Source: Bartonella sp. DB5-6 (lineage in GTDB: Bacteria; Pseudomonadota; Alphaproteobacteria; Rhizobiales; Rhizobiaceae). Taken from it: a stretch of DNA of 64,000 bases. Below the pieces are notes generated by a model. It ran no database searches. It saw nothing but the letters and a program-made list of their open reading frames with translations, and was not told the origin of the DNA. Positions 1 to 64,000 of this stretch are shown piece by piece. Both the position numbers and the translations under genes were made by a program. How positions within the stretch are numbered: the stretch's first letter is position 1; the number at the start of each line of letters is the position of its first letter. The stretch lies in contig NZ_JH725117.1 of NCBI RefSeq assembly GCF_000278115.1, positions 133,257 through 197,256 of the forward strand. Reading direction: 5' to 3'.

Positions 1-72
1 CCAAACCTCACAACCCCAAACCTCACAACCCCAAACCTCACAACCCCAAACCTCACAACCCCAAACCTCACA
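1..72. repeat. 15-bp tandem repeat, coding
   Basis: The unit ccaaacctcacaacc is repeated almost perfectly about 4.8 times from the window edge. The unit length is a multiple of three, and in the thiE frame it encodes (QTSQP)n with no stop. The array may continue to the left of the window. Slippage would add or remove five residues without breaking the frame. Confidence 0.9.
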
Positions 73-616
73 AAAAAAGTCTTTTGCATGCGTTATTCTT
101 TATGACTCTCAGGGTGATGCAGCTTTTTTACAAAAACAAGCACAACTTTATGCACAAGATATTCAACAAAATGATACCGCCCTTCTCATTGCTGGAGACA
201 GCCGAATTGCGGGACGAATAAAGGCTGATGGCGTGCATATAGAGGGTGACCTTAACGCTCTCGAAAGCCTCGACAATCAGAAAAGGGAACAAAAAATCAT
301 AGGTTTTGGAAATTTACGCAATCGCCATAGCGCTATGGTTGCTGGAGAAGCCGGCGTCGATTACCTATTCTTTGGAAAACTTGGTGCTGATAAAAAGCCA
401 CAGCCTCACCCCCGCAATGTCCAACTAGCAGGGTGGTGGGCAGAGATTATGGAAATCCCTGCTATTCTTCAAGCAGGAAGCGATTTTACAACTTTTGATG
501 AAGTCTTAAAAACCGCCTGTGAATTCATTGCTGTCGAAGAAGTCATTTTCGGGAACGACAATCCTTTGATGATACTCGAAAGAATAAAAGAAAAATGTGA
601 AACCACCCCCTTGTAA
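2..616 (+). CDS. thiE: Thiamine phosphate synthase (ThiE-like), 5'-partial
   Basis: The reading frame is open from the window edge to a TAA at 614-616, so the true start lies outside. Residues matching the TMP synthase/TenI TIM-barrel are visible: the segment ending ADGVHIEGD, which corresponds to the family's GvHlG strand, and IIGFGNLRNRHSA followed by GVDYLFFGKLG, which corresponds to the DYvgvGp phosphate-binding strand. The usual GP-F-x-T-x-TK motif is altered to GKLGADKK, so this is a divergent member. Known role of the family: joining the hydroxymethylpyrimidine and thiazole moieties into thiamine phosphate in the cytoplasm. Upstream of the barrel the frame runs through a tandem QTSQP repeat. 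A thiamine pyrophosphokinase gene lies at 24948-25583. Identity is fairly sure; activity is less so because of the divergent motif. Confidence 0.75.
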   Translation, partial: QTSQPQTSQPQTSQPQTSQPQTSQKKSFACVILYDSQGDAAFLQKQAQLYAQDIQQNDTALLIAGDSRIAGRIKADGVHIEGDLNALESLDNQKREQKIIGFGNLRNRHSAMVAGEAGVDYLFFGKLGADKKPQPHPRNVQLAGWWAEIMEIPAILQAGSDFTTFDEVLKTACEFIAVEEVIFGNDNPLMILERIKEKCETTPL

Positions 617-925
617 TGCGGGGGAAACATTCATACAAGCACCGACAAAAACCCACACATACCCATATCATCCATGTATCACCCACAATTACAGATAAAG
701 GGGATAAAAGTGCATTCCTCTTGTCTCAAAATTCCATCAAATTGTCTCAAAATTTAACAGAATTAGATGAAAAAGCTAGCATCCCCTTTTTACATAGTAT
801 AAGAAAAAAAATCATAAAACTTTATCTTATAAAAAGAAACCATCATGATTGGGAAAAATCATCATTGTTAATGTTGATAATGAATACCGACAACTGATGA
901 TAGAGATATGGAGGGGACATAAAAA
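617..925. other. Spacer with no supported gene
   Basis: Between thiE and the TIR-like gene. A 93-codon frame at 616-897 has low-complexity composition, no convincing ribosome-binding site and no recognisable domain. I see only the GGAGGGG sequence at about 910-917, which serves the next gene. Confidence 0.5.
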
Positions 926-1675
926 ATGGAATACAAAGGTACCTTTGAAGACCTTAAAAACATGGTTTGCAAAGCTGGATATGAAATCATAGAAGCCAAA
1001 CCTCTATCACATAATTCCCCTGAAGTATATCAGATCATAATCTTAGATGCAGGATCAATTAATTGGTATGGAGGAAGCTCAGGAAAAATCGTCTTTCAAA
1101 GCAGTGGCCCCTTACAAGAGAACCTAAAAAAAGCCTTAGCCAAGCACCTAGGAAAAAAATCAAAAACTTCTTCCCCAAAGACTTCTTCCAATACCTCAGA
1201 TAAAAAAGTTTTTGTCGTACACGGTCATGATGCTGCTGCCCTAGAGCAACTTGAACTTACTCTTCGCAGGCTTGGGCTTGAACCTTACATCTTGCAAAAT
1301 ACGAGCGGTAATGGTCTAACCATCATTGAAGCTTTGGAAAAAGAGATCTGTAATCCAACCCGTTCTACAAAATTTGGTATTGTACTGCTCACTCCTGATG
1401 ACATGGGCTATTCCAAAAGTGATGGTCCCCAAAAAGCACAACCTCGTGCGCGACAAAATGTTGTTCTCGAAATGGGCATGTTAATATCCGCGCTTTCTCG
1501 AAAAAATGTTGCTATTCTGATAAAGCAAGACGTTGCCCCCCCTTCAGATATTGCTGGAATTATATACCTTCCTTTCAAGAACCACGTAAAAGAAACAGTT
1601 CCAAAACTTGTCATTCGATTAATGGAATCTGGATTCACTTTAGATCCAGCAGCAATTTCTTACGCATTCAATTAA
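926..1675 (+). CDS. TIR-like (CAP12/PCTIR, PF10137-type) nucleotide-binding protein
   Basis: A protein of 249 residues. Residues 94-249 form a TIR-like domain: strand KVFVVHGHD (94-102), the GLEPYILQ strand, the FGIVLLTPDD strand (150-159), and RQNVVLEMG (176-184), whose Glu182 sits where TIR-type NADases carry the catalytic glutamate. Residues 1-70 are a small separate domain ending NWYGGSSGKIVFQ, reminiscent of the TBP-like substrate-binding module of RNase HIII. A Ser/Thr/Lys linker (77-92) joins them. Known for the family: NAD-degrading effectors in CBASS, Pycsar and related antiphage systems. No cyclase or partner gene is adjacent, so the inference is a stand-alone or orphan effector sensing its ligand through the N-terminal domain. 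GGAGGGG about nine bases before the ATG supports the start. It lies in an accessory block between core genes. Confidence 0.8.
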   Translation: MEYKGTFEDLKNMVCKAGYEIIEAKPLSHNSPEVYQIIILDAGSINWYGGSSGKIVFQSSGPLQENLKKALAKHLGKKSKTSSPKTSSNTSDKKVFVVHGHDAAALEQLELTLRRLGLEPYILQNTSGNGLTIIEALEKEICNPTRSTKFGIVLLTPDDMGYSKSDGPQKAQPRARQNVVLEMGMLISALSRKNVAILIKQDVAPPSDIAGIIYLPFKNHVKETVPKLVIRLMESGFTLDPAAISYAFN

Positions 1676-1742
1676 ATTTAAACAACGCCCAATAGAAAAC
1701 TGCTCCCTAAAGTTTGAACACGCAGATTAATCCATTATAAAT

Positions 1743-1890
1743 AAGCCCATACTATGAATATCCTCGGAATTCTGGGAGATTTTGCTATGTCCAAGTGCTT
1801 TAAGCACTAAAAGCAAAATGCTGATTTAGGTTCAGTTTTAGACTCCCAGAATACCAATGCGAGGGCGCTCGCACCCAGAGAGGGACTAAA
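1743..1890 (+). ncRNA. Brt-like RNA element, copy 1 (orphan)
   Basis: This copy is about 80% identical by eye to the copy at 2091-2241. Shared parts are a long complementary pair closing the element (gaattctgggag with ctcccagaata), the core segments gagattttgctatgtcca and ctaaaagcaaaatgctga, and a 3' hairpin gcgag-ggcg-ctcgc. The arrangement resembles the genus-specific Brt transcripts of Bartonella, which lie upstream of small XRE-type regulator genes. No regulator follows this copy. Strand is inferred from copy 2. Confidence 0.55.
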
Positions 1891-2090
1891 CAAAACCCAT
1901 ACGCAAAAGTGCCACCGCTTTTCTCACCATTTTTGACTTGATGAAAAACGCAGCTCCTCTCATGAAAAAAACACTATTTTCATTTTTATTGTAAATTTCC
2001 CGAAATTGCTTTATGACTTAAAAGGTGATTTTGGTCGCATACGCAACGACCAATAGGGACTTGAAAACCCGAAACTCAAACATAAAAATG

Positions 2091-2241
2091 AACCCACTCT
2101 GTGGGTATCCCGGGATTCCGGGAGATTTTGCTATGTCCAGGTGCTCTCAGCACTAAAAGCAAAATGCTGATTTGAGTTCAGTGTTTTCAAGCTCCCGGAA
2201 TACTCATGCGAGGGCGCTCGCAACCGGCGGGGGGCTCTAAA
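2091..2241 (+). ncRNA. Brt-like RNA element, copy 2, leader of the XRE gene
   Basis: Second copy of the element, ending directly at the ribosome-binding site of the XRE regulator. The closing arms are gattccgggag and ctcccggaata; compared with copy 1 (ttctgggag, ctcccagaa) both arms changed together, so pairing is conserved and an RNA structure is likely. The 3' hairpin gcgagggcgctcgc is followed by ggcgggggg, which doubles as the Shine-Dalgarno of the next gene. This suggests that readthrough past the hairpin controls the regulator. Confidence 0.6.
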
Positions 2242-2607
2242 GTGCAAACCAAAACTCTCAACGACATTTTTGTAGGCAAGAGAATTCGTTTTAGGCGAAA
2301 AATGTTGAAAATGTCTCAAAAACAATTAGCGCATGCTTTAAATGTAAGCTACCAACAAATTCAAAAATATGAAACAGGCTTAAATCGTGTAAGCGCAGGA
2401 CGCCTGAAAGATATTGCCGATATCCTAAGCGTTCCACTTACCTTTTTCTACGCAGATATCTTAACAAAACAAGAATCTCCATACCAACATGACGAGATAA
2501 TATCGAGCAGAGAGGAATATCTGCTGTTAAAAAGATTTAGAGTTTTAACATCGGTAAAACAAAGAGCAATTTTACAACTCATCGCTGATCAAAATGAAAA
2601 TTTTTAA
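2242..2607 (+). CDS. XRE-family HTH transcriptional regulator (trp-like)
   Basis: I place the start at GTG 2242, preceded by a G-rich ribosome-binding site (GGCGGGGGG, 2227-2234). The frame also opens at an ATG at 2206, but that codon sits inside the conserved 3' hairpin of the Brt-like element. The product is about 121 residues. An HTH_3 domain covers roughly residues 10-65, with the typical RIRFRRKMLKMSQKQLA helix and the recognition helix VSYQQIQKYETG, followed by a C-terminal helical tail containing EYLLLKRF. The family binds DNA as a dimer. The pairing of a Brt-type RNA with a small XRE protein is known in Bartonella, where it regulates surface adhesin expression; the target here is unknown. 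The protein may also be phage-derived. Confidence 0.8.
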   Translation: MQTKTLNDIFVGKRIRFRRKMLKMSQKQLAHALNVSYQQIQKYETGLNRVSAGRLKDIADILSVPLTFFYADILTKQESPYQHDEIISSREEYLLLKRFRVLTSVKQRAILQLIADQNENF

Positions 2608-3036
2608 CATCATGCTAGAGATCTACACTCTCTGTTCATAAACACTCATAAATATCTTTGAAAAGAACAGCCCTCAAAAACCAGCACTTGAAAATTTATT
2701 TGGTAAAACTGTACACCTAACACATCATTTGATAACGGTTAAGCCTATCTTAAAAAACTATATTACCACAGCACATCACAAAATAAATTTACCTATAGTA
2801 TATGCTTACACATGTTTTATATGCTTTTAATATATATTTTGTATGTTAAGTATAACCTTTAAATGCTCTTAGAGATGATAGTAGTTTTTAAAAAACGAAT
2901 GAAAAAATACCGCTTGATTGTGCACCGATACGTTGTTAGTATGGTCATGAGCAAAAGTGCTCTTATTTCGCTGTAAGAGCTTCCCAAGAGAGCCTAATAA
3001 ACAAGAGAGCCTAACCATAAATAGGGGGGAATTAAG
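2608..3036. other. Spacer with no gene seen
   Basis: AT-rich sequence with no open frame that looks coding. GGGGGG at about 3023-3028 precedes the next gene. No terminator with a clear T-run was found. Confidence 0.5.
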
Positions 3037-3435
3037 ATGTTAAAATATTTATTGCTACCACCGCTTGTGTTGACAGCTGGTTGTGTATCTATGAATGGTA
3101 ATTCATCAAGTTATGTTGATCAAAATGTTACGACGAATGCTGCAAAATTAATTGCTAACGATTTTGTCCGTAATCTCAAAAAACCTTTACCGCCAGCTAC
3201 AACCACACTTATTATAAAGAAAAATAATACAGCAGACAACTTTACTCCTTTATTTATCGATCTGTTGCGACGGAATGGATATAATGTGATCTATACAGAT
3301 CAACCCCAAAAACAGCAGAACATGGGTGTAACTTTGACTTATAGAATAGCGCCAATGGATAAAGGTATAATGTCTGTTGTTTATTATGATGAGGCGGGAG
3401 CAACACGTTATTATATACGTACTTATAATAGATGA
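3037..3435 (+). CDS. TrbH-like lipoprotein (orphan conjugation-type gene)
   Basis: A protein of 132 residues. The N-terminus is a lipoprotein signal: MLKYLLLPPLVLTAGC, with the lipobox LTAGC and Cys16 as the lipidated residue. The mature part has the pattern of the TrbH family of conjugal transfer lipoproteins: AKLIANDFVRNL, a PPATTTLII strand, DLLRRNGYNVIYTD, and a closing strand YYIRTY. TrbH proteins belong to Ti-plasmid type Trb mating-pair systems. No other trb or tra gene is present, so this is either a remnant of an integrated element or a domesticated envelope protein. The start is supported by GGGGGG about eight bases upstream. Assignment to TrbH is by pattern only. Confidence 0.6.
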   Translation: MLKYLLLPPLVLTAGCVSMNGNSSSYVDQNVTTNAAKLIANDFVRNLKKPLPPATTTLIIKKNNTADNFTPLFIDLLRRNGYNVIYTDQPQKQQNMGVTLTYRIAPMDKGIMSVVYYDEAGATRYYIRTYNR

Positions 3436-3608
3436 ACCCCCTATTTAATGTGGAGATTTTCTATATTTGAGACGTAAAGACCTAAAAGCTCTTGCTAAAG
3501 AAAAGAGATTTTCACCTCAATACAAACTCTTGTTTTTTAGCCAGAGCGAATAAACTTTTTTATATATTGTAACGATACAAGGTATAATAATTTATCGCTT
3601 TAAAAATA

Positions 3609-3760
3609 ATGAAAAATCCTCCACACCCTAGTTATTACGTGGAAGTGTAATCACAAAATTTGGTTTATCTGTGACTAAAGCAGTTGAATAGCTTGCTATA
3701 TCTCGTGTAGCATTTCTAGGGTATCGGTAAAAATCCAATACCTTTAGAGAGTTTCATTTT
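3609..3760 (+). pseudogene. Decayed HigA-type antitoxin
   Basis: Starting at ATG 3609 the sequence reads MKNPPHPSYYVEV. After a two-base shift it continues ITKFGLSVTKAVE, then a stop codon, then LAISRVAFLGYR and another stop. This follows the order of HigA/VapI antitoxins (HPG, then a GLSVTKAAE helix, then LGVSR recognition helix), so it is an antitoxin gene broken by one frameshift and at least two stops. No HigB toxin remnant was found upstream. Confidence 0.5.
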
Positions 3761-4051
3761 GTGTGATTTTCTCAACAATCAAAAACATCCATTGACAATA
3801 TCATCATCAACGTTTTAGCATAGTTTGGTAAAGCTAAAAGAAGCCCCCATAATTGCCAAACATGTCGACAAAGGTTGATATTTCATCAATTCAAATTTTG
3901 TTTTTAATGAAAAACACATTGTATTTTTTATTCACATTAGTCGTAAAGAATAATATAGAAAGAATGTTATTTTTACTCCGTTGAAAAAGAAAACATTTTC
4001 CACCAAGTTAAATCTTGGCTCTTACTTCCATGAGCACAATGATGTGTAGAA

Positions 4052-4071
4052 ATAGTGGAAATCTCCACTAT
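4052..4071. promoter_or_regulatory. Perfect 8-bp inverted repeat upstream of the Sel1 gene
   Basis: atagtgga-aatc-tccactat forms a perfect hairpin with a four-base loop, about 90 bases before the Sel1 gene. No T-run follows, so an operator or mRNA leader structure is more likely than a terminator. The rest of 3761-4162 holds nothing I can support. Confidence 0.4.
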
Positions 4072-4162
4072 AATCCCTTGGGTATAAATCCTTTGAGTAC
4101 ACTTGATATGATGAAAGAAAAATGTAAAAACTTCTTCTCGTAGAGGGGGAGAAGGAGCATTC

Positions 4163-5221
4163 ATGATAAAGCAAGGCATGATAAAAAAAAGCATAGCGCT
4201 CTTCACCTTAATAATGATTTGCTTCACCAGTACTGTTGCAAAATCTGCTGCCAATGTTCAGGAGCTCTCAAATTTTGAACGTTCTTTCAATACAATTCAA
4301 GACACCACAAACACTCAAGAACCTTTCCAACCTTTAAAAGCTGGAGAATATGATCAAGCTTATGACTATTACACCCAAGGCTATTATTTAAAAGCCTTTC
4401 GTGAAGCACTCAGACGAGCAGAACAAAATGATCCCATCGCACAGACTCTGGTTGCTCGGATTTATATGGAAGGATGCGCTGTTCCTCGTGATGGTGCGCG
4501 CGCTGCTTTGTGGTTTGGACGAGCAGCAAAACAAGGCGAACCACAAGCGCAACTGCGCTACGGTCTTCTATTATTTGATGGAAATTTCATTGCGCAAAAT
4601 CAGGAACTTGGTGAAGAGTTTATCCGAAAAGCCGTAGATGCTAAGGTAAAAGAAGCCTATTTTTATTATGGACAATTGCTTCTTTATAAAGCCTCGCGTG
4701 AAAAACAAGTTCTCGCGGGTGTTTCTTCACAAAGCCGTGAAAATGAGGCGATAGAACAAGCATTAAAATGGTTCTTAAAAGGCGCTGCCCGTGGAGATTC
4801 TGAAGCCGCGTTTGCTGCGTCAAAAATTCTTGCCTCAGGAACTTCAACGCGTCCAAGAGATGAGCGCAACGCCCGCAGACTCATGGAAGCAGCTGCCCAA
4901 AACAACCACTCTACAGCACAAATCCTTTTAGCACAATGGCTTGTGAAAGGTCGTGGTGGAGAAACCGATTTTCAACGTGCTTTTCATTTGCTTATGAGCA
5001 ATGCCATCAATATGGTTCCACCAGCACAAGTTTCTCTCGCAAGGCTCTATCGCGATGGAATAGGCACAAAAGGCGATATAGTCATGGCAGCGGCATGGTA
5101 TATGCTTGCAAAACACGCCAAAATTCAAGCACCAGACCTTGAAATGATGCTTGAAGGTATGGACAATACGCAATTGGAAAAAGCTCGCAAAGAAGCAATA
5201 AAGCTGCTTCCTATTTTTTAA
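4163..5221 (+). CDS. Sel1-repeat (SLR/TPR-like) exported protein
   Basis: A protein of 352 residues. The N-terminus (residues 1-28) is a signal peptide: basic start, hydrophobic ALFTLIMICF, cleavage probably near TVAKSA. From about residue 60 on there are successive Sel1 repeats, visible as A-x-x-x-A helices with GC-AVPRDGARAALWFGRAA, QPQAQLRYG-type and GIGTKGDIVMAAAWYMLA blocks. Sel1 proteins scaffold protein-protein contacts; the rhizobial relative ExoR acts in the periplasm on a two-component sensor. This one is the conserved gene preceding efp and suhB in related genomes, so its role is probably envelope related, but the substrate is unknown. AAGGAG at 4151-4156 supports the start. The same frame stays open for 101 codons past the stop (5222-5527). 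Confidence 0.8.
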   Translation: MIKQGMIKKSIALFTLIMICFTSTVAKSAANVQELSNFERSFNTIQDTTNTQEPFQPLKAGEYDQAYDYYTQGYYLKAFREALRRAEQNDPIAQTLVARIYMEGCAVPRDGARAALWFGRAAKQGEPQAQLRYGLLLFDGNFIAQNQELGEEFIRKAVDAKVKEAYFYYGQLLLYKASREKQVLAGVSSQSRENEAIEQALKWFLKGAARGDSEAAFAASKILASGTSTRPRDERNARRLMEAAAQNNHSTAQILLAQWLVKGRGGETDFQRAFHLLMSNAINMVPPAQVSLARLYRDGIGTKGDIVMAAAWYMLAKHAKIQAPDLEMMLEGMDNTQLEKARKEAIKLLPIF

Positions 5222-5527
5222 TACACACTTCAAAGAAATGATATCGTTTACTGCCAAGAAATAAAATCCGACAAAGACCGCCCAAAATCTCGTAAAATCC
5301 CCTCCCAATCCCATAAAAATCTTTGTGCAAATTTTAAAAAGCTTGCGTTTGAACGCTTTTTATGGTCTTGCAAAGAATTAAAAAGTAAGAAAAGGCTCTT
5401 TTTTGGGAGAACTTATCTAGGCTTTTCTCTCTGCCAACATGATGGAAAGCCCACTGTAAGGACAACGAAAGAACCCACCACAAAGACCACGAGAGAGCCT
5501 ACCGCAAGAACAACGAAGGGTGAATAA
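5222..5527 (+). other. In-frame open extension after the Sel1 stop, with a 24-bp repeat
   Basis: Directly after the TAA of the Sel1 gene the same frame is open for 101 codons, up to TAA 5525-5527. The last third contains three imperfect 24-base units (about 5452-5518) encoding the pattern KPTVRTT, KEPTTKTT, REPTARTT. Either an ancestral longer protein was cut by a stop mutation, or this is chance plus a small tandem repeat. It also serves as the efp upstream region. Confidence 0.35.
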
Positions 5528-5581
5528 CCGTAAGGGCAAAAAAAAGCTCTCTTTTTGTAAAAATGAAATTGGATATAAACG

Positions 5582-6154
5582 ATGAAAATTAATGGCAATG
5601 AAATTCGTCCTGGAAATGTAATCGAGCATCAAGGAGGCTTATGGGTAGCTGTGAAATGCAATGCTGTAAAACCAGGAAAAGGTGGTGCATTTAACCAAGT
5701 TGAAATGAAAAATTTAATCGATGGTACAAAACTCAATGAACGATTTCGTTCTGCCGAAACTGTTGAACGCGTACGCCTTGAACAAAAAGACTTTACATTT
5801 CTCTATCAACAAGGTGACGCTCTAGTCTTTATGGATTCAGAATCTTATGAACAACTTGAATTACAAAAAGATTTTGTCGGTGAACGCGCTGCTTTCTTGC
5901 AAGACGGGATGACAGTAACTGTTGAACTTTATCAAGAAAAGCCTATTGGCATATCACTTCCCGATCAGGTCACTGTAACAATTGTTGAAGCAGATCCTGC
6001 TATCAAAGGGCAAACAGTTACATCTTCTTATAAACCTGCCATTCTTGAAAATGGTATTCGCATTCTTGTACCACCTTTTATTAATGCTGGTGAACGTGTC
6101 ATTGTCGACACCAACGAGTTGATTTATGTGCGTCGTGCAAATGATAAAGGATAA
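5582..6154 (+). CDS. efp: Translation elongation factor P
   Basis: EF-P relieves ribosome stalling at consecutive prolines by entering the E site. The 190 residues match the family's length and three-domain layout: KOW-like domain I (1-65), OB domain II (about 67-130) and OB domain III with the closing signature region ([18 protein letters not shown]). The modifiable lysine is Lys33 in the loop [11 protein letters not shown]. The next gene, suhB, begins 15 bases downstream on the same strand, so the two are probably cotranscribed. The ATG is the family start. Confidence 0.97.
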
Positions 6155-6169
6155 ATAAAGGAATAAAAA

Positions 6170-6961
6170 ATGGCCCATTCTGCAATCATGAATGTCATGG
6201 TGCAAGCTGCAATGAAAGCTGGACGCTCATTAGTGCGTGATTACGGTGAAGTGCAAAATTTGCAAGTGTCTTTGAAAGGGCCAGCAGATTATGTAAGCCA
6301 AGCAGATCGTAAGGCTGAAAAAATTATTTTCAATGACTTAAGCAAAGCACGACCAAAATTTGGTTTTCTGATGGAAGAATCTGAGGAAATCATTGGGGAA
6401 GATTCACAGCATCGTTTCATTATCGATCCTTTGGATGGCACAACAAATTTTCTCCATGGCATTCCTTTTTTTGCGGTTTCCATTGCTTTAGAAAGTCAAG
6501 GAAAAATCGTTGCTGGAGTAATTTATAATCCCGTGAATGATGAGTTGTTTACCGCTGAACGCGGTGGCGGTGCTTTTTTTAATGACCGGCGCTGTCGCGT
6601 TTCTGCACGACGCCGATTAGAAGATTGTGTCATTGCAACGGGCATGCCGCATTTTGGTCGTCCAAATCATGGTGCATATCTTATTGAATTGCGCAATGTC
6701 ATGGCTGAAGTTGCTGGACTTCGCCGCTTTGGAGCTGCCGCTCTTGATTTAGCTTATGTCGCCGCAGGAAGAACAGATGGATTTTGGGAAGACAATCTGC
6801 AAATTTGGGATATAGCCGCCGGAATACTGATGGTTCGCGAAGCCGGTGGTTTTGTCACGGATAAGGAAGGTGGTAACGATATATTTCGCAAAAAAAATGT
6901 CATTGCTGGCAATGAACTTATTCGCCTCAAACTAGAAAAAACTCTCAAAAAAGGCATTTAA
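6170..6961 (+). CDS. suhB: Inositol monophosphatase family protein SuhB
   Basis: A protein of 263 residues with the metal-dependent phosphatase signatures: ESEE (the first metal ligand region), IIDPLDGTTNF (motif 1) and WDIAAGILMVREAGG (motif 2). The family hydrolyses myo-inositol-1-phosphate with Mg2+; in bacteria SuhB also has a role in rRNA transcription. It follows efp at 15 bases, with an AAAGGA-type ribosome-binding site. The length is normal and all motifs are intact. Confidence 0.95.
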   Translation: MAHSAIMNVMVQAAMKAGRSLVRDYGEVQNLQVSLKGPADYVSQADRKAEKIIFNDLSKARPKFGFLMEESEEIIGEDSQHRFIIDPLDGTTNFLHGIPFFAVSIALESQGKIVAGVIYNPVNDELFTAERGGGAFFNDRRCRVSARRRLEDCVIATGMPHFGRPNHGAYLIELRNVMAEVAGLRRFGAAALDLAYVAAGRTDGFWEDNLQIWDIAAGILMVREAGGFVTDKEGGNDIFRKKNVIAGNELIRLKLEKTLKKGI

Positions 6962-7511
6962 ACCACCGAGAATGTCTGAAAAAAGACAATGTTAAAGTAT
7001 CATTTTCAACTTTTTGAAACCAACAATAATAAACCCATGATGATGTCAATATTTGATATTTTTCAAAAAATCATTGCTAGTAATGAGCCCATACGCACCT
7101 CATGAAAGCCTTTAAAAACTTTTAAATTTCAAAGATTCAAAAAGTCCTGCCAAATACTTTATATTTTTACTATAATATTTTCTCCTAATCCAAATCTAAA
7201 CAGGCTTGAAGACGAAATTCAAGAATAACCCATCACGATCAAGGCTTACAAAGAGCAATAAAAACACAATACCCCTTCACAGTTACATCCTTATACTACA
7301 TAACATTCTCTTATTACAGAAGCGCCCTCTCCTCATATCTTGCGATAGCGCTGCATATTGTTTTCAATGCTTTTCAAAGTTTTCACAAAAACGCGCAGCT
7401 AGATCACGCATGAGAAGTTGAATTTTCACCAGAATTAAAAAAATAGAAATGCATATATTTACTTTCCATTGACAACACCACAATGAAAATGCTGATCTTT
7501 ATGCTAATTCC
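6962..7511. other. Spacer with no supported gene
   Basis: About 550 bases between the convergent suhB and ABC exporter genes. A short minus-strand stretch at about 7335-7415 reads MRDLAARFCENFEKH before a stop and could be a gene remnant, but I cannot name it. No clear terminator. Confidence 0.35.
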
Positions 7512-9302
7512 TTATTCAGGTGAAAATTGCAATTTGGCTAAGTATGCATAAACCCCGTTTTGTGCAACAAGTTCGGCATGTGTTCCTTCTTCAACAAGAG
7601 CCCCTTTGTCCAGTACGAGAATGCGATCTGCTTTTAAAATCGTTGCTAAACGGTGAGCGATCACCAATGTTGTTCGGTTTTGCATCAACCCTTCTAAGGC
7701 TTCTTGCACCAATTTTTCACTATTTGCATCTAAGGCTGATGTTGCTTCATCAAGCAGCAACAGGGGGGCATTTCTTAAAATTGCGCGTGCAATACCAATG
7801 CGTTGTTTTTGTCCACCAGAAAGCATAGTACCGCGTTCTCCCACTTGCGTATCAAAACCGTTTGGTAAAGATTCAATAAATTCAAGAGCATTGGCTGTTT
7901 TTGCCGCAGCAACAATTTGCTCTTCATTACACTTTTCTGTCCCGAAAATAATATTATCGCGTAACGTCCCATCAAAGATAGCGACATCTTGTGGAACATA
8001 AGAGATTGCACTGCGTAAATCTTGCAAAGAAAGACGATTAATCTCCACGCCATCAAAGCGAATTTGACCACTTGTAGGATCATAAAAACGAAGGATCAAA
8101 GAAAAAATGGTGCTTTTTCCTGCACCAGAAGCACCAACAAAAGCAACCGTCTCACCTTCTTTGACAGAAAAAGAAAGAGAACGCAAAATCTTCTCTTGTG
8201 GTCTGGAAGGATAAGTAAAATTAACCTGATCAAAAACAAGTGCACCTCGGACAGGTTGTGCCAACGGTAAGGGATTTTGAGGAGCTAAAATTGTAGGTTT
8301 TTCTTGCAACAATTCAGCAAGTCGTTCAGCCGCGCCTGCTGCTTGTATTAATTCTGCTCCCAATTCCGATAATTGCGCAAAAGTAGAAGCCCCAAACACT
8401 GCGTAGAGGACAAATTGACCTAGTGTCCCACCAGTCATAGTACCATTCAGAACATCTCGAGACCCAATCCATAAAACAGCAACCACACTGCTAAAAACCA
8501 TAAAAATTGCAAAACCCGTAAAAAAGGAACGCAAAATGACAGAAGCACGTGCTGTTTGAAAAGCACGCTCTATCAATTGTGAAAAGCGTGTAGAAACAAG
8601 TTTTTCAGCGGTAAAGGCTTGCACAGTACGAATAGCGCTTACCTGTTCGGTTGCCAAAGCATTTGCATCTGCAAGACGATCTTGTGCCGCACGTGTACGT
8701 ACACGAACCTTGCGCCCAAAGATAACTAACGGAATAGCAACAAAGGGGATAGCAAGCAAAACAAGCGAAGACAATTTGGCATTTGTGATCACCATCATCA
8801 CAACTGCTCCAATCACCACAATCAGATGACGCAAAGCTGTAGAGGCAGTTGAACCAACAGCCAATTTTATTTGCGTAGTATCTGTTAACAACCGCGAAAC
8901 AAGTTCACCAGAATGGGAATGGTCAAAAAAAGCAGGAGAAAGTTTCATTATATGCACAAAAACATCACGCCGTAAATCGGCAACAATCCGCTCTCCCAAG
9001 GTGATAACACAATAATAACGGCAAGCAGAAGCAAGTGCGAGAAGCAAAGCTAAGACAAACAAAACACAGAAAGTAAAATTGATATGGTCATGGCTTGAAG
9101 CAGAAAAACCATGATCAAACATTTGACGAATAGCAATAGGCAAAGCCAAAGTAACAAGAGCAGCAACAGACAAAGCAAGAAAGGCAAAGACAAACAACCA
9201 GCGATAGCGTACAAGATAAGGGCCAAAAGTTGCAAGCGAAGATAATGAAGGTTTTTTTAGAGAAGACTTTACAGATTTTTCTGAATGATTGAAGAAATTC
9301 AT
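7512..9302 (-). CDS. ABC exporter, fused membrane and ATPase domains (MsbA/lipid exporter type)
   Basis: A half-transporter of 596 residues that would work as a homodimer in the inner membrane. The membrane domain (about 25-330) has six predicted helices. The ATPase domain (about 360-590) shows Walker A GASGAGKST, the Q-loop, signature LSGGQKQRIGIARA, Walker B LLLLDEATSALD and the H-loop histidine (VIAHRL). It resembles the group of lipid/multidrug exporters found next to rpmE in related bacteria; the substrate cannot be read from the sequence. It is divergent from rpmE, with about 190 bases between the two starts. Confidence 0.9.
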   Translation of the reverse strand: MNFFNHSEKSVKSSLKKPSLSSLATFGPYLVRYRWLFVFAFLALSVAALVTLALPIAIRQMFDHGFSASSHDHINFTFCVLFVLALLLALASACRYYCVITLGERIVADLRRDVFVHIMKLSPAFFDHSHSGELVSRLLTDTTQIKLAVGSTASTALRHLIVVIGAVVMMVITNAKLSSLVLLAIPFVAIPLVIFGRKVRVRTRAAQDRLADANALATEQVSAIRTVQAFTAEKLVSTRFSQLIERAFQTARASVILRSFFTGFAIFMVFSSVVAVLWIGSRDVLNGTMTGGTLGQFVLYAVFGASTFAQLSELGAELIQAAGAAERLAELLQEKPTILAPQNPLPLAQPVRGALVFDQVNFTYPSRPQEKILRSLSFSVKEGETVAFVGASGAGKSTIFSLILRFYDPTSGQIRFDGVEINRLSLQDLRSAISYVPQDVAIFDGTLRDNIIFGTEKCNEEQIVAAAKTANALEFIESLPNGFDTQVGERGTMLSGGQKQRIGIARAILRNAPLLLLDEATSALDANSEKLVQEALEGLMQNRTTLVIAHRLATILKADRILVLDKGALVEEGTHAELVAQNGVYAYLAKLQFSPE

Positions 9303-9488
9303 AGGCTTTCGCTCACTTAAATAAAGGTTGTTTATAACTCTTTATACAACAACACACCTTGAACACTTGTTTTTTAATGCGTGCTCAGTTATAGAAAGAA
9401 TAATTTAATCAACTTACCAAAAAGACGAAGCAAGCGCACTCAAAAAAAACACGTGTCATTTCGTTGTATAAAACAGAAGGTTTGCCGC

Positions 9489-9710
9489 ATGAAAGCGAAT
9501 ATTCATCCCAACTATCATAGGATTACCGTTGTTATGACGGATGGCACCCAATATACGACTCGCTCAACTTGGGGAAAAGAGGGGGACACCCTTAATCTAG
9601 ACATTGATCCAAGAACCCATCCAGCGTGGACAGGAGGGTCTCAAACACTTGTAGATCGTGGTGGTCGTGTTTCTAAATTCAAAAATCGTTTTGGTAACCT
9701 CGGCATGTAA
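9489..9710 (+). CDS. rpmE: 50S ribosomal protein L31
   Basis: A protein of 73 residues starting [20 protein letters not shown], the usual alphaproteobacterial L31 start. The frame opens further upstream (9381), but homology begins at ATG 9489. It lacks the CxxC zinc-binding pairs of the C+ type, so it is a C-minus L31. L31 sits in the central protuberance of the large subunit. A terminator follows at 9919-9943, and a decayed copy of the gene's second half lies at 9961-10098. Confidence 0.95.
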
Positions 9711-9918
9711 AAGCCTATTTCTGGTTGTGAAGAGCAAAAAACGACCCGTAAAGTTCCAGTAAAGTTGAGTGTGCTCAGTGGAATTATTTGTGCCCAATAA
9801 AGTCGTTTGTATATTGCAAACAATAAAACTGTCTTCAGCTGTAAGAAGGGCGCGATTTGAGAGCTCTCATAATTAAGGTTTTGTAGAAAACACGTTAGTC
9901 AAAACTGCCAATAAGGTA

Positions 9919-9943
9919 CCCCGCTTTAAAGCGGGTTTTCTTT
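9919..9943 (+). terminator. Rho-independent terminator of rpmE
   Basis: cccgc-tttaaa-gcggg followed by ttttcttt. The stem is GC-rich and the T-run is good. It lies about 200 bases after the rpmE stop. Confidence 0.8.
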
Positions 9944-9960
9944 GCGTATGATGAAGAATG

Positions 9961-10098
9961 AAAAAAAAGAGAAAACGCCCTTAATCTGACATTGATCCCA
10001 AAACCCATCCAGCGTAGATAAGGTGAATCTCAAACATGAGGAGATCATGGTAGATGCGTATCTCTATTCAGAAATCGTTTTGGATATCTTAGCATGTA
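9961..10098 (+). pseudogene. Decayed partial duplicate of rpmE
   Basis: The segment cccttaatctgacattgatcc onward to cttagcatgtaa follows the second half of rpmE (about 9572-9710) base for base with many substitutions and a few indels. The reading frame is broken at several points. It lies just after the rpmE terminator. No start codon or ribosome-binding site exists for it, so it is a remnant of a tandem duplication. Confidence 0.8.
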
Positions 10099-10249
10099 AA
10101 TGTTTCCTTGACCTTAAGAAGCAAGATTTGTTAGCCCTCTCAATAAACGCTGGTCTAATGTCATGATTTTGATGAGTAGGCATAAGAGTATGAGAAGCGG
10201 ATAGCCTCTTCATTTTGATTACGTTATGTGCAAACGCTATAAACTCTCT

Positions 10250-10666
10250 TTATTCAGGGAGAATAAGAACATACCCAGGAGGGGCTAAACGGAATAAGAG
10301 AGCGTCGTAACCCCACGCAGCAGACAGGCAGCAAATAGAAAAAACGCCTTCACCAATTGCCATGAGTAATGCGAACGATATAGCGCTATCGCCTGTTGTT
10401 CCTTCGCGCCGTTCTAAGAGGTATCCGAAAAAAAAGAAAAAGCACGCTAACATACTCGCCCGCGTAAAGAAATTTAGCACGGCATGAACCAATCCACGCA
10501 TGTTGAACAGAATAAGAAAAATTATGAAAATAAACAGTCCAGATATCCAAGCGAATACTCCACGCACTAGTTTGCACAAATCTCGCATCATCATTGCAAA
10601 AGTACTCTCTTCTGCGTATCGATTTTTTCTTGTGGTGTTTATCTTCTTAGAAGATATGCTGTCCAC
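10250..10666 (-). CDS. Hypothetical membrane protein
   Basis: A protein of 138 residues which I do not recognise. It starts at GTG 10666, preceded by an unusually G-rich ribosome-binding site (GGGGGGG, seven bases upstream), similar to the XRE gene at 2242. There are three predicted membrane helices, at about 36-57, 60-82 and 95-118; the second contains five phenylalanines in a row (FFFFF). The N-terminal 35 residues are polar and basic, and so probably cytoplasmic. There is no signal peptide and no known motif. The neighbours (rpmE remnant and fba) give no functional clue. Confidence 0.55.
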   Translation of the reverse strand: MDSISSKKINTTRKNRYAEESTFAMMMRDLCKLVRGVFAWISGLFIFIIFLILFNMRGLVHAVLNFFTRASMLACFFFFFGYLLERREGTTGDSAISFALLMAIGEGVFSICCLSAAWGYDALLFRLAPPGYVLILPE

Positions 10667-11312
10667 AAATCCCCCCCATTTTTAAGCCAAGATGCTATAA
10701 AATCGGTCACTTGTGATTATATCATCACAAAATACAAGAAAAATTTATTCATTTTCACTAAAAAACAAGTATTTTACTAAGTACAAATCTCTTTTCTTTA
10801 GCAAGAACTCTTCAATCCGTTCGTCTAAAATACAAAAAAACCGTCTACCTTGAAGATTAGGCTATCCTTACGCACAAAAGGTTGACAAACCGCATGTTTT
10901 ATCTGCCCTGAAATTATAACTTTCCAATCTCCCCGCTCATCCACCTTCTCGACTGCAATCAAATGGATTTTACGGATGACAAAAGAGTGTCAAAAAACAA
11001 AAAATATTGCGCTATCAAACTCTTCAAAACAGTATCAGCTTTATGATTTTCACTCAAAAAGTAAGTACCGGCCTCATGAACAACAACACACCGTAATGCT
11101 GTTCATTCACAAATTTACGAGCATTATCTCCCCTTCCCCGCTCTCACCTCTCGACGTCCTCCACAAATACTTAAAGAAATACACGAGGAAAAATTCTCTG
11201 AGAAAGCTTTCAATCCTAAAAAGCGCGCCCCACCATTTTATCATGATGAGGGCTTCTTAAATCACGCAGAAACATGCAAAATCTCCCCACATTCAAACAG
11301 AGAACTTATTCT
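10667..11312. other. Spacer with a probable gene remnant
   Basis: No intact gene. On the plus strand a frame open from 11080, after a TGA, runs into the antisense of fba and reads protein-like (for example IYEHYLPFPALTSRRPPQ, then KKRAPPFYHDEGFLNHAE), but it has no start codon. I cannot identify the family. Confidence 0.3.
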
Positions 11313-12356
11313 TCAAGCACAAGATTTCTCACGGTCTTTTGTCCATTGCCCCAAAGCCGCAAGGTGGTTCATCTGTGCGCGATGAAAAAAAGCCTTTTGT
11401 GCAACAGCAATATTTTCATGTCTGCCACCCCATGCCTTCAAAGCTGCCGCTTGCAACGCCCGCCCATAAGAAAAGGTCAATTTCCAAGGCAATGCGCCCA
11501 GAGCATTCCCCAAAACATTCATTGCCGATAAATGGGCAGTTGCTTCTTCATCAGATTGTCCCCCAGAAAGAAAAGCAATCCCTGGAACAGCAGTAGGAAC
11601 AGTCCGTTTAAGCACCTGAACTGTCTTTTCAGCCACTTCTTCCACAGAAGCATTGCGTGCACCTTTTCCATCAATCACCATATTGGGTTTTAAAATCATA
11701 CCCTCTAAAAGAACACGCGCCTCAGACAATTCTTTAAACACCGCAGTCAAAACAGCTTGTGTCACCTCAAAACAGCGCGCAATTGAATGCCCACACGATG
11801 GTCCATCCATAAGCACTTCTGGTTCAACAATCGGCACAATCCCTAATTCCTGACACAAAGCAGCATAGCGTGCGAGAGCTTGCGCATTTTGGTTGATTGC
11901 CCCTCTTGTTGGGAGAGTGTGTGCATCAATCGCAATCACCGCCCGCCATTTAGCAAAACGTGCTCCCAAAACATAATAATCTTTTAAACGCTCCCGAAGC
12001 CCGTCTAATCCTTCTGTAATTGTTTCTTGAGGAAAAGCCGCCAATGGTTTAGCGCCAGTATCGACTTTAATCCCTGGTAAAGCACCCGCATCACGAATAA
12101 GATCTATCAACATTTTCCCAGATGATGCTTTTTGACGAATGGTTTCATCAAATAAGATGACACCAGAAATAGCACTTTCCATGGCTTCCTTTGCGCTAAA
12201 AAGCATTTCACGATAAGCGCGGCGATTATCTTCGCTGCATTCAACACCAATAGTTTCAAAACGCTTTCCAATCGTAGTAGTACTTTCATCTGCCGCTAAA
12301 ATACCTTTACCCGCACAAACCAGAGCAAGTGCTATATCCTCAAGACGTTCATTCAT
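11313..12356 (-). CDS. fba: Fructose-bisphosphate aldolase class I
   Basis: Cleaves fructose 1,6-bisphosphate to two triose phosphates through a Schiff base. Class I features are present: GKGILAADEST near the N-terminus, the Schiff-base lysine in LEGMILKPNM and the LSGGQSDEEA phosphate-binding loop. I choose ATG 12356 (MNERLEDIALALV, 347 residues), preceded by AGAGGAA; the frame opens nine codons earlier without a site. It is the last gene of the tkt-gap-pgk-fba group on this strand. A class I enzyme is the usual animal type but is also common in rhizobia. Confidence 0.95.
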   Translation of the reverse strand: MNERLEDIALALVCAGKGILAADESTTTIGKRFETIGVECSEDNRRAYREMLFSAKEAMESAISGVILFDETIRQKASSGKMLIDLIRDAGALPGIKVDTGAKPLAAFPQETITEGLDGLRERLKDYYVLGARFAKWRAVIAIDAHTLPTRGAINQNAQALARYAALCQELGIVPIVEPEVLMDGPSCGHSIARCFEVTQAVLTAVFKELSEARVLLEGMILKPNMVIDGKGARNASVEEVAEKTVQVLKRTVPTAVPGIAFLSGGQSDEEATAHLSAMNVLGNALGALPWKLTFSYGRALQAAALKAWGGRHENIAVAQKAFFHRAQMNHLAALGQWTKDREKSCA

Positions 12357-12462
12357 AAAAAATTCCTCTTTGTTTTGTCTCAATTTCTAAAAGTACGCAA
12401 CACCACCATCACGCCCCACACAACTCCATGATCATATAGCTTTTCTTTAAGCCTAAAACCCT

Positions 12463-13659
12463 TTAAGCCTGCATGAGCGCGAGAATACCAGGCAGCACCT
12501 TACCTTCCATCCATTCCAAAAAAGCACCGCCTGCTGTCGAAAGATAAGTAAAATCATTGGCAACACCAGCATGATTAAGCGCAAAAACTGTATCTCCCCC
12601 TCCAGCAATTGAAACCAATTTCCCCTTTTGGCTGCGTCCTGCAGCATGGCGTGCAACCGCAATTGTTCCTTGATCAAAAGGAGGTTTCTCAAAAACACCA
12701 AGAGGCCCATTCCACACAAGAGTGGCTGCTTTATCAAGCACACCTTTAACATGCGCAATGGAGCGGGCACCAATATCCAGAATCATGCCGTCCTCAGGAA
12801 TATCTTTAATGTCATAAAGCCGATGCGGTGCATCCTTTTCAAAGCGAAATCCAACAATCACATCCACAGGGAGTAGAAGCTCACATTGGCATTCTTGCGC
12901 TTTTTGAATCACTTTTTTTACCGTTTCCATAAGTGCATGTTCACATAGTGACTTTCCAACATGAATGCCTTGCGCCGCTAAAAAACTATTGGCCATACCA
13001 CCACCAATCACCAAATGATCAACCTTTTCCAACAAATGATTAAGCACAAAAAGCTTACTAGAAACCTTAGCCCCACCCACAATAGCAACCACTGGACGCG
13101 CCGGGTTACCAAGCCCTTTTTCTAGCGCCTGCAATTCAGCCTGCAAAGAACGTCCCGCATAGGAAGGCAACAAATGTGTTATCCCCTCCACCGAAGCATG
13201 GGCACGATGAGAAACTGAAAAAGCATCATTGACATAGATATCCCCATTATGCGCTAAAGCCTCAGCGAAAGAACAATCGTTCTTTTCTTCACCTAAATGG
13301 AAACGAACATTTTCAAGCAGTAAAACACCACCGTTTTGCAACGCATCAACCGCCATCCGCGCGGCTTCTCCGATACAATCTGATGCAAAAGCCACCGGCT
13401 GATTGATTATTTTTTCCAACGCTTGCACAACGGGGTATAGTGAAAATTCTGGCTCCAACTGTCTTTTGGGGCGACCACAATGGGAAAGAAGAATAAGCTT
13501 AGCTCCACGCTTTTGAAGCTCAATAAGGGTCTCTTTATGTCGTTTGAGACGCGTTTCATCGCATACTTCGCCTTGCGCCATTGGAACATTAAAATCCACC
13601 CGCACAAGAACACGTTTCCCAGCGACATCAACATCATCAAGTGTACGAAAACCCATCAT
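12463..13659 (-). CDS. pgk: Phosphoglycerate kinase
   Basis: Transfers phosphate from 1,3-bisphosphoglycerate to ADP in glycolysis. The start is set at ATG 13659 (MMGFRTLDDVDVAGKRVLVR), five bases after GAGGGAG; this gives 398 residues, the normal length. Signatures include RVDFNVPM, LLSHCGRPK, the hinge region around GGAKVSSK, and the nucleotide-binding GGGDT with NGPLGVFE. It lies between gap and fba in a glycolytic group. Confidence 0.97.
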   Translation of the reverse strand: MMGFRTLDDVDVAGKRVLVRVDFNVPMAQGEVCDETRLKRHKETLIELQKRGAKLILLSHCGRPKRQLEPEFSLYPVVQALEKIINQPVAFASDCIGEAARMAVDALQNGGVLLLENVRFHLGEEKNDCSFAEALAHNGDIYVNDAFSVSHRAHASVEGITHLLPSYAGRSLQAELQALEKGLGNPARPVVAIVGGAKVSSKLFVLNHLLEKVDHLVIGGGMANSFLAAQGIHVGKSLCEHALMETVKKVIQKAQECQCELLLPVDVIVGFRFEKDAPHRLYDIKDIPEDGMILDIGARSIAHVKGVLDKAATLVWNGPLGVFEKPPFDQGTIAVARHAAGRSQKGKLVSIAGGGDTVFALNHAGVANDFTYLSTAGGAFLEWMEGKVLPGILALMQA

Positions 13660-13996
13660 TGCTCCCTCTTCACTTTCTGTTGTTTCAAACAAAAACGCAT
13701 CTGCTTAACTCTCCGCACACAACCGCCCCTTTGCTTTTACGCAAAGAAACCCGTGTTTGTATTTTCTCAAACTTTGTCTCGTTCAAAAGCGCACTGTTTC
13801 AAATTCTGCCCCCTGCATGCAGTTTTAAACACCACGCATTACTATACCGAAACAAAACACAGCACGTCACTTAGAAAATATCTTCTCCTTAGCGCACAAA
13901 AACAATCTTTACTCATTTTTTTCAAAAAGAATATACTTTAATTTTCATTATAAAAATGAACTTTTTTATAAAATAGAGAATCTTCGTGTCCCATTT

Positions 13997-15004
13997 TTAT
14001 ATTGTTTTAGCAAAAGCCACAGCAGTATCACTCATACGGTTAGAAAACCCCCATTCATTATCGTACCAAACCAAAACACGACAGAGCTTACCATCAATCA
14101 CCTTGGTTTGATCATTGTGGAAAATAGCTGAATGTGGATTATGGTTAAAATCACAACTCACAAGCTTTTCTTCCGTATAGTCCAAAATGCCCGCAAGCGC
14201 ACCGCGTGCAGCAGAACAAATGGCAGTGTTTATTTCTTCAATTGTTGTGGAACGTTTAGCGGTAAATGTCAAATCAACAACAGAAACATTAGGAGTTGGA
14301 ACGCGAATTGACACACCGTCGAGCAACCCTTTTAATTCTGGCAAGACCAACCCCACAGCCTTTGCTGCACCTGTTGACGTAGGAATCATAGAAAGAGCCG
14401 CCGCACGTGCACGATAAAGGTCACGATGCATTGTATCTAACACAGGTTGATCGCCCGTATAAGAATGAATTGTTGTCATAAACCCCTTTTCAATTCCAAC
14501 TATGTTGTGCAAAACTTGGGCAACAGGCGCCAAACAATTGGTTGTACAAGAAGCATTAGAAACAACCCGATGCTCTTTGCTCAAAGACTGATGATTTACC
14601 CCGTAAACCACTGTAAGATCTGCACCTTCAGAAGGCGCAGAAACAAGAACCCGCTTTGCCCCAGCATCCAAATGCGCACTTGCTTTATCTCGCGCAGTAA
14701 AAATGCCCGTACATTCCAAAGCAATATCGATATCCAAAGCCTTCCAAGGCAATTTTTCTGGATCACGCTCTGCGTATACCTTTATCAAACCGCACCCGAC
14801 ATCAATGGCATCACCCACAACCTTGATGGGACGAGGAAAACGCCCGTGGACTGAATCATAGCGCAACAAATGGGCATTGGTCTCCACCGCCCCTAAATCG
14901 TTAACAGCCACAACTTCAATATCTTGTCGTCCACTTTCCACAATGGCACGCAAAATATTGCGTCCAATACGCCCAAACCCATTAATTGCAACGCGAACAG
15001 TCAT
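13997..15004 (-). CDS. gap: Glyceraldehyde-3-phosphate dehydrogenase
   Basis: A protein of 335 residues. The NAD-binding start [18 protein letters not shown] and the active-site [12 protein letters not shown] (catalytic Cys, first of the pair) are intact, as is the C-terminal [12 protein letters not shown]. Oxidatively phosphorylates glyceraldehyde 3-phosphate. AAGGAAAA lies upstream of the ATG. The first 130 bases of this gene plus its leader are duplicated in decayed form immediately upstream, between gap and tkt. Confidence 0.97.
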
Positions 15005-15028
15005 TTCACATTTTCCTTATCAATTTTT

Positions 15029-15188
15029 ATAGCGCAACAAATGGGCATTAGTTTTCACCAATCCCCAAAATCATTAACAGCCACAACTTCAATATCTTGT
15101 TGTCCATTTGTCACAATAGTGCACAAAATACTGTACCAACACAAAAACCATTCATCGCAACGTGAACAATCATTTCATATTTTCCTTA
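15029..15188 (-). pseudogene. Decayed tandem copy of the gap 5' end and tkt 3' end
   Basis: Bases 15029-15188 align with 14858-15019 throughout, with scattered substitutions (both begin atagcgcaacaaatgggcatt and end cattttcctta or a close variant). The duplicated block carries the gap start codon, its ribosome-binding site and the last codons of tkt. The tkt stop (TGA, 15170-15172) overlaps the start codon of the decayed gap copy as ATGA, which shows that the original tkt-gap junction was overlapping. Confidence 0.85.
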
Positions 15189-17176
15189 CTGAGTTTTCCA
15201 AGCTCTTTTTCAACGGTAGTCACCACATTTTCACAAGTGATACCGAAATGCGCGTAAAGCGCATCAATCATCCCACTTGCACCAAACCCTTCCATACCAA
15301 TAAACACACCATCACAGCCAATAAAGCGATCCCATCCTTGCCGAACAGCAGCTTCAATGGCAACTTTAATTGGAGCATCTCCAATGAGAGCACGCTGATA
15401 GGAGAGAGATTGCTGCGCAAAGAGCTCAAAACAAGGCACAGAAACCACCCGCGTTGGAATACCTTTTTCCTCTAAAACAGCATGCACCTTCACCGCAATT
15501 TGCAATTCTGAACCGGAAGCAAACAGTGTCACCTGCGCATCATCACTTGCTGTTAGTAATTCATAAGCGCCAAGCATACAAAGATTTTCTTCTTCATATT
15601 CTTGTCGCAAAAGTGGTAAATTTTGTCGGCTCAAAGCTAAAGTGGAAGGTGTCTTTCGTGCTTTCAAAGCCAATTGCCAACACTCAACCGTCTCCATAGC
15701 ATCCGCAGGGCGAAAAACCAGATGATTAGGCATTGCACGCAAGGAAGCTAAATGCTCCACAGGTTGATGGGTAGGACCATCTTCACCAAGACCAATAGAA
15801 TCATGGGTCATGACATAAATCACCCGCAAACCCATGAGAGAAGAAAGGCGCATGGCAGGACGCATATAGTCAGAAAAGCATAAAAAGGTTCCCCCATAGG
15901 GAATAAAGCCTCCGTGAAGGGCAAGACCATTCATCACCGCTCCCATCGCATGTTCGCGAATTCCATAATGGATATAGCGCCCTGAAAAATCTTCAGCAGA
16001 AATACTTTTCATCTGGCTGCTTTTTGTATTATTAGATCCGGTTAAATCAGCAGAACCACCAATGGTTTCACTAACGATTTCATTTATAACTTCAAGAGCC
16101 ATTTCCGAAGCTTTACGCGTAGCAACAACAGGGCACTCTTCGCTAAGGCGCTGTTTATAAGCATCAATAGCGCCATCAAATCCGCCCAAGAGATCACCCC
16201 GCATCAACCTTTCAAACTCCACCCGTTCTGACACAGGAAGAGCAGCTAATTTTTCTTCCCATTTTTGTCTTTTTTTAGCAGCATTGAGACCAGCCAAACG
16301 CCAATCATCGAGAATATCTGCTGGAATAACGAAAGGCTCAACATCCCACCCCAAAGCGATGCGGGTTTCAGCAATTTCTCGTGCTCCTAAAGGAGCTCCA
16401 TGGACTTTATTGGTTCCCGCTTTATTTGGTGCTCCAAAGCCTATAGTTGTTTTGCAAGCGATCAAAGTTGGTTTATCGGAATTTCGAGCAACCTCAATGG
16501 CACGTGCGAGTGCTGCTTGATCATGCCCATCAACTTTATATGCATCCCAACCAGACGCTTTAAAACGCGCTATTTGATCTGTACTATCAGCAAGAGAAAT
16601 TTCTCCATCAATGGAAATATTATTATCATCCCACAACACGATAAGTTTATTGAGTTTTAAATGTCCCGCAAGGGAAAGTGCTTCTTGGGAAATCCCTTCC
16701 ATAAGACAGCCATCCCCTACCAATGCGTAAGTGTAATGGTTGATGAGATCACCAAAACGCGCATTCTGCAAGCGCTCAGCAAGCGCCATCCCCACAGCAT
16801 TAGCCAATCCCTGCCCAAGAGGTCCAGTGGTTGTTTCGACTCCTACAGCGTGCCCATACTCTGGATGCCCAGCAAGCTTTGACCCTAATTGGCGAAATTT
16901 TTTGAGATCCTCAAGGGAGATATCTTCATAACCAGACAGATACAGTAAGGCATAAAGCAACATAGACCCATGCCCAGCAGATAACACAAAACGATCACGG
17001 TCGGGCCAATGAGGATTTTTAGGATCATGGGCAAGAAACTTTGTATAAAGAACGGTAGCAATATCAGCTGCTCCCATTGGCAAACCAGGATGACCAGAAT
17101 TTGCTGTTTCAATCGCATCAATAGCAAGAAAACGGATAGCATTGGCCATCTGATTCTGTTGTTCTGTATTTGTCAT
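15170..17176 (-). CDS. tkt: Transketolase
   Basis: A protein of 668 residues. Thiamine diphosphate enzyme that moves two-carbon units in the pentose phosphate pathway. Visible are [28 protein letters not shown], the cofactor motif [13 protein letters not shown] with its NN further on, the middle-domain [16 protein letters not shown] and the C-terminal domain. It heads the tkt-gap-pgk-fba group. Its last five codons lie in the duplicated block described at 15029-15188, so the present C-terminus is one copy of the repeat. Confidence 0.97.
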
Positions 17177-17507
17177 GAATGATAGACCATTTCGTTAAAT
17201 AGTTATTTTATTGCTTCTTCCGTATTCTCTTAATTTTTTGAGAAATACTGTTTTTTAATCCTCAGCATGAGACTTTATCGCTTAAGATAACATTAATAAC
17301 ATTCCCCTCACGCATCCTTCATATACAGTACATTTATGCCAATACTTTCAAAAAATCCAGCTTTTAATTAACATGTATCCCCTGCTTTGCTTGCTAAAAT
17401 GTCCTACATACTTAAAAATAAAATTCACGCAAGAAAAGAATAATGAATGATTCGTTTTTGCATAAAGAACTGATAAAGGATACAACGACCTAAAGGATAA
17501 AAATATC
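17177..17507. other. Divergent promoter spacer
   Basis: 331 bases between tkt (minus) and the DUF4164 gene (plus). AT-rich, no gene seen. It must carry promoters in both directions, but I cannot define boxes with confidence. Confidence 0.4.
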
Positions 17508-17783
17508 ATGAACCAAGAAACTACGGTTCTGCCACAAGCTTTAGAGCAACTGGAAAAAGCACTAAGAACCTTAGAGTTCACCATTATAAACCGCAACGCC
17601 GTTATTGATAAAAACAACGAATGGGAAGAGGAAATTCAACGAATGAACGCTGATCGTAGCCATCTTGCCCAAGCACTTGACAAAGCCGAAGCCCAAGTCG
17701 AGCGGCTAGAAGCAGTGAACAAAGAAGTTTCCAAACGTTTAATCAAAGCAATGGAAACGATTCGTGTCATAATTGATAGATAA
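17508..17783 (+). CDS. DUF4164 coiled-coil protein
   Basis: A protein of 91 residues, nearly all predicted helix. Heptad-type repeats run from about residue 8 to 88 (LEQLEKALRTLEF and KAEAQVERLEAVNKEVSKRL), consistent with a long coiled coil. It matches the DUF4164 family, typically found directly before zapA in rhizobia. The function is unestablished; the constant pairing with zapA suggests a role at the division site. The zapA start lies 12 bases downstream. AAAGGA about 15 bases upstream is a weak ribosome-binding site. Confidence 0.8.
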   Translation: MNQETTVLPQALEQLEKALRTLEFTIINRNAVIDKNNEWEEEIQRMNADRSHLAQALDKAEAQVERLEAVNKEVSKRLIKAMETIRVIIDR

Positions 17784-17795
17784 AGGTTTAAAGAC

Positions 17796-18173
17796 ATGGA
17801 AACCGTTTCAGTCACAATTGATGGTAAAAATTATCGCATGGCTTGCAATAAAGGACAAGAAGACCATCTTATTGAACTTGCAGCCCGATTAGACCAATAT
17901 ATCACACATTTGAAGAAAAATTTTGGCGAAATTGGTGACCACCGTCTGTCGGTTATGGCCGGCATTATGATTATTGACGAAATGGAAGAAATAAAACGAG
18001 AAAATAAAAAACTACAAGAAGATTACGAGACTCTTTTACGACTTCATAATGAAAGGGATCGTACCATGGGAAAGATTGTACGAAATACAACGGAGCGGAT
18101 TGAAAAGCTCACCAATCAATTGCTCAAAGATGAACAAAACAATATTGATTTTCAACAACAAGAAAACTCATAA
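17796..18173 (+). CDS. zapA: Cell division protein ZapA
   Basis: A protein of 125 residues. The N-terminal globular part (METVSVTIDGKNYRMACNKGQEDHL) and the following helix LAARLDQYI match ZapA; the second half is the dimerising coiled coil (EMEEIKRENKKLQEDYETLL). ZapA cross-links FtsZ filaments at midcell. The alphaproteobacterial form is longer than the E. coli protein because of its C-terminal tail, as here. Cotranscribed with the DUF4164 gene. Confidence 0.93.
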   Translation: METVSVTIDGKNYRMACNKGQEDHLIELAARLDQYITHLKKNFGEIGDHRLSVMAGIMIIDEMEEIKRENKKLQEDYETLLRLHNERDRTMGKIVRNTTERIEKLTNQLLKDEQNNIDFQQQENS

Positions 18174-18262
18174 ATGCGCAACTGTGCTCTTATCAACCAG
18201 AAAAACAATGCTCAAAGACTAGTATGATCATCCCAATTGTAGCAGCACAATGGTGAAAAATC

Positions 18263-18349
18263 GTGCAAATTACAAAAGCAGTAGCAGTAGATGAACAAAC
18301 TGCTCTTTCAAGAAAAAGCAAAGCAGGACAAGTAGGTGTTGCTATTTAA
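18263..18349 (+). pseudogene. Short coding-like remnant after zapA
   Basis: Twenty-eight codons ending in TAA read QITKAVAVDEQTALSRKSK and then AGQVGVAI. The codon use is protein-like, but there is no ribosome-binding site and it overlaps the pyk stop by four bases. Probably the tail of a lost gene. Family not recognised. Confidence 0.25.
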
Positions 18350-19782
18350 ACACCTCTCATTCCGTCTTGAGAAACAGAAGCGATACGCAATAAATTTGTA
18401 GCACCAGGTGTACCAAGGGGAACGCCTGCTGTCACAAGGAAGCGATCTCCTACTTGGCAAAAACCTTCTTGAAAGACAATCGCCGCCGCTCGGTCAACCA
18501 TATCCTCCAAATCTCGCGCATCTTCAGTGACAACACAATGCAGCCCCCAAACCAAAGCCAATCGCCGCGCTGTTTCCACAATAGGAGATAAAGCAATAAT
18601 GGGTCTATTCGGACGCTCCCGTGATGCACGCACACCCGTTGTCCCTGAAGCAGTATAGGCAACGATAGCTGCTAATGCTAGTGTTTCGGCAATCTGGCGC
18701 GCCGCAAGAGAAATCGCATCTGTTCCCGTTGTTTCTGGAGCAGGATGCTGTGCCCCAACCTGAGCTGCATAAGTGCGATCTTGCTCGATTTGCTGAGCAA
18801 TCCGGTCCATCATAAGCACAGCCTCTTCAGGATAAAGACCAGACGCAGATTCAGCAGACAACATCACGGCATCGCTTCCCGCATAAACAGCTGTAGCAAC
18901 ATCAGATACTTCTGCACGTGTTGGAACAGAAGATGTAATCATTGACTCGAGCATTTGTGTCGCCACCACAACAGGCTTTCCAGCTAAACGACAAGCCTTT
19001 ATCAGCTCCATTTGAATGGCAGGAATTTTTTCCAACGGCATTTCCACCCCGAGATCTCCCCGTGCAATCATAATACCATCGGAAATCTCAATAATTTTCT
19101 CTATATGTTCCAAAGCTTGCGGTTTTTCGATTTTAGCCATCAAAGCAACTTTGCTTTTCGTTAACCGGCGCACCTCCATAATATCTTCTGGACGTTGAAT
19201 AAAAGAAAGAGCAACCCAATCAACAGGCTGTTCTAAAAGAGCCTGAAGATCAGCCTTATCCTTTGATGTCATCGAACCAAAAGGCAAAATTGTATCGGGA
19301 AGACTCACGCCTTTTCGATCAGCAATATGCGTTCCAGCAACCACACGACACTGAACAGAGTGACCATCACAAACTTGCGCACACAATTCCAACTTTCCAT
19401 CATCAATCAACAGCCGATCCCCCGGTTTAACAACCGTAAGGACATCTGCGTGCGGAAAAAAAACACGCTGTGCATCGCCAAGTACATCACGACCATCTAA
19501 GGTAAAATTCTGCCCAACACGCAAATTCTCTTGACCTTTAGCAAAACAGCCAATGCGCAATTTTGGTCCCTGTAGATCCACTAAAATGCCGATTGGTCGT
19601 TGAGTATTTTTTTCGACCTGCCGTATGCGCTTTACCAAATCACACATTGTTTTACGGTCAGTGTGACTCATATTCAGACGAAAAACATCTGTTCCAGCCA
19701 TAAAAAGCTTTTCAATCATCCCAATGGAAAAAGAAGAAGGACCGAGAGTGGCAATAATTTTTACCTTACGTGCGCGCTTCAT
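18346..19782 (-). CDS. pyk: Pyruvate kinase
   Basis: A protein of 478 residues. Converts phosphoenolpyruvate and ADP to pyruvate and ATP. Visible: KIIATLGPSS at the start, VDLQGPKLRIG, the active-site IMIARGDLGVEMP with the catalytic lysine in LMAKIEKPQA, and the C-terminal regulatory domain around ASGTTGVRASRERP. Its ATG overlaps the stop of the DUF1036 gene as ATGA, so translation is probably coupled. Confidence 0.97.
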   Translation of the reverse strand: MKRARKVKIIATLGPSSFSIGMIEKLFMAGTDVFRLNMSHTDRKTMCDLVKRIRQVEKNTQRPIGILVDLQGPKLRIGCFAKGQENLRVGQNFTLDGRDVLGDAQRVFFPHADVLTVVKPGDRLLIDDGKLELCAQVCDGHSVQCRVVAGTHIADRKGVSLPDTILPFGSMTSKDKADLQALLEQPVDWVALSFIQRPEDIMEVRRLTKSKVALMAKIEKPQALEHIEKIIEISDGIMIARGDLGVEMPLEKIPAIQMELIKACRLAGKPVVVATQMLESMITSSVPTRAEVSDVATAVYAGSDAVMLSAESASGLYPEEAVLMMDRIAQQIEQDRTYAAQVGAQHPAPETTGTDAISLAARQIAETLALAAIVAYTASGTTGVRASRERPNRPIIALSPIVETARRLALVWGLHCVVTEDARDLEDMVDRAAAIVFQEGFCQVGDRFLVTAGVPLGTPGATNLLRIASVSQDGMRGV

Positions 19783-20285
19783 GGTGAAAAATCTCCTGAA
19801 AGACGAGAAGAATGTACAACCGAATCACCAAACAAAGACTCATCAGTCAACTGCACCATCCAACTAATTTGATTGCCTGTATCAATTTCTTTAAACTCAG
19901 CCTTTTGATAGCCTCGGGGGAAACAATCATGAACCCCTTGAATGGTAAACTGACTATCCTGCACACACATAGTTACAGAACCGGGCCAGTTCCCTTTTTT
20001 CTGTGCACCCTCCGCATAAAAATAATAATACCGCGAAGCAAGGGGACCATCAATTAAAGTTTTACACTCTGTTACGGGTACCATCCACCATCCTTCGCTT
20101 ACCCAACCTGAAAGCGTACGATAGCCAAGGGCGACACCAACAGGCTGCTGGGTCATATTACAAACTCTAAAATCAGCTTTTGCAAAATTAACAAGCGGAA
20201 AAAAAAGCAGAACGCTCAAGAGAAAAACCCTCAGTCCTTGCTGCAACACCCATTGCCGATTTCTGGGCTGCTTTTTGTCAACCAT
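19779..20285 (-). CDS. DUF1036 exported protein
   Basis: I start at ATG 20285 (MVDKKQPRNRQW, 168 residues), preceded by AAAGGGAG; the frame is open 13 codons further upstream. A signal peptide follows (LRVFLLSVLLFFPLVNFAKA, cleaved about residue 36). The mature part carries the DUF1036 pattern: FRVCNMTQQPVGVALGYR, GWVSEGWWMVP, and YYFYAEG. The two conserved cysteines C-N-M and VTECK are present. A periplasmic protein of unknown function that commonly precedes pyk in rhizobia; the stop overlaps the pyk start. Confidence 0.85.
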   Translation of the reverse strand: MVDKKQPRNRQWVLQQGLRVFLLSVLLFFPLVNFAKADFRVCNMTQQPVGVALGYRTLSGWVSEGWWMVPVTECKTLIDGPLASRYYYFYAEGAQKKGNWPGSVTMCVQDSQFTIQGVHDCFPRGYQKAEFKEIDTGNQISWMVQLTDESLFGDSVVHSSRLSGDFSP

Positions 20286-20559
20286 AAAACTCCCTTTATG
20301 ACATAAGTCCTTAAAACAAAACATACATCCCTTCTTTTCTTTTTTTTAAGAACTTTTCAAATGTAGACAGAGATATCTTTAATTCTTTTCTGGTCCTTAT
20401 TGCCTTTTTGTCAATGCAAATTTTCAAAATTTTACAAAATATTTAAAGACAATTTGTAAAAAAAGTGTACAGCTTGATTAATTTTCTGTTTTTCAAGCTT
20501 TTCCAACACAAATTTATTGCCCAAAATAGCTTAACATAGATTATCTGGAGAAACATGCA

Positions 20560-20817
20560 ATGAATACAGTAACTGACCAAACACACGCTATATCCGTAAA
20601 CCAATTACGTGCTTTTATTGAACGTATAGAACGGCTAGAAGAAGAAAAAAAAACCATTTCCGATGATATTAAAGAAGTTTATGCCGAACTGAAAGGATCT
20701 GGTTTTGATAGTAAAGCTGTTCGAAGCATTATACGGTTGCGTAAAAAAGAAGATCATGAACGCATGGAAGAAGAAGCCGTCATCCAACTTTATAAAAACG
20801 CGCTTGGGATGAGTTAG
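20560..20817 (+). CDS. gapR: GapR family nucleoid-associated protein (DUF2312)
   Basis: A protein of 85 residues: helix [22 protein letters not shown], then [15 protein letters not shown] and [21 protein letters not shown], which is the DUF2312 pattern. In Caulobacter, GapR is a dimeric/tetrameric protein that binds overtwisted AT-rich DNA ahead of replication and transcription. Length and basic surface residues match. GGAG lies upstream of ATG (about 20544-20548). Monocistronic, divergent from the DUF1036-pyk pair. Confidence 0.92.
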
Positions 20818-20949
20818 CACGGGCGTGTATCTTTTTTTCATATAAAAATTCAAGTTCCAACATATATCTTTTTTTGCGCACAAGAACTTCTCTTCCAGTG
20901 CTGTCGACAGACGCTCAAATGCGCGTTATCGCAGTAATCCAGCGCTGGC

Positions 20950-21069
20950 TTAGAGAATCTTGTTGAATTTTTTCATTTCATCCTGCAAAGCAGCGATTTG
21001 TTCAAGCAACTTTTCAACGCAACAGTCCTGCTTGTAAAATAATTTGCAAAACGCCGTTCTTTCCCCAAA
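20950..21069 (-). pseudogene. Decayed duplicate of an internal part of the ABC-F gene
   Basis: This stretch follows 22761-22887 (coding for the C-terminal coiled-coil region of the ABC-F protein) with a shared 20-base core aaagcagcgatttgttca plus flanking similarity on both sides. It is frame-broken and isolated 1.7 kb from the intact gene. Confidence 0.7.
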
Positions 21070-22007
21070 GATCATAAACGGACAAAGAAGAGGCAGCCAT
21101 CTAACTTAAAAAAAATGGCTTTTTATGAGTTAACACCATTGATGACACCAAACATTTTCTCAAAAGATTAAAGAGACAATGAAAAATATAAAAAATGCAT
21201 AAACCCCCATAAATTTCTGCTAGAAGTTTTAACAGTGCACAATGTGCAACAAAATATCGGCAAGACATTGCGCAACTTAAAAATGAACCCCTTAAACGGC
21301 ATAGAAGATCATATAGTCTCTCTCTCTTAAACCCAGAAGAGTTCTTAATATTTCAATCGGTCATGCAAAACGCGAAATGAGGAGAAAAACGAGGTTGAAG
21401 CAAAGACATTGAACTATACTATATTGCATTTTGCACAAATCAAATGACAAAAGCCGATACAAAACCAGAATAGGATGCAAACAGTTGAAGATATAAAAAA
21501 GCAAAATGATGTTTAAAAGTAAATTGCACAATCACTTAAGATTAAGAAAATACTGAACCGTCACAGAGTAACAAATTCACCATAGTGGATCAAATCACCA
21601 ATATATTGATATATTGAGCATTCCAAATTTATACACAAGCAGCAATAAGAACATCGTTAATACGCGTAAAATGAACTTATGTATTAAAATATAAAACCAA
21701 TAATAAACAAGACGCTTTCCATCTTATAGTAAGCTTATAAGATTTTCATAAAGTGGGGAATTTAAAAATATAAAAACCACCGTAAAGTGTAATCAAGAAC
21801 AACAATACATTATCAAAATAAAATTATGTGCAACGACTTTTAACTTTTTGCTCTATTCTACCATCCCTTATGCAAAAGTTGTCGTTTTTGATAAAATTTA
21901 TAGTTGATTTCCTATTTTTCGAGGCTGATTCCATCAAAAAGGAAAAAGGCATTTGAAAAATTACATGACAAAGATGCGGGATCATAAATTTCTATAAGGA
22001 GAGGACT
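21070..22007. other. Long AT-rich spacer, gene remnants only
   Basis: About 0.94 kb with no intact gene. A protein-like stretch on the plus strand near 21263-21380 (DIAQLKNEPLKRHRRSYS and then LNPEEFLIFQSVMQNAK) ends in a stop and lacks a start; I do not recognise it. The rest shows nothing. Confidence 0.4.
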
Positions 22008-22571
22008 ATGGGAATCAAAACAAAACGAACAATTTCCACATTGATCAGTTTAGAAGATGCAAGTGAAGTGTCCTCCTATTACCTGCGCAATGCGAACTAT
22101 TTACATCCTTTTGAACCGGAAAGACCCGATAACTACCATACCCTAACAGCTTGGAAAACACGAGCAAATGCGTTCGCTTATGAGAGTGCTCAAGAACAAG
22201 CATACCGATATGTCGTACGATTAAAAAATGAGAGCACAATCATTGCCGTCGTTAACTTTACAAATGTGGTTCGTGGTGTTTTTCAAGCCTGTCATCTTGG
22301 TTTTTCTCTTGATGAAAAACAACAAGGCAAAGGCCTCATGTTCGAGATTTTATCTACCCTGATCGTTCATGTCTTTCGTGTCTATCGCTTGCATAGAATT
22401 ATGGCAAACACCATGCCCGAGAATATCAAAAGTAGAATTTTATTAGAGCGCCTTGGTTTTGAAAAAGAAGGCCGTGCCAGAGATTATCTGATGATTGCCG
22501 GTGAATGGAGAGATCACATTCTAACCTCTCGAATTAATGATTCTTACGTCTCCATTAATAAATCAGAATAA
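22008..22571 (+). CDS. GNAT acetyltransferase, RimJ/RimL type
   Basis: A protein of 187 residues. The RimJ-like pattern is clear: YLRNANYLHPFEPERP near the N-terminus, CHLGFSLDEKQQGKGLM (acetyl-CoA pyrophosphate loop, QQGKGL), and the C-terminal NIKSRILLERLGFEKEGRARDY. The family acetylates N-terminal residues of ribosomal proteins such as S5, or small molecules. The start is supported by AAGGAGAGG just upstream. It converges with the ABC-F gene. The exact substrate is not predictable. Confidence 0.85.
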   Translation: MGIKTKRTISTLISLEDASEVSSYYLRNANYLHPFEPERPDNYHTLTAWKTRANAFAYESAQEQAYRYVVRLKNESTIIAVVNFTNVVRGVFQACHLGFSLDEKQQGKGLMFEILSTLIVHVFRVYRLHRIMANTMPENIKSRILLERLGFEKEGRARDYLMIAGEWRDHILTSRINDSYVSINKSE

Positions 22572-22606
22572 GGTGTTTTTGCAAAATATTCAAAGTAAGA
22601 TAATAT

Positions 22607-24439
22607 TCAGGCCTCACGAGACCCCGAAGACTTTTCTTTTTCTACTTCTTCGCGCAAAAGTTCAAGTTCTAACCATTCTTCTTCCTTTTGCATACAAAGC
22701 GCTTGTTTTTCTTGAAGCATTGTAGAAAGACTCTCAAAACGAGCTTTATCACAACTATAGAGTGCTGGATCAGAAAGTTCTTGTTCAATTTTTTTTATCT
22801 CGTTCTGTAAAGCAGCGATTTGTTCAGGCAATTTTTCCAGCGCATAAACTTGCTTGTAAGACAATTTGTGGGACACCATTTTTTCCCTCGATAGCCCCTG
22901 TTTTGTATGATTTTGCACATGAGGTTTTGAGAACTCTTTACGCGCTAAAACAGCTTGCTTGCTCTGTGCCATCATATCACTATAACCACCAGCGTATAAA
23001 ATCCAGCGGCCATCACCTTGGGGCGCCAACACATGCGTTACAGTGCGATCTAAAAAATCTCTATCATGACTGATCAACAGTACTGTCCCCGCAAAATCAG
23101 CAATAAACTCCTGTAACAAATCCAATGTTTCCATATCCAAATCATTGGTCGGTTCATCGAGAATCAAAAAATTTGCTGGACGTGACAGCAGCCGTGCAAG
23201 CATGAGACGCGCTCTTTCTCCACCTGAAAATTCTTTGAGTGGTGTGCGCGCTTGTTCAGGTAAAAACAAAAAGTCTTTCATATAAGAAACAACATGCCGC
23301 TCTTGCCCATTGATCAAAAGAGTATCACCCCTCCCTCCCGTGAGATAATGCGCTAAAGTTTCTTCTCCATTTAAAGTACGCTGTTGATCAAGCAACGCCA
23401 TAGAAAGGTTATACCCATGCTTCAACGTCCCGCTATCGGCCTCTTCTTTGCCAATTAAAATAGAAAGTAATGTTGTTTTTCCAATACCATTGGGACCCAC
23501 TAAACCAATCCGATCTCCACGTTGAATACGCAAAGAGAAATCTTTCACAATAACGTGATCATCATAAGATTTTGAAATTCGTTTTGCTTCAAGCACCAAT
23601 TGACCGGAATTATGGCTTTTAGCAGCTGTCAAAAGTGCATTTCCCGGTTGCCCTTTATAGGTTTGATGCTGCTGTCTTAATTCTTTTAACGCCCCTAAAC
23701 GGCGCACATTACGTTTACGCCGTGCCGTTACCCCATAGCGCAACCATTGTTCTTCACGAGCAATCTGTCGTCCCAATTTATGTTGTTCTAAAGCTTCTTC
23801 TTCAAGCGCCTTATCACGCCAATTCTCAAACTCTGAAAAACGCTTCTCCAACCTCTTTGTGGTTCCCCGATCAAGCCATACTGTTGAATGCGTAACATTT
23901 TCTAAAAATCGCCGATCATGCGAAATTACCACAATGGCCGAACGCAAAGAACACAAAACACCCTCAAGCCATTCGATAGTTGGTAAATCAAGATGATTGG
24001 TTGGTTCATCCAACAAAAGAATATCTGGTTTTGCTGCAATAGCCTGCAACAATGAAACACGGCGCTTTTCCCCACCAGAAAGCGTTTCCAACTTCTCAGT
24101 TCCTGAAAAACCAAGTTTTGCCAGAAGTGTGTTTATCCATTGCACATCGGGTGCATCATCCAGACCAGCTTCTACAAAGGCGTAAATATTTTCAAAGCCT
24201 GAACAATCAGGATTTTGCGAGACATAACGAACAGTGACCCGAGGGTGGCGAAAAATTTCCCCATCACCGGGCTCACTTATCCCCGCCGCAATTTTTAGTA
24301 GCGTAGACTTTCCACAACCATTACGTCCCACCAATGCAATACGCGCCCCTTGCTCTACCGACAAGCAAGCGTGGTCGAGCAAAGGGGTCGATCCAAAAGT
24401 TAGGAAAATGCGGTCAAGCCGCAGCAGCGGCGCCGCCAT
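22607..24439 (-). CDS. uup: ABC-F ATPase, Uup type
   Basis: A protein of 610 residues with two ATPase modules and no membrane domain. The first has Walker A GRNGCGKST, signature LSGGEKRRVS and Walker B ILLLDEPTNHLD. The second has GPNGIGKTT, FSGGERARLM and LILDEPTNDLD. The C-terminus (about 540-610) is a coiled coil (EQIAALQNEIKKIEQEL and EEEWLELELLREEVE), the Uup hallmark that binds branched DNA or the ribosome. The start codon shares a base with the upstream stop (TAATG). A decayed copy of the coiled-coil region sits at 20950-21069. Confidence 0.9.
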   Translation of the reverse strand: MAAPLLRLDRIFLTFGSTPLLDHACLSVEQGARIALVGRNGCGKSTLLKIAAGISEPGDGEIFRHPRVTVRYVSQNPDCSGFENIYAFVEAGLDDAPDVQWINTLLAKLGFSGTEKLETLSGGEKRRVSLLQAIAAKPDILLLDEPTNHLDLPTIEWLEGVLCSLRSAIVVISHDRRFLENVTHSTVWLDRGTTKRLEKRFSEFENWRDKALEEEALEQHKLGRQIAREEQWLRYGVTARRKRNVRRLGALKELRQQHQTYKGQPGNALLTAAKSHNSGQLVLEAKRISKSYDDHVIVKDFSLRIQRGDRIGLVGPNGIGKTTLLSILIGKEEADSGTLKHGYNLSMALLDQQRTLNGEETLAHYLTGGRGDTLLINGQERHVVSYMKDFLFLPEQARTPLKEFSGGERARLMLARLLSRPANFLILDEPTNDLDMETLDLLQEFIADFAGTVLLISHDRDFLDRTVTHVLAPQGDGRWILYAGGYSDMMAQSKQAVLARKEFSKPHVQNHTKQGLSREKMVSHKLSYKQVYALEKLPEQIAALQNEIKKIEQELSDPALYSCDKARFESLSTMLQEKQALCMQKEEEWLELELLREEVEKEKSSGSREA

Positions 24440-24846
24440 TAACGAACGCGTCTAGAACAAGGCGCCTGATACTTAACACCTCTTCCATCACGGTAAGTGC
24501 ACAATTTTGGCATATGTGGCGCTTGGACTCGGTGAGCACAAGGTGCTTGATAAATCTCACCTCTGTGAGTACGATATGTGCACATTGGTGACTGCTGAAC
24601 AATAACCTGTCTTTGCTGTCTTTGTTGATTTACAGCAGCACCTGTCACTGTTCCCGCCAAAGCACCAAATGCTGCACCCGTTAGCGCTGCTCCAGGCGTG
24701 CTTCCAGCAATCGCTGTCCCAGCTAAAGCACCTATTGCTGCTCCACCTACACCATAACGGGCAACACGTTGATCATTGACAGAACAAGCCACTGTACTTA
24801 AACCGATAGCTGAAACAACTGCTACTTTTAAAATTGACTTTAACAT
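24439..24846 (-). CDS. Glycine-zipper lipoprotein (17 kDa antigen-like)
   Basis: Start ATG 24846, after AAGGAGAG; the frame opens nine codons earlier. The N-terminus MLKSILKVAVVSAIGLSTVAC ends in a lipobox with Cys as the first mature residue. A glycine-zipper block (YGVGGAAIGALAGTAIAG and ALTGAAFGALAGTVTGAA) forms a membrane-associated helical hairpin as in SlyB/17 kDa surface antigens. The tail holds a duplicated motif CTYR-hxGR-YQAPC-RV, occurring twice with paired cysteines (about 98-118 and 126-143). Role probably in outer membrane integrity. Overlaps uup by one base. Confidence 0.8.
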   Translation of the reverse strand: MLKSILKVAVVSAIGLSTVACSVNDQRVARYGVGGAAIGALAGTAIAGSTPGAALTGAAFGALAGTVTGAAVNQQRQQRQVIVQQSPMCTYRTHRGEIYQAPCAHRVQAPHMPKLCTYRDGRGVKYQAPCSRRVR

Positions 24847-24947
24847 ATAAAAAACTCTCCTTTTCGAGATCAATACATAAATATATTATTCATGCCGGCA
24901 CTTAATCACTGCCCCCCTCTGCCTTATTCAAATATACCGGAAGAGCT

Positions 24948-25583
24948 TTATGGAATAGGTACAGACGCCAACAATATAGCTTTCCCAGAACCTAATTTGC
25001 AAGAAAAGGTTCCACAAATACGGTTAGAAAGTGTCAAAGAAGACCCAAATGACACATTTTTGTCACAGAGAGGCCATTTTACACCTGAGAGGGTTAATCC
25101 GTGTAAATCAGAAAAACCGATAATACTAAACAAACACCCCTCAGGTAAATCATACGAAAAAGGCTTTGGCAAAACCGGCCAGCCTTCTTCAAAACCACTC
25201 GTCAACAACACTGCAATACCCTTTTCGGCCATCACCAATGCTTGCGTCATATGAGAAAGACTGTGATCACTTCTTTCACCACCAAAAGCACCACACAAAA
25301 TAAGCCTTTTGGCACCATTTTGCAGAGCTCTTTCACATGCTAGAGCACTATCGGTCATATCTTTATCAGAAGGAAAAACCTCACGCGGAACATCACAATA
25401 TTTGTCTATGAGAGACTGATCAGATGAATCGAAATCTCCCAACCACAACTCAGGAATCACATTCAGCGCTGCTGCATGACGCATTCCACCATCGGCAGCA
25501 ATCACTCTACTGTTGTGAATTTGGCTACGCAAACGATCAGTGATACAAACATTTCCATTTAACAATATTGTAAACGCTGTCAT
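24948..25583 (-). CDS. thiN: Thiamine pyrophosphokinase
   Basis: A protein of 211 residues. Converts thiamine and ATP to thiamine diphosphate. The ATP-binding part shows IAADGGMRHAAALNV and ELWLGDFDSSDQ, followed by EVFPSDKDMTDSALACERAL, the catalytic aspartates of the TPK family; the C-terminal thiamine-binding domain includes LTLSGVKWPL. The length is normal. Thiamine diphosphate is the cofactor of the transketolase encoded nearby. Gap to the downstream lipoprotein gene is about 100 bases. Confidence 0.93.
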   Translation of the reverse strand: MTAFTILLNGNVCITDRLRSQIHNSRVIAADGGMRHAAALNVIPELWLGDFDSSDQSLIDKYCDVPREVFPSDKDMTDSALACERALQNGAKRLILCGAFGGERSDHSLSHMTQALVMAEKGIAVLLTSGFEEGWPVLPKPFSYDLPEGCLFSIIGFSDLHGLTLSGVKWPLCDKNVSFGSSLTLSNRICGTFSCKLGSGKAILLASVPIP

Positions 25584-25850
25584 GCCATACTCTGCCTTTC
25601 GTAAGATTTCTTCTTATAGCGTTATTTATAAAAATAGACTTTTTTTATAGATAATAACCATGATAGAACCGAAAAGAATCCTCTTCAAAAAGCTTCTTTC
25701 CCAAAAGCTCCTTTATTGTAAAAAACACATACAAAGATACAAATGAAATTTGCCAAAATACAATTAGAAGACACTGTGCCCCCAGAAAACACCGTACACA
25801 ATGATCAAAAGTGTCCACTTTTTCAACGAGACTTTCTGTTTCGCCCCCAA

Positions 25851-27296
25851 ATGTATAAAGCAACTCTCATAAGCTTAATGCTTCTCCTTTCTGCTTGTCA
25901 TACGCGTCTCTCACATAACAACATACCTTTTTCTTCAAGTTCTTCTGAAACAATTAAATGTACCAGCAAAAACAATATCTATGTCACATTAAGAGCTATA
26001 CAACACCCCCGCATTTTACAAACATATGGCGGCGCATACTATGATGCAAAACTTGAACGCCTCTTAGCAAATATTGTGCGTAAACTCACGGTTGTGTCAC
26101 AAGGTTCTCATCAAAGCTATTCTGTAACAATTTTAGACTCCGAGAGTATCAATGCCTTTGCTCTCCCAGGCGGCTACATCTACATAACCCGCGGCATGTT
26201 AGCCTTAGCCAATGATTCTTCAGAAGTTGCAGCAATTTTAGCCCATGAGATAGCCCATATTATTGCCAATCACGGCATTTTACGCCTTAAAAAAGAAGCC
26301 GAATTGAAGATGACAAATCATATGTCACCACACCTTCTCTCTTCCAACGAAAAAAAACCTCATAACTCCATTAACAACAAGCAACAACTTGCGCAATTTT
26401 CACGCAATCAAGAACTGGAAGCCGATTCAATCGCACTCGAAATGGTCAAACGAGCAGGATATGACCCTTTCGCATTACCACGTTTTTTACAATCACTAGA
26501 AGCTTATAATGCCTTTCGTAATAGCTCCAGAACTTCAAATACTTCCTTAGACTTTTTAGCAACACACCCAACAACTCCGCAACGGATTCTCCGTGCGATA
26601 GAAAAAGCACGAAGAATAAGTACAGCAAACATAAAAAACACTAATCGTGATTCTTTTCTCAAAAGCATTGATGGCATGATTTTCGGTGGCAACTCTCATA
26701 CAGGTTTTGTACGAGAAAACCAATTTATCCACCCGCAACTGCGTGTAACTTTTTCCGTTCCACACAATTTCATAATAGAGACTTCAGAGAACACTGTTTG
26801 GGCCAGCGGAATGGGTAAAACTGCCATTCGTTTTGATGCACTACCACATACTGATGAAATCTCTGCAAGCGATTACTTAAAAAGTGGCTGGATTATGGGG
26901 CTTGATGAGTCCTCTGTCCGCCCAATAACAATCCAAGGTCTTCTTGGAGCACATGCCCATGCGGCCAATAAGCAATGGCAGTTTGATGTAGTTGTCATTT
27001 TATTCAACAAACACCTCTTTCGTTTCCTTACCGCATCCCCACATAATTCTCAAAATTTTGAAGCGATTGCCGAAAGAACAGTACAAAGCTTTCATCCCCT
27101 TACATCATCACAGTTAAAAAAGCTAAAACCCTTGAGAATCCGCGTTGTGAGCGTTAAACAGGGAGAAAGCGTTGCAAGCCTTGCCAATAAAATGCAAAAC
27201 ACAACGCATAAAGAAAAATTTTTTCGCATTCTCAACGCACTCTCCCCAACCCAGACTTTACCCGTAGGTACAAACGTTAAAATTATCACAGAGTAA
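25851..27296 (+). CDS. M48 family metalloprotease lipoprotein (BepA/LoiP-like)
   Basis: I prefer ATG 25851 (MYKATLISLMLLLSACHT), because it gives a lipoprotein signal with LLSAC lipobox; the frame is open from 25743. Residues after that hold the M48 domain: ALPGGYIYITRGML, the zinc motif AAILAHEIAHIIANH (HExxH) and the third ligand in NQELEADSIALEM. A C-terminal segment (RIRVVSVKQGESVASLANKM to LPVGTNVKI) resembles a LysM-like domain. Such proteases check outer-membrane protein assembly from the periplasmic face. The ribosome-binding site of the preferred start is weak, so the start is uncertain. Confidence 0.85.
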   Translation: MYKATLISLMLLLSACHTRLSHNNIPFSSSSSETIKCTSKNNIYVTLRAIQHPRILQTYGGAYYDAKLERLLANIVRKLTVVSQGSHQSYSVTILDSESINAFALPGGYIYITRGMLALANDSSEVAAILAHEIAHIIANHGILRLKKEAELKMTNHMSPHLLSSNEKKPHNSINNKQQLAQFSRNQELEADSIALEMVKRAGYDPFALPRFLQSLEAYNAFRNSSRTSNTSLDFLATHPTTPQRILRAIEKARRISTANIKNTNRDSFLKSIDGMIFGGNSHTGFVRENQFIHPQLRVTFSVPHNFIIETSENTVWASGMGKTAIRFDALPHTDEISASDYLKSGWIMGLDESSVRPITIQGLLGAHAHAANKQWQFDVVVILFNKHLFRFLTASPHNSQNFEAIAERTVQSFHPLTSSQLKKLKPLRIRVVSVKQGESVASLANKMQNTTHKEKFFRILNALSPTQTLPVGTNVKIITE

Positions 27297-27469
27297 TCCC
27301 CCATTCTTGTCTGTACTTTTGATTCCCTCCTATCCTCTTTCTTATACAATTCTTAATATATTTTTCCCACGCGGATCTCGTTAACCTTTGAAACCATCCC
27401 CCATGGCTCTCACACACTTCTTATTGTCCAACCTCACTTCAGATTGTCTTCTTGAAAAACCTTCAATGC

Positions 27470-28381
27470 TTATATCTCATATGCATCTGCTGAATGAACC
27501 GTAAGGAGAGCAGAACGTAGCTTTTGCAAAGCACGTGCTTCAATTTGACGCACTCGCTCTTTCGAGATTCCCAACTTTTCACCTAAAACTTCTAAAGTGG
27601 CTCCCTCTTCATTCAAGCGACGAAAACGAATAATTTCAAGCTCACGTTCATTAAGAATTTGCAACGCATCATAAAGCCATTGTGTACGCCGTTGTCCGTC
27701 AATCACCTGCTCAATTAAGGCATCAGGAAGAGGGCTATCATCCACGAGAGCATCCATTTTAGCAATGGGGTTATCACTATTCTCAGAAACAGAAACGCTC
27801 AAAGAATTATCAGAACTAGAAAAACGAAAATCCATTGTTTCAACATCACGGACTGAAACTCCGAGTTTTTCAGCAATCGTGCGAAAAATATCTTGTTTAG
27901 TTAAAGCACTATCATCCTGTATTAATTTCGCCCGCAAACGTCGTAGATTAAAGAAAAGCGCTTTTTGCGAAGAACTGGTTCCCCCTCGAACAATAGACCA
28001 ATTTCGTAAAATATAATCTTGAATAGAAGCACGTATCCACCACGTTGCATAAGTAGAAAAACGGACCTCCCGATCAGGCTCGAAACGCGCAGCAGCTTCC
28101 AGCAAGCCCACATAACCTTCTTGTACCAGATCCCCCAACGGCATTTTAAAACGTTTAAAACGGTTAGCAATCGCAATCACCAAACGCATATGCGCCGCTG
28201 CAATTTGATGCATAGCGTCATCATCGCGTTTATCTTTCCATCGCAGAGCTAAATCATGCTCTTTTTGTCGTTCAAGATAAGGTGCTTGCATAGCAGAACG
28301 CATCATATTGCGTCCCAAGCTTTTATCTACGCCGTTATAATTTTTACTGTTTTTATAGACAGCATTTGAAAGATTACCCAT
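27470..28381 (-). CDS. rpoH: RNA polymerase sigma-32 factor RpoH
   Basis: A protein of 303 residues. Region 2 is intact: LVIAIANRFKRFKMPLGDLVQEGYVGLLEAA, then RFSTYATWWIRASIQDYILRNWS. Region 4 ends with the HTH GEKLGISKERVRQIEARALQKLR. The QKALFFNLRR (RpoH box) after region 2 marks it as a heat-shock sigma rather than a housekeeping one. Alphaproteobacteria often carry two RpoH copies; which this is cannot be decided here. It is convergent with the M48 gene and divergent from the helicase tail. Confidence 0.93.
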   Translation of the reverse strand: MGNLSNAVYKNSKNYNGVDKSLGRNMMRSAMQAPYLERQKEHDLALRWKDKRDDDAMHQIAAAHMRLVIAIANRFKRFKMPLGDLVQEGYVGLLEAAARFEPDREVRFSTYATWWIRASIQDYILRNWSIVRGGTSSSQKALFFNLRRLRAKLIQDDSALTKQDIFRTIAEKLGVSVRDVETMDFRFSSSDNSLSVSVSENSDNPIAKMDALVDDSPLPDALIEQVIDGQRRTQWLYDALQILNERELEIIRFRRLNEEGATLEVLGEKLGISKERVRQIEARALQKLRSALLTVHSADAYEI

Positions 28382-28941
28382 AATAACCCCTTGCGATTAA
28401 AATTATCAAAGTTGATTTGGCAACGACACCATCATTCTTTTTCAAAGAAGAACGTAAAAGTTGTAATTTTTATGTCACTACTTTAGCGTGTAAATTTATA
28501 ATCGCAATTGTTTTTTTACAGTCATTGTAAAACTTATTATCAGAATATACAGATTCATGAGTAAAACAGCGATATAATATACGCCTCTTACCCGTAAGAA
28601 ATGCGCGAAAAAGCTTTGTCTTCACCTCTCCAAGAAAAGAACGAAAAAAATAAGCTAGCCAGCTAAAATAAATGCTGTTTTGTTTAATTATCGACTTACT
28701 TGCTTTTTGAGCAAAGAATTTATTTTATACTTTCAGCTTCACAATACAATTAATGCGTGCAATAAACATATATAACACGCAAAAAATGAATAAAAAGAGA
28801 AATACCTAAAATTTAAAAACAAAAAGAAGCTGCAAAAACAACAAGAAAGATTGAAGCAAATATAACAAACATGTTAAAGGAGCAGCACAATGATAAAATT
28901 GTCAAGAATAAGCTTTTACCAGTGTAGCACTGAGAAAGAAA
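28382..28941. other. Spacer where the helicase motor would be expected
   Basis: 560 bases between rpoH and the helicase tail. I see no helicase motifs in any frame. A 21-codon frame at 28890-28955 (MIKLSRISFYQCSTEKENDHG) has a good AAAGGAG site and overlaps the next start by a few codons; it could be a leader peptide that couples translation. Confidence 0.4.
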
Positions 28942-30531
28942 ATGATCATGGATAGCAAGATTGTTCAACGCAATGAGATTCTTCAAGATGATATTTTTAT
29001 TGAAAAACACGGGAATGGCAGATTTGAAGGTTTTCGTTTTTATGCCGATAAGAACAATACTGCTCAAACAATTAACACGCCAAACTTAACAGATGTGAGA
29101 GATGAAGATTTGATTCTCGCCTTTACCAAACGTGCAACGCGTTTCTGTGCTTGTGCTAATGGAGACCTTACACTCAGTTCTGATGGAATTGTACGTTGGA
29201 TTGGTCAACCGGTGGGACAACTTGTTGCAACAGAGAATCTTTTAAAACCCAAACTCGTTGTTCTAGCAGATGCTCAATTAACAGGAGAAGCCCGCACTAA
29301 TGTAGTGAAAAGACTAGAGCGTTTTGTGACTTTTCATTTTGAAACGGCTTTAAAACCACTGTTTGATTTGCAAAATGCCGATAGCTTGACGGATTCAACA
29401 AGCAGCCTTGCCGCACAACTTGTCAACTCTTTAGGAATCTTACCTCGTCGAGAAGTAGCTGAAATCGTTAAAGGTCTCAACCAAGAATCACGGGCAGTGC
29501 TCCGGCGGCTAGGTGTGCGTTTTGGTGCTTTTCATATCTATGTTATAGGAATGCTTAAACCCGCTCCTGTCCAAGCAATTACTCTGCTATGGAACCTTCA
29601 AAATGAAGGTCATGACCAAGCTGGCTTGAATGAAATTTTTGCGGCTTTGTCTGCAGGACGAACTTCCCTCGTTGTTGATCCCACATATAACCGTCAATTT
29701 TATCAGTTAGCCGGTTATCGAATCTTAGGGCAGCGTGCTGTGCGCGTTGATATTTTAGAGCGTCTTGCAAACCTCATCCGCCCTACACTTCATTGGAAAC
29801 AAGGGAGTGAACCAAAACCCGATGGCGCCTATGATGGCAAAAGTTTTTTTGTTACATCCACAATGATGTCTATTCTTGGAGCCAATGGAACCGATATGGA
29901 AGAGATTCTTAAAGGACTTGGTTATCAAGCGCATGCCATCAACAGTGCTGTATTTGAACAAAACCTCCTTGCACACGAAGCCTCTTCCCATGCATGTACC
30001 ACAACAGAAGATGTTCCTGTGGCAGAATGCGTTGGTGACCAATGGCAAACAATGAAAGCTTTGGAAACAATACAAGGAGAAAAAAGTGTCTTATCCACTT
30101 GTGTTGGAACACAACCCAATATCATAGTCAACACCATAGATTGTTTACCAGCAGCCGAACCTGTGGGCGACTTTGCCAAACAAAAACGTATCGCAACAGA
30201 AGATAAAGTCATTCTACTATGGCGTTATCATCATCATTCTCACAACCACGCACACAAAAACCGTGATAAATCTGGACACAAATGGCAAAACAAACAAAAA
30301 AAATCTTTTAAGAAAAGGGCAAACGTGAATGAAAATACCCTGCAAGAAGCAGCATTACACACCAAACACTCTTATAAGTCCAGCAAATCTCACACCAAAC
30401 GTGCAAATAATAAACCACCTAGGAGAGAAATGCGCCCGAATCTTGATTCACCATTTGCAAAATTAGCTGCGCTACGCGATCAACTCACAAATGATAAAAG
30501 CACACATACATTTTCTTCCAAAGATCACTAA
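28942..30531 (+). CDS. C-terminal half of an MgpS/Suv3-like helicase, motor absent
   Basis: A protein of 529 residues. It matches the C-terminal, post-motor part of the ~1000-residue rhizobial helicase found upstream of fdxA and carD: the GRFEGFRF segment near residue 30, then ARTNVVKRLERFVTFHFETALKPLFDL, ALRRLGVRFGAFHIYV-type, and the terminal SPFAKLAALRDQL. No Walker A, DExH or other helicase motif is present, and the upstream spacer holds none. A long basic, His/Lys-rich tail (about 415-510) could bind RNA. Either the gene is a stable relic, or the tail has a function of its own. The intact 1.6 kb frame argues for selection. Confidence 0.7.
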   Translation: MIMDSKIVQRNEILQDDIFIEKHGNGRFEGFRFYADKNNTAQTINTPNLTDVRDEDLILAFTKRATRFCACANGDLTLSSDGIVRWIGQPVGQLVATENLLKPKLVVLADAQLTGEARTNVVKRLERFVTFHFETALKPLFDLQNADSLTDSTSSLAAQLVNSLGILPRREVAEIVKGLNQESRAVLRRLGVRFGAFHIYVIGMLKPAPVQAITLLWNLQNEGHDQAGLNEIFAALSAGRTSLVVDPTYNRQFYQLAGYRILGQRAVRVDILERLANLIRPTLHWKQGSEPKPDGAYDGKSFFVTSTMMSILGANGTDMEEILKGLGYQAHAINSAVFEQNLLAHEASSHACTTTEDVPVAECVGDQWQTMKALETIQGEKSVLSTCVGTQPNIIVNTIDCLPAAEPVGDFAKQKRIATEDKVILLWRYHHHSHNHAHKNRDKSGHKWQNKQKKSFKKRANVNENTLQEAALHTKHSYKSSKSHTKRANNKPPRREMRPNLDSPFAKLAALRDQLTNDKSTHTFSSKDH

Positions 30532-30552
30532 AATAACAAATGGAGTTTGATC

Positions 30553-30891
30553 TTGGCTTATGTAGTAACCGACAACTGCATTCATTGCAAATATACTGAT
30601 TGCGTTGAAGTTTGCCCTGTTGATTGTTTTTACGAAGGAGAAAATATGCTTGTCATTCATCCCGATGAATGTATCGATTGTGGTGTCTGCGAACCAGAAT
30701 GTCCAGCAGAAGCCATTAAGCCTGATACAGAACCAGGATTAGAAAAATGGCTAGAGCTCAATCTTCAATATGCAACCAAATGGCCTAATTTAACCACCCG
30801 AAAAGACCCGCTTCCTCAAGCAAAAGAAATGGATGGTGTTCCGGATAAATTAGAAAAGTATTTTTCAGAAAATCCAGGCAGCGGCGAATAA
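30553..30891 (+). CDS. fdxA: Seven-iron ferredoxin
   Basis: I choose TTG 30553 ([16 protein letters not shown]), seven bases after TGGAG; this matches the family start. The product is 112 residues. The Cys ligands for a 3Fe-4S and a 4Fe-4S cluster are present ([14 protein letters not shown] and [12 protein letters not shown]), followed by the long C-terminal extension typical of FdxA. Electron carrier in the cytoplasm. It begins 21 bases after the helicase tail and precedes carD, the usual order in rhizobia, where an S4-domain gene normally sits between; that gene is absent here. Confidence 0.93.
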
Positions 30892-31198
30892 TAACCTACA
30901 GTACACACTGCGCTCCTTCAAAAATTGAGAATATTCTCTTGTAAAAATAAAAATTCTTAAGCGAAATGATTGATTCTTTTGAATTTTGATGTTAATGCTA
31001 TTTTAACATGATCATCTTTCTAAGTATTTTCTCTTTGCTTTTTGCTTATAAAGCAAGGTGTTTTTGTTGAATTTAAAAGTACTCAACTTTTATGCTCATT
31101 AAATTTGTATATTATACTTGGTTAAAGAACATTCAGCGTTCAGGTTCATAGCCTGCTTTCCAGTACATTTTTTGGTCATAAAGGGAGTAAACTAAAAT

Positions 31199-31783
31199 AT
31201 GGCATCCCAACACGGAACGTCCTCCAATGCTAAAGAATTTGCAACCTCTGAATATATCGTCTACCCTACCCATGGAGTAGGGCAAATTATAGCGATTGAA
31301 GATCAAGAAGTTGCAGGACATAAATTAAAACTCTTTGTTATTCATTTTGCAAAAGATAAAATGGATGTCAAAGTACCGGTTGCAAAAGCCATTTCTGTTG
31401 GAATGCGCAAATTATCTGCTGTCGATTCTGTTGAGCGCGCATTAAAAATCTTGCGCGGGAAAGCACGTGTTAAACGAACCATGTGGTCACGCCGTGCTCA
31501 AGAATATGATACTAAAATCAATTCAGGTGATCTTATGTGTATTGCGGAAGTAGTGCGTGATCTTTTTCGCTCAAATTTACAGCCCGAACAATCTTATTCC
31601 GAACGCCAGCTCTATACCGCTGCACTAGAGAGAATGGCTCGTGAAATTGCTGTTATTAATAATCTTTCCGAAACAGAAGCCATCAATCTCATAGAAATGC
31701 ATCTCTCAAACAAGCCAGAGCGCGAATTTAAATCCGAGAGAGATGAGGCTAATACGAACAGCAACACTGTATACGCTGCGTAA
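31199..31783 (+). CDS. carD: CarD family transcriptional regulator
   Basis: A protein of 194 residues. The N-terminal RNA-polymerase interaction domain is clear: FATSEYIVYPTHGVGQIIAIEDQEVAGH, then VIHFAKDKMDVKVPV. The C-terminal helical domain includes WSRRAQEYDTKINSGD and IAEVVRDL, which bind the upstream edge of the -10 element. CarD proteins stabilise open complexes, particularly at rRNA promoters. The start has GGGAG upstream; a terminator follows at 31816-31841. Confidence 0.95.
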   Translation: MASQHGTSSNAKEFATSEYIVYPTHGVGQIIAIEDQEVAGHKLKLFVIHFAKDKMDVKVPVAKAISVGMRKLSAVDSVERALKILRGKARVKRTMWSRRAQEYDTKINSGDLMCIAEVVRDLFRSNLQPEQSYSERQLYTAALERMAREIAVINNLSETEAINLIEMHLSNKPEREFKSERDEANTNSNTVYAA

Positions 31784-31815
31784 TAATAAGCTAAGATATT
31801 TTTAATAATAAAATA

Positions 31816-31841
31816 AAACCAGCGATATGCTGGTTTTTTTT
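31816..31841 (+). terminator. Rho-independent terminator of carD
   Basis: aaccagc-gatat-gctggtt followed by a run of T. About 33 bases after the carD stop. Confidence 0.85.
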
Positions 31842-32409
31842 ATCCATGAGTCTTCATAAACAAAAAAACATTTGATGGGAAATCCGCTAAGTTGCTTCAT
31901 CTCAAAATATTTTGGTGGAATTGTCCACGACATGAATAACATTACAAACTTACATCTTAAAAATGATATTTTAATCTTCCTGTAGCACTCTTTATCGAAT
32001 GAATCTAATATGTACTCAGAAAGATAATTCCGTTACCAAGCTTATTAACACTGTTCAAGGACTTTTGCTGAGTCTTTACAAATGACATATGCCCCATAAA
32101 TTGGCACGCACAACCTTTCAAGTCTCTTTATCAAGATGACAAGATGACAAGCAAATCAACTTTATCCACACCGATAACAGCAAGAAAACTCTGACATAAC
32201 CTCACACAGAGCGCACTTCACACAAAGTGTGCACACAAAAAGCTCAAACTCCTTGTCAAGATGACACAACAGCCGCAAATCTACCGTACAATAGGAAAGC
32301 CTTACCATCGGTACCCCCCTTTTTTTAAGAAGAACCGAAAAGAGCGTATCACCAGCACACGCGCCCGCCTATGATCAAATAAACCTTAGCCTAGTAAGGA
32401 GATAAAATC
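31842..32409. other. Spacer with no gene seen
   Basis: Between the convergent carD and rpmF genes. The short sequence tcaagatgacaa recurs at about 32132 and 32252. No open frame of note, and no RNA gene recognised. Confidence 0.4.
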
Positions 32410-32589
32410 TCAATCTTTAGGGGGCAAAACTGAACGTCCGCGATACATCCCAGTCTTCAAATCGATGTGATGGGGGCGACGTAATTCACCAGAATTTTTA
32501 TCTTCGATATAAGTTGGCGCCTTCAAGGCATCAGCCGAACGGCGCATACCCCGCTTCGAAGGAGAGGTTTTTCGTTTAGGTACAGCCAT
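32410..32589 (-). CDS. rpmF: 50S ribosomal protein L32
   Basis: A protein of 59 residues starting [20 protein letters not shown], the standard L32 N-terminus; the frame opens seven codons earlier, but GGAG precedes this ATG. The C-terminal part [15 protein letters not shown] is also typical. No zinc-binding cysteines, as in other rhizobial L32 proteins. Monocistronic. Confidence 0.97.
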
Positions 32590-32934
32590 AAAGAGACACT
32601 CCAAATCCACTAAAAAAGAAGAGGCAATGTCAAAAACGACAAAGCCTTTGTCAAAAAATTAGAAAATCTGATAGCCTTATACACTGATTAAAAAGAAGAG
32701 ACAATGTTAAAAATGGTAATACTATTACCAAAAATGACAGTTTCTTGCACTGATTGAAGCCTTCTCATGAGATTTTCATTCAGTTTTTGTTTGGCTTTAA
32801 CAGAGACTTCCGCTTACAGTAGGTATAAACGAGTAATTAATTTTTAATAAAAACCTCTGCAAAAGGACCAAAATAAGAAAAAGCCTCTCTTTTGAAATTC
32901 CAGAACCCCATTTTTAAAAATAAAGGAAGCATAA

Positions 32935-33837
32935 ATGCATGAATTTACCACCCTTCTTGCAGAACATAGGCGCACCGTTGAAAGGCGACTTGATACACTG
33001 TTAAGTGATCAAGTTCAAAATGGTGAAATTGCCCGTCCTGAAATCCTCATCCAAGCCATGCGCTACGGTGTACTGAATGGTGGAAAACGTTTACGTCCTT
33101 TTCTTGTTATGCAAAGTGCGGCACTGTTTGATATCCCTACTGAACACTCTCTTGATATTGCATGTGCCTTAGAATGTGTTCACTGTTACTCACTCATTCA
33201 TGATGATCTTCCCGCTATGGATAACGACACACTCCGACGTGGACAACCCACAGTTCATAGAGCATTTGATGAAGCAACAGCAATTCTAGCAGGCAGTGCT
33301 CTCCTAACATTTGCCTTTGAAATCATTGCCCATAAAGCCAATACACTCTCCTTTGATACCAGAATAGAACTAATTACAGCTCTTGCACAATCTGCAGGAG
33401 TTGGTGGTATGGTAGGCGGACAAATGCTTGACCTTGAAGCGGAAAAAAAACCACAAGAGGGCACCAACATTATCACTCTACAACGCATGAAAACAGCCGC
33501 TCTGATAAGCTTTGCTTGCCAAGCAGGTGCAATAATCGGCAATGCATCCAAAGAATTAACGAAACAACTTGCTACTTTTGGAACATATCTCGGTTTAGCC
33601 TTCCAATTGACGGATGATCTTCTAGATGTCACCGCCAAAAGCGAAGTCCTAGGAAAAACAGCTGGGAAAGATGAAACAGCACATAAAGCGACTTTTGTTC
33701 GTCTTTATGGCATTGAAGAAACACAAAAAAAGCGAGACGAACTCATCGTTAAAGCAGAAGCACTTTTACACCCTTTTGGAGCTAAAGCAAAACCACTCCA
33801 ACAAGCTGCCCACTTTAGTGCAACACGAAAAAATTAA
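32935..33837 (+). CDS. ispA: Farnesyl diphosphate synthase
   Basis: A protein of 300 residues. Condenses isopentenyl diphosphate with dimethylallyl and geranyl diphosphate. First aspartate-rich motif DDLPAMDND with preceding HDD context, second motif DDLLDVT, and GGKRLRPFL plus GGQMLDLE. The first motif has the insertion of the bacterial short-chain (FPP) type. ispG, which makes the substrate's precursor, is at 38084-39325. AAAGGAAGC lies upstream of the start. The C-terminus is slightly divergent. Confidence 0.93.
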   Translation: MHEFTTLLAEHRRTVERRLDTLLSDQVQNGEIARPEILIQAMRYGVLNGGKRLRPFLVMQSAALFDIPTEHSLDIACALECVHCYSLIHDDLPAMDNDTLRRGQPTVHRAFDEATAILAGSALLTFAFEIIAHKANTLSFDTRIELITALAQSAGVGGMVGGQMLDLEAEKKPQEGTNIITLQRMKTAALISFACQAGAIIGNASKELTKQLATFGTYLGLAFQLTDDLLDVTAKSEVLGKTAGKDETAHKATFVRLYGIEETQKKRDELIVKAEALLHPFGAKAKPLQQAAHFSATRKN

Positions 33838-34173
33838 TCTCAATCTGCTCCATTGTGCACCACCATCTCTACTTAATAAAAATACAAGGTAAACACTATT
33901 ATTCTATTTATCAACTCTCAATGTTGCCAGCAACCCTTGGTGCTTAAAAGCATTCATGAGAGACATTTATTCCTTTCTTAAACGATTTTTATACACCACC
34001 CTCCTTTGTGACGAGCAAAGATATGATTTTGATTGATTCAATATACACCAATTTAAAATGAAAAAATCCCACAATAAGCTGGAGCTCCTATTCAATAGGA
34101 ATAGCAAATTATCACTATAAATAAAAATGTTATCCCACTCTTAAATCGCATGAAACATTCGCAATAATGATAG
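33838..34173. other. Convergent spacer before the peptide cassette
   Basis: 336 bases between ispA and the MFS gene, which converge. There is a short inverted repeat cctattcaatagg at about 34088-34100; no strong terminator and no gene. Confidence 0.35.
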
Positions 34174-35334
34174 TTAATATTCGCGCTGAGACCTTTTTAG
34201 AGTTCCTTCTAAAAAAAACACTGCAAACAAGTAGATGAATATATATATACCAAAAATATATACTAATGACAGAAAACCAAACATACTTACCATATACGCA
34301 CTCATGTAAAAAAATACCAATAGGCTAAGCCTTCCAACAGTGGACAAGAAAGATTCGTATGTAGCCCTAAGATTATCGCTAATACTATCGTGCAGGACAA
34401 CTTCCACACGAAGATATGTATACTTAATGAGATAAAAAATCATACAGACTAAAATAACAGCAATTTCTTTTTTGGGCTCAAAGAAGGCAACTGTAAAAAT
34501 CGTAGCAGCTGAAAGAAACAGTAGTAGAATAAAATTCACTCCCTCACTTAGTTTTGTAAAGAGAAAACTAGCCAGTAGCTGAGAGAGCAATATAAGAGAA
34601 AACGTTATACCAAGATAAAAATAAGTTACATTGATATCATAATCTTTAAATATCCACTGCCAATACTGAGAAAATATATTGAAAAAAATAAGTGAAAAAT
34701 AAAAACATAGAGATATGTAAGGAACTTTAACAAAAATAGAGAACATTTCTCTTGCGTCAGAAATGAAAGAATTCGCTTTTATTGTTTTTGTCTTTCCCTT
34801 TAGATCATCCAAAAAAAACAAACCAAAGACTGTTGTGATCATCATTAAAAACGCAGATATATACCATATATATTGGCTAGAATAATCGGCAAAATATGCG
34901 CCTATCAAACTAAATATAAACATGCCAATGTAATTATATTGAGAGCTGGAACCGAGCACTTTTTTAGTGGATGCAAGTTTTGTTTTTGCATATTGAACAA
35001 GTAGGGCATTATAGGCACCAGCAATCAATGTAAGCGATAATGCATTAAAAGTTTCTGCCAAAAGAAAACCGTAAAAGCTTGTAGAAACTCCCATGAGAAA
35101 GAGCCATGCGGTAGCAAAAGCCGCTGCCAAAATTATAGATATTTTATAACTTTTTCTATCGGCAAAATATCCAAGAGGAATATCTGTAACCATCATAATA
35201 AAAGCTTGAAATGACTTAATTATACCGATATCGATAAGGGTTAAGCCTTTTTCAAGCATATAAAATACAATAAAGGCGCCTGTTAAAATCCTTATACCGT
35301 TAAATAAAAATCCAAATGCTAATATACTTTTCAT
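34174..35334 (-). CDS. MFS transporter, probable exporter of the peptide cassette
   Basis: A protein of 386 residues with about 12 predicted membrane helices. The loop between helices 2 and 3 holds GYFADRKSYKISI, a variant of the MFS motif A (G-x-x-x-D-R-x-x). Last gene of a minus-strand cassette, 59 bases after the E1-like gene. In microcin C clusters an MFS protein (MccC) exports the modified peptide and protects the producer; by analogy I infer that role here. It is low in GC, like the rest of the cassette and unlike ispA and ispG on either side. No strong ribosome-binding site is visible; the start is the first ATG. Confidence 0.75.
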   Translation of the reverse strand: MKSILAFGFLFNGIRILTGAFIVFYMLEKGLTLIDIGIIKSFQAFIMMVTDIPLGYFADRKSYKISIILAAAFATAWLFLMGVSTSFYGFLLAETFNALSLTLIAGAYNALLVQYAKTKLASTKKVLGSSSQYNYIGMFIFSLIGAYFADYSSQYIWYISAFLMMITTVFGLFFLDDLKGKTKTIKANSFISDAREMFSIFVKVPYISLCFYFSLIFFNIFSQYWQWIFKDYDINVTYFYLGITFSLILLSQLLASFLFTKLSEGVNFILLLFLSAATIFTVAFFEPKKEIAVILVCMIFYLIKYTYLRVEVVLHDSISDNLRATYESFLSTVGRLSLLVFFYMSAYMVSMFGFLSLVYIFGIYIFIYLFAVFFLEGTLKRSQREY

Positions 35335-35393
35335 TTATTCACCAATAGCGTCCACAAAGTAATGTACTAATTATTTTATATAAATATAAAAGC

Positions 35394-36503
35394 TCACATT
35401 TTATTACAGATATGGCAAGAGCCGCTATATGGATCTCCAGTCTTATCAATTTGATATCCGGAAAAATTAATGAATAATGTTTTTTCTATAATTTGACATT
35501 TGTCAAAATCCGTTAAATATTTCACTGCTTCAAGAGCAGCCAAAGAACCAGCAACCGCATTATATGGATCTATCAAAGTATTCATATAGTTTTGCTTAAT
35601 ATTTTTAACAAATTCAAACTCATTAACATCCTTTATATGATTCTGATTCACACATGCATAACATCTGGTTTTACCTAGAATAATAAGTGGCCCAACAATA
35701 GCATTTACCGTAGCCGAACCGACATATAATAACGCCCCCCTCATATTGAAAGCGGCTTCGTTCATCAAATGAAAAAAATCGGGCCTTGGATTATCTGCTG
35801 CGGATATAACAAGATCAGCTCCTTCAAACAGACGGCATGCCTTCTCTATACTATCTATTTTTTCATCGTAGAACGCATATTGAGTTGAAGGGCTAATATA
35901 GGGAGCTTTATCTCTAACAACATCAACCTTTTTTTTCCCTAAGTCATTATAATTATAGAGTATTTGCCTAGACAAATTTGATTCTTCAACAATATCAAAA
36001 TCATAGCTTTTAATGTGTCCTACACCCATTGCAGATAATGTATAAAAAACATAGCTCCCGCATCCACCCAAACCAGCTATAGTTATCTTAGCATCTTTCA
36101 ATTTGGAGTTAGCTAAAAGAGCATTGTCAAAATTACCTGATACATGCTTAAATAAGTTAATTTGCCTATCAAATCTGTTATATTCGCTCTCACTAAGCCC
36201 TGCTTTTCTTATAGAATCCTCCTTAGAAAAGGGAGGTTCTATTATTCTATTATCAAGCATATATTTTGTTAAATATAAAAAATCTTCGCTTTCTGCAGTA
36301 TCTAGGTTACATTTTAATATTATATCACCTATGGTATTATCTGCGTCAAAACACGCCAAAGCCTTTATAACATTCGGCGATGTACCACTCATATCAAGGG
36401 CTACAACGTTATGTATATCTGCCCCTATCAAAACCTCATCACCTTCTTGCCTCGCTGATATAGTATACGAGTAAACATACTTGTTTTCATATAGCGAATT
36501 CAT
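35394..36503 (-). CDS. MccB/ThiF-like E1 adenylating enzyme with N-terminal peptide-recognition domain
   Basis: Start ATG 36503, eight bases after GGGGGAG; 369 residues. Residues 1-95 are a small strand-then-helix domain of the PqqD/RRE type seen in RiPP enzymes and in MccB. Residues 110-369 are an E1/ThiF fold: the RFDRQ arginine motif (110-114), nucleotide loop GLGGCG (144-149), Asp168/Asp170, SNLSRQ with Arg179, and AADNPR with metal-binding Asp237. Four zinc ligands are present: Cys281, Cys284, Cys363, Cys366. No transferable catalytic cysteine is obvious, as in MccB, which adenylates a peptide's C-terminus directly. The gene overlaps the AAA gene by 17 bases. Total size matches MccB (~350). 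Substrate inferred: the peptide of 37287-37394. Confidence 0.8.
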   Translation of the reverse strand: MNSLYENKYVYSYTISARQEGDEVLIGADIHNVVALDMSGTSPNVIKALACFDADNTIGDIILKCNLDTAESEDFLYLTKYMLDNRIIEPPFSKEDSIRKAGLSESEYNRFDRQINLFKHVSGNFDNALLANSKLKDAKITIAGLGGCGSYVFYTLSAMGVGHIKSYDFDIVEESNLSRQILYNYNDLGKKKVDVVRDKAPYISPSTQYAFYDEKIDSIEKACRLFEGADLVISAADNPRPDFFHLMNEAAFNMRGALLYVGSATVNAIVGPLIILGKTRCYACVNQNHIKDVNEFEFVKNIKQNYMNTLIDPYNAVAGSLAALEAVKYLTDFDKCQIIEKTLFINFSGYQIDKTGDPYSGSCHICNKM

Positions 36504-37233
36504 TTTCAAATCTCCCCCTAGCTAGCTGAAGATCTACATGACTCAACAAATCATGCAAATCTCTTGTGTTATCAAAATTAAAATTATCAAAACAAAATTT
36601 ACGCTCATGATACTCTTCAAGATATTTTATATGTAGCCTTATAGCATTCATTTTTTCATCTATTGATAACTCATCCAAGCTTATATGATGAAATCTACGA
36701 AAAAACGCAGTATCTCCTTGAATATGTGCTAATTCAGCAGAAGTGGTTGCTACAATAAGCTTTAAATTCTGTTCCAGTATAAAAGGTTTGAATAAATCCA
36801 TAGCGCCAATACCCCCATCACTTTTGGTATGAGCAATTGAATGCCCTTCATCGATAAACAGGGCGACATTTTCATATGGAGAAACAGTTTCTATTAAAGC
36901 CCCAATTTTTCGTTCAAACTCCCCCCGCAATCCCGTATCAGATATCACGCTTCCTAAATTAACTTCTAATATGACATACCCATTCACCATAGACTTAGAC
37001 TGATTAAGCCTACAAGCAAGCTCACGCACAAAAGAAGTCTTTCCACATCCAGCAGAACCAGAAATGACAATGCTTTTCTTATAAGCACAAAATAAAGAAA
37101 CCATCGCCATTCTTATTGCATCTTCGCGACCGATATATGGAGATCTCCTCCCTAAACCAAGGACATTTAAATTAACTCCACATTTTCTTATATCGCTAGC
37201 CAACAGCACCGCATCTTCGCTCTGTAAATGCAT
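36487..37233 (-). CDS. Single AAA+ module related to the ClpA/ClpB first ring
   Basis: A protein of 248 residues. It parallels the D1 module of ClpB: YIGREDAIRMAM, Walker A GSAGCGKTS (59-67), GLRGEFERKI (101-110), Walker B VALFIDEGH (123-131), sensor 1 VATTS, and arginine finger FFRRF (178-181). The GLRGEFE segment is the position of pore loop 1, where ClpB has KYRGEFE; the aromatic tyrosine is replaced by Leu102. No N-domain, middle domain or second ring. In the operon it lies between the peptide gene and the E1 enzyme; AAA proteins are not part of the classic microcin C cluster. Role inferred: handling of the peptide or assembly of the modifying enzyme. GAGG precedes the ATG. Confidence 0.8.
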   Translation of the reverse strand: MHLQSEDAVLLASDIRKCGVNLNVLGLGRRSPYIGREDAIRMAMVSLFCAYKKSIVISGSAGCGKTSFVRELACRLNQSKSMVNGYVILEVNLGSVISDTGLRGEFERKIGALIETVSPYENVALFIDEGHSIAHTKSDGGIGAMDLFKPFILEQNLKLIVATTSAELAHIQGDTAFFRRFHHISLDELSIDEKMNAIRLHIKYLEEYHERKFCFDNFNFDNTRDLHDLLSHVDLQLARGRFENEFAI

Positions 37234-37253
37234 ATTACCTCAAACTGTAAATA

Positions 37254-37275
37254 GAAGGGGTCATACAACCCCTTC
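37254..37275 (-). terminator. Hairpin between the peptide gene and the AAA gene (possible attenuator)
   Basis: gaagggg-tcatacaa-ccccttc is a perfect seven-bp stem with an eight-base loop, 12 bases after the peptide stop. No strong T-run follows on the transcribed strand, so it may act as a partial terminator or mRNA stabiliser. In microcin C operons a hairpin in the same place makes the peptide message more abundant than the enzyme message. Confidence 0.6.
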
Positions 37276-37286
37276 CAATATTTTAG

Positions 37287-37394
37287 TTACGACAATAAAG
37301 AGTCACAAATCAAAGATTTCACTTTAGCAAATGTAGAGGAATAAGACTTAATCTTCGTTACTAGTACCACTTTAGTATTTAATTCTACCTTCAT
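37287..37394 (-). CDS. Candidate precursor peptide of the E1/AAA/MFS cassette
   Basis: Thirty-five residues: MKVELNTKVVLVTKIKSYSS followed by TFAKVKSLICDSLLS. ATG 37394 is preceded by GGGGAGG, a strong site at five bases, whereas a longer frame reaching a TTG at 37475 has none. It has basic and hydrophobic character, one cysteine near the C-terminus (CDSLLS), and no homolog that I recognise. It is first in the cassette, followed by a hairpin. MccB-type enzymes act on C-terminal Asn of classic precursors; here the end is Ser, so a different acceptor chemistry or a processed form would be needed. If the longer 62-residue form is real, the N-terminal part is a leader. Confidence 0.5.
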   Translation of the reverse strand: MKVELNTKVVLVTKIKSYSSTFAKVKSLICDSLLS

Positions 37395-37475
37395 TTTAAC
37401 CTCCCCGTTTAAAATAACATTTGGAAGAAATATCTCTCCCAAATTTAACCTAGTATTTGTATCAGAATATTCCAA

Positions 37476-37704
37476 CGAACGTTTTTGGTCGCTTACTCAA
37501 TTATAAATTTCTCAAGCCAATGCTTTTTTATAGTGTCTCTATTATAGCGTCTCAAATCTGCGATATTTGTCCGAAGCAGTTTTTTCTAAGATAAATGCCT
37601 CCAACCATCTGCTCAGTTTATGATTTTTTGTATTTTTTATGGATCGGCATAGAGCAGTTATGGCAATATAAGGCGCTTTTTTGAGATATTGAGGTATTTG
37701 AAAA
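37476..37704. other. Upstream region of the peptide cassette
   Basis: Should hold the cassette promoter. On the minus strand a helix-rich frame (about 37542-37700; SRWLEAFILEKTASDKYRR) ends just upstream, and a similar piece (HWLEKFIIE) recurs at about 37500-37530; the frame overlaps the phage capsid remnant antisense. I cannot assign it. Confidence 0.3.
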
Positions 37705-38000
37705 AATAAATGTAGAATACAATGGTCCGCAAACAATAAAGCTTTGATTAAAAAATTAAACAATGCAGTTTTGAAAGGAACTCAAATTATCCCATTAATT
37801 GGGAAAAATTCTAACAGCACTATCCAGCTTTACAATGAAACCCATAAAAATGCTGGAGATAATGTTACCTTTAGTTTGCTAATGAACCTGTTTGAAGACC
37901 GTGTTATCTAGGAGAGATGCTCTAAGACAATAAAGAAGCGCTTCAACTTATGAACGGTCATCTTGTTCTCAACATACAACGAGTGAGGATTGGATATTAA
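37705..38000 (+). pseudogene. Decayed N4-gp56-type phage major capsid gene (N-terminal part)
   Basis: The plus strand reads QWSANNKALIKKLNNAVLKG, TQIIPLIGKNSNSTIQ, ETHKNAGDNVTFSLLMNLFE, then a stop; after a frameshift it continues GEML, a stop, DNKEALQLMNGHLVLNIQ and RVRIG. This is the order of the N4-gp56 capsid family (KxWS, IQ-x-x-ET-K-aGD-xtF-L, GnEeaL, I-x-x-RhAv). Stops and a frameshift make it non-functional. It is the only phage structural trace here. Confidence 0.65.
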
Positions 38001-38083
38001 CTCACAAACAAAAGCACAATCTTCAATGAAGAAAAAACACAAAAACCATCATTGATCGAAAAAATGAACTCCAAGAATTTATT

Positions 38084-39325
38084 TCAACCTTGCCCAAAGC
38101 GTGTATGAATATAATCACTCAAAAGAGATTCGAATTCCTCGGCAATATGTTCACCCCGCAAGATTTTCACTTTTTTTCCCTCAATAAAAACAGGCGCTGC
38201 CGGACTTTCGCCCATTCCAGGCAATGAAATCCCAATATCAGCATGTTTTGATTCTCCTGGTCCATTAACGATGCATCCCATGACAGCAACCTTTAAACTT
38301 TCAACACCAGGGTATTTTTCACGCCAGACAGACATATTTTTGTATAAATTCGCTTCAATTTTTTGTGCCAATTGCTGAAACACTGTCGAGGTTGTGCGCC
38401 CACATCCAGGGCAAGCCGCAACGACGGGCAAAAATTGCCGAAACCCCATCACTTGTAAAAGCTCTTGAGCCACTCTTACTTCTCGTGTTCGATCTCCACC
38501 TGGTTCAGGTGTTAATGAAATACGGATCGTATCCCCAATCCCTTGTTGTAACAAAATTCCCAAAGCCACAGAAGAAGCAACAACGCCCTTTGTTCCCATC
38601 CCTGCTTCTGTCAATCCCAAATGGAGCGCATAATCACAACGCTCTGCCAAGGTACTATAGACAGCAATGAGATCTTGAACATCACTAACTTTAGCAGAAA
38701 GAATAATTTTATCGCGTCCCAACCCAAGCTCTTCCGCAAAAACAGCCGAATGTAGAGCCGATTGAACAACAGCCTCCCGCATCACTTCAACGACAGACAA
38801 AGGTTTTTCCTGCTTAGCATTTTCATCCATAAGTTGTGTCAACAACACATTATCAAGAGACCCCCAATTCACACCAATACGAATAGGTTTACAGTACTGA
38901 CAGGCAATCTCAACAATTTCCGCAAATTGGCGATCTTTTTTCACGCCAAAACCAACATTTCCAGGATTGATCCGATATTTTGCAAGCGCCTGCGCACAAG
39001 CAGGATGTTCTGATAAAAGCTTATGACCAATATAATGAAAATCCCCCACCAATGGTACAAAAAAACCTAACCGTTCCAATCGCTCCCGTATTTTTGGCAC
39101 AGCAGCAGCAGCTTCATCACGATCAACGGTGATGCGAACCAATTGCGAACCAGCTTGCCAAAGAGCAGCAATTTGTGCAACGGTTGCATCAACATCGGCA
39201 GTATCCGTATTCGTCATTGACTGAACAACAATCGGACACGCCCCACCAACCATCACATCGCCAACCGCAACGCCAACAGACCGACGACGTTCAAAAGGTT
39301 TAGATAAAGAATACGCAGTGCTCAT
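38084..39325 (-). CDS. ispG: 4-hydroxy-3-methylbut-2-en-1-yl diphosphate synthase
   Basis: A protein of 413 residues. Non-mevalonate isoprenoid pathway enzyme that converts methylerythritol cyclodiphosphate using a 4Fe-4S cluster. N-terminal TIM barrel: [31 protein letters not shown], and the [16 protein letters not shown] strand. The cluster ligands sit in the C-terminal part: CPGCGRTT and [16 protein letters not shown]. Monocistronic on the minus strand. Partner in isoprenoid synthesis with ispA. Confidence 0.95.
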
Positions 39326-39569
39326 CTAGCCCTCAAATTTTCAACACTTGGCATCTATCGGCTATCATTTATGATCATGTTTATCATGATACAATTTAAA
39401 AAATGAATGCAAGACAGCGCTTCATTAAAATTAAACCAAATCTCTCGATTTTACCTCACCTATAAACAGCACAGTCAATGCAACCTTTCAATTTTTAGGC
39501 CGTTATAGCAAAACCCTAAACATAATTCCCACTGTCGTGAAACAGCATAACACATGAAGGAGTGAACAG

Positions 39570-39854
39570 ATGAGTCTATTTTCAACCCGCGCCAAGAATG
39601 CTAAAATTAAAAAACGCATCGCACTATTAAAAAATCAACTCGTCCCAGTGAGTCCTTGGCGTTTTCATGATGACAGCTTTGAAAACATCTCTGTCCTGTT
39701 TGACACATGGAAACAAAAAGGCCGCCACGCGCTTTACCATCTCAACGAGCATGCTACACAATTAAAGAAAAAAGCAAAAGAAAATCCTAAAACGACCCTC
39801 GCATTAGCCGCAGGATTAGTTCTAGCTAGCTTCTTGCTGATACGTAAAAACTAA
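39570..39854 (+). CDS. Small tail-anchored membrane protein
   Basis: A protein of 94 residues. Residues 1-70 are polar and strongly basic, mostly helix; residues 72-91 (KTTLALAAGLVLASFLLI) are a C-terminal membrane helix preceded by KKKAKENP. This layout recalls YqjD/DUF883 ribosome-associated membrane proteins, with the NP-x-T-x-x-x-A-x-G pattern, but the N-terminal half is different. GAAGGAG at about 39555-39561 supports the start. A terminator-like hairpin follows. Function unknown. Confidence 0.7.
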   Translation: MSLFSTRAKNAKIKKRIALLKNQLVPVSPWRFHDDSFENISVLFDTWKQKGRHALYHLNEHATQLKKKAKENPKTTLALAAGLVLASFLLIRKN

Positions 39855-39879
39855 AACACGACCAACAGCAAAACCTTTC

Positions 39880-39903
39880 AATGCCCACCTCAAAGTGGGC
39901 ATT
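39880..39903 (+). terminator. Terminator-like hairpin
   Basis: aatgcccac-ctcaaa-gtgggcatt is a nine-bp stem followed by ctt. The T-run is short, but the stem is strong and placed 25 bases after the stop. Confidence 0.6.
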
Positions 39904-40078
39904 CTTCTACATCTCGGAAAAAACAACATACAGAAAACCAGAGTTATTATTATACCAAAATAATAATCTTAAGAAGTTAAAAAGCTCAACTATGAAAGTC
40001 CAAATGAAATCTTCTAAGGTAAATGCCCACTTGCTATAAGCAAAAGACATAGAAATCAAACTCAAAAAAATCAAAATC

Positions 40079-41083
40079 TTAACCTCCAGGAGCACGTTGT
40101 GAAGTATCTACATAGGTGACTACAGACATTCCGGGGATGAGTTTTTCAATCCCCTCTTGTCCAGGATCTAAAGCAATACGCACCGAAATACGTTGCGCAA
40201 TTTTAATGAAATTACCAATTGTAGTATCTGTTTTTAACAGTGAAAACTCTGAACCTGTCGCAGGTGCGAAACGAACCACACGCCCTGTTAATTTCTTATT
40301 ATTCAATGCATCAACAGAAAAAATAACCGGCTGCCCAACACGCATCTGAGAAAGCTGTGTTTCCTTATAATTAGCTATAATCCAAATGTCATCAGAAATA
40401 ACGGATACCAATTGCGTACCAGGCACAACATATTGCCCTACGTGCGCACTCACTAGTCCAACATACCCAGTTCTAGGAGACAAAATCTTGGTGTGATCTA
40501 GGTTAAGTTTAGCCAATTCAACGCTAACCTTTGCTCCTGCAACATCTGACTGTAAACTTTGCCGTTCAAGATCTAATTGTTTTTGCAATTGGCGTTTTGT
40601 TTCCAGTGTCACCAACAATTGCGAAAGAGGGCGAGAAACGGAACTGGCAACATCACTAAAGTTTAGCTTCTTGTTTTCAGGAGGAACATTGGAGAATGCT
40701 CGCGAACGCGTCAATTCAGCTTCTGTTGTATTAATCTCTCCCTGCAAAATCTGAGCCTGCAACATAACACTTGCAAGTTTTGCATTTTTTGAATCCAGAA
40801 CAGCCTTTGCTCTTGCAAGCTGTTGGCGAAAAAGAGAATCATCGAGCTCAAATAAAAGCATTCCCTTTTCAACTCTCTGATAATCTTGCACATAAACCCG
40901 TGCAATCACCCCAGAAATCTGTGAACTAACCAAGGTAACATTGCCTTTAATGGAAGCATTATCAGTTATCTGAATCGTACTAACAAAAGGAGGAAGTTTC
41001 CAAGCCCATAAAATGAGCAAAACACCCATAACACCTGAGAAAAATGCAACAAGCGTCGCTCTTGATCGTAATGCTTTTATCAT
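40079..41083 (-). CDS. emrA: HlyD/EmrA-type membrane fusion protein
   Basis: A protein of 334 residues. One N-terminal membrane helix (about 10-28, LVAFFSGVMGVLLILW), a biotinyl-lipoyl-like half (SSQISGVIARVYVQDYQRVEKG), a coiled-coil hairpin, the second lipoyl half (LSPRTGYVGLVSAHVGQYV) and a beta-barrel (IIANYKETQLSQMRVGQPV). It links an inner membrane pump to an outer membrane channel. The start overlaps the stop of the emrB gene by four bases (ATGA), so they are coupled. The transported drug or compound is unknown. Confidence 0.9.
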   Translation of the reverse strand: MIKALRSRATLVAFFSGVMGVLLILWAWKLPPFVSTIQITDNASIKGNVTLVSSQISGVIARVYVQDYQRVEKGMLLFELDDSLFRQQLARAKAVLDSKNAKLASVMLQAQILQGEINTTEAELTRSRAFSNVPPENKKLNFSDVASSVSRPLSQLLVTLETKRQLQKQLDLERQSLQSDVAGAKVSVELAKLNLDHTKILSPRTGYVGLVSAHVGQYVVPGTQLVSVISDDIWIIANYKETQLSQMRVGQPVIFSVDALNNKKLTGRVVRFAPATGSEFSLLKTDTTIGNFIKIAQRISVRIALDPGQEGIEKLIPGMSVVTYVDTSQRAPGG

Positions 41084-42741
41084 TTTTTACTCCCCTCTTC
41101 ACTGGCATTATCCCGCTTACCGAAGGCAGTCAAAGAGTATGACTTGACAAATACTTTGACAAGGAAAATAGCAAAAACAACCATTGCTATATAAAAATAA
41201 AGCCGAAAAACATCATCATAAGCAAAAACATTTGCTGTTAATCTAAATTTCTCAATCAATTTAGACACGTTTTGCCCATCTCCTAAGACGGGTGGAACAC
41301 CAACACCAAAAGAAGGCGAAAATAAGGCAGACATCTCAACTGAAATACGTGGATCCGTAACAACAATATTTTGTGTTAAAAACTCAAAATTCTTATGGGC
41401 GAAAAAAATCTGCAAGCTGCCAAAAAAAGCCGATCCCATCAACCCACCCGTCACTTGCGTCAGTAGAAAAACAGCAATAAAACTTAAAACGTAACGCGGT
41501 CCTCGCTCACCGGCTATCACAAACCCCCTGAAAAGAGCAGGAGGTAAAAAAAGTGCGTAACTAAAACTAACCAACCCTTGACTCAACATCATATCTTGCG
41601 GACGTGTTAAGTGGTTCACATGACTATCCAAATAAGTCCCAAGCGCCAAACAACCCAAAGATAAAAGATAAAAATAATCCTCACGACCAGCACGTAAAAA
41701 ACACACACAAGCCGCTCCCCCTAAAAGGGTCCCCAATATAACCGCAAGATACATAGGCGCCATCTCACGATTTAACAAACCAAAAAGATTAAAAAAACCT
41801 GCAGCTAAGGTTGACCGCTCTAATAAAAAAACGTGAAAAACCAATAAAAGAATAACAGATTGTACCATTTCTTTACTGAAAAGCCAGCGCAAATCAATCA
41901 ATGGTTTCTCTCTATTAAGCTCAAGAATGGTCGCCGTAACCAAAGAGAGAACAGCAAGCGCGAGCCCCCAACCAATCCACGGTGCCTCATACCACCAATA
42001 CAACGTACCAACAGACATAATGACAGCATTAAGTCCAAGACCAAATGCAATCAAACTATAACTCACCCAATCTAACTTCTGAATAACCTTGCTGCGTACA
42101 ACAGGGGTAAGGGGAAGAGAAAAGATACATCCCAAACTGATAAGAACCAACCCCATTTCCAACGCTGAAAGACTCAAAAATCCACCATTTTCCAACAAAT
42201 CTGGAGAAATCAACCGTGATAAAGGAGCAGCTAAAGCCGCATTCATATAGTTCAAACTAAGAGCAACGGTAAACTTCTTTCCTGGTGCAAAAGCCTCCAT
42301 CATATAAAGGAGCGCTAAGGAAGCCAATGGTGCCGCAGCAATACCAGCAAAAAAACGAATAATCAATGCAGAACGCAAATCCGTAACAAAGAGCTGTAAA
42401 ATGCAAACCAGAACGAAGCCAAGAATTGATAATTCAGCAAAAGCACGCAGCCCAAACTGATAACGAATTTTGATTAACATAATCGCAACGCTCACATTTG
42501 GTGCCATATAAGCAGCAACCAACCATGTGGTTTCTGTTAAAGTTGCATGAAAATCACCCGTAAGATAAACAATGTTAGACTGAACAATATTCGCCCCTAA
42601 GCCATAAGCCCACTGTAAAATAAAAGAAGCAAAAATATAAACAAAACACTTTGGCAAAGGTCCCGCAAAAACACGACCTGGATGAGGGAAAGGCTTTCCT
42701 CCTCTTTTAGCAGACATAACCGTACTCTTCTTTCCGCTCAT
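41080..42741 (-). CDS. emrB: DHA2-family MFS efflux protein, EmrB-like
   Basis: A protein of 553 residues with about 14 predicted membrane helices, the DHA2 drug:H+ antiporter layout. VAAYMAPNVSVAIMLI and ADLRSALIIRFFAGIAAAPLA-type segments align with EmrB, although the motif A loop is degenerate (KIRYQFGLR). It starts 23 bases after the atpC stop, so it may be transcribed from the ATP synthase operon. Partner: the fusion protein encoded next. The gene order, pump before fusion protein, is reversed relative to E. coli. Confidence 0.85.
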   Translation of the reverse strand: MSGKKSTVMSAKRGGKPFPHPGRVFAGPLPKCFVYIFASFILQWAYGLGANIVQSNIVYLTGDFHATLTETTWLVAAYMAPNVSVAIMLIKIRYQFGLRAFAELSILGFVLVCILQLFVTDLRSALIIRFFAGIAAAPLASLALLYMMEAFAPGKKFTVALSLNYMNAALAAPLSRLISPDLLENGGFLSLSALEMGLVLISLGCIFSLPLTPVVRSKVIQKLDWVSYSLIAFGLGLNAVIMSVGTLYWWYEAPWIGWGLALAVLSLVTATILELNREKPLIDLRWLFSKEMVQSVILLLVFHVFLLERSTLAAGFFNLFGLLNREMAPMYLAVILGTLLGGAACVCFLRAGREDYFYLLSLGCLALGTYLDSHVNHLTRPQDMMLSQGLVSFSYALFLPPALFRGFVIAGERGPRYVLSFIAVFLLTQVTGGLMGSAFFGSLQIFFAHKNFEFLTQNIVVTDPRISVEMSALFSPSFGVGVPPVLGDGQNVSKLIEKFRLTANVFAYDDVFRLYFYIAMVVFAIFLVKVFVKSYSLTAFGKRDNASEEGSKK

Positions 42742-42764
42742 GTCGCCTTTTCCTGTATAATCCG

Positions 42765-43184
42765 TTACGCCTCTGTCAATACAGTATCAACAGTTGTCAA
42801 TTGATGAAAAAATTCTTCTACTTTATGCTTTGTTTCCTCATCACTTGCCCCTCCCTTCAATGTCGCTCGAACTTGCAAAATCTTCTGTTCCAACGCATTA
42901 AAAGAAAGATGTTCAACAGTCACAACCTTCTCTACCAGAAGAGAGCATCCCGAAAAGGTAACATTAACAACACCCCCATAAACAGCAAACAGCTTTTCCC
43001 CCGAAGATGTGAGCACGCGAACACTTCCCAATACAATGCTAGCCACCAACGGTGCATGATGTGCCATCACTGTGAGTGCACCTGACTCTGAAGGAAGAAC
43101 AACAGATAGCACCTGTTCTGAAAACACAAATTTCTCAGGTGATACAATCTCAAACAAAAAACACTCTACTTTATTGTTCTCCAC
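42765..43184 (-). CDS. atpC: ATP synthase F1 subunit epsilon
   Basis: I set the start at GTG 43184, preceded by TGGAGG, seven bases; 139 residues. The beta-sandwich pattern LFEIVSPEKFVFSEQVLSVV and LPSESGALTVMAHHAPLVAS is that of epsilon; the C-terminal helices are short. It couples the c-ring to the catalytic head and inhibits hydrolysis. Last of atpHAGDC. Confidence 0.93.
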   Translation of the reverse strand: MENNKVECFLFEIVSPEKFVFSEQVLSVVLPSESGALTVMAHHAPLVASIVLGSVRVLTSSGEKLFAVYGGVVNVTFSGCSLLVEKVVTVEHLSFNALEQKILQVRATLKGGASDEETKHKVEEFFHQLTTVDTVLTEA

Positions 43185-43256
43185 AAAAACCTCCACGAGG
43201 TTCACTACTAAGACCTCTTGTGCTATCTACAACAAGCATTCGTTACAGATTTCCTC

Positions 43257-44873
<1,617 letters not shown>

Positions 44874-44886
44874 TTACCTTTTCAAT

Positions 44887-45798
44887 TTAAAGAGCTTCAG
44901 CGCCCGCAATAATTTCGATCAATTCTGTCGTGATTTGTGCTTGACGCTGACGATTATAAGCCACTGTCAATTTATTAATCATTTCACCGGCATTGCGCGA
45001 TGCATTATCCATAGCACTCATCTTCGCCCCCATTTCACCGGCAACATTTTCAAGCAAAGCCCGAAAGATTTGCACAGAAAGATTGCGCGGCACAAGCTCT
45101 TCCAAAAGAGCAACAGCATCAGGCTCATACTCATAAACAATTGATTGCGAACTTTTGTTTTCGTCATTTTTTTCAACGATAGCCTCTCCTTCAACAACCT
45201 CTTTAGGAGACAGCGTTGGAATCAAGCCAAAAGCTGTTGGACGCTGATTGATCACGGAAACAAATTCAGAATAAAACAGCGTACACACATCAAATGCTTC
45301 CTCATTGAACAAATCAATGATCCGCTGACTGATCATCACAGCTTCTGCAAAACCAACCCGTTTTACAGAATGTAAATCAATATGATCAATCATCAAAGCT
45401 TTGTAATCACGCGATAAAATATCAGCGCCTTTTTTTCCCACGGTTAAAATTTTAACGATTTTACCAGCAGAAAGCAGTGTCTTAATCTGTTCGCGCGCAC
45501 GACGAGCGATTTGTACATTAAAAGCACCACAAAGACCGCGCTCCGCAGTGCATACCACCAAAAGATGCACATCATCTCGACCAGTACCCCGCATGAGAGG
45601 TGGTGCATCAATAGCATCAACGTCGGCTGCAACACCAGCTAAAATAGCAGCCATCCTCTGAGCATAAGGACGAGCAGCCTCCGCCGCCTCTTGCGCACGG
45701 TGCAACCTTGCCGCCGCAACCATTTGCATGGCTTTGGTAATCTTTTGTGTTGCCTTAACCGAAGCGATACGGTCTCTAAGATCCTTCAACGACGCCAT
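44887..45798 (-). CDS. atpG: ATP synthase F1 subunit gamma
   Basis: A protein of 303 residues. Central stalk. The N-terminal helix [29 protein letters not shown] and the C-terminal [19 protein letters not shown] are typical. A 20-residue insertion ([15 protein letters not shown]) lies in the middle Rossmann part. Same operon, between atpA and atpD. Confidence 0.96.
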
Positions 45799-45820
45799 TC
45801 GAGCATTCCATCAATTCTCA

Positions 45821-47356
45821 TTACGAAAAATTCTTTGCGTAAGACTTAAGAACAGTTATCAATTTATCCTTAAGTTCATCGGTTATCTGTTTTTGGTCAG
45901 CAATGGCCTTCAAAAGATCTTGGTAATCACTGCGCAGAAGCGTTAAAAGCCCCTGTTCAAACCGCGCAACATCGGAAACAGCTAAAGAATCAAGATAACC
46001 ATTCACACCAGCAAAAATAACAACAACCTGTTCTTCTGTTTTCAGTGGAGAAAATTGCGGCTGCTTCAAAAGTTCTGTCAAACGCGCACCACGATTTAAA
46101 AGACGTTGCGTTGAAGAATCCAAATCTGAACCAAATTGTGCAAAAGCAGCCATTTCGCGATATTGTGCCAATTCACCTTTGATCGAACCAGCAACCTGCT
46201 TCATCGCCTTGATTTGCGCAGCAGAACCAACACGCGACACAGAAAGACCTACATTCACAGCAGGACGAATTCCTTGATAAAATAAATTGGTTTCTAGAAA
46301 AATTTGCCCGTCAGTGATTGAAATCACATTTGTAGGAATATAAGCAGAAACGTCATTTGCTTGAGTTTCAATGACGGGTAAAGCCGTCAAAGATCCAGAA
46401 CCATTTTCAGCATTCAGCTTTGCCGCACGCTCCAAAAGACGCGAATGAAGATAGAAAACATCACCAGGATAAGCTTCACGACCAGGTGGACGACGAAGTA
46501 AAAGAGACATTTGACGATAAGCAACAGCCTGTTTTGAAAGATCATCATAACCGATCAAAGCATGTTGACCATTATCACGGAAATACTCACCCATCGCACA
46601 TCCAGCAAGAGGCGCAATAAATTGTAATGGAGCAGGATCAGAAGCCGTAGCGGCTACAATAATAGAATATTCGAGTGCTCCACGCTCTTCCAAAATTTTA
46701 ACAAATTGCGCCACCGTTGAACGTTTTTGACCAATGGCAACATAAATACAATATACTTTGTCTTGATCTCGTCCAGCATCTTTTTCATGAAACGGTTTCT
46801 GGTTTAAAAATGTGTCAAGCAAAACTGCTGTTTTTCCTGTCTGTCGATCACCGATCACCAATTCACGCTGTCCACGTCCAATAGGAATAAGCGCATCAAT
46901 GGCTTTTAATCCCGTCGCCATGGGCTCATGAACAGATTGACGTGGTATAATCCCTGGAGCCTTCACATCAACACGACGACGCTCTGTTGCCTTAATTGGT
47001 CCTTTACCATCTATAGGATTTCCCAATGCGTCAACAACACGCCCAAGCAAAGCTGGTCCTACAGGAACATCCACAATAGACCCAAGCCGTTTAACGGCAT
47101 CACCTTCACGAATATCACGATCCGACCCAAAAATCACAACCCCAACATTATCGATTTCCAGATTCAAAGCCATACCACGCACGCCATTTGAAAAGGAAAC
47201 CATTTCCCCTGCTTGGACATTATCCAAACCATAAACACGGGCGATACCATCACCCACAGAAAGAACCCAACCAATTTCTGAAACTTCAGCCTTTTGGTCA
47301 AAGTTTCTGATTTGCTCTTTGAGAATTTTTGAAATTTCAGATGGTCTAATATCCAT
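45821..47356 (-). CDS. atpA: ATP synthase F1 subunit alpha
   Basis: A protein of 511 residues. Non-catalytic nucleotide-binding subunit. The Walker [27 protein letters not shown] and [17 protein letters not shown] are intact. The ATG overlaps the atpH stop as TGATG. Length normal. Confidence 0.97.
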
Positions 47357-47940
47357 CAGCTGACCTCTTTTTTCAATGCAAGCTTAAGCGAAGATAATTT
47401 TGTTTCAAGAGACGTATCAATCTGAAACGACCCCACACGAATGATTAATCCACCGAGAATTGTTGGATCAACAAGGATATGTAGCAAAACTTTCCCCCCC
47501 ACCACACCTTCCAACGCCACGCGCAGCTCTTGTTCTTGGCGAGAACTCAGTGGGCATGAAGAAACAATCTGCGCCGAAATTTCCCTACGAGAGAGAGCAA
47601 CACGACGCTGAAAAGCGTGTAAAATCCCAGACAAAGCACAAAGTCGACGGTTTAGCGCAATAACACGCAAAAAATTACTAACAATCTGACCAGCGCCCTC
47701 ATCAACAAATTTGATACGCTCGCAAACAGCACGCATTACCTCAACCTGCTCTTTTACTGAAAAGAATGGGCTTTGCACAAAGCGCTTCAAATCTTCATTT
47801 TGATCCAAAACAAGCGAAAAATACGCCACTGCTTTTTCAACCTTTTCCACAATCTCTGCTTCTTGAACGAAATCAAAAAGCGCTTGCGCATAGCGCTGAT
47901 CCACCAATGGCAACGGTATAAGAGAAAATGAATCCGACAC
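47356..47940 (-). CDS. atpH: ATP synthase F1 subunit delta
   Basis: Start GTG 47940 (residues [23 protein letters not shown] follow), preceded by GAGGCGG; 194 residues. The frame is open 27 codons upstream, but homology starts here. N-terminal helical bundle and C-terminal strand-helix ([20 protein letters not shown]) are typical. It caps F1 on the peripheral stalk. First gene of atpHAGDC. Confidence 0.93.
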
Positions 47941-48489
47941 GAAATACCGCCTCTTTCCCTTGAGCGAGTCTCTGATAGTTACCAGATGAAGATAGTTATC
48001 AGATGATAATGAAACAGACATCCCCGACTTTAAGAATACCCTTCTTAAAACCTAGAACAAAAAACTTCTTGGTTTCTAGCATAGACATAACAGACTCGCA
48101 ACACTCCAAATCGCTGCTTCCTGAAAATTTTAAATAAAATATTCAAAATATTTTTGAAAAGGATTTTTTTAGAATACACAAATCAGCACCACGATTTTTT
48201 TGTGTTTCTTTTTGGCATCTCTTCATAGATTTTTACCCTCATAGATTTTTAAATGTCTTTCCTTGATCATTCATAATCACTCTGAAATCATAAACAAAAA
48301 GCTCTCTTTCAGTATTAAATACTCTTCCACCAAAAGAACTGACAAAAAATCTATCATTTCAAATTTATAAGTAAGCAATAATAATGGGCTATTCCCTTAA
48401 AAAAGAGGGAACGTATCTTTTTGCTTAAAATTATTCCTTCTAGAACACCTTTTAAGCAAATAAACCTCCCCGTTACTTCCCTTGTGCTT
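47941..48489. other. Spacer between priA and the ATP synthase operon
   Basis: No gene seen. AT-rich; the atpH promoter should lie here. The GTG start of atpH is in the 47940 region. Confidence 0.35.
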
Positions 48490-50721
48490 TCAAAAAAAAC
48501 TTTGCGGATCAATATCAATCTGAACCCGAACTGAAGAAGGTATTTTGGGTGCACTTGAAAGCATTGCACGAATAAAACCTTGTATATCAAAAGAACGTTG
48601 CCCTTGCAGCAAAAGGCGAAAACGATAACGCCCTCGAATAAGTGCCAATGGGGCTTCTGCTGGTCCCATTACCGAGATCTTTTTTTCCCTCGGTGCAACT
48701 TGACGCAACGCACGTGCATAATGTTCCGCTGCTTGACGCTTTTCTGAAGACACAATCAAAGAAGCAAGTCGCCCATAAGGAGGCAGATGATAATGCTGAC
48801 GCATAGCAATCTCATGGGTATAAAAATCTTCACCTTGTCGCGAAAGCAGAGCTTGTATTACTGGATGATCAGGTTGATAAGTTTGTAATAATCCTAAACT
48901 CTCTAATCCCATACGCCCTGCCCTCCCTGTAACCTGAGATAAGAGCTGAAAAGTACGCTCACTCGCACGTAAATCGCCATTGGCAAGACCAAGATCCGCA
49001 TCAATGACCCCAACCAGAGAAAGTCCTGGAAAATGGTGTCCTTTAGCAACCAACTGCGTTCCAATAATAACGTCAACCTCCCCATTCGTCACCGCTTCCA
49101 ATTCACGCCTCAACTGACCAATCCCGCCTTTGAGATCCGTTGAGAGAATCAACAACCGCGCCTGTGGAAAAAGCCCCCGTGTTTCTTCGGCAATTCTTTC
49201 TACCCCTGGACCACAAGCAACAAGATGATCTAATGTCCCGCATTCAGGGCATGCCTCTGGAAGCGGCTGATGATATCCACAATGATGGCATTTAAGCTGT
49301 CCTTGTAAACGATGCTCCACCAACCAACTTGAACAGTCACGACAATGAAAACGATGTCCACAAACTCGGCACAATGTGAGAGGTGCATAACCACGCCGGT
49401 TAAGAAAAAGCAGTGCCTGTTCACCTTTCTCAAGCGTTTTTTTTAAAGCCCCTTCAAGAGTAGAGGAAATAAAACGCCCCTTTTGCACACCTCCCTTTTG
49501 CTCATTTCCTTGACGCATATCAACCACCCGCAATTGTGGAAGGGCAGCTGCTTTAAAACGCGATGGCAAATGGACCCGTTGATAACGCCCCCACAAGACA
49601 TTTGTCTGACTTTCAATCGAAGGAGTCGCTGAGGATAAAATAACAGGAAAATGCCCGAAAGACCCTCGTGCAACCGCCATATCACGTGCATGATAAAAAA
49701 TGCGCTCTTCTTGTTTGTAAGCACCATCATGTTCTTCATCCACAACAATCAACCCAAGCTCTGGAAAGGGAAGAAAAAGTGCCGAACGCGCTCCAGCCAC
49801 AACCCGCACCCGCCCTTCTGCAACCTGCCGCCATACACGTTCCCGACGACGTGGTGATAAATCTGAATGCCATTCCGCTGCTGCCGCTCCAAAGCGTGCA
49901 TGAAAACGATCTAAAAATTGTTGTGTTAAAGCAATTTCCGGCAACAAAATCAAAACTTGCTTACCACCTGTAAGCGCTTGGGCAACCGCTTCAAAATAAA
50001 CTTCTGTCTTTCCCGACCCAGTAACACCATCAAGCAGAAAAACTTGAAAGTGAGAAGATAAAACACCTTCCCGCAAAAGACGCGCTGCTTTGCTCTGTTC
50101 TCCCTCCAATTGAGGGCAGCAAAAATCAGGATTAGGCAGCGCCACAAGAGCAGGAGCAGGTACCATAACCTCTTCAAAAACCCCTAACGTCTTTAGCCCC
50201 TCAACAACGGAAACAGAAGTTCCTGCCGCATGGGCAAGACCAGAACGTGTCCAAATCTCACCAGCACGTGCCAACTCTAAAACCCGTGATCGTGCTGGTG
50301 TTAAGCGCCCTATCTCTCCCCCACAATACCGCAAACCCAGCATCTGTTCCTCCGGTTCTAAAGCGGACGGAACACACAAAACCAAGCGTGCAACAAGACC
50401 AAAAGGAGTCATCGTATACCGACTAACAAAACGCAAGAATGTGATCATCTCCACTTTTAACGGCGGACAATCAAAAACATGGAGGAGAGAGCGTAATTTT
50501 TTACGCGCCACAGATGGAGCACTTTGCCCATCCTTTGCGGACTGTTCTCCAACATCCACCACAAAACCACAAACTTCTCGCCCCATGACCGGAACACGAA
50601 CAAAAGAACCAGCCTCTACCTCCATCGAAGATGGAACCTCATAACTATAAGCATGTGCAACAGGCAGAGGTACTAAAATAGAAACAATTTTTCTCTCTGT
50701 CATACCCTCATTTGACTTCAT
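48490..50721 (-). CDS. priA: Primosomal protein N' (replication restart helicase)
   Basis: SF2 helicase that reloads the replisome at stalled forks. About 743 residues. N-terminal 3' binding domain (VSILVPLPVAHAYSYEVP), Walker A GVTGSGKTE, DEEHD, and the helicase C-terminal half with GLANGDLRASERTFQLLSQVTGRAGR. The eight-cysteine zinc region is complete: CRVCGHRFHCRDC and CHHCGYH, CPECG. Starts at 50733 (TTG), 50721 (ATG) and 50703 (ATG) are all possible; I take 50721, after ACAAAGG. priA before atpHAGDC is the rhizobial gene order. Confidence 0.93.
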   Translation of the reverse strand: MKSNEGMTERKIVSILVPLPVAHAYSYEVPSSMEVEAGSFVRVPVMGREVCGFVVDVGEQSAKDGQSAPSVARKKLRSLLHVFDCPPLKVEMITFLRFVSRYTMTPFGLVARLVLCVPSALEPEEQMLGLRYCGGEIGRLTPARSRVLELARAGEIWTRSGLAHAAGTSVSVVEGLKTLGVFEEVMVPAPALVALPNPDFCCPQLEGEQSKAARLLREGVLSSHFQVFLLDGVTGSGKTEVYFEAVAQALTGGKQVLILLPEIALTQQFLDRFHARFGAAAAEWHSDLSPRRRERVWRQVAEGRVRVVAGARSALFLPFPELGLIVVDEEHDGAYKQEERIFYHARDMAVARGSFGHFPVILSSATPSIESQTNVLWGRYQRVHLPSRFKAAALPQLRVVDMRQGNEQKGGVQKGRFISSTLEGALKKTLEKGEQALLFLNRRGYAPLTLCRVCGHRFHCRDCSSWLVEHRLQGQLKCHHCGYHQPLPEACPECGTLDHLVACGPGVERIAEETRGLFPQARLLILSTDLKGGIGQLRRELEAVTNGEVDVIIGTQLVAKGHHFPGLSLVGVIDADLGLANGDLRASERTFQLLSQVTGRAGRMGLESLGLLQTYQPDHPVIQALLSRQGEDFYTHEIAMRQHYHLPPYGRLASLIVSSEKRQAAEHYARALRQVAPREKKISVMGPAEAPLALIRGRYRFRLLLQGQRSFDIQGFIRAMLSSAPKIPSSVRVQIDIDPQSFF

Positions 50722-51073
50722 CCTTTGTCCCAACTTTTATACAGCCTCTTTTATACTACTATCGTCCTTACACCTTATTTTGACATATTACCCGTCGCGA
50801 AGAATAATCACTTCGTATGATCTCCCATGCCCCCTCATCAACAATATCTTATCAATGACGAAGATTCCAATGCGCATCTAATATTGATACCAGCAGTGCG
50901 AACGCTATAAACAAACTATAAATAAAATACGCATTTTTACCTCTCATATCTTAATTTACCATAGGAAACATGTATTCTCCCTCTTGCTTTTGCGATAAAC
51001 AATAACGCATAACAAAAATAGGGTGAAACATCAGAAGCTTTGAATAACGAGCCAGAAACCAAGGAGATTTGGC
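50722..51073. other. Divergent spacer between priA and the transaldolase gene
   Basis: About 350 bases, no gene seen. AAGGAG at 51061 serves the transaldolase start. Confidence 0.35.
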
Positions 51074-51727
51074 ATGAAATTTTTTGTGGATAGCGCCAAT
51101 ATTGAAGAGATCCGAGAATTACAAAATTTAAACCTCGTTGATGGTGTTACCACTAATCCTTCTCTTATCCTCAAATCGGGACGCAATATTCTTGAGGTTA
51201 CAAAAGAAATTTGCACCCTTGTTAAGGGACCCGTTTCTGCCGAAGTTGCAGCAACTGAATTTGAAAATATGATGAAAGAAGCGGCTGTTTTAGCAAAAAT
51301 TGCCGACAATATTTGCATCAAGCTTCCCTTAACGCTTGATGGCTTAAAAGCCTGTAAAGCTCTCACAATGCAAGGATTAAAAACAAATCTCACACTTTGT
51401 TTTTCTGCTAACCAAGCTTTATTAGCCGCCAAAGCAGGTGCAACATTTATTTCACCTTTTATCGGCAGACTCGATGATTGCGGTAATCAGGGTGTGGAAC
51501 TGCTTCATGAAATTCGCACAATTTACGATAACTACAACTTTGAAACGCAAATTTTGGCAGCTTCAATTCGCACCGTTAATCATGTCAAAGAAGCAGCACT
51601 AAGCGGTGCAGATGTTGCAACCATTCCACCAGCAGTTTTAAAAGCACTGGTCAAACATCCTTTAACCGATAAAGGCTTGCAAATCTTCTCAAGTGATTGG
51701 AAAAAAACGGGACAAAATATCGCCTAG
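51074..51727 (+). CDS. tal: Transaldolase-like protein (Fsa/TalC, short type)
   Basis: A protein of 217 residues. [36 protein letters not shown] and [13 protein letters not shown] are the short-transaldolase pattern; the Schiff-base lysine is in the NICIKLP strand. Moves dihydroxyacetone units between sugar phosphates and so works with transketolase (15170-17176). Its TAG stop overlaps the convergent lptE stop in a shared CTAG. Confidence 0.95.
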
Positions 51728-52314
51728 TGATTTAAAAGATCTTTTGAAAGCATCAGTAAAATCTCTTCAGCTAATTCTTCTGCCACACGCTTTTGCGCAT
51801 CTTCTTCTGCTTGCAGAGTTGCATATTCTTGGCGAAGCCGTTCAAAAGATGTACTCATGCTTACCGTGCTTTCGGCAATAAGAATATTTTTCATATCTTG
51901 CAAGACATAGGAAACTTTACCCATCACGGTTCCAACAGAAGGCCGCCCCTCTCTTTTTCTATCGCGATCCACCTCTATCTGTACAGAACTTCGTGTAAAC
52001 GTGGATGTTTTCAATGCCAATTGATAAGCCGGAGTAGAAGGTTTCCGCCCATTTCCATAAAGAAGAAACAACAAATGATTGCGTACCATTTGACCAAAAC
52101 GATCTGACGGTTCTGCTACGACAATGGAAGCTAGTTTTTCGGAAAGGCTCAAAGATTTTGATTTTTGAGATGAATTATCAAAAACTGAATCCACAGAATC
52201 TATTGTTGTCGAAATCTCAGATACCTGCTGATAAAGTGGCTCAATTACGCACCCACACAAAAGCATGAGAAAACAAAATAAACCCACAAAAATAGATTTT
52301 CTAAACAACGACAT
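51724..52314 (-). CDS. lptE: LPS-assembly lipoprotein LptE
   Basis: A protein of 196 residues. Lipoprotein signal ending FLMLLCGC with Cys22 as first mature residue. The mature protein has the LptE-type strand pattern: [25 protein letters not shown], and [19 protein letters not shown]. It forms a complex with the LptD channel in the outer membrane. The start overlaps the end of leuS by 14 bases, the usual rhizobial leuS-lptE order; holA, which normally follows, is absent. Confidence 0.88.
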
Positions 52315-54943
52315 TCACAATCCTTTTTGGAACAATAATCATTTTTTTAACGGTTTTTTCAACCAGATACGCCTGTACAAAATCAAGAGCCAAAACGGCT
52401 TCTTCAATCATTGCTTCACTCGCTGTTGCTGCAACAGTCACCTCACCACGTTTTTTACCATTAATCTGTACCGGCAAAATATAGGAATCTTCAACAGTTA
52501 ATGCGGAGTCATAAACAGGCCAAGGAAGCTCACAAATCAATAACTTTCCTCCCAAAGCAGCATGACATTCCTCCGCTAGATGAGGCATTATAGGCGCAAT
52601 CAGGACAAGAAAAAAATCTATTGCTTGACGCAAAGCTGCCTTCATTTCACCCTCAATATTTTCTACATTATTTAGTAAAGGCGCCATAATATTCAAGAAT
52701 TCGTAAAGGCGCGCAATTGCCCGATTAAAGGCGAACTTTTCCAAATCATCTTCCACGGCGTGGAGTGTGCGATGCGCCACTTTTGAGAGTTCCAAAGCCG
52801 CACCTTGACGCCCAGCACAGGGCGCCACTTCTCTTAAAATCGGAGCACTCAAAGCCACACAACGCCAAACGCGTTGCACAAAACGATGCGCTCCTTCAAC
52901 ACCAGATTCTGTCCAAATAACATCCCGCTCAGGAGGAGAATCTGACAAAACAAACCAGCGCACAGTATCGGCTCCATAGGATGCAATAATATCATCAGGA
53001 TCAACGACATTCTTTTTTGATTTTGACATTTTTTCAATCAAACCAATCGTCACCTCACTTTGATCGGTCAATTTATAAGCCTGACGTTTTCCATCCTTTT
53101 CAACAATAGAAATTTCTTCCGGTGAAACCCACCCGTGGTCATCGCGATAGGTTTCATGAACGACCATCCCTTGGGTAAAAAGCCCTTTAAAAGGCTCATC
53201 TACAGTCACATGCCCACTCAATTTCATAGCACGCATAAAAAAGCGTGCGTAAAGAAGATGGAGAATCGCATGTTCAATTCCACCAATATATTGTTGCACA
53301 GGCAACCATTCAGCTATCGCTTGTTTGTCGACAGGTTCTTGTGCAAAAGGTGCAGTAAAACGCGCATAATACCAAGAAGAATCAACAAATGTATCCATGG
53401 TATCAGTTTCGCGTCTAGCAGACTGACCACAGACAGGACAGGCAACTTTTTGCCATGTTTCATGACGCGCAAGAGGATTGCCAGGCTGCTCAAAAGTGAC
53501 ATCATCGGGCAACACAACCGGTAAATCAGCACGCGGAACCGGAACCACTCCACAAGCCGCACAATGGATCATCGGAATAGGACACCCCCAATAACGTTGA
53601 CGCGAAATACCCCAATCACGCAAGCGAAATTGCACGGTCTTTTCCCCCTGAGGCTGCCCTCCAAGCATTTGCCCCTCAAGCCGTTTAGCTGCTGCTTCAA
53701 AAGCTTGTTGCGGTGTCAACCCATCCAAAAAGTCTGAATTGATCATCACCCCATCACCAGTATAAGCCGTATCAGCAATCACAAAATCTTTCTTATCAAC
53801 CCCCTTTGGCAAAACCACTGGTCGCACCGAGAGACCATATTTACGTGCAAAATCCAAATCTCTCTGATCATGGGCAGGACACCCAAAAACAGCCCCCGTT
53901 CCATAATCCATAAGCACAAAATTGGCGATATAAACGGGGATATGCACCGTTGGATCAAAGGGATGAACCGCCAGAAGCACTGTGCGAAACCCTTGTTTTT
54001 CAGCTGTTTCAAGTACAGCAGTTGTCGTACCCCCACACCGACAATTTTCGATAAAAGCATCAAGCTCTTTATCCTTTTGCGCTAAAGATTTTGCAATGGG
54101 ATGATCAACAGACAGCGCCAAAAAAGCAGCACCAAAAAGCGTGTCAGGTCGTGTTGAATAACAGACAACTTCGTTAAATTCCGCACACCCATCAACAACA
54201 TCATCTACCGTCTTCAAAGCCCAACGAATCAGCAAACCTTGTGACTTACCAATCCAATTTTTTTGCATAGTGCGAACTTTTTCCGGCCATTGATCAAGCT
54301 CTTCCAGCCCTGCCAGTAAATCTTCACTAAAATCACTAATTTTGAAAAACCACTGCGTCAATTCACGCTGTTCAACCAACGCGCCAGAACGCCACCCCCG
54401 ACCATCAACAACCTGCTCATTTGCCAAAACAGTGTGGTCAACGGGGTCCCAATTCACCTTAGCCACTTTGCGTGCAACCAACCCCTTTTGATAGAAATCA
54501 AGAAACAGCATTTGTTGACGATGGTAATAATCCACATCACAAGTCGCAAATTCACGCGACCAATCTAATGAGAGCCCTAATTTCTTTAATTGCCCGCGCA
54601 TCACAGCAATATTTTGATAAGTCCACGTTTTGGGATGCACTTTATTTTGCATAGCAGCATTTTCCGCCGGCATCCCAAAAGCATCCCACCCCATGGGATG
54701 AAGCACATTAAACCCCTTTGCACGTTTATAGCGTGCAACGACATCTCCCATGGCATAATTGCGTACATGCCCCATGTGAATACGCCCGGAGGGATAAGGA
54801 AACATCTCTAAAACATAATATTTTTCACGGCAATCTTCTGCCGCGGTCTGAAAAATTTTCTTTTCATCCCAAATCGCTTGCCATTTTTGTTCGTGGGCAC
54901 GAGGATTATAGCGTTCACCTAAATTATAACGTTCAATCGTCAT
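52301..54943 (-). CDS. leuS: Leucyl-tRNA synthetase
   Basis: A protein of 880 residues. Class I synthetase; HIGH-like motif [16 protein letters not shown] near residue 52, KMSKS in [13 protein letters not shown], a CP1 editing domain with [13 protein letters not shown] and the zinc-binding [14 protein letters not shown]. The C-terminal domain is complete. It is followed by lptE. Confidence 0.97.
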
Positions 54944-55105
54944 TTCTATTATACTCTTTATAAAATTGAACTAAAAAACTTGTTTTATGCTTGACCATGG
55001 ATTACCCCCAACGTCAACATTTTCAGTGAATATTTCACTAAGTATTTTTCAAAGTTTTTACAAACCATTATTTTATTGCTAAATAAAAACAGAAAGCACG
55101 AAAAA

Positions 55106-55795
55106 ATGAGCACCCACACTATCCCTCATCCCCCTTCCATTGAAGCATGGAAAAACCTTCAAAAAGACATTGCTGAGACATGTAAAGACTATAACCGTCC
55201 CTTAGAAGAGGTACAACTTCTCGCTGTTTCAAAAACCGTCTCGGCAGATGACATATTCCCCCTTTTGCAAGCAGGTCAAACGCGCTTTGCAGAAAACCGC
55301 GTGCAAGAAGCCATGAGAAAATGGCCACGCTTGCGTCAACAGTTTGAAAATATTGAACTTCACCTTATCGGCCCCTTACAATCGAATAAAACAGCAGAAG
55401 CTGTCAAAATTTTTGATGTCATTCAAACAGTTGACCGCGAAAAAATAGCTAAAAGCTTGGCCGAAGAAATGCAAAAACAAAAAAGAATTCTCCCCTGCTA
55501 TGTTCAGGTCAATATTGGCTTAGAACCGCAAAAAAGTGGAGTTGCACCGCAAGAAGTGCTTCCTTTCATCACCCAGTGTAAAAATCGCTATGGACTTAAT
55601 ATTATTGGCCTTATGGCAATCCCACCCGTAGAGGACAACCCCGGCCCCTATTTCGCGCTCTTAGCAAAACTCGCAAAAAAAGCTGGTCTTCCAAAGCTTT
55701 CGATGGGCATGTCCAATGACTTTAAAACAGCTCTTCAATTCGGCTCTAACGTTCTTCGCATTGGTTCTGCTTTATTTGGAAACCGCGCTCTCTAA
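55106..55795 (+). CDS. YggS/PLPBP-family pyridoxal-phosphate protein
   Basis: I start at ATG 55106 (MSTHTIPHPPSIEAW); the frame opens ten codons earlier. About 229 residues. TIM-barrel binding PLP through the lysine in LLAVSKTVSADDI; FAENRVQEA, LHLIGPLQSNK, LPCYVQVNIG and LGMSNDFKTAL-type (LSMGMSNDF) are the family's strands. It keeps cellular PLP balanced and has no known reaction. Divergent from leuS. Confidence 0.93.
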   Translation: MSTHTIPHPPSIEAWKNLQKDIAETCKDYNRPLEEVQLLAVSKTVSADDIFPLLQAGQTRFAENRVQEAMRKWPRLRQQFENIELHLIGPLQSNKTAEAVKIFDVIQTVDREKIAKSLAEEMQKQKRILPCYVQVNIGLEPQKSGVAPQEVLPFITQCKNRYGLNIIGLMAIPPVEDNPGPYFALLAKLAKKAGLPKLSMGMSNDFKTALQFGSNVLRIGSALFGNRAL

Positions 55796-56380
55796 TCGCC
55801 TCTCCACTGAAATATAGCGCAAAAAGAACCCATTTATAACAATGAGAACGATAAAAGTGCATGAGGTACATTACACACTCATAGAAAAGAGTCCTGCGAG
55901 ATAAATGATCACAAAAAACATTCAAAACAGCCGTCGCAATAGCTCTCCTTAAAAAACCACAGATTATATTAACCTCTCCAATCCGTGTAAACAATTCACC
56001 CACTTACCAAGTGTGCAAAGCAGACAAGGAAAAGCTTAAAACATGGGTGTCAATACAACCTCCCAATTCTAGAGCAAGCCTACCAACTCAATAAGCCCCC
56101 TAAAGTGCCGATAAAGTACTAAGAGCTGTACTAAAAAGCATGATAACAATCACAAGAATAACATACAGACTTTCCACACACTGAAAAAGCAAAACGCCGT
56201 CGATAATTGCCTAAAAATAAATGAATTTACCCAGTACATGCGCACGAGACAATAGCAATGCAACTGAATTCAATGACAATGTAAAATATATTTCTTCGCG
56301 CTCTTTATAAACAAAGAAAAAAATACCAATTTTTCAGCATTTCCTATTTTGTTATTTTGTTAAAAGAATATTGTAAACAA
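55796..56380. other. Spacer with no gene seen
   Basis: About 585 bases. Composition shifts from 40% GC-like to strongly AT-rich from about 56290, which marks the left edge of the peptide island. No genes or RNAs recognised. Confidence 0.4.
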
Positions 56381-56383
56381 TCT

Positions 56384-56517
56384 TATATCTTTACCGTATT
56401 GTAAACAAAATATACTATTTATTAAAATAATATTTTATATTCTATAATATATACATAATGTATTTATTATTTATACGGTGTTTTTATTGCTATAAAGCAA
56501 AATTATGTTTTACATCC
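56384..56517 (+). repeat. Promoter-region repeat, copy 1
   Basis: Highly similar to 57893-58021; both contain tttac-gtattgtaaa, atactatttattaaaataatatttt and the hairpin ttgctataaagcaa. They lie at equal distance before the two peptide genes, so they carry their shared promoter and leader. Confidence 0.85.
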
Positions 56518-56545
56518 TAAAAAGGGAAGTGATAAGCATTTACAT

Positions 56546-56560
56546 GTATTATTATAATAC
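56546..56560. promoter_or_regulatory. Operator-like dyad of unit 1
   Basis: gtattat-t-ataatac, a perfect seven-base inverted repeat around one base, 30 bases before the first peptide start. The equivalent site of unit 2 differs at symmetrical positions, which keeps the symmetry. Confidence 0.6.
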
Positions 56561-56590
56561 GTTTATTCCAAAATTTAAAGGAGGATTTAT

Positions 56591-56860
56591 ATGCGTAATT
56601 TTGGTTCAGGCTTAGTTTATACTATAAATGATTCAACACCTGTTTATGGAAATGCATGTAGTACTAATGATTTTATGTCTCACATGAATTCACAGGGTCT
56701 TCAAATAGGGAGTCCGGCAGGAATAAGCGGAGCATTGTTAGGTGATATAGCTGGAGGACCAGCAGGTGCAGTTTCAGCTGGAATCGCAAGTTTCACAACG
56801 GGATATATAGGAGGTGGTGTCTGGGAGTTCGGACAAAAAGCTTATGAATGTTGGTTCTAA
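56591..56860 (+). CDS. Glycine-zipper bacteriocin-like peptide 1
   Basis: A protein of 89 residues. AAAGGAGG seven bases before the ATG is a near-perfect ribosome-binding site. Residues 40-77 are a glycine/alanine-rich hydrophobic stretch with GxxxG spacing (GISGALLGDIAGG and AGAVSAGIASFTTGYIGGG), as in pore-forming class II bacteriocins. Cys23 and Cys87 flank it. No typical double-glycine leader, and no signal peptide. Paralogous to the peptide at 58098-58334 (shared C-x-x-x-D, Gly pattern and C-terminal E-C). I infer an antibacterial or membrane-active peptide; no exporter lies in this window. Confidence 0.7.
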   Translation: MRNFGSGLVYTINDSTPVYGNACSTNDFMSHMNSQGLQIGSPAGISGALLGDIAGGPAGAVSAGIASFTTGYIGGGVWEFGQKAYECWF

Positions 56861-57014
56861 TTTATAGATAATAACTACAAAGATATCTCTGAAATCAATA
56901 ATCTTGTAAACATATTTGAAATAATATATCAAAATTAAATATCTATATCTATAGATAAAATATTTTTCAGAGATATCTATTAGTATCATATAATATAATT
57001 AGGATTTTGTTATA

Positions 57015-57197
57015 ATGGATATTCATTATGAAATCATAAGACTTTTTCTCATGCTAATTATAATCACTCCTATAATTGCCACTTTTTCTAAAATATTTAG
57101 TGGTTGGAGTTGGAAATTATCTATAACGTTAGCATTATCGTCAATTATTATATTCTTTATTTCTGATTTTTCCCGTAGATATTTTGGTTTATATTAA
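57015..57197 (+). CDS. Small hydrophobic protein, probable immunity protein (unit 1, a)
   Basis: A protein of 60 residues with two likely membrane helices (about 8-24 and 33-50) joined by a GWSWKLS turn, ending SRRYFGLY. The size and layout fit immunity proteins of pore-forming peptides. It has close paralogs at 57289 and 58468. The leader agatatctatta to gttataatg recurs in front of each. It follows peptide 1 by 154 bases. Confidence 0.65.
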   Translation: MDIHYEIIRLFLMLIIITPIIATFSKIFSGWSWKLSITLALSSIIIFFISDFSRRYFGLY

Positions 57198-57288
57198 TAT
57201 TTATTGAATAAATTTCAAGAAAAATTAATAAACTTAATTTTATAGATATCTATTATGTATCATATATTACAATTAGGACTTTGTTATA

Positions 57289-57471
57289 ATGAACATTCGT
57301 TATGAAATCATAAGATTTTTTTTTATGATTGTTGTATTTGTCTCTCTATATGCTACTATTGCTAAATTATTCTATAATCGTAGTTGGAAATTATCTATCA
57401 TAACAGCATTATCAGCAGGAATTGTTTTTTTTATTTTTGATAGTGTGTGTAGATATTTTGGTTTATATTAA
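57289..57471 (+). CDS. Small hydrophobic protein, probable immunity protein (unit 1, b)
   Basis: A protein of 60 residues, a duplicate of 57015-57197 one 274-base unit later: MNIRYEIIRFF start, RSWKLSIITALSAG turn, CRYFGLY end. Same start codon context. Substitutions lie mostly in the first helix, which is the pattern expected if the copies protect against different peptides. Confidence 0.65.
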   Translation: MNIRYEIIRFFFMIVVFVSLYATIAKLFYNRSWKLSIITALSAGIVFFIFDSVCRYFGLY

Positions 57472-57558
57472 CATTTATTGAACAAATTTCAAAAATGTTG
57501 AATAAAATATTTTTCAAAGATATCTATTATTATCATATAATATAATTTGGATTTCGTA

Positions 57559-57777
57559 ATGTCAGATTTTAATCATAAAATTATTGAATCGTTCATGGTA
57601 ACAGTTTTCTTTGGTTTAATATATCTTTTTTATTATAAATTTATTTCTTACAGTTGGAAAGATTCTCTAAAAAACTCATTATTAACAAGCCTTCTATTTT
57701 TTATTATTAGTATTTTATTTAACTATATTGGTTTATATCAAGTTTTGAGAAATTTTTATAATGGATATTTATCATAA
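57559..57777 (+). CDS. Small hydrophobic protein, second immunity-type family (unit 1, c)
   Basis: I start at ATG 57559 ([12 protein letters not shown]); the frame opens at a TTG at 57547. 72 residues. Related to the 60-residue proteins ([11 protein letters not shown] turn) but with the ending [13 protein letters not shown]. Its counterpart in unit 2 is 58727-58930. Two membrane helices. Overlaps the next frame by 17 bases. Confidence 0.6.
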
Positions 57778-57913
57778 ATTCCTAGAGGCATTATTTCAAA
57801 CAATTGCATTTGGATTATTACTTACAATTATTTTGAAATTTAAAGGATATAAGATTAAAAGTATTATTTATAATGATAATATCTTTTACTATTATATCTT
57901 TACGGTATTGTAA
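57761..57913 (+). CDS. Small hydrophobic protein (unit 1, d), truncated form
   Basis: Fifty residues from ATG 57761: [20 protein letters not shown] then [13 protein letters not shown]. The C-terminus ([16 protein letters not shown]) runs into the unit 2 promoter repeat. The unit 2 counterpart (58930-59103) has a longer natural end but ATT instead of ATG, so neither copy is fully intact. Too short for easy recognition; supported by the paralog. Confidence 0.5.
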
Positions 57914-58021
57914 AAAATATACTATTTATTAAAATAATATTTTGTATTCTATAATATAGACATATATATTTATTGTTTATACAGTGTTTTTATTGCTATA
58001 AAGCAAAATTATGTTTGACAT
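57893..58021 (+). repeat. Promoter-region repeat, copy 2
   Basis: Second copy of the promoter region of 56384-56517, and so the right-hand boundary of unit 1. The tail of the truncated frame ends within it. Confidence 0.85.
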
Positions 58022-58051
58022 TTATCTAAAGCGCATGATAGCCATTTATAA

Positions 58052-58068
58052 CGTATCATGATGATACG
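58052..58068. promoter_or_regulatory. Operator-like dyad of unit 2
   Basis: cgtatcat-g-atgatacg, a perfect eight-base inverted repeat around one base, 29 bases before the second peptide start. Consensus with unit 1 is GTATYAT-N-ATRATAC. Confidence 0.6.
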
Positions 58069-58097
58069 ATTTTTAATATCTTACAAGGAGGATTGAT

Positions 58098-58334
58098 ATG
58101 TTCGGTTCAAGAAGTTTTTTTGATAAGTGTGGCCCTTATGATTATATCTCGGCTGGAAGTTCAGCAGGACTCAAAGCTGGAGCTTATGGAGTTTTAGGCG
58201 GGTTAACTTACGGCTGGGTAGCGGGGCCACTAACCCCAGAAGTTGTAGGCGGAACTGCGCTAATGAGCTACACAGTAGGATTTGCCTCCGGTTTGGAAAA
58301 TAAATATCACGAGTGCCATTCTTTTAATTTTTAA
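58098..58334 (+). CDS. Glycine-zipper bacteriocin-like peptide 2
   Basis: A protein of 78 residues. CAAGGAGG seven bases before ATG. Gly/Ala-rich hydrophobic core, about residues 20-65 (AGSSAGLKAGAYGVLGGLTY and VVGGTALMSYTVGFASG) with Cys11 and Cys73 at either end, a spacing of 62 residues versus 64 in peptide 1. No leader. With peptide 1 it could form a two-peptide bacteriocin, or be a diverged duplicate. Confidence 0.7.
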   Translation: MFGSRSFFDKCGPYDYISAGSSAGLKAGAYGVLGGLTYGWVAGPLTPEVVGGTALMSYTVGFASGLENKYHECHSFNF

Positions 58335-58467
58335 GAGAATATATAAAAATATATCTCTGAACTCGGTAATTTATAAATACAGAATATTTTGTCTAAAGAT
58401 ATTGATAAAACAAACTTCAGAGATATCTCTTTCTTGTAATTTTATATATTAATTGAGTTTTATTATG

Positions 58468-58650
58468 ATGGATATTCTTTATCAGATTAAAGAATCGTTA
58501 TTTTCAATAATTATTTATATTTTTTTAGGTATTCCTATTTTCCGAAAAATGAGTGGACTCAATTGGAAAGAGGCTGTAAAAGCAACATTATGTACAAGCA
58601 TTCTATTCTTTATTTCTGATTTTTTGCGTAGATATTTTGGTTTGTTTTAA
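58468..58650 (+). CDS. Small hydrophobic protein, probable immunity protein (unit 2, a)
   Basis: I start at ATG 58468 (MDILYQIKESLF), giving 60 residues, exactly the length of the unit 1 copies. LNWKEAVKATL turn and LRRYFGLF end. Two membrane helices. Unit 2 carries one copy of this family where unit 1 has two. Confidence 0.65.
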   Translation: MDILYQIKESLFSIIIYIFLGIPIFRKMSGLNWKEAVKATLCTSILFFISDFLRRYFGLF

Positions 58651-58726
58651 TATTTTATAAATAAATTATGAAAAAGATTAATAAAGTAGTTTTCGTAAAT
58701 AATATTAATATACATTATAATTCCTT

Positions 58727-58930
58727 ATGAACGATTTTTTTTATAAAATTAATGAATCGTTGTTTGTAACAATTATATTTTGTCTATTATATGTTTTTCA
58801 ATGGAAATTTATTGGTTATAGTTGTAAAGATTCTATAAACAAATCCTTAAATATAAGCTTCATGTACTTTTTTGTTTGCTTATTATTAAAATATGCTAAC
58901 TTATATCAACTCTTGAGAAATATTTTATAA
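58727..58930 (+). CDS. Small hydrophobic protein, second immunity-type family (unit 2, c)
   Basis: A protein of 67 residues, counterpart of 57559-57777: [11 protein letters not shown] (Trp of the family replaced by Cys), ending [12 protein letters not shown]. Two membrane helices. The stop shares bases with the next frame. Confidence 0.6.
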
Positions 58931-59103
58931 TTGATATTTATCATAAATTCTTAGAAACATTATTTCAAACAATTGGAGTTGGATTATTACTTATAATTGT
59001 TTTGAAATTTAAAGGATATAAGATTAAAAGTATTATAATAAAATTATTATTTATAATGATAATATATTTTACTCTTATGTTTTTATACAGATTAATTAAA
59101 TAA
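58930..59103 (+). pseudogene. Small hydrophobic protein (unit 2, d) lacking an ATG
   Basis: A frame of 57 codons homologous to 57761-57913: [32 protein letters not shown], ending FLYRLIK. Where unit 1 has ATG it has ATT (58930-58932). ATT is a rare start codon, so low-level or coupled translation remains possible. Confidence 0.5.
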
Positions 59104-59635
59104 CTGTAAAATTACTATCCATTTCATTATATATATTCTTATTTTTGTTATTTTTTAACATCTTTCCTTGCTCTCAATCCCATCTCCCAACACCATCCGT
59201 GAATGGCATAACGCAAAACATGATAAACCTGTGTCATCACAATATTCGCACTTCGGGAATGGCTTTACAAATGACGCCCATAACCTATGAACGCCCTCAT
59301 CCCATCTATTTTTAACTTTTTATACGAAATTTTTTAAAACTTTAATTTCTTTGTTCGCTTATAAAAGCTCTCTACAACAATATGCTCTTTTGTATTTTAT
59401 ACAATTTACATCTCTTTATGATGATATGCGTCCATTTAAGCATCCTAAAACAGCATAAAAACGCCCTCTTAAATAAAAACGTAAATACAAACTCACCAGA
59501 TTTGAAAAATTAACTATTCCAATATTTGTAATTTAGTCTAATCTCAAAATGAAAAGCTTACTGGGAATAACTCTGCCTAAAACACAAAAATACAATGGCT
59601 GATTTTTCCAAATAATAAATGAGGAGAGGGAACAT
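59104..59635. other. Right edge of the island and acs upstream region
   Basis: Composition returns to normal. No gene seen. GAGGAGAGG at 59621-59629 is the acs ribosome-binding site. Confidence 0.4.
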
Positions 59636-61594
59636 ATGTCTGAAAAAATCTATCCAATACCAGATAATATCAAAAAAAATGCTTTGATCGATGAAGAAAC
59701 TTACCACCAATGGTATCAAGAAAGCATCAATGATCCGGAAAGCTTCTGGGCAAAACACGGTCAACGCATTGAATGGTTTAAACCTTATACAAAAGTAAAA
59801 AATACTTCATTTAATGGAGATATACCCATTCAATGGTACGAGGATGGAATAACAAATGTTGCCTATAATTGCATTGACCGCCATTTAAAAAACCATGGTG
59901 ATAAAATTGCTCTGATTTGGGAAGCAGATAACCCTTATCATGATAAAAAAATAACCTATAAAGAGCTTTATCAACATGTTTGCCGTTTTGCCAATATTTT
60001 AAAGAACCACGGTGTAAAAAAAGGCGACAAGGTTACCATTTACCTCCCCATGATCCCCGAAGCAGCCTATGCCATGCTCGCCTGTGCCCGCATTGGCGCC
60101 ATTCATTCGGTCATTTTTGCGGGTTTTTCTTCTGAAGCAATAGCACAACGTCTTGTAGATTGTGAATCAACCTTCATCATTACCGCCGATCAAGGCTTGC
60201 GTGGAAGAAAACAGATAAACTTAAAAGAGACCGTTGATCATGCTATTGAGATCGCAGCCCATCAGAACGTGCATGTCAATCAAGTCATGGTCATACGACG
60301 CACCAGTGGAACAATTCATTGGGTAGAGGGACGTGATTTTTGGTACCATGAAGAAATACCTCATACCAAAACCGATTGCCCAGCAGAAGAAATGAACGCT
60401 GAAGATCCCCTATTTATTCTGTACACCTCGGGTTCAACAGGCAAACCCAAAGGTGTTTTGCATACAACAGCGGGCTACCTCGTTTATGTATCGATGACAC
60501 ATCAATATGTTTTTGATTATCATCCTCATGAAATTTACTGGTGTACTGCAGACATTGGCTGGATTACTGGTCATTCATATTTGGTTTATGGACCTCTATG
60601 CAACGCTGCCACCACTCTAATGTTTGAAGGAACACCAACCTTTCCCGACAAAGGTAGATTCTGGGAAATTGTCGATAAACACAAAGTCAATACGCTCTAC
60701 ACAGCACCAACTGCTATTCGTGCCTTAATGGGTGCAGGCAATTCATTTGTCGAACGCTCGACAAGAACATCCTTGCGCCTTTTAGGCACCGTGGGCGAAC
60801 CCATTAATCCAGAAGCATGGGAATGGTTTTATCATATCGTTGGAAACAATCACTGTCCTATTCTCGATACATGGTGGCAAACAGAAACGGGTGGGCATAT
60901 GATCACTCCTCTTCCCGGTGCAACAAAGCTTAAAGCAGGCTCAGCCACACGTCCTTTTTTTGGTGTTCAACCTCAAATCATTGATGCCCAAGGAAATGTT
61001 CTGGAAGGTGAAGCAGAAGGCAATCTTTGCATTATTGACTCATGGCCCGGACAAATGCGCACCCTTTATAATGACCATGCGCGCTTTATTGAAACGTATT
61101 TTTCCACATATAAAGGGAAATATTTTACAGGCGATGGGTGTAGACGCGACAGAGATGGCTATTATTGGATTACAGGACGGGTTGATGACATACTCAATGT
61201 CTCTGGACACAGGTTAGGAACAGCTGAAATTGAATCAGCGCTTGTTCTACATCCTGCTGTTTCAGAAGCAGCAATTGTCGGTTATCCTCATCCCATTAAA
61301 GGACAAGGAATTTACAGTTTTGTCACCTTAATGGAAGGCACAACCCCAAGTGAAGCATTGCAAAAAGAGCTTATTCAACATGTAAGAAAGGAAATCGGCT
61401 CCATTGCCATATTGGATAAAGTTCAGTTTGCTCCTCAACTACCCAAAACACGATCAGGAAAAATTATGAGACGCATTTTGCGAAAAATCGCCGAAAATAA
61501 TTTTGATAATCTAGGAGATATCTCAACCCTTGCCGAACCACAAGTCGTTGATGATCTTATTGCCAATCGCCAAAATAGAGAAACTATTACTTAA
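59636..61594 (+). CDS. acs: Acetyl-coenzyme A synthetase
   Basis: A protein of 652 residues, the normal length. Activates acetate to acetyl-CoA through acetyl-AMP. Visible: the AMP-binding loop [28 protein letters not shown], the [15 protein letters not shown] motif and the C-terminal [13 protein letters not shown], whose lysine is the acetylation target that switches the enzyme off in many bacteria. Monocistronic, with a strong ribosome-binding site. Confidence 0.97.
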
Positions 61595-61609
61595 CGCAAA
61601 ACACCAACC

Positions 61610-61662
61610 AGCGGTGGTTTTAGTTTTCTTGCTATTATAGCATTCGTGCTAAAACCACCGCT
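61610..61662. repeat. Long inverted repeat after acs, with a nested hairpin
   Basis: agcggtggttttag (61610-61623) and ctaaaaccaccgct (61649-61662) are perfect 14-base arms. The loop contains another perfect hairpin, tgcta-tta-tagca (61630-61642). The whole can fold into a nearly continuous stem. No T-run follows. It may act as a terminator or a mRNA end stabiliser. Confidence 0.7.
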
Positions 61663-62105
61663 ACAATTAAAAAATAATAATACAACTTTCAATCTCTTTG
61701 AAAACGGATACTCTTTCTCAATAACAAACGAAAAACGATTGAAGAAAAAACATTCAGAATTACGGAGTATAAATTCTAACAAAAACATAGAACGAAAAAA
61801 GCAAAGCATCCTTTGTCAACCAGAAAACGAAAAAGATCACTGCTAAACCAACAAAGCTCGGGTTACAGTCCTCATGTTTCTGCTAGAAACACCTTGGAAT
61901 TCCTGCTAAAATCATAAATATAAGTAAAATAAGGAAGTGTGACAATCAATAATAGCCTTACAAGCAATATTTCTCAATAACAAATGAGAAATTGTGAAAG
62001 AAAAAATATTGAAAACTGTAAAACATAAACCGAACAAGAGCCGAAAACAATGAGAGCAAAGGTCCTCACAGTAGTGCAATATAAAAGCAGAAGTGGTAAC
62101 GAAAA
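61663..62105. other. Spacer with a degenerate direct repeat before ftsE
   Basis: ttctcaataacaaa at 61715 and 61971 begins two similar stretches (about 61714-61803 and 61970-62059; shared aaagaaaaaa-att and aaacat blocks). No gene supported. Confidence 0.45.
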
Positions 62106-62765
62106 GTGATTCATTTTGAGAATGTCGGGCTACGTTACGGAATGGGCCCTGAAGTCCTTCGCGATATTAGCTTCCATATTCCTCCTGGGTCATTTCAATT
62201 TCTCACGGGCGCCTCTGGAGCCGGTAAGACGTCGTTGATGCGTCTTATGTTTTTGGCTCTCAAACCAACCCGCGGTCATATTGACCTCTTTGGAAACGAT
62301 ACAGCATTGCTCAAACGACAAGAGCTTCCCGCACTACGACAACGTATCGGTGTCGTTTTTCAAGATTTCCGTCTCCTTGATCATATGACCACTTATGAAA
62401 ATGTCTCTTTACCTTTACGCATTAAAGGGCAAGAAGAAGCAACTTATCGCAGCGAAGTGGAAGATCTTCTCTGTTGGGTAGGCCTTGGAGATCATATTCA
62501 TGTTTTACCACCGGTTCTTTCTGGCGGTGAGAAACAAAGGGTAGCCATCGCGCGTGCACTCATTGACCAACCCGAAATCCTGCTTGCCGATGAACCGACA
62601 GGAAATGTTGATCCCCCTTTGGCAAAACGCCTGCTCCGTTTGTTTATAGAACTAAATCGTTTTGGAACAGCGGTCGTTATCGCCACCCATGATATCGCAT
62701 TGATGGAACAAGTCGCAGCACGGCGTATGCTTCTCCATAACGGACGGATGACAATTCATGAATAA
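62106..62765 (+). CDS. ftsE: Cell division ATP-binding protein FtsE
   Basis: A protein of 219 residues, starting at GTG 62106. Walker A GASGAGKTS, Q-loop VFQDFRLL, signature LSGGEKQRVAIARA and Walker B ILLADEPTGNVD. With FtsX it controls peptidoglycan hydrolases at the septum. It overlaps ftsX by eight bases. The ribosome-binding site is weak. Confidence 0.95.
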   Translation: MIHFENVGLRYGMGPEVLRDISFHIPPGSFQFLTGASGAGKTSLMRLMFLALKPTRGHIDLFGNDTALLKRQELPALRQRIGVVFQDFRLLDHMTTYENVSLPLRIKGQEEATYRSEVEDLLCWVGLGDHIHVLPPVLSGGEKQRVAIARALIDQPEILLADEPTGNVDPPLAKRLLRLFIELNRFGTAVVIATHDIALMEQVAARRMLLHNGRMTIHE

Positions 62766-63711
62766 GTCTTTCCCTATTTTTACAAGCAATCAAAAAAACG
62801 CAACAGCTATTATTCCCAGCAGCAACATTTCTGGTCAAGCGCTGGTTGCAGTGATTGCTATTATGACATTTCTCTCAAGCCTCACATTAATCGGTGTTGA
62901 TTTAGTACAACGTGCTGCTAACAGTTGGAGCAATCAAATCAGCTATGAAGCAACCATTCAAATACGCCCCATTGAAAATGTTGATATCGAAAAAGCCCTT
63001 CGTGATGCAGTTAAATTGGTTAAAACATTTCATGGTGTACAAGATGCCACCATTGTTGACCAAACAGCTACAGAAAAATTGCTAGAACCATGGCTTGGAA
63101 CAGGATTAAACTTAAATGAACTGCCTCTTCCTCGCCTTATCATCGTAACACTGAAAGAGAATGAAGAAATCAACTTTCGTGCAATTAATGACGCCATTAA
63201 AACACAAATTCCAGGAGGCCAGTTTGATGATCACCGTGTTTGGGTGAATCGTTTTTCAACAATGGCACATACAACTGTTTTTATTGGTTTTTCAATCTTA
63301 ACATTGGTTCTAGCCTCACTGATACTCACAATTATCTTTGCCACACGCAACGCGCTGGCAGAGAATGCGCATATTATCAACGTCTTATATTTTCTGGGCA
63401 CTGAAACTCTTTTCATTGCGCGACAATTCGACTGGCATTTTTTTAAAACTGCGCTACGCGGAGCATTATACGGTGGTGTCACAAGCGCATTTCTGTTTGC
63501 TGCTTTTAGTGTGTGGACCAATTATAACCTAGGGAAAGCAGAAACTAGCCAAATAACCGCTTTGTTCGGATATATTTCTATAAGTTCTCTTCCTTATGGA
63601 AAAATCATTGGCCTCATTTTTTTCGTTTCTTTACTTACCACGCTTACAAACCGGATGACTATTCTAGCACAGCTAAAAAAAATAGATCAATGTGAAAATG
63701 GCTTATTTTAA
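62758..63711 (+). CDS. ftsX: Cell division protein FtsX
   Basis: A protein of 317 residues. Four membrane helices: one near residues 27-48, then a large periplasmic domain (about 50-165), then three (about 175-200, 222-248, 275-300). This is the FtsX layout. It transmits FtsE ATP hydrolysis to periplasmic amidase activators. Translational overlap with ftsE. Confidence 0.93.
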   Translation: MNKSFPIFTSNQKNATAIIPSSNISGQALVAVIAIMTFLSSLTLIGVDLVQRAANSWSNQISYEATIQIRPIENVDIEKALRDAVKLVKTFHGVQDATIVDQTATEKLLEPWLGTGLNLNELPLPRLIIVTLKENEEINFRAINDAIKTQIPGGQFDDHRVWVNRFSTMAHTTVFIGFSILTLVLASLILTIIFATRNALAENAHIINVLYFLGTETLFIARQFDWHFFKTALRGALYGGVTSAFLFAAFSVWTNYNLGKAETSQITALFGYISISSLPYGKIIGLIFFVSLLTTLTNRMTILAQLKKIDQCENGLF

Positions 63712-63745
63712 TTTTTATAACTCACGACTCATATAATTTAAAATC

Positions 63746-64000
63746 ATGACGCAAAGCAGTTTAGAGCACCCCCAGCAAAAACGTCGCATAGGCAATCTAT
63801 GGCATCTTTGCTGCTTGTTGCGCTATTTCCCACCGACAGCACTTGCCCTTTTAATGGTCATTCTCCTTTTTTGTGTTGGTTTTGTGGTTTTTTCTGAAAA
63901 AACCGAACGACTTCAACCACCAAATCCTTTGCCAAAAGCAGATGCAATCATCGTTCTTACAGGAGGAGAAAACCGCATAGAAGCAGGGCTAAAACTCTTA
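63746..64000 (+). CDS. YdcF/DUF218-type membrane protein, 3'-partial
   Basis: Starts at ATG 63746 and runs off the window (85 codons). One membrane helix (LALLMVILLFCVGFVVF), then the start of the DUF218 fold: LPKADAIIVLTGGENRIEAGL. It follows ftsX by 34 bases, the usual rhizobial order, and is probably in the same operon. Family members are envelope proteins of unknown reaction, such as SanA and ElyC. Confidence 0.85.
   Translation, partial: MTQSSLEHPQQKRRIGNLWHLCCLLRYFPPTALALLMVILLFCVGFVVFSEKTERLQPPNPLPKADAIIVLTGGENRIEAGLKLL

What the first reader, a model, noticed from the sequence alone, without database searches (positions are those of the whole stretch)
34174..37394. Candidate undescribed peptide-modification system: short peptide, ClpA/B-like AAA, MccB-like E1, MFS exporter
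Seen directly: four minus-strand genes in tight order, with two overlapping, all more AT-rich than the flanking ispA and ispG. The E1 protein has an RRE-like N-terminal domain, an intact adenylation site (GLGGCG, Arg179, Asp237) and a zinc site. Known: the MccB family adenylates the C-terminus of a short peptide, which is exported by an MFS protein and acts as a Trojan-horse inhibitor of a tRNA synthetase. What sets this apart is the AAA module between peptide and E1, and a 35-residue peptide ending in Ser rather than Asn. Inference: a new branch of microcin C-like or E1-dependent RiPPs.
Basis: partly seen in the sequence, partly recalled or inferred. Interest (0 to 1): 0.9.

Follow-up and report, generated by a model that had tools for sequence, protein, structure and literature searches.

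The report
Peptide-modifying operon with ClpA-like ATPase
A small bacterial operon encodes a 35-residue peptide, an enzyme likely to modify it chemically, an unusual motor protein and an exporter; similar sets occur in unrelated bacteria and look like a new branch of ribosomal peptide natural products, possibly antibiotics.

Summary
On the minus strand of a Bartonella chromosome, between ispG and ispA, lie a 35-codon peptide gene, a D1-only ClpA/ClpB-like AAA ATPase, a ThiF/MccB-like E1 and an MFS exporter. The AAA-linked E1s form one clade apart from E. coli MccB. In 71 Bartonella genomes E1 is intact in 4 and AAA in 2, but MFS in 20, 17 of them without an intact E1, under purifying selection (dN/dS about 0.12). 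That fits an exporter that also gives immunity. Microcin C membership is not supported: predicted precursors end in Ser, Asn, His, Pro or Arg, and the same genome holds a separate MccB-type locus with an Asn-ended heptapeptide. Best reading: a new branch of E1-dependent RiPPs whose single-ring AAA motor belongs to biosynthesis. Reaction, product and motor role are inferred. A 2025 review already mentions 'ClpA homologs' in microcin C-type clusters, so the AAA link is not wholly new.

The parts
37287..37394 (-). precursor peptide gene, 35 aa, MKVELNTKVVLVTKIKSYSSTFAKVKSLICDSLLS
   Evidence: an open reading frame of the same length in 6 of 7 further Bartonella loci read, the seventh having lost its start; dN/dS 0.22 against B. 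senegalensis, on 9 changes only
37400..37406 (-). Shine-Dalgarno sequence GGGGAGG of the peptide gene
   Evidence: sequence
37254..37275 (-). hairpin GAAGGGG-TTGTATGA-CCCCTTC between peptide and AAA genes; possible attenuator or mRNA 3' end
   Evidence: fold -17.5 kcal/mol, z -3.06; a hairpin stands in the gap after the peptide gene in 4 other lineages; the terminator scan called it on the + strand only, and the U-run on the operon strand is weak
36487..37233 (-). AAA ATPase, 248 aa, single ClpA/ClpB D1-type ring domain; Walker A GSAGCGKT 59, Walker B IDEGH 127, pore-loop region LRGEFE 102-107, RRF 179; no second ring and no IG[FL] ClpP-type loop
35394..36503 (-). ThiF/MccB-like E1 adenylating enzyme, 369 aa
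   Evidence: PF00899 5.8e-40; MccB 3h5n 1.9e-24; catalytic residues
34174..35334 (-). MFS exporter, 386 aa, probably also immunity
   Evidence: PF07690 6.2e-16; intact with an ATG start in 20 of 71 genomes, 17 of them without an intact E1
38084..39325 (-). ispG, upstream flank of the operon (insertion-site marker)
32935..33837 (+). ispA, downstream flank

Best explanation
It is a RiPP operon. The 35-residue peptide is the precursor. The E1 binds it and uses ATP to activate a carboxylate, most likely at the variable C-terminus, which is then trapped by an internal or external nucleophile (chemistry not shown). The D1-only AAA ring has no ClpP loop. It is a biosynthetic partner of the E1, most simply a motor that loads the peptide into the E1 dimer or strips product from it (inferred). 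The MFS protein exports the product and protects cells, and is kept as a free-standing resistance gene after the biosynthetic genes decay. A hairpin after the peptide gene would let peptide mRNA outnumber enzyme mRNA, as reported for mccA-mccB. Shown: the genes, their recurrence, one E1 clade, the hairpins, the selective retention of the MFS gene. Inferred: the reaction, the motor's role, export, antibacterial activity.
For: AAA, E1 and MFS with a short peptide gene in Pantoea ananatis pOC5aB, Priestia aryabhattai, Exiguobacterium alkaliphilum pE73 and, degenerate, in G093 (peptide). AAA-linked E1s are one clade, support 94/96 and 93/94. A hairpin after the peptide gene in all 5 lineages folded, z -3.06, -3.79, -3.49, -2.08, -4.75. 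Purifying selection, window against B. senegalensis: peptide 0.22, AAA 0.15, E1 0.14, MFS 0.105. Full-length E1 without stops in 4 of 71 Bartonella genomes, full-length AAA without stops in 2 of 71, MFS intact in 20 of 71. All 8 genomes with any AAA match are among the 14 with an E1 match. MFS loci without an intact neighbouring E1: median dN/dS 0.12 over 153 pairs of 18 loci. In 7 species with about the same E1 breakpoint the MFS has median dN/dS 0.14 over 21 pairs, while the E1 remnants differ by frame-breaking gaps in 20 of the 21 pairs. Single Walker A and no IG[FL] in the AAA, against two Walker A and IGF in the genome's own ClpA-like protein.
Against: No product, no assay, no structure (models at pLDDT 33 and 45). 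Peptides of different lineages are not significantly alike except Pantoea and G093, so their role as precursors rests on position, length, SD and hairpin, and they were picked by eye. In G586 and G651 the E1 is intact although the AAA is broken: either the decay is recent or the E1 can do without the AAA; E1 of G651 against the window still has dN/dS 0.12, that of G586 0.36 on 24 changes. In 3 of the 21 pairs the E1 remnant is as alike as the MFS or more so, and the nucleotide alignment of the MFS itself shows paired frame gaps in 3 pairs. The AAA tree gives only 71/93 for one group of E1-linked AAAs. Gene order varies, and the annotated Priestia MFS gave no match to the window's. No leader protease in the operon. 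Eight of 11 E1 neighbourhoods read from plasmid and phage records, and G736, have no AAA partner. The Exiguobacterium hairpin is weak (8 of 200 shuffles as good), and several hairpins lack a clear U-run. The orphan MFS could be a general efflux pump.
Confidence: 0.58

Rival explanations
1. A microcin C-type operon: the E1 joins a nucleotide to the C-terminus and the product is a Trojan-horse inhibitor of a tRNA synthetase.
For: E1 nearest to MccB among solved structures; MFS exporter; hairpin between precursor and enzyme genes as in mccA-mccB (PMC6495379, Fig. 4 legend seen); the Pantoea precursor does end in Asn.
Against: MccB needs a C-terminal Asn (PMC6495379 and PMC12250964, passages); predicted precursors end in Ser, His, Pro, Arg in 4 of 5 lineages. 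E. coli MccB groups with another E1 of the same genome, 100/100 and 100/99, and that locus has a heptapeptide ORF ending in Asn. The profile matches PaaA (4.9e-43) nearly as well as MccB (9.9e-48).
Confidence: 0.13
2. C-terminal macrocyclisation: in Bartonella the activated C-terminus is attacked by Cys30 (CDSLLS) to give a thiolactone, or by a Ser four residues from the end, giving a small ring that is a signal or an antibiotic. This is one chemical form of the best explanation, not an alternative to all of it.
For: GrcB, IndF and EnfB, other ThiF-like enzymes, are reported to close rings at the C-terminus (PMC12150305 and PMC12250964, sections read). Cys30 is kept in 7 of 8 Bartonella peptides and lost in B. 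callosciuri, whose other three genes are broken. Ser at -4 in 4 of 5 lineages.
Against: No Cys near the C-terminus in the other four lineages; Exiguobacterium has Ala at -4, and G586 and G607 have Phe there.
Confidence: 0.25
3. The AAA is an immunity factor: a ClpA homologue that helps to destroy toxic intermediate, as the 2025 review suggests for ClpA homologues in microcin C-type clusters.
For: PMC12250964 section 2.4 (read); best NCBIfam match is ClpA.
Against: No second ring and no IG[FL] loop for ClpP. Within Bartonella the AAA matches in 8 of 71 genomes, all with E1 traces, while the MFS is kept in 34; one deletion can remove peptide, AAA and the E1 5' part together, so this is weaker than it looks.
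Confidence: 0.1
4. Not a RiPP: an E1-AAA protein-conjugation or phage-defence module.
For: Weak PADLOC matches to E1-E2 (6.2e-14) and TRIP13 (1e-4) models.
Against: No E2-, JAB- or ubiquitin-like gene among the operon's four ORFs (families); conserved peptide gene and hairpin; MFS partner.
Confidence: 0.05

Closest known systems
Microcin C7 (mccABCDEF; MccB)
   Same: short precursor gene, hairpin after it, MccB-like E1 with the same Arg/Lys/Asp set, MFS exporter
   Different: 31-35 residue precursors without a fixed C-terminal Asn, AAA ATPase, E1 of another clade, no MccD/E/F genes in the window's operon
Pantocin A (PaaA)
   Same: E1 profile matches PaaA over 5-352 of 360 positions; precursor of similar length (30 residues; recalled)
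   Different: PaaA acts on an inner Glu-Glu-Asn (recalled); an AAA partner is not part of that cluster as I recall it
GrcB / EnfB / IndF ThiF-like RiPPs of streptococci and enterococci
   Same: ThiF-like enzyme that activates the precursor's C-terminus, precursors longer than seven residues
   Different: the word searches for AAA and ATPase in the two papers found nothing; the partners named in the sections read are peptidases, transporters, radical SAM enzymes and others
ClpA/ClpB D1 ring
   Same: sequence of the AAA domain, Walker motifs, pore-loop region
   Different: one ring only, no Clp N-domain, no ClpP loop

Membership tests
Microcin C-type peptide-nucleotides | precursor with C-terminal Asn | tested here: not met
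   window peptide ends in Ser, as do the 7 other Bartonella peptides; other lineages Asn, His, Pro, Arg
Microcin C-type peptide-nucleotides | E1 groups with MccB | tested here: not met
   separate clade; caution: long branches, 19 and 20 rows, one MccB of E. coli only
Microcin C-type peptide-nucleotides | peptide-nucleotide product | not testable with these tools
   needs mass spectrometry
Microcin C-type peptide-nucleotides | hairpin/terminator between precursor and E1 operon | tested here: inconclusive
   hairpin present in 5 lineages; on the operon strand not called a terminator
ThiF-like (E1) RiPPs, general | ThiF adenylation domain with intact ATP site | tested here: met
ThiF-like (E1) RiPPs, general | N-terminal RRE | tested here: inconclusive
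   no model hit shown; profile aligns with PaaA from residue 5; fold prediction failed
ThiF-like (E1) RiPPs, general | short precursor gene beside the E1, conserved in relatives | tested here: met
   within Bartonella and between Pantoea and G093; across other lineages by position only
ThiF-like (E1) RiPPs, general | peptide is modified by the E1 | not testable with these tools
   needs in vitro assay
ThiF/MoeB of cofactor synthesis | lies with thi or moa/moe genes, groups with ThiF/MoeB | tested here: not met
   neighbours; tree
Clp protease ATPase subunit | two rings or ClpP-binding IG[FL] loop | tested here: not met

The most novel reading that the evidence does not exclude
A distinct RiPP class found in at least two phyla, in which a single-ring ClpA-D1-like AAA motor is an obligate partner of the modifying E1, and in which the freely varying C-terminal residues (Ser, Asn, His, Pro, Arg) set the product's target; such variation is what a set of aminoacyl-nucleotide mimics aimed at different tRNA synthetases, or a set of different small rings, would need.
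Probability: 0.28. Interest if true: 0.82.

Novelty: new variant of a known kind. Interest (0 to 1): 0.6.

Why it matters
ThiF-like RiPP enzymes have recently given several new bond types, and in the held library I found no paper that treats an AAA motor as part of such a pathway (search listings). Here the operon comes with relatives in plant and soil bacteria, predicted precursors, and a natural experiment in Bartonella where the exporter outlives the pathway. That makes the role of an AAA motor in peptide maturation, and an orphan-exporter form of resistance, directly testable.

Tried and rejected
I first took the in-frame run of AAA into E1 in G093 as a natural fusion (note); by eye, against Pantoea, the first part of the E1 is missing there and frame breaks lie before and after, so it is a degenerate copy and is not used as evidence for a complex. 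A family-wide thiolactone was rejected because Cys30 is confined to Bartonella. Viral scans with A1 and with the Pantoea E1 found no relative. Phage records gave no place that covers 80% of the E1; the 30 rows listed of 47 records are cofactor-type, unnamed or unannotated. E1 searches of 199 genomes of the family found G093 besides the window's genome; searches of 398 genomes of the phylum, 397 of the order and 385 of the class found no further AAA-linked E1 at the limits set; G736 is an E1-MFS locus without AAA, found twice because the two class searches covered the same class. Gammaproteobacteria and Bacillota could not be searched as groups of their own for want of a handle. Two Burkholderia AAA hits have no ThiF gene in the stretch shown. 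Left out of the shared-breakpoint set: G614 (altered MFS N-terminus) and loci whose match starts elsewhere (L061, L064/L083, L072 and others).

Papers: seen in part were PMC12250964 (outline, sections 4 and 17, passages), PMC12150305 (outline, part 1 of 2 of section 4, a word search), and passages of PMC6495379, PMC10949449, PMC7136475, PMC7157772 and PMC9239234; the rest are search listings. Bantysh 2014, Travin 2021 and Severinov & Nair 2012 are not held; that Bantysh 2014 reports microcin operons in Bartonella is taken from PMC10949449, so I cannot tell whether this very operon is among them.

Full report
What is there. Between ispG and ispA, on the minus strand, four ORFs stand in the order peptide, AAA, E1, MFS. 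AAA and E1 overlap by 17 nt. All four are poorer in GC than the flanks.

Protein families. E1: PF00899 5.8e-40; NCBIfam gives only sub-cutoff matches among the 25 shown of 29, MoeB first; in the PDB MccB 1.9e-24, then MoeB and PaaA. With a five-row family profile MccB 9.9e-48 and PaaA 4.9e-43. Arg179, Lys192 and Asp237 align with Arg, Lys and Asp of MccB in the printed alignments. The CxxC pairs at 281 and 363 are kept in the intact Bartonella E1s aligned but missing in Pantoea and Priestia. AAA: ClpA 1.8e-29, below cut-off, ClpB D1 3.1e-26 in the PDB; one Walker A, no IG[FL], whereas the genome's own ClpA-like protein has two Walker A and IGF. The 651-residue Priestia AAA also has one Walker A only.

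Recurrence. I read 11 E1 neighbourhoods from plasmid and phage records. Three have an AAA: Pantoea ananatis pOC5aB (MFS-AAA-E1, overlapping), Priestia aryabhattai (E1 divergent from AAA and MFS) and Exiguobacterium alkaliphilum (E1-AAA-MFS-methyltransferase). A fourth case, G093, a 1.2 Mb genome of the same family, has MFS-AAA-E1 with frame breaks and, by eye, a deletion. G736 has E1 and MFS but no AAA. Trees of 19 and 20 E1s put all AAA-linked E1s in one group, 94/96 and 93/94, present in 94% and 90% of 200 bootstrap trees. Exiguobacterium and some others are long branches, and the tool warns that long branches meet in the second tree. For the AAAs themselves the support is 71/93 (9 rows), so a common origin of the pair is likely but not shown.

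Precursors. Short ORFs with an SD sequence lie next to each set: Pantoea MTVKVASRIKCNKVQTVTMANVKAVVESLAN, G093 MTTKVASRIKFHKVNTITLINVKAVVESGFH, Priestia MKNSVKQGLQIKKAGAVHTGAMVSVTVNSVTP, Exiguobacterium MKTSNLVKVNVSAPVAVSAQTKIAAMAMAAER. They were picked by eye among several short ORFs of each region, so selection bias is possible. Pantoea and G093 are alike over 28 residues and differ in all of the last three; no other pair between lineages beats shuffling clearly. Within Bartonella the peptide is an open frame of the same length in the window and 6 of 7 further loci read, the seventh having lost its start. In all five lineages a hairpin lies in the gap after the peptide gene, z from -2.08 to -4.75. 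This resembles the terminator between mccA and mccB (PMC6495379, Fig. 4 legend), but the terminator scan called the window's hairpin on the other strand only, so its role stays open. Among 8 Bartonella copies the hairpin is damaged in some of the decayed loci.

Distribution in the genus. Of 71 genomes, 14 match E1 at 1e-22 or better and 4 have it full length without stops: G000, G586, G621, G651. The AAA matches at 1e-25 in 8 of 71, and is full length without stops in 2, G000 and G621. The MFS matches in 34 of 71 at 1e-60 and is an open frame of at least 379 residues with an ATG in 20 genomes (one further, G614, has an altered N-terminus and was left out). Seventeen of the 20 have no intact E1. 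Eighteen orphan MFS loci, including the second copy in this genome, give a median dN/dS of 0.12 (0.07 to 0.20, 153 pairs). Eight loci have an E1 match that starts near codon 257-259; in the seven with an intact MFS, MFS dN/dS is 0.14 (median dS 0.33, 21 pairs), while the E1 remnants differ by frame-breaking gaps in 20 of 21 pairs and are less alike than the MFS in 18 of 21. So the exporter has very likely been under selection after the pathway was lost. Immunity explains this most simply; a general efflux function is not excluded. Against a strict need for the AAA: E1 is still intact in G586 and G651, where the AAA is broken.

Same genome, other E1s. A locus on contig C5 (L030) has an E1 that groups with E. 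coli MccB, an MFS gene, and upstream a heptapeptide ORF MDHIGFN ending in Asn at L030:4453-4476; an in-frame stop lies at what looks like the start of that E1 frame. A further E1 with a methyltransferase-like part (named by eye) and stops is in L029. The contrast between L030 and the window's operon in one genome argues that the latter is another family.

Mechanism and confidence. Shown: genes, recurrence, clade, hairpins, selection. From knowledge of the families: ThiF-like enzymes adenylate a carboxylate, and D1 rings thread polypeptides. Inferred: that the peptide is the substrate, that its C-terminus is the site, that the AAA loads or strips the E1, that the MFS exports and protects. The AAA behaves as a biosynthetic gene because it is found only where peptide and E1 traces remain and lacks the means to bind ClpP; because deletions often take all three at once, that is suggestive only.

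Novelty. [quoted passage not shown] My searches of held papers for ThiF-type RiPPs with AAA ATPases listed no study of one. I therefore file it as a new variant of E1-dependent RiPPs.

Noticed in passing
window 56400-59100: Very AT-rich stretch (GC 0.20-0.27 in most windows) with two Gly/Ala-rich small ORFs (ATG about 56591 and 58098) that look by eye like class II bacteriocin precursors, each followed by several short hydrophobic ORFs that resemble one another (immunity-like).
   Followed up: no
L020:5657-6817 and L002: Second, 100% identical MFS copy in the same genome with the last 55 residues of E1 (99.6% over 1426 nt), beside another MFS gene, at the site where B. taylorii (L012, G648) has its one match; recent duplication or gene conversion.
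   Followed up: partly
L030:4453-4476 and following E1/MFS: A microcin C-type locus with heptapeptide MDHIGFN and an MccB-like E1 whose start region holds an in-frame stop.
   Followed up: partly
L029: E1 with a methyltransferase-like C-terminal part and stops, beside an MFS gene: a third E1 locus of the genome, apparently decaying.
   Followed up: no
L019: The degenerate MFS-AAA-E1 set of G093 lies between two copies of genes that look like gokushovirus (microvirus) capsid and replication genes, named by eye.
   Followed up: no
L053, L054, L057: Extra partial copies of the ispA 3' part between ispA and the MFS gene in several Bartonella species, as if the site were a hot spot of duplication.
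   Followed up: no
L014:9815-13649: Downstream of the Pantoea set lies a large P-loop NTPase gene with a small partner, perhaps a defence module.
   Followed up: no
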